Assembly (NCBI GenBank): GCA_003661385.1
Contig: QMWA01000085.1
Location: 1-7,460, forward strand
Source of the DNA: Thermoproteota archaeon
GTDB taxonomy: Archaea > Korarchaeota > Korarchaeia > B14-G2
DNA: 7,460 bases
Direction: 5' to 3'
The notes below the pieces were generated by a model. It searched no databases, was not told where the DNA came from, and saw nothing but the letters and a program-made list of their open reading frames with translations. This document shows positions 1 through 7,460 of this stretch, in pieces. Positions within the stretch are counted from its first letter, which is position 1, and each line of letters opens with the position of its first letter. The position numbers were made by a program, and so were the translations under genes.

Positions 1-1
1 C

Positions 2-298
2 GGGACAGAAAAGCCTATAGCCAAGCTCCTAGACAGAACATACACCATAAGGTCAACACACCCAATAGCAGAGGAATCATACATACCAGAGACAGCAGAG
101 TACAAGGCCACATACACAGGCCAAGGCCCAGCAGTGATCCAGATAAGGCTCTCAACAGCCACAGACTACCCCAGAAGATACAAACTTGACCTAAGCTCAA
201 CAGCCCAAGTCACATGGACACCAGAAAACAGGACAATCACCATAGTACTGCAGCTAAACGGCCAGCTAACAGTCCACATACACAAGAGAGGCAGCTAG
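2..298 (+). CDS. C-terminal part of an unidentified protein (5' truncated by window edge)
   Basis: An open frame runs from the window edge to a TAG at 296-298, giving 98 residues. I do not recognise the family. The sequence is rich in Thr, Tyr, Ile and Val in alternating short stretches (for example IQIRLSTATDY, ITIVLQLNGQLTVHIHKRG), which suggests a C-terminal all-beta domain; there is no membrane helix and no cysteine. The frame is probably real because codon use is extremely skewed: only 2 of 98 codons end in T and most end in A or C, the pattern seen at the 3' ends of the other genes here. The next bases switch abruptly to T-ending codons and belong to an ABC ATPase remnant, so a deletion may have fused the two and the native C-terminus could be altered by a few residues. 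An extracellular enzyme or surface protein is possible but unproven. Confidence 0.6.
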   Translation, partial: GTEKPIAKLLDRTYTIRSTHPIAEESYIPETAEYKATYTGQGPAVIQIRLSTATDYPRRYKLDLSSTAQVTWTPENRTITIVLQLNGQLTVHIHKRGS

Positions 299-649
299 AC
301 TTCAGCTTTCACCAGTGCTCTTGAAGGACACCCCGATTTACCTGTTTGATGAGCCTACAGCTGGCTTGTCTGCTGAAGCTGTCAGAGCTGTTCATGATTT
401 TGTCCAAGAGGAGCTTGTTAAGAAGAGAGGTGCTTTGGTTCTTTATGCTGCCAATAATGTGATTGAGGCGGAGAGGATCTGTAGGCGGGTTTCATACTGG
501 ATAGGGAGCGTGTCGTAGCTGATGGAGATGTGAAGTCTCTGCTGGGTGGGATAGGCGCCTTGGAGAGTGTGCAGGTTGAGGTTTTAGGCGATGTGGATGA
601 GACTAGGGTGGCTCAGCTGGCCTGCTGTCGGCTCGCGATGTACTCCAAA
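297..649 (+). pseudogene. ABC transporter ATP-binding protein remnant (C-terminal half, frameshifted)
   Basis: The translation from 297 opens with RLQLSPVLLKDTP, resembling the stretch just after an ABC signature motif, then gives a textbook Walker B and D-loop (IYLFDEPTAGLS, about 327-362), then ALVLYAANNVIEAERICRRVSY. That is the H-loop region and following helix, with the usual His apparently replaced by Asn. At about 497 the frame is lost: the first frame ends at a TAG (516-518), while the next frame continues the family pattern with LDRERVVADGDVKSLLGG and a C-terminal tail to about 640. One missing base explains it. The Walker A/Q-loop half is absent; upstream lies an unrelated gene end. 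It cannot encode a working ATPase. It likely powered an ABC-2-type exporter. Codon use is T-rich (26 of 61 codons end in T before the frameshift), unlike the flanking gene at 2-298. A GTG at 315 could start a 67-residue fragment, but this is unlikely to be a functional gene. Confidence 0.85.
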
Positions 650-651
650 TG

Positions 652-659
652 CTTATATA
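652..659 (+). promoter_or_regulatory. TATA box of the vapBC operon
   Basis: CTTATATA preceded by an A-containing BRE-like stretch (CCAAATG) lies 33-40 bases before the GTG start of vapB. Archaeal transcription normally begins about 25 bases after the box, here near 682, leaving a leader of only about 10 bases. The promoter sits inside the last codons of the dead ABC gene, so the toxin-antitoxin pair is transcribed independently of it. Confidence 0.7.
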
Positions 660-691
660 CTGAACTTCGGTATATTACCTATGGTGGTAAA

Positions 692-952
692 GTGAAGGTG
701 AAGACTAGCATCTACGTGAGAAGTGATGTCTGGAGGAAGCTTAAGGAGTATGCTAGGAGAGAGGGCAAGGATGTCAGTGAGGTCTTAGAGGATCTAGCTC
801 AGGATCTGCCTTCTGAGGTTCTTGACGGGATAGGGGAGTTTGCTGGAGAGACCTGCTATGAGCTGGACTTTGAGCCTGTCTCTACAGATGGGGAGGTGAG
901 TACTCTGGTTAGGGAGATGAGGGATGAGAGGGGCTGCAGCCTATCTGGATAG
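692..952 (+). CDS. vapB: VapB-type ribbon-helix-helix antitoxin
   Basis: An 86-residue protein with an N-terminal ribbon-helix-helix DNA-binding fold: a short basic beta strand (residues 2-9, KVKTSIYV), then helix 1 (about 11-23, SDVWRKLKEYARR) and helix 2 (about 27-38, DVSEVLEDLAQD). The acidic C-terminal half ends in STLVREMRDERG, the kind of tail by which VapB antitoxins wrap around and inhibit the cognate VapC. The frame is open farther upstream to 530, but those codons belong to the ABC remnant. I chose GTG 692 because it follows the TATA box by 33 bases and the homology begins here; GTG 698, two codons on, is an alternative. The gene overlaps vapC by 29 bases, so the two are translationally coupled. 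By family analogy the VapBC complex would repress its own promoter. RHH-type rather than AbrB-type is judged from the sequence pattern only. Confidence 0.8.
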   Translation: MKVKTSIYVRSDVWRKLKEYARREGKDVSEVLEDLAQDLPSEVLDGIGEFAGETCYELDFEPVSTDGEVSTLVREMRDERGCSLSG

Positions 953-1379
953 CAGTGTCATCTTGAAGAGATATGTCCGTGAGGCTGGGAGCGAGATGGT
1001 TAGAGGACTCTACCTCAAGGCTTACTCAGGAGAAGCTACTATAGCATACAGCATGTGGAACATAGGTGAGGTGCTGGGTGCACTAGATAGAGCTGCTAGG
1101 CTAGGTAGGCTTAGCAGCATGCTTTACCGCGTTGTCAGAGGGAGGTTTCTGTCTGAGACCATCAGGATGGCTAAGCTAGGTGTGCTGCTGCTCCTCCCAG
1201 TCCGCTCACGTATCCTCATAGAGGCCTGGAGGATCCTGGAGAAACACCACGTATACGAGGCTGATGCTCTTCAGGTTGCGTCAGCTAAGTACGTGGGCGC
1301 AGAGAGCTTGCTGACTGGAGACAGGAGGCTAGCTGAAGTAGCTGAAGCTGAGGGCTTAAACGGAGTCTATGTAGGCTAG
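924..1379 (+). CDS. vapC: VapC-type PIN-domain ribonuclease toxin
   Basis: A 151-residue PIN-domain protein of ordinary VapC length. The four acidic positions expected to bind Mg2+ are all visible: D9 in YLDSSVILKRY, E49 in WNIGEVLGAL, D114 in YEADALQVASA, and D133 in LLTGDRRLAEVA. Residues 1-17 form the first strand and helix and residues 115-140 the characteristic final beta-alpha unit. VapC proteins of this class cleave specific RNAs (tRNA or rRNA in studied cases); the target here cannot be read from the sequence. The ATG at 924 lies within vapB and is preceded by a GGGAGATGAGGG purine tract that can act as ribosome-binding site. Both genes appear intact, so the pair should be functional. 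The gene ends 8 bases before the convergent pheA pseudogene. VapBC loci often sit in decaying or rearranged stretches, as here between two dead genes. Confidence 0.9.
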   Translation: MRGAAAYLDSSVILKRYVREAGSEMVRGLYLKAYSGEATIAYSMWNIGEVLGALDRAARLGRLSSMLYRVVRGRFLSETIRMAKLGVLLLLPVRSRILIEAWRILEKHHVYEADALQVASAKYVGAESLLTGDRRLAEVAEAEGLNGVYVG

Positions 1380-1387
1380 CAGCTGCC

Positions 1388-1988
1388 TTACTGCCTGCCA
1401 GCCTCCTCCCTGTTTGCTCTGCTGCCTCCTGGTGTCTTGGCTAGTGCCCTGTTTAGTGCGTTGGATAGCTTGCTTGTGTACTCTAGTGTCTCCCTGAGCC
1501 CCTTCTCTGTGAAGAACGAGTAGTTCCATGGCTGCCCCTTATAGGCCTAGACTCCAGCAGCAGTAGGTTTATGCCTTCAGAGGTAAATGAGCCTAGTGCC
1601 CTCTACAGTGCACCTGGCACATGCCTGGTGGCGAAGAAGAGCGAGGTTGTGTTTGAGTCAGCTGGGTAGCTTTCTTCTCTTAAGAGGACATAGAACCTGG
1701 CTGTGTTCCTGAGGTGTCCTGTATTCTCCTGGCTAGGGCCTCCAGCCCGTATACCTCTGCTGCCCTCTCGCTGGCTATGGCTGCTGCACGCCTGTCCCCC
1801 TCAGCAACCTCTCCAGCTGCTCCAGCGGTGTCAAATGCAGGCACCCATAGTCAGCTTCCCCGGCTTCAACCGGGTCAAAGCCCTCGCTGAGCTTCCTCTT
1901 GCAGACCAGCATGTAGGCTCCTGCTCCAAAGTACTTCCCAGCAGTCTCATCGCTGTAGGAGCCTTCTCCCCTATATGGCGGCTCTCAA
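1388..1988 (-). pseudogene. pheA: Prephenate dehydratase pseudogene
   Basis: Minus-strand translation in shifting frames gives successive prephenate dehydratase blocks. N-terminal: GEGSYSDETAGKYFG and [12 protein letters not shown] (about 1966-1844). Late catalytic domain: [20 protein letters not shown], then [21 protein letters not shown] domain: TSLFFATRHVPGAL, ALGSFTSEGINLLLLESRP and WNYSFFTEKGLRETLEY, with the GAL and ESRP motifs that bind phenylalanine. Lesions seen are a frame disruption with TAG near codon 6 (about 1973-1971), an internal deletion plus frameshift near 1840-1830 removing roughly 80 residues compared with the family, a one-base loss near 1708-1705, a Tyr-to-stop TAG at 1605-1603, and a one-base loss near 1531-1529. 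It ends at TAA 1390-1388; the likely original start is TTG 1988-1986. The intact enzyme converts prephenate to phenylpyruvate in phenylalanine synthesis. Codon use still matches the neighbours, so decay looks recent. Confidence 0.9.
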
Positions 1989-2014
1989 CAGGACCCCTGG
2001 GGCTCTAGTACCCG

Positions 2015-2022
2015 CCTAAAAG
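2015..2022 (-). promoter_or_regulatory. Relic TATA box of the pheA pseudogene
   Basis: On the minus strand CCTTTTAG (2022-2015) lies about 27-34 bases before the TTG that probably began pheA. This is the spacing expected for a leaderless archaeal transcript. Support is only motif plus distance. Confidence 0.35.
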
Positions 2023-2219
2023 GTTAGCTTGTCCTTCACACCTTGATAGCTGAGGCACCACCGCTAAGCTGTCAGCAAGTGTTTTAAGCCTCTACTGTAA
2101 GGGTGGTGTGGCGATGACATAGCTTCACAGACTGAGCTCAGCTATGATGAGTCTTCCCGCTTTGGAGCCCTGCTTGCGATCCAGTGGGCTTCTTGCCGCG
2201 TGTCCGCGCTGCCGCAGCC

Positions 2220-3488
2220 TCATAGGAAGAGCAGGGTGTATGCTGATGAGACTAGTAGGTGCAGTAGGGTGAATGGTGCTACTGTCTTCATGTACTCTCC
2301 TGCTGTCACCTTTGCTCCTACTCTCTTGAGCATGCCCATAGCTACGATCGTGGAGGGGGAGCCGAAGGATGTGAGCTTTCCGCCAGTTATCGCACCGAAT
2401 AGTATGCTCCACGTGAGCGGCTCTATGGCTATGGCTCCGGTCTGAGCTATCCTCTCTGACATCGAGAGCAGCAGCAGGGTTACTGGTATGTTGTCTATGA
2501 AGGCTGAGGCTATGGCGCAGACCAGCATGCTGGCTACAGCAGCTAGCCTACCTGCCATCATCAAGGCCTTTGAGGTCGCTGAGGCCAGCAGCCCCATTAC
2601 ACCAGCCTTCTCCATGCCTCCTACTATGATGTAGAATGATGCTAGGAAGAAGACTGAGCTCCAGTCTACGTTCCTGAATATGCTATCTGGGTCCTCTCCG
2701 CTCAGAGCTAGCATGAGGACTGCTCCACCGAAGGCTATGAGCTCTAGGCTCAAGCCAACCCTGTCCTTGAACACCAGTAGGAGCATTACGCTTGCGAATA
2801 TCAGTGTGGCCCTGTAGAATACCCTCCTGTCCTCAACTGCACTCCAGGGGTCTATCTCAACCTCCGCTCCAGCTGCTTTCCTAGGCTTAAACGCCTTAAG
2901 TGCTGCAGCTACTGTGAGCAGTGTTAGAGCTAAGACCAGTGGGAGTGTTGTCCTAATGAACTCCTGGAACCCCCATCCTGTCTTGGATGCTATGATGAGG
3001 CTTGGGATCGAGCTTATTGGGAAGGCTAAGCCTCCGACATCCACTATGATGGCCTCTGCTAGAAGCCACCTCTTCAAGTCCAGCTTGAGCTGCTCTCCTA
3101 TAGCTATCGTCAGGGAGCCTACTATTATCATTGCTGTTATGTTCCCTACGAATGCTGTGAGGAGGACTGTCATGAGCATGAATGAGGCCATCATGAGCGT
3201 CACCCGCCCTCCTGTAGCCTTAGCTATGCTCAGCCCTATGAACTCGAACAGCCCTGACCTAGCTAGCCCCTCACATAGCATCATGATCCCAACTATGAAG
3301 CCCAGGGTCTCCATGTCTATTGCCTCAAGCACCTCCACCCCGCTTTCGACCAGGTGCCTCTCAAAGCTGAAGACAACGACCAGGAAAGCCCCTATCATCG
3401 CTGCAACACACCTGTGATAGCGTTCAGTCAGCAGTAAGATCACAACGAGAGCGAATATCAGCAGAAACAAGTCTAGAGTTGGCATCAA
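2220..3488 (-). CDS. ArsB/NhaD-type permease (ion-transporter superfamily)
   Basis: A 422-residue, very hydrophobic protein with about ten to eleven membrane helices in two related halves. Each half carries the superfamily's paired re-entrant motifs: AFVGNITAMI (112-121) with SSIPSLIIAS (159-168), and AFIDNIPVTLLL (329-340) with TSFGSPSTIVA (373-383). A charged cytoplasmic loop (about 200-222) separates the halves. Known relatives carry arsenite, Na+/H+, citrate or dicarboxylates, so substrate cannot be set from sequence. It is divergent from a CoA-ligase/lyase operon, which makes a carboxylic acid plausible; this is inference. The start is TTG 3488-3486 with GAGGT (3500-3496) seven bases ahead; the adjacent ATG 3485 is equally possible. 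Neither start follows an obvious strong promoter, but a dyad at 3519-3533 overlaps the expected box. T-ending codons fall from 11 of the first 50 to 0 of the last 40. Confidence 0.85.
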   Translation of the reverse strand: MMPTLDLFLLIFALVVILLLTERYHRCVAAMIGAFLVVVFSFERHLVESGVEVLEAIDMETLGFIVGIMMLCEGLARSGLFEFIGLSIAKATGGRVTLMMASFMLMTVLLTAFVGNITAMIIVGSLTIAIGEQLKLDLKRWLLAEAIIVDVGGLAFPISSIPSLIIASKTGWGFQEFIRTTLPLVLALTLLTVAAALKAFKPRKAAGAEVEIDPWSAVEDRRVFYRATLIFASVMLLLVFKDRVGLSLELIAFGGAVLMLALSGEDPDSIFRNVDWSSVFFLASFYIIVGGMEKAGVMGLLASATSKALMMAGRLAAVASMLVCAIASAFIDNIPVTLLLLSMSERIAQTGAIAIEPLTWSILFGAITGGKLTSFGSPSTIVAMGMLKRVGAKVTAGEYMKTVAPFTLLHLLVSSAYTLLFL

Positions 3489-3518
3489 GCTCTCAACCTC
3501 AAGTGCTCTAGGAGGTGA

Positions 3519-3533
3519 AGCTTAGATTAAGCT
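3519..3533 (-). promoter_or_regulatory. Perfect dyad over the probable permease promoter
   Basis: AGCTTA-GAT-TAAGCT is a perfect inverted repeat with six-base arms. Read on the minus strand its core TTAATCTAAG lies 33-42 bases before the TTG start of the permease, where a TATA box should be, although it is a poor TATA match. A dimeric repressor bound here would block the promoter. The promoter role is inference; the symmetry is seen directly. Confidence 0.4.
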
Positions 3534-3592
3534 CTAGAATCCTACCCTAGCTCATGCTTTAAACGTTACCCAGCTACAGCCCAAAGTACCCT

Positions 3593-3606
3593 GTGCGTAC
3601 ACGCAC
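3593..3606 (+). promoter_or_regulatory. Perfect dyad just upstream of the ligase/lyase operon promoter
   Basis: GTGCGT-AC-ACGCAC is a perfect inverted repeat with six-base arms and a two-base spacer, ending seven bases before the TATA box at 3613. Sites in this position next to the BRE/TATA often bind archaeal regulators such as Lrp- or TrmB-type proteins. The arms differ from those of the dyad at 3519-3533, so the two divergent units probably have different regulators. Confidence 0.45.
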
Positions 3607-3612
3607 TAAGCT

Positions 3613-3619
3613 ATTTTAA
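3613..3619 (+). promoter_or_regulatory. TATA box of the ligase/lyase operon
   Basis: TTTTAAG lies 31-37 bases before the TTG start at 3650. Transcription would begin near 3641, giving a leader of under ten bases that includes a GGTG (3641-3644) ribosome-binding-site core. No other box lies at suitable distance. Confidence 0.55.
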
Positions 3620-3649
3620 GCCAGGTTCTCGGGGCTTCTTGGTGTAACT

Positions 3650-4903
3650 TTGGCCCGCCTCCTAGAGCATCAGGGGAAAGAGCTTCTCAAGTCCTGTGGG
3701 GTTAAGGTTCCTAGGGGAGCTCCTGCCTCTACTCCAGGTGAAGCGAGGAGGATCGCTGAAGAGCTAGGTAAGCCTGTAGCTGTCAAGGCCCAGGCTCTGG
3801 TGACAGGTAGGATGAAGGCTGGAGGAATACTCTTCGCCAACACCCCTGAGGAGGCTGAGGCTGCTGCATCGAAGCTGCTAGGCTCAGAGGTGAGGGGCTT
3901 CAGGGTTGAGAAGGTGCTTGTCGAGGAGAAGATCGATGTCCTCAAGGAGTACTACATCTCGATCACGGTAGATGACTCCCACAGGGTCAGAGGGCCTGTC
4001 CTCGTCTTCAGCCCAGAGGGGGGCATTGACATAGAGGAGGTTGCTCGAAGGCAGCCTGAGAAGGTCGCTAAGATACCAATCGACCTAGCAGTAGGCTTGA
4101 GGCCATACCACGCTAGGAAGGCAGTTAAGCTGACCGGGACGCCAGAGGAGGACGTGAAAGAGCTTTATGGGGTGGCATCGAAGCTCTACGAGGCTTTCAG
4201 GAGGTATGACGCCAGGCTGGTCGAGGTGAACCCTCTGGCGAAGTGCAGCAGCGGCCTGGTAGCCTTAGACTGCAGGATGTCGATAGACGACGCCTCAGCG
4301 TACAGGCACCCTGAGCTCGGAATAGACTTCGCTAGAGAGATGGATAGGCCACCAACCCGCCTGGAGAAGGCTGCCTGGAGGGTTGAGGAGTCAGACTACA
4401 GGGGCGTGTTCTTCTTCATAGAGATGCCCAAGAAGGAAGGGGAGCACTACATCGGCTTCCATGGGATAGGTGGTGGAGGAGCTATGATAGGCTTAGACGC
4501 CCTGGTGAGGCATGGGCTCAAGGTGGCGAACTACGCTGACACAAGCGGAAACCCAACAGCCTCCAAGGTCTATAGGTGCGCTAAGATAATCCTCTCGCAG
4601 CCTGGGATAGTAGGCTACTTCCTAGCAGGATGCGTCATAGCAAGCCAGGAGCAGTGGCACCACGCCCACGGCCTGGTGAAGGCCTTCAGAGAGCTCCTGA
4701 GGGACAAGCCTGGCTTCCCAGTAGTGATAGTGCTTGCAGGGAACAAGGAGGAGGAAGCTCTCAAGATACTTGAGGAGGGCTTGAGAGACCTCCCGATAAG
4801 GCTTGAGCTCTATGGCAGAGACTACGTCTATGAGGTAGACTACCTAGCTGAGAGGATGAGGAAGCTAGTAGAGGAGTATGTGGGAGGTGGTGGAGGTGCT
4901 TGA
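3650..4903 (+). CDS. Acyl-CoA ligase, ATP-grasp (succinyl-CoA synthetase beta-like) subunit; malyl/citryl-CoA ligase candidate
   Basis: A 417-residue protein. Residues 1-240 are an ATP-grasp domain like SucC: N-terminus ARLLEHQGKELLKSCGV, ATP-contacting K46 (VAVKAQ), the GRMKAGGI loop (53-60), and the Mg2+ ligands N194 (VEVNPL) and D207 (ALDC). Residues 265-410 are the CoA-ligase domain with GIGGGGAMIG (272-281), ANYADTSGNP (293-302) and VVIVLAGNKEEE (358-369). The ANY..xSGxP..AKxILS pattern resembles, from memory, ATP-citrate lyase and citryl-CoA synthetase more than ordinary SucC, where this part reads FLDVGGG. So the partner acid is probably a hydroxy-acid such as citrate, malate or citramalate rather than succinate. 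The start is TTG 3650, preceded by GGTG and agreeing with SucC N-termini. It is the first of four overlapping or closely spaced genes; the other ligase half is at 5159-6064. The last residues (VGGGGGA) are encoded by the ribosome-binding site of the next gene. Confidence 0.85.
   Translation: MARLLEHQGKELLKSCGVKVPRGAPASTPGEARRIAEELGKPVAVKAQALVTGRMKAGGILFANTPEEAEAAASKLLGSEVRGFRVEKVLVEEKIDVLKEYYISITVDDSHRVRGPVLVFSPEGGIDIEEVARRQPEKVAKIPIDLAVGLRPYHARKAVKLTGTPEEDVKELYGVASKLYEAFRRYDARLVEVNPLAKCSSGLVALDCRMSIDDASAYRHPELGIDFAREMDRPPTRLEKAAWRVEESDYRGVFFFIEMPKKEGEHYIGFHGIGGGGAMIGLDALVRHGLKVANYADTSGNPTASKVYRCAKIILSQPGIVGYFLAGCVIASQEQWHHAHGLVKAFRELLRDKPGFPVVIVLAGNKEEEALKILEEGLRDLPIRLELYGRDYVYEVDYLAERMRKLVEEYVGGGGGA
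4883..4889 (+). promoter_or_regulatory. Ribosome-binding site deciding the ferredoxin-like gene start
   Basis: GGAGGTG ends six bases before GTG 4896 and is the best match to the archaeal anti-Shine-Dalgarno. It favours GTG 4896 over ATG 4878, which lies upstream of it. A second GGAGGTG copy at 4892-4898 overlaps the start codon itself. The repeats create the glycine-rich C-terminus of the upstream ligase subunit. Confidence 0.6.
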
Positions 4904-5153
4904 GTTCGAGTTCAGAACTGGCCGGGTCAGGATAGACCTGGCGAAGTGCAAGGAGTGCAGCACGCTGGCGTGTGTGAAGGCATGCAGCCTCTACGGCCGT
5001 GGGATACTGAGGGTCAAGGGAGGGCTGCCTGCTCTAGCAGTCCCAGAGGACGAGGCTAGGAGGCTTTGCATAGAGTGCCTAGCATGCGAGGTCCAGTGTC
5101 ACCTCCATGGCAACCATGGTGCAAGCATAGAGCTCCCGATGCCAGAGGGGTGA
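4896..5153 (+). CDS. Small ferredoxin-like protein with two four-cysteine motifs
   Basis: An 85-residue protein with exactly eight cysteines in two groups: C18-x2-C21-x4-C26-x3-C30 and C58-x2-C61-x2-C64-x3-C68. The second is a canonical [4Fe-4S] motif; the first has a loop two residues longer than the usual CxxCxxCxxxC. Two [4Fe-4S] clusters are likely. Between them is a basic-hydrophobic strand-turn-strand (ILRVKGGLPALAV). The C-terminal HLHGNHGASIEL holds three histidines. There is no signal peptide or membrane segment, so it is cytoplasmic. The gene overlaps the upstream ligase subunit by eight bases (GTGCTTGA) and ends five bases before the downstream one, so it is made together with both ligase halves. 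A structural subunit of the ligase or an electron carrier are both possible; nothing in the sequence decides. Codons ending in T are 12 of 85, between the values of the flanking genes. Confidence 0.85.
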   Translation: MLEFEFRTGRVRIDLAKCKECSTLACVKACSLYGRGILRVKGGLPALAVPEDEARRLCIECLACEVQCHLHGNHGASIELPMPEG

Positions 5154-5158
5154 GTGCC

Positions 5159-6064
5159 ATGCCAATCCTCCTAGATGAGAACACCAGGGTGCTAGTCCAG
5201 GGGATAACTGGGAGAGAGGGAAGCAACAGGACGAGGTACATGCTAGAGTACGGCACCAAAGTTGTGGCTGGCGTGACCCCTGGGCGAGGAGGAGAAGAAG
5301 TCTGGGGTGTCCCAGTATACGACACTGTAGCTGAAGCCGTGAGGGAGCACGGCAGGATAGACGCCTCGATAACCTTCGTCCCAGGCCCCCTGGTGAAGGA
5401 TGCTGCACTAGAAGCAATAGAAGAGGGCATAAAGCTCCTGATAATGCCTGTTGAGCGGGTCCCCCTCCACGACACCATGGAGATACTCTACTACGCGAGG
5501 AGGAAGGGCACCATGGTCCTAGGCCCTGGGTCCTTCGGCTTGATAAGCCCAGGGAGAGCTGTAGCAGGCTGGATCGGCGGCTCAGTTGAGCTAGCCAACG
5601 AGGTGTTCAAGCCTGGGCCAGTTGGAGTGATGTCGAGGAGCGGAGGCCAAACCACAACGATATGCTGGGCCCTAAGCAGGCTCGGCATAGGAGTCAGTAC
5701 AGCAGTCCACATAGGAAGCGAGCCCCTAGTGGGGTTGAGCTTCCCAGAGCTCCTCAAGCTATACCAGGAGGACCAGGAGACCAAAGTTGTTGTGATGTTC
5801 GGTGAGATAGGCACCGTGGCAGAGGAGGAGGCAGCTGAGCTCCTGGAGTCAGGCGGTTTCAAGAAGCCTCTAGTAGCCTACGTGGCTGGGGCAGCAGCGC
5901 AGTCTGGAGTCAGGTACTCCCACGCCAGCGCGATAATAGAAGGCGGCAGAGGGACAGCTGAAAGCAAGCTGAGAGCGCTCAAGAAGGCTGGAGCCATAGT
6001 AGTAGAGAACCCACGTGACATAGCTCCCACAGTAAAGAAAGTCTTAGAGGAGGTGTCCGCTTGA
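5159..6064 (+). CDS. Acyl-CoA ligase, CoA-binding phospho-histidine (succinyl-CoA synthetase alpha-like) subunit
   Basis: A 301-residue protein, the usual SucD size. The N-terminal CoA-binding Rossmann domain (about 1-130) begins LLDENTRVLVQGITGREGS (4-22), followed by VAGVTPGRGGEEVWGVPVYD (36-55) and GPGSFGLISPG (122-132). The ligase domain has GVMSRSGGQTTTI (156-168), the subunit-contact glutamate E216 in MFGEIG, and H255 in RYSHASAIIEGGRGTAESK (252-270), which matches the histidine that is transiently phosphorylated in succinyl-CoA synthetase. All key residues are present, so with the 3650-4903 product it should form an active nucleoside-diphosphate-forming CoA ligase. An upstream ATG (5066) is in frame but lies inside the ferredoxin-like gene and adds 31 residues with no family similarity. 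ATG 5159 has GGTGA (5149-5153) five bases ahead. It overlaps the lyase gene by four bases. Confidence 0.9.
   Translation: MPILLDENTRVLVQGITGREGSNRTRYMLEYGTKVVAGVTPGRGGEEVWGVPVYDTVAEAVREHGRIDASITFVPGPLVKDAALEAIEEGIKLLIMPVERVPLHDTMEILYYARRKGTMVLGPGSFGLISPGRAVAGWIGGSVELANEVFKPGPVGVMSRSGGQTTTICWALSRLGIGVSTAVHIGSEPLVGLSFPELLKLYQEDQETKVVVMFGEIGTVAEEEAAELLESGGFKKPLVAYVAGAAAQSGVRYSHASAIIEGGRGTAESKLRALKKAGAIVVENPRDIAPTVKKVLEEVSA
6049..6055 (+). promoter_or_regulatory. Ribosome-binding site deciding the TTG start of the lyase gene
   Basis: GGAGGTG ends five bases before TTG 6061. The start codon overlaps the stop of the preceding gene as TTGA, so translation of the lyase is coupled to that of the ligase alpha-like subunit. 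Confidence 0.75.
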
Positions 6065-6945
6065 TCAAGCTGCTCAGGAGCATGCTCTTCGTCCCAGGAA
6101 ACAACATGAGAATGCTGCACAAGGCAGCATCCCTCAAAGCTGACGCAGTGATACTCGACATGGAGGATGCAGTCCCCATGGAAGACAAGGAGACCGCCAG
6201 GCTATTCGTCAGAGACATGGTGCCAGAGCTAGCAGAGAAGAGGGCTGGAATATACGTGAGAGTCAACAGCTGGAGCACAGGCCTAACCCAAGAAGACCTA
6301 GAGGCAGCAGCTCAGCCTGGCTTAGACGGCATAATGCTCCCCAAGTGCGAGACAAGAGAGGACATAGAGAAGCTGACCAGAGAGCTAGAGAAGCTCGAAG
6401 CGAAGAGAAGCCTCAAGAAGACGCCCATAGTAGCCTTAATTGAGACTCCACTTGGAGTAGTAAACGCATACAGCATAGCGTCAGCACCCAGGGTGATAGC
6501 AGTAGCATTCGGATCCGTGGACTTCACAAGGGAAATGGGCACAACACCAAGCAAAGAAGGCACGGAAGTCCTCTACCCAAGAGCCCATATAGCTGTAGCA
6601 GCGAGAGCAGCTGGAGTAGACCCAATAGACACAGTCTGGACAGACATAATGGACGTAGAGGGGCTGATAAGAGATGCCAAGCTGGCCAGAAAGCTAGGCT
6701 ACAGCGGAAAGCTCCTAATCCACCCCAACCAGATAGACCCAGTGAACAAGGTGTTCACACCAACCCCAGAGGAAGTAGAGTACGCCAAGCTGATAGTACA
6801 GGAGTTCGAGAAGGCCAAAGCAAAGGGAATAGGTGCAATATCGATAAAAGGGAAGATGATAGACACACCCTTCTACAAGCAAGCCCTAAGGACGCTCCAA
6901 ATACATCAAGCGATAGAGGAGCTAGAAAAGCACAGCACAACCTAG
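6061..6945 (+). CDS. CitE/HpcH-family CoA-ester lyase (malyl-, citramalyl- or citryl-CoA lyase)
   Basis: A 294-residue TIM-barrel lyase. Visible family residues are the opening RSMLFVPGN (6-14), LDMEDAV (32-38), substrate-binding R67 in YVRVN, the metal ligands E128 (ALIETPLG) and D154 (FGSVDFT), and the C-terminal signature IHPNQIDPVNKVFTPTPEE (220-238). Such enzymes split a 3-hydroxyacyl-CoA retro-Claisen fashion: malyl-CoA to acetyl-CoA and glyoxylate, citramalyl-CoA to acetyl-CoA and pyruvate, citryl-CoA to acetyl-CoA and oxaloacetate. The length fits malyl-CoA lyase or CitE equally well. There is no sign of a citrate lyase alpha or acyl-carrier subunit nearby, so a free CoA ester made by the preceding ligase is the likely substrate. 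The lyase could also work in the condensing direction. It is last in the operon; only about 14 of its 294 codons end in T. Confidence 0.9.
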   Translation: MIKLLRSMLFVPGNNMRMLHKAASLKADAVILDMEDAVPMEDKETARLFVRDMVPELAEKRAGIYVRVNSWSTGLTQEDLEAAAQPGLDGIMLPKCETREDIEKLTRELEKLEAKRSLKKTPIVALIETPLGVVNAYSIASAPRVIAVAFGSVDFTREMGTTPSKEGTEVLYPRAHIAVAARAAGVDPIDTVWTDIMDVEGLIRDAKLARKLGYSGKLLIHPNQIDPVNKVFTPTPEEVEYAKLIVQEFEKAKAKGIGAISIKGKMIDTPFYKQALRTLQIHQAIEELEKHSTT

Positions 6946-6982
6946 CAGCACGCAGGCGCATATCCACAGACAGCCACAGCGT

Positions 6983-7036
6983 CAGCTACAGCTAGAGCCA
7001 GCTACTGCACCACCTCGATTGCAGTAGCTGTAGCTG
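6983..7036 (+). repeat. Bulged hairpin downstream of the lyase gene
   Basis: CAGCTACTGCA (6999-7009) and TGCAGTAGCTG (7020-7030) form a perfect 11-bp stem with a 10-base loop. The outer bases 6983-6988 pair with 7031-7036. Alternatively 7026-7036 can pair perfectly over 11 bp with 6983-6993, so two structures compete for the same 3' strand. There is no T-tract, so it is not a typical archaeal terminator. It may be a 3'-end stabilising or processing structure, or the relic of a mobile-element end. Confidence 0.5.
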
Positions 7037-7135
7037 GGTTAGGGGCAGGTGAAGCTGGAGTCTACTGGCATACACCTCAAGGGTGAGGAGCCTGGTGCCA
7101 AGAGAACAGCAGGAAAGGAGGGGCAGCAGACAACA

Positions 7136-7143
7136 ATATAAAA
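7136..7143 (+). promoter_or_regulatory. TATA box of the small membrane-protein gene
   Basis: ATATAAAA lies 31-38 bases before ATG 7174. Predicted transcription start near 7165 leaves a leader of under ten bases that begins at about the GGTGG (7164-7168) ribosome-binding site. Confidence 0.65.
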
Positions 7144-7173
7144 CACACCTCCGCAGGCAGCTAGGTGGCCTAG

Positions 7174-7317
7174 ATGTCGGCTAGAGACATACTCTTAGTT
7201 GCGGTAGCTCTGATAGCAGCCTACATACTGTATAAGGTCATCAAGCTGGTGCTCCCAGCTCTAATAATCCTCTTCCTAGCCTACTTAATATACAGGACGT
7301 TAAAGAGGTCGCTATAG
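7174..7317 (+). CDS. Small two-helix membrane protein, 47 residues
   Basis: ATG 7174 to TAG 7315-7317 encodes MSARDILLVAVALIAAYILY, then KVIKLVLPALIILFLAYLIY and RTLKRSL. There are two hydrophobic segments (about 5-20 and 25-40) separated by a short basic turn, and a strongly basic C-terminus. This favours a hairpin with both ends outside and the turn inside, or a bent single span; the positive-inside rule is ambiguous here. It has a good TATA box and GGTGG (7164-7168) five bases before the ATG, which is why I call it a gene despite its size. No family is recognised. It is separately transcribed from the ligase/lyase operon, so a functional tie to it is not implied. Confidence 0.65.
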   Translation: MSARDILLVAVALIAAYILYKVIKLVLPALIILFLAYLIYRTLKRSL

Positions 7318-7460
7318 GCCTGCGAGCCGGTGGCGCAGCTTACAGCAGAAGCCCAGCATACCAGGGCGCCTGTGGCCTCGATACAGTTGTCTATTGCCTA
7401 TCTTCGGGCTGTGCCCTGTCTCTGGCCAGTGGCAGCTGGCCTAGAGCACCTATCCTGCGC
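7318..7460. other. Unassigned window end
   Basis: Two plus-strand frames stay open to the edge, but neither has a ribosome-binding site or family resemblance. On the minus strand a frame from the edge ends in TAG at 7393-7391 after 22 codons (7459-7391), and its A-rich codons resemble the 3' ends of other genes here. It may be the tail of a convergent gene, but I cannot support a call. Confidence 0.2.

Follow-up and report, generated by a model that had tools for sequence, protein, structure and literature searches.

A small ferredoxin with eight cysteines appears to be an inherent and apparently obligatory part of a group of CoA ligases that is found in bacteria and archaea, where it behaves as a third subunit of a predicted beta-ferredoxin-alpha complex. 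The analysis started from one archaeal operon in the window, i.e. the whole stretch of 7,460 nucleotides that was analysed, which represents one entire contig of a fragmented 1.74-Mb assembly (~91% complete). Members of the succinyl-CoA synthetase (SCS)/ATP-citrate lyase (ACL) superfamily are textbook non-redox enzymes, and we know of no CoA ligase of this kind that has an iron-sulfur third part. A published description of a ferredoxin-bearing SCS/ACL or of a citramalate-CoA ligase was not found in the open-access literature, and none of the curated Pfam and NCBIfam models names this ferredoxin or this ligase as a family. A deeply conserved bacterial and archaeal branch that never parts with its ferredoxin would mean that acid activation has an iron-sulfur cluster as an integral component.

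Operon layout and distribution of the ferredoxin

The operon consists of four co-directional genes:

3650-4903, + strand: beta-like (ATP-grasp) ligase subunit, 417 amino acids, TTG start
4896-5153, + strand: ferredoxin subunit, 85 amino acids, GTG start, eight cysteines in two 4Fe-4S motifs
5159-6064, + strand: alpha-like (CoA-binding) ligase subunit, 301 amino acids, phospho-histidine motif SHASAIIEGGRGT
6061-6945, + strand: CitE/HpcH-family CoA-ester lyase, 294 amino acids (PF03328, 201.7 bits)

A sequence-only reading had described an eight-cysteine ferredoxin gene that is joined to a beta gene by an 8-nt overlap and to an alpha gene by a 5-nt gap, and this arrangement was confirmed on the sequence. 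The lyase gene, which lies outside the span given in that reading, overlaps alpha by 4 nt. The ferredoxin gene runs from a GTG start codon at 4896 to 5153, and the start codon of alpha is the ATG at 5159. Translation of the ferredoxin could alternatively begin at an in-frame ATG (4878), which yields a protein of 91 amino acids; the starts of related ferredoxins match the residue at 4896 and not this ATG. No RNA family or tRNA was found in the window. At 530-1379 (+), a weak ribbon-helix-helix protein (below Pfam cutoffs) overlaps a PIN-domain protein (41.1 bits, cutoff 23.6), likely as a toxin-antitoxin pair, and a small ORF at 7175-7318 (+) reads from the raw sequence as a short membrane protein (MSARDILLVAVALIAAYILYKVIKLVLPALIILFLAYLIYRTLKRSL).

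Named genomes were searched with the window ferredoxin, using patterns derived from it that reach close relatives only, and this returned 66 loci from many bacterial groups and several archaea. All 66 ferredoxins are located at such a ligase. In approximately 52 loci, all bacterial, the ferredoxin forms the C-terminal domain within a beta subunit of ~515 amino acids, while 12 loci contain a separate gene (archaea, Firmicutes, Beijerinckiaceae and two Chloroflexota) and two begin at contig edges. Where it is not fused, the ferredoxin gene otherwise sits between beta and alpha; at locus L014, beta is found 2.5 kb upstream of it. Alpha is present in 65 of the 66 loci and immediately next in 62. 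At L032, L063 and L065, alpha is preceded by 1.1-2.3 kb, and no alpha was found near L078.

Because retrieval by the ferredoxin is limited to close relatives, the search was reversed and beta was used as bait in 101 genomes. Eleven archaeal family betas, defined by at least 51% identity over the full length and including the window's own, are present in exactly the 11 genomes that carry the ferredoxin. The other full-length matches are at most ~41% identical and belong to ferredoxin-less genomes or are second copies; some partial ATP-grasp matches reach 54%. In the chloroflexotal class to which the genome of L046 belongs, all 27 genomes with a beta of at least 48% identity have the ferredoxin in the locus, fused or adjacent in 26 and at a distance in one (L164, of the L014 type). 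The same holds for the pyrinomonadal order of the L074 genome, in which all eight members with beta carry the ferredoxin, and even in the divergent paralogs L126 and L131 (36-38% identity) beta and alpha flank a separate ferredoxin. The canonical succinyl-CoA synthetases examined (L127, L128, L130 and L166-L168) all lack it.

The earlier proposal of a third subunit is supported by these observations: the ferredoxin always accompanies the ligase, forms one protein with beta in most bacteria and turns up whenever beta is the bait. The related question of whether homologs always reside at ligase genes can be answered positively for the 66 named-genome loci, none of which lies elsewhere, with a retrieval that covers close relatives. 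Weak ferredoxin matches in relatives (L012 and L013, E ~1e-3) have no ligase match alongside and were excluded from the family.

Cysteine pattern and predicted fold

The eight cysteines of the ferredoxin are located at positions 18, 21, 26, 30, 58, 61, 64 and 68 of the 85-residue protein, equivalent to 24, 27, 32, 36, 64, 67, 70 and 74 in the 91-residue numbering used below, and they form the motifs C-x2-C-x4-C-x3-C and C-x2-C-x2-C-x3-C. The AlphaFold2 model displays a confidently predicted bicluster-ferredoxin fold (pLDDT 94.8), and the model of a fused homolog is also confident (92.1). Predicted fold and sequence together provide the eight cysteines, two motifs and ferredoxin fold of a 2[4Fe-4S] ferredoxin. 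Structural matches of the model are mainly ferredoxin domains with middling scores, and they include RNA polymerase D-type domains. None of the curated Pfam or NCBIfam models passes its cutoff; the window ferredoxin scores just below that of the Pfam model Fer4_2 (22.3 vs 24.5 bits), which counts against the explanation favored here. The gene is real and conserved, since it has 66 homologous loci, relatives in 10 other archaeal genomes and a confident structural model.

The x4 spacing in the first motif, which had been considered unusual and a possible mark of a distinct family, proved to be ordinary and was discarded as a family marker because identical spacing occurs in other proteins, e.g. 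PDB 8c0z_C (CTQCTEAWCLHSC). Conserved in the family are a CxECLACE motif and a C-terminal LP.

In an alignment of 109 ferredoxin sequences, 86 contain all eight cysteines in register. According to the standard ligand rule, cluster I is presumably bound by C24, C27, C32 and C74, and cluster II by C36, C64, C67 and C70. C70 is invariant, as is a glutamate at position 66. Ten archaeal sequences show a shifted motif I (C-x4-C-x3-C-x3-C), and all ten also have one cluster-II cysteine replaced by aspartate. Cluster-II ligands are changed in 15 of the 109 sequences, every time to aspartate, at three positions and in several lineages. Eight sequences from two lineages have jointly lost C24, C27 and C32, seven of them also C74, and retain all cluster-II ligands. 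This pattern is consistent with what two real 4Fe-4S clusters would leave, and its best reading is that cluster II is probably the essential and cluster I the auxiliary cluster, since cluster-I ligands are lost together and cluster-II ligands change only to aspartate.

The ligase, its lyase partners and the likely substrate

The window beta matches PF08442 (198 bits). It lacks PF00549 and has PF16114 instead, the citrate-binding domain of ACL (30.2 bits against a cutoff of 26.8). Among 59 family betas, PF16114 is present in 55 and PF00549 in none (E 0.001), whereas E. coli SucC shows the opposite and contains PF00549 (113.9 bits). Over the full length, the window beta is 51-55% identical to the ferredoxin-type betas of relatives and ~40% or less to SCS. 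Alpha contains PF02629 and PF00549. An assignment as succinyl-CoA synthetase was rejected, because both subunits miss the NCBIfam cutoffs (beta, 253.8 vs 370 bits; alpha, 309.8 vs 353.2 bits for TIGR01019 and 301.7 vs 336 bits), while E. coli SucC reaches 611.7 bits on the SCS model. Malate-CoA ligase (MtkAB) was likewise discarded (NF010647, 169.9 bits vs a cutoff of 604).

In a beta tree calculated from ligase columns by a quick method with no bootstrap, and with the divergent, too long-branched L058 left out, 71 ferredoxin-bearing betas are located on one side of a branch with an SH-aLRT of 99, opposite SCS and citryl-CoA synthetase. The fused or separate state requires three changes on this tree and the lyase type one. 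The family signature SGNPxASK ... ASQEQ-W/F-H (SSQQLDN in a divergent branch) replaces the SCS motif GGITR and the ANNT/VRR of citryl-CoA synthetase. The latter combination, as seen in 6hxq_B, is not found in the family, which has no second arginine; according to work on human ACLY, the ANNT/VRR residues contact citrate. A distinct acid-site signature points to an acid that is related to, yet different from, the substrates of the succinate and citrate synthetases. The only ATP-grasp_2 ligase gene of the window genome is that of the operon, and no separate SCS beta was found in this ~91% complete assembly; the ten relatives that carry the ferredoxin ligase possess an additional, SCS-like beta.

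The window lyase belongs to the HpcH/HpaI fold family by its PF03328 score. Its closest solved structure is the CitE-like CLYBL (5vxc, E 1.8e-49), a citramalyl-CoA lyase, and canonical citrate lyase beta (CitE) was excluded (TIGR01588, 261.2 bits vs an equivalog cutoff of 443.4). The protein is predicted to act as citramalyl-CoA (or malyl/citryl-CoA) lyase. Across 77 loci, the lyase partner is of the CitE type in 22 and of the citryl-CoA-lyase type, in several cases fused to alpha, in 43; a third partner from the HMG-CoA-lyase family occurs at L042 (L031 by clustering). As the same ferredoxin is retained with three unrelated lyase types, it goes with the ligase rather than with the lyase. At L021, L029, L046, L014 and others there is a small HD-domain gene (PF01966), repeatedly beside operons of the citryl-CoA-lyase type and once near a CitE-type locus.

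Gene neighborhoods provide further hints on the substrate. L022 and L024 encode in a row the S and E subunits of methylaspartate mutase (glutamate mutase), methylaspartate ammonia-lyase, beta-ferredoxin, alpha and the CitE lyase. Both mutase subunits score above the NCBIfam equivalog cutoffs; the ammonia-lyase does so at L022 and was assigned by similarity at L024, which also matches fumarase/mesaconase subunits. L053, L068 and L069 likewise have methylaspartate ammonia-lyase, and methylaspartate-pathway neighbors are found in five loci. Citramalate is the best-supported candidate substrate at L022 and L024, since the ligase genes there follow a complete methylaspartate pathway. At the Archaeoglobus loci, class I fumarase (mesaconase-type) genes are located immediately downstream, and many bacterial loci have aconitase/IDH-like or PrpD genes instead, which weakens the case for citramalate. 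Many loci of the citryl-CoA-lyase type have aconitase- and isocitrate-dehydrogenase-type neighbors, which suggests that substrates may differ between the family branches. In the archaeal relatives L112-L117, an MmgE/PrpD gene follows the lyase where the contig reaches that far, and TfrAB-like fumarate reductase genes are located upstream at L115.

For the window ligase, citramalate is our best guess, with malate, citrate or another alkylmalate as possible substrates. Away from the operon, its genome encodes a single class I fumarase alpha, accompanied by beta, and a single MmgE/PrpD. Methylaspartate ammonia-lyase was not found by family search in this ~91% complete genome, which speaks against citramalate in the window. 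A CitMHS/ArsB-type membrane transporter (2220-3488, - strand, PF03600, 189.6 bits) is divergent from the operon, with ~160 bp between, and could import the acid; among the relatives inspected, none showed a recognisable transporter of this type next to the ligase.

Alternatively, the family could act on citrate, as a citryl-CoA synthetase of a reductive or cleaving citrate pathway, with the same options for the ferredoxin. The PF16114 domain, the citryl-CoA-lyase-, aconitase- and isocitrate-dehydrogenase-type genes at many loci and the Hydrogenobacter enzyme 6hxq_B as second-best PDB match are in line with this possibility. We nonetheless consider it rather unlikely, given that ASQEQ and a non-arginine residue replace the ANNT/VRR signature, that methylaspartate-pathway neighbors occur and that the window lyase is CLYBL-like. 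Citrate could still apply to the Ccl-type branch.

A proposed built-in ferredoxin module and its relation to known systems

Our preferred model, for which we see about as many reasons to trust as to doubt it, is an ATP-dependent hydroxy-acid CoA ligase that acts together with a CoA-ester lyase and has a 2[4Fe-4S] ferredoxin built in as structural and regulatory module. Via a phospho-histidine, as in succinyl-CoA synthetase, beta, ferredoxin and alpha would convert a 2-hydroxy dicarboxylic acid, with (S)-citramalate as the likeliest candidate, into the CoA ester. The CitE-type lyase would then split this ester and release acetyl-CoA together with a 2-oxo acid, which would be pyruvate in the case of citramalate. 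Placed between beta and alpha, the ferredoxin would be a permanent module, because ligation needs no electrons, there is no constant redox partner and three lyases share the ferredoxin. Cluster II, possibly with one aspartate ligand, would make assembly or activity of the ligase depend on redox state or oxygen, while cluster I would be auxiliary. The module is probably redox- or oxygen-sensitive through cluster II. It is a more tentative and somewhat doubtful proposal that a widespread family of hydroxy-acyl-CoA ligases is gated by the ferredoxin redox state, tying the cleavage of citramalate and related acids to the ferredoxin pool. If true, an energy-spending ligation step would be linked to the ferredoxin pool of the cell.

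The aspartate and cluster-loss patterns also fit a purely structural cluster, and this weakens the case for redox gating. The clusters might serve only to stabilise the small domain and to attach beta to alpha, with no redox change in function, much as in subunit D of archaeal RNA polymerase with its Fe-S domain. The permanent fusion to a non-redox enzyme, the two lineages that retain cluster II alone with its surrounding residues and the RNA polymerase D-type domains among the structural matches all agree with such a role. However, several lineages conserve a choice between cysteine and aspartate at cluster II, which one would not expect if the cluster were a mere staple, and most sequences hold all eight cysteines in register; an exclusively structural function seems unlikely to us.

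A role of the ferredoxin as a ligase-docked electron carrier, serving a redox enzyme that uses the products or makes the substrate (pyruvate:ferredoxin oxidoreductase or a fumarate-reductase-like flavoprotein), is improbable: the full 2[4Fe-4S] motif set of the 86 sequences and fumarate-reductase-like genes near L014, L015, L017, L018 and L115 are compatible with it, but the covalent fusion to beta is permanent, and the loss of cluster I in eight otherwise preserved sequences together with the lack of a constant 2-oxoacid:ferredoxin oxidoreductase or other redox neighbor among the loci examined (an indolepyruvate oxidoreductase subunit is located near L027 only) makes a dedicated relay of electrons through two clusters slightly less plausible.

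The ferredoxin shares its eight-cysteine bicluster pattern and fold with other 2[4Fe-4S] ferredoxins and domains, such as HgcB, the DmsB/HycB type and RNA polymerase subunit D, but it differs from these by its dedication to one CoA ligase, its CxECLACE motif and its C-terminal LP. A candidate ATP-dependent citramalate-CoA ligase would offer a further way, besides the CoA-transferase and carrier-protein routes, of ending mesaconate and glutamate degradation. Annotation would label such genes as succinyl-CoA synthetase, both in many bacteria and in uncultured archaea, which would mislead pathway reconstructions. SucCD is similar in overall fold and phospho-histidine alpha subunit, but it contains PF00549 in beta and lacks a ferredoxin, and the window proteins stay below the SucCD family cutoffs. 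CcsA/CcsB of Hydrogenobacter thermophilus and ATP-citrate lyase are similar in several respects: they are two-subunit ATP-grasp CoA ligases with a PF16114-type acid domain, SGNP/GGNP and RPPT motifs and a CoA-ester lyase that follows or is fused. Yet they have no ferredoxin, carry another acid-binding signature and are separated by a strongly supported branch. The known systems for citramalate activation and cleavage perform the same step where the mesaconate or methylaspartate route ends, but they rely on a CoA transferase or on a lyase complex with an acyl-carrier protein, whereas an ATP-dependent ligase with a ferredoxin is predicted here.
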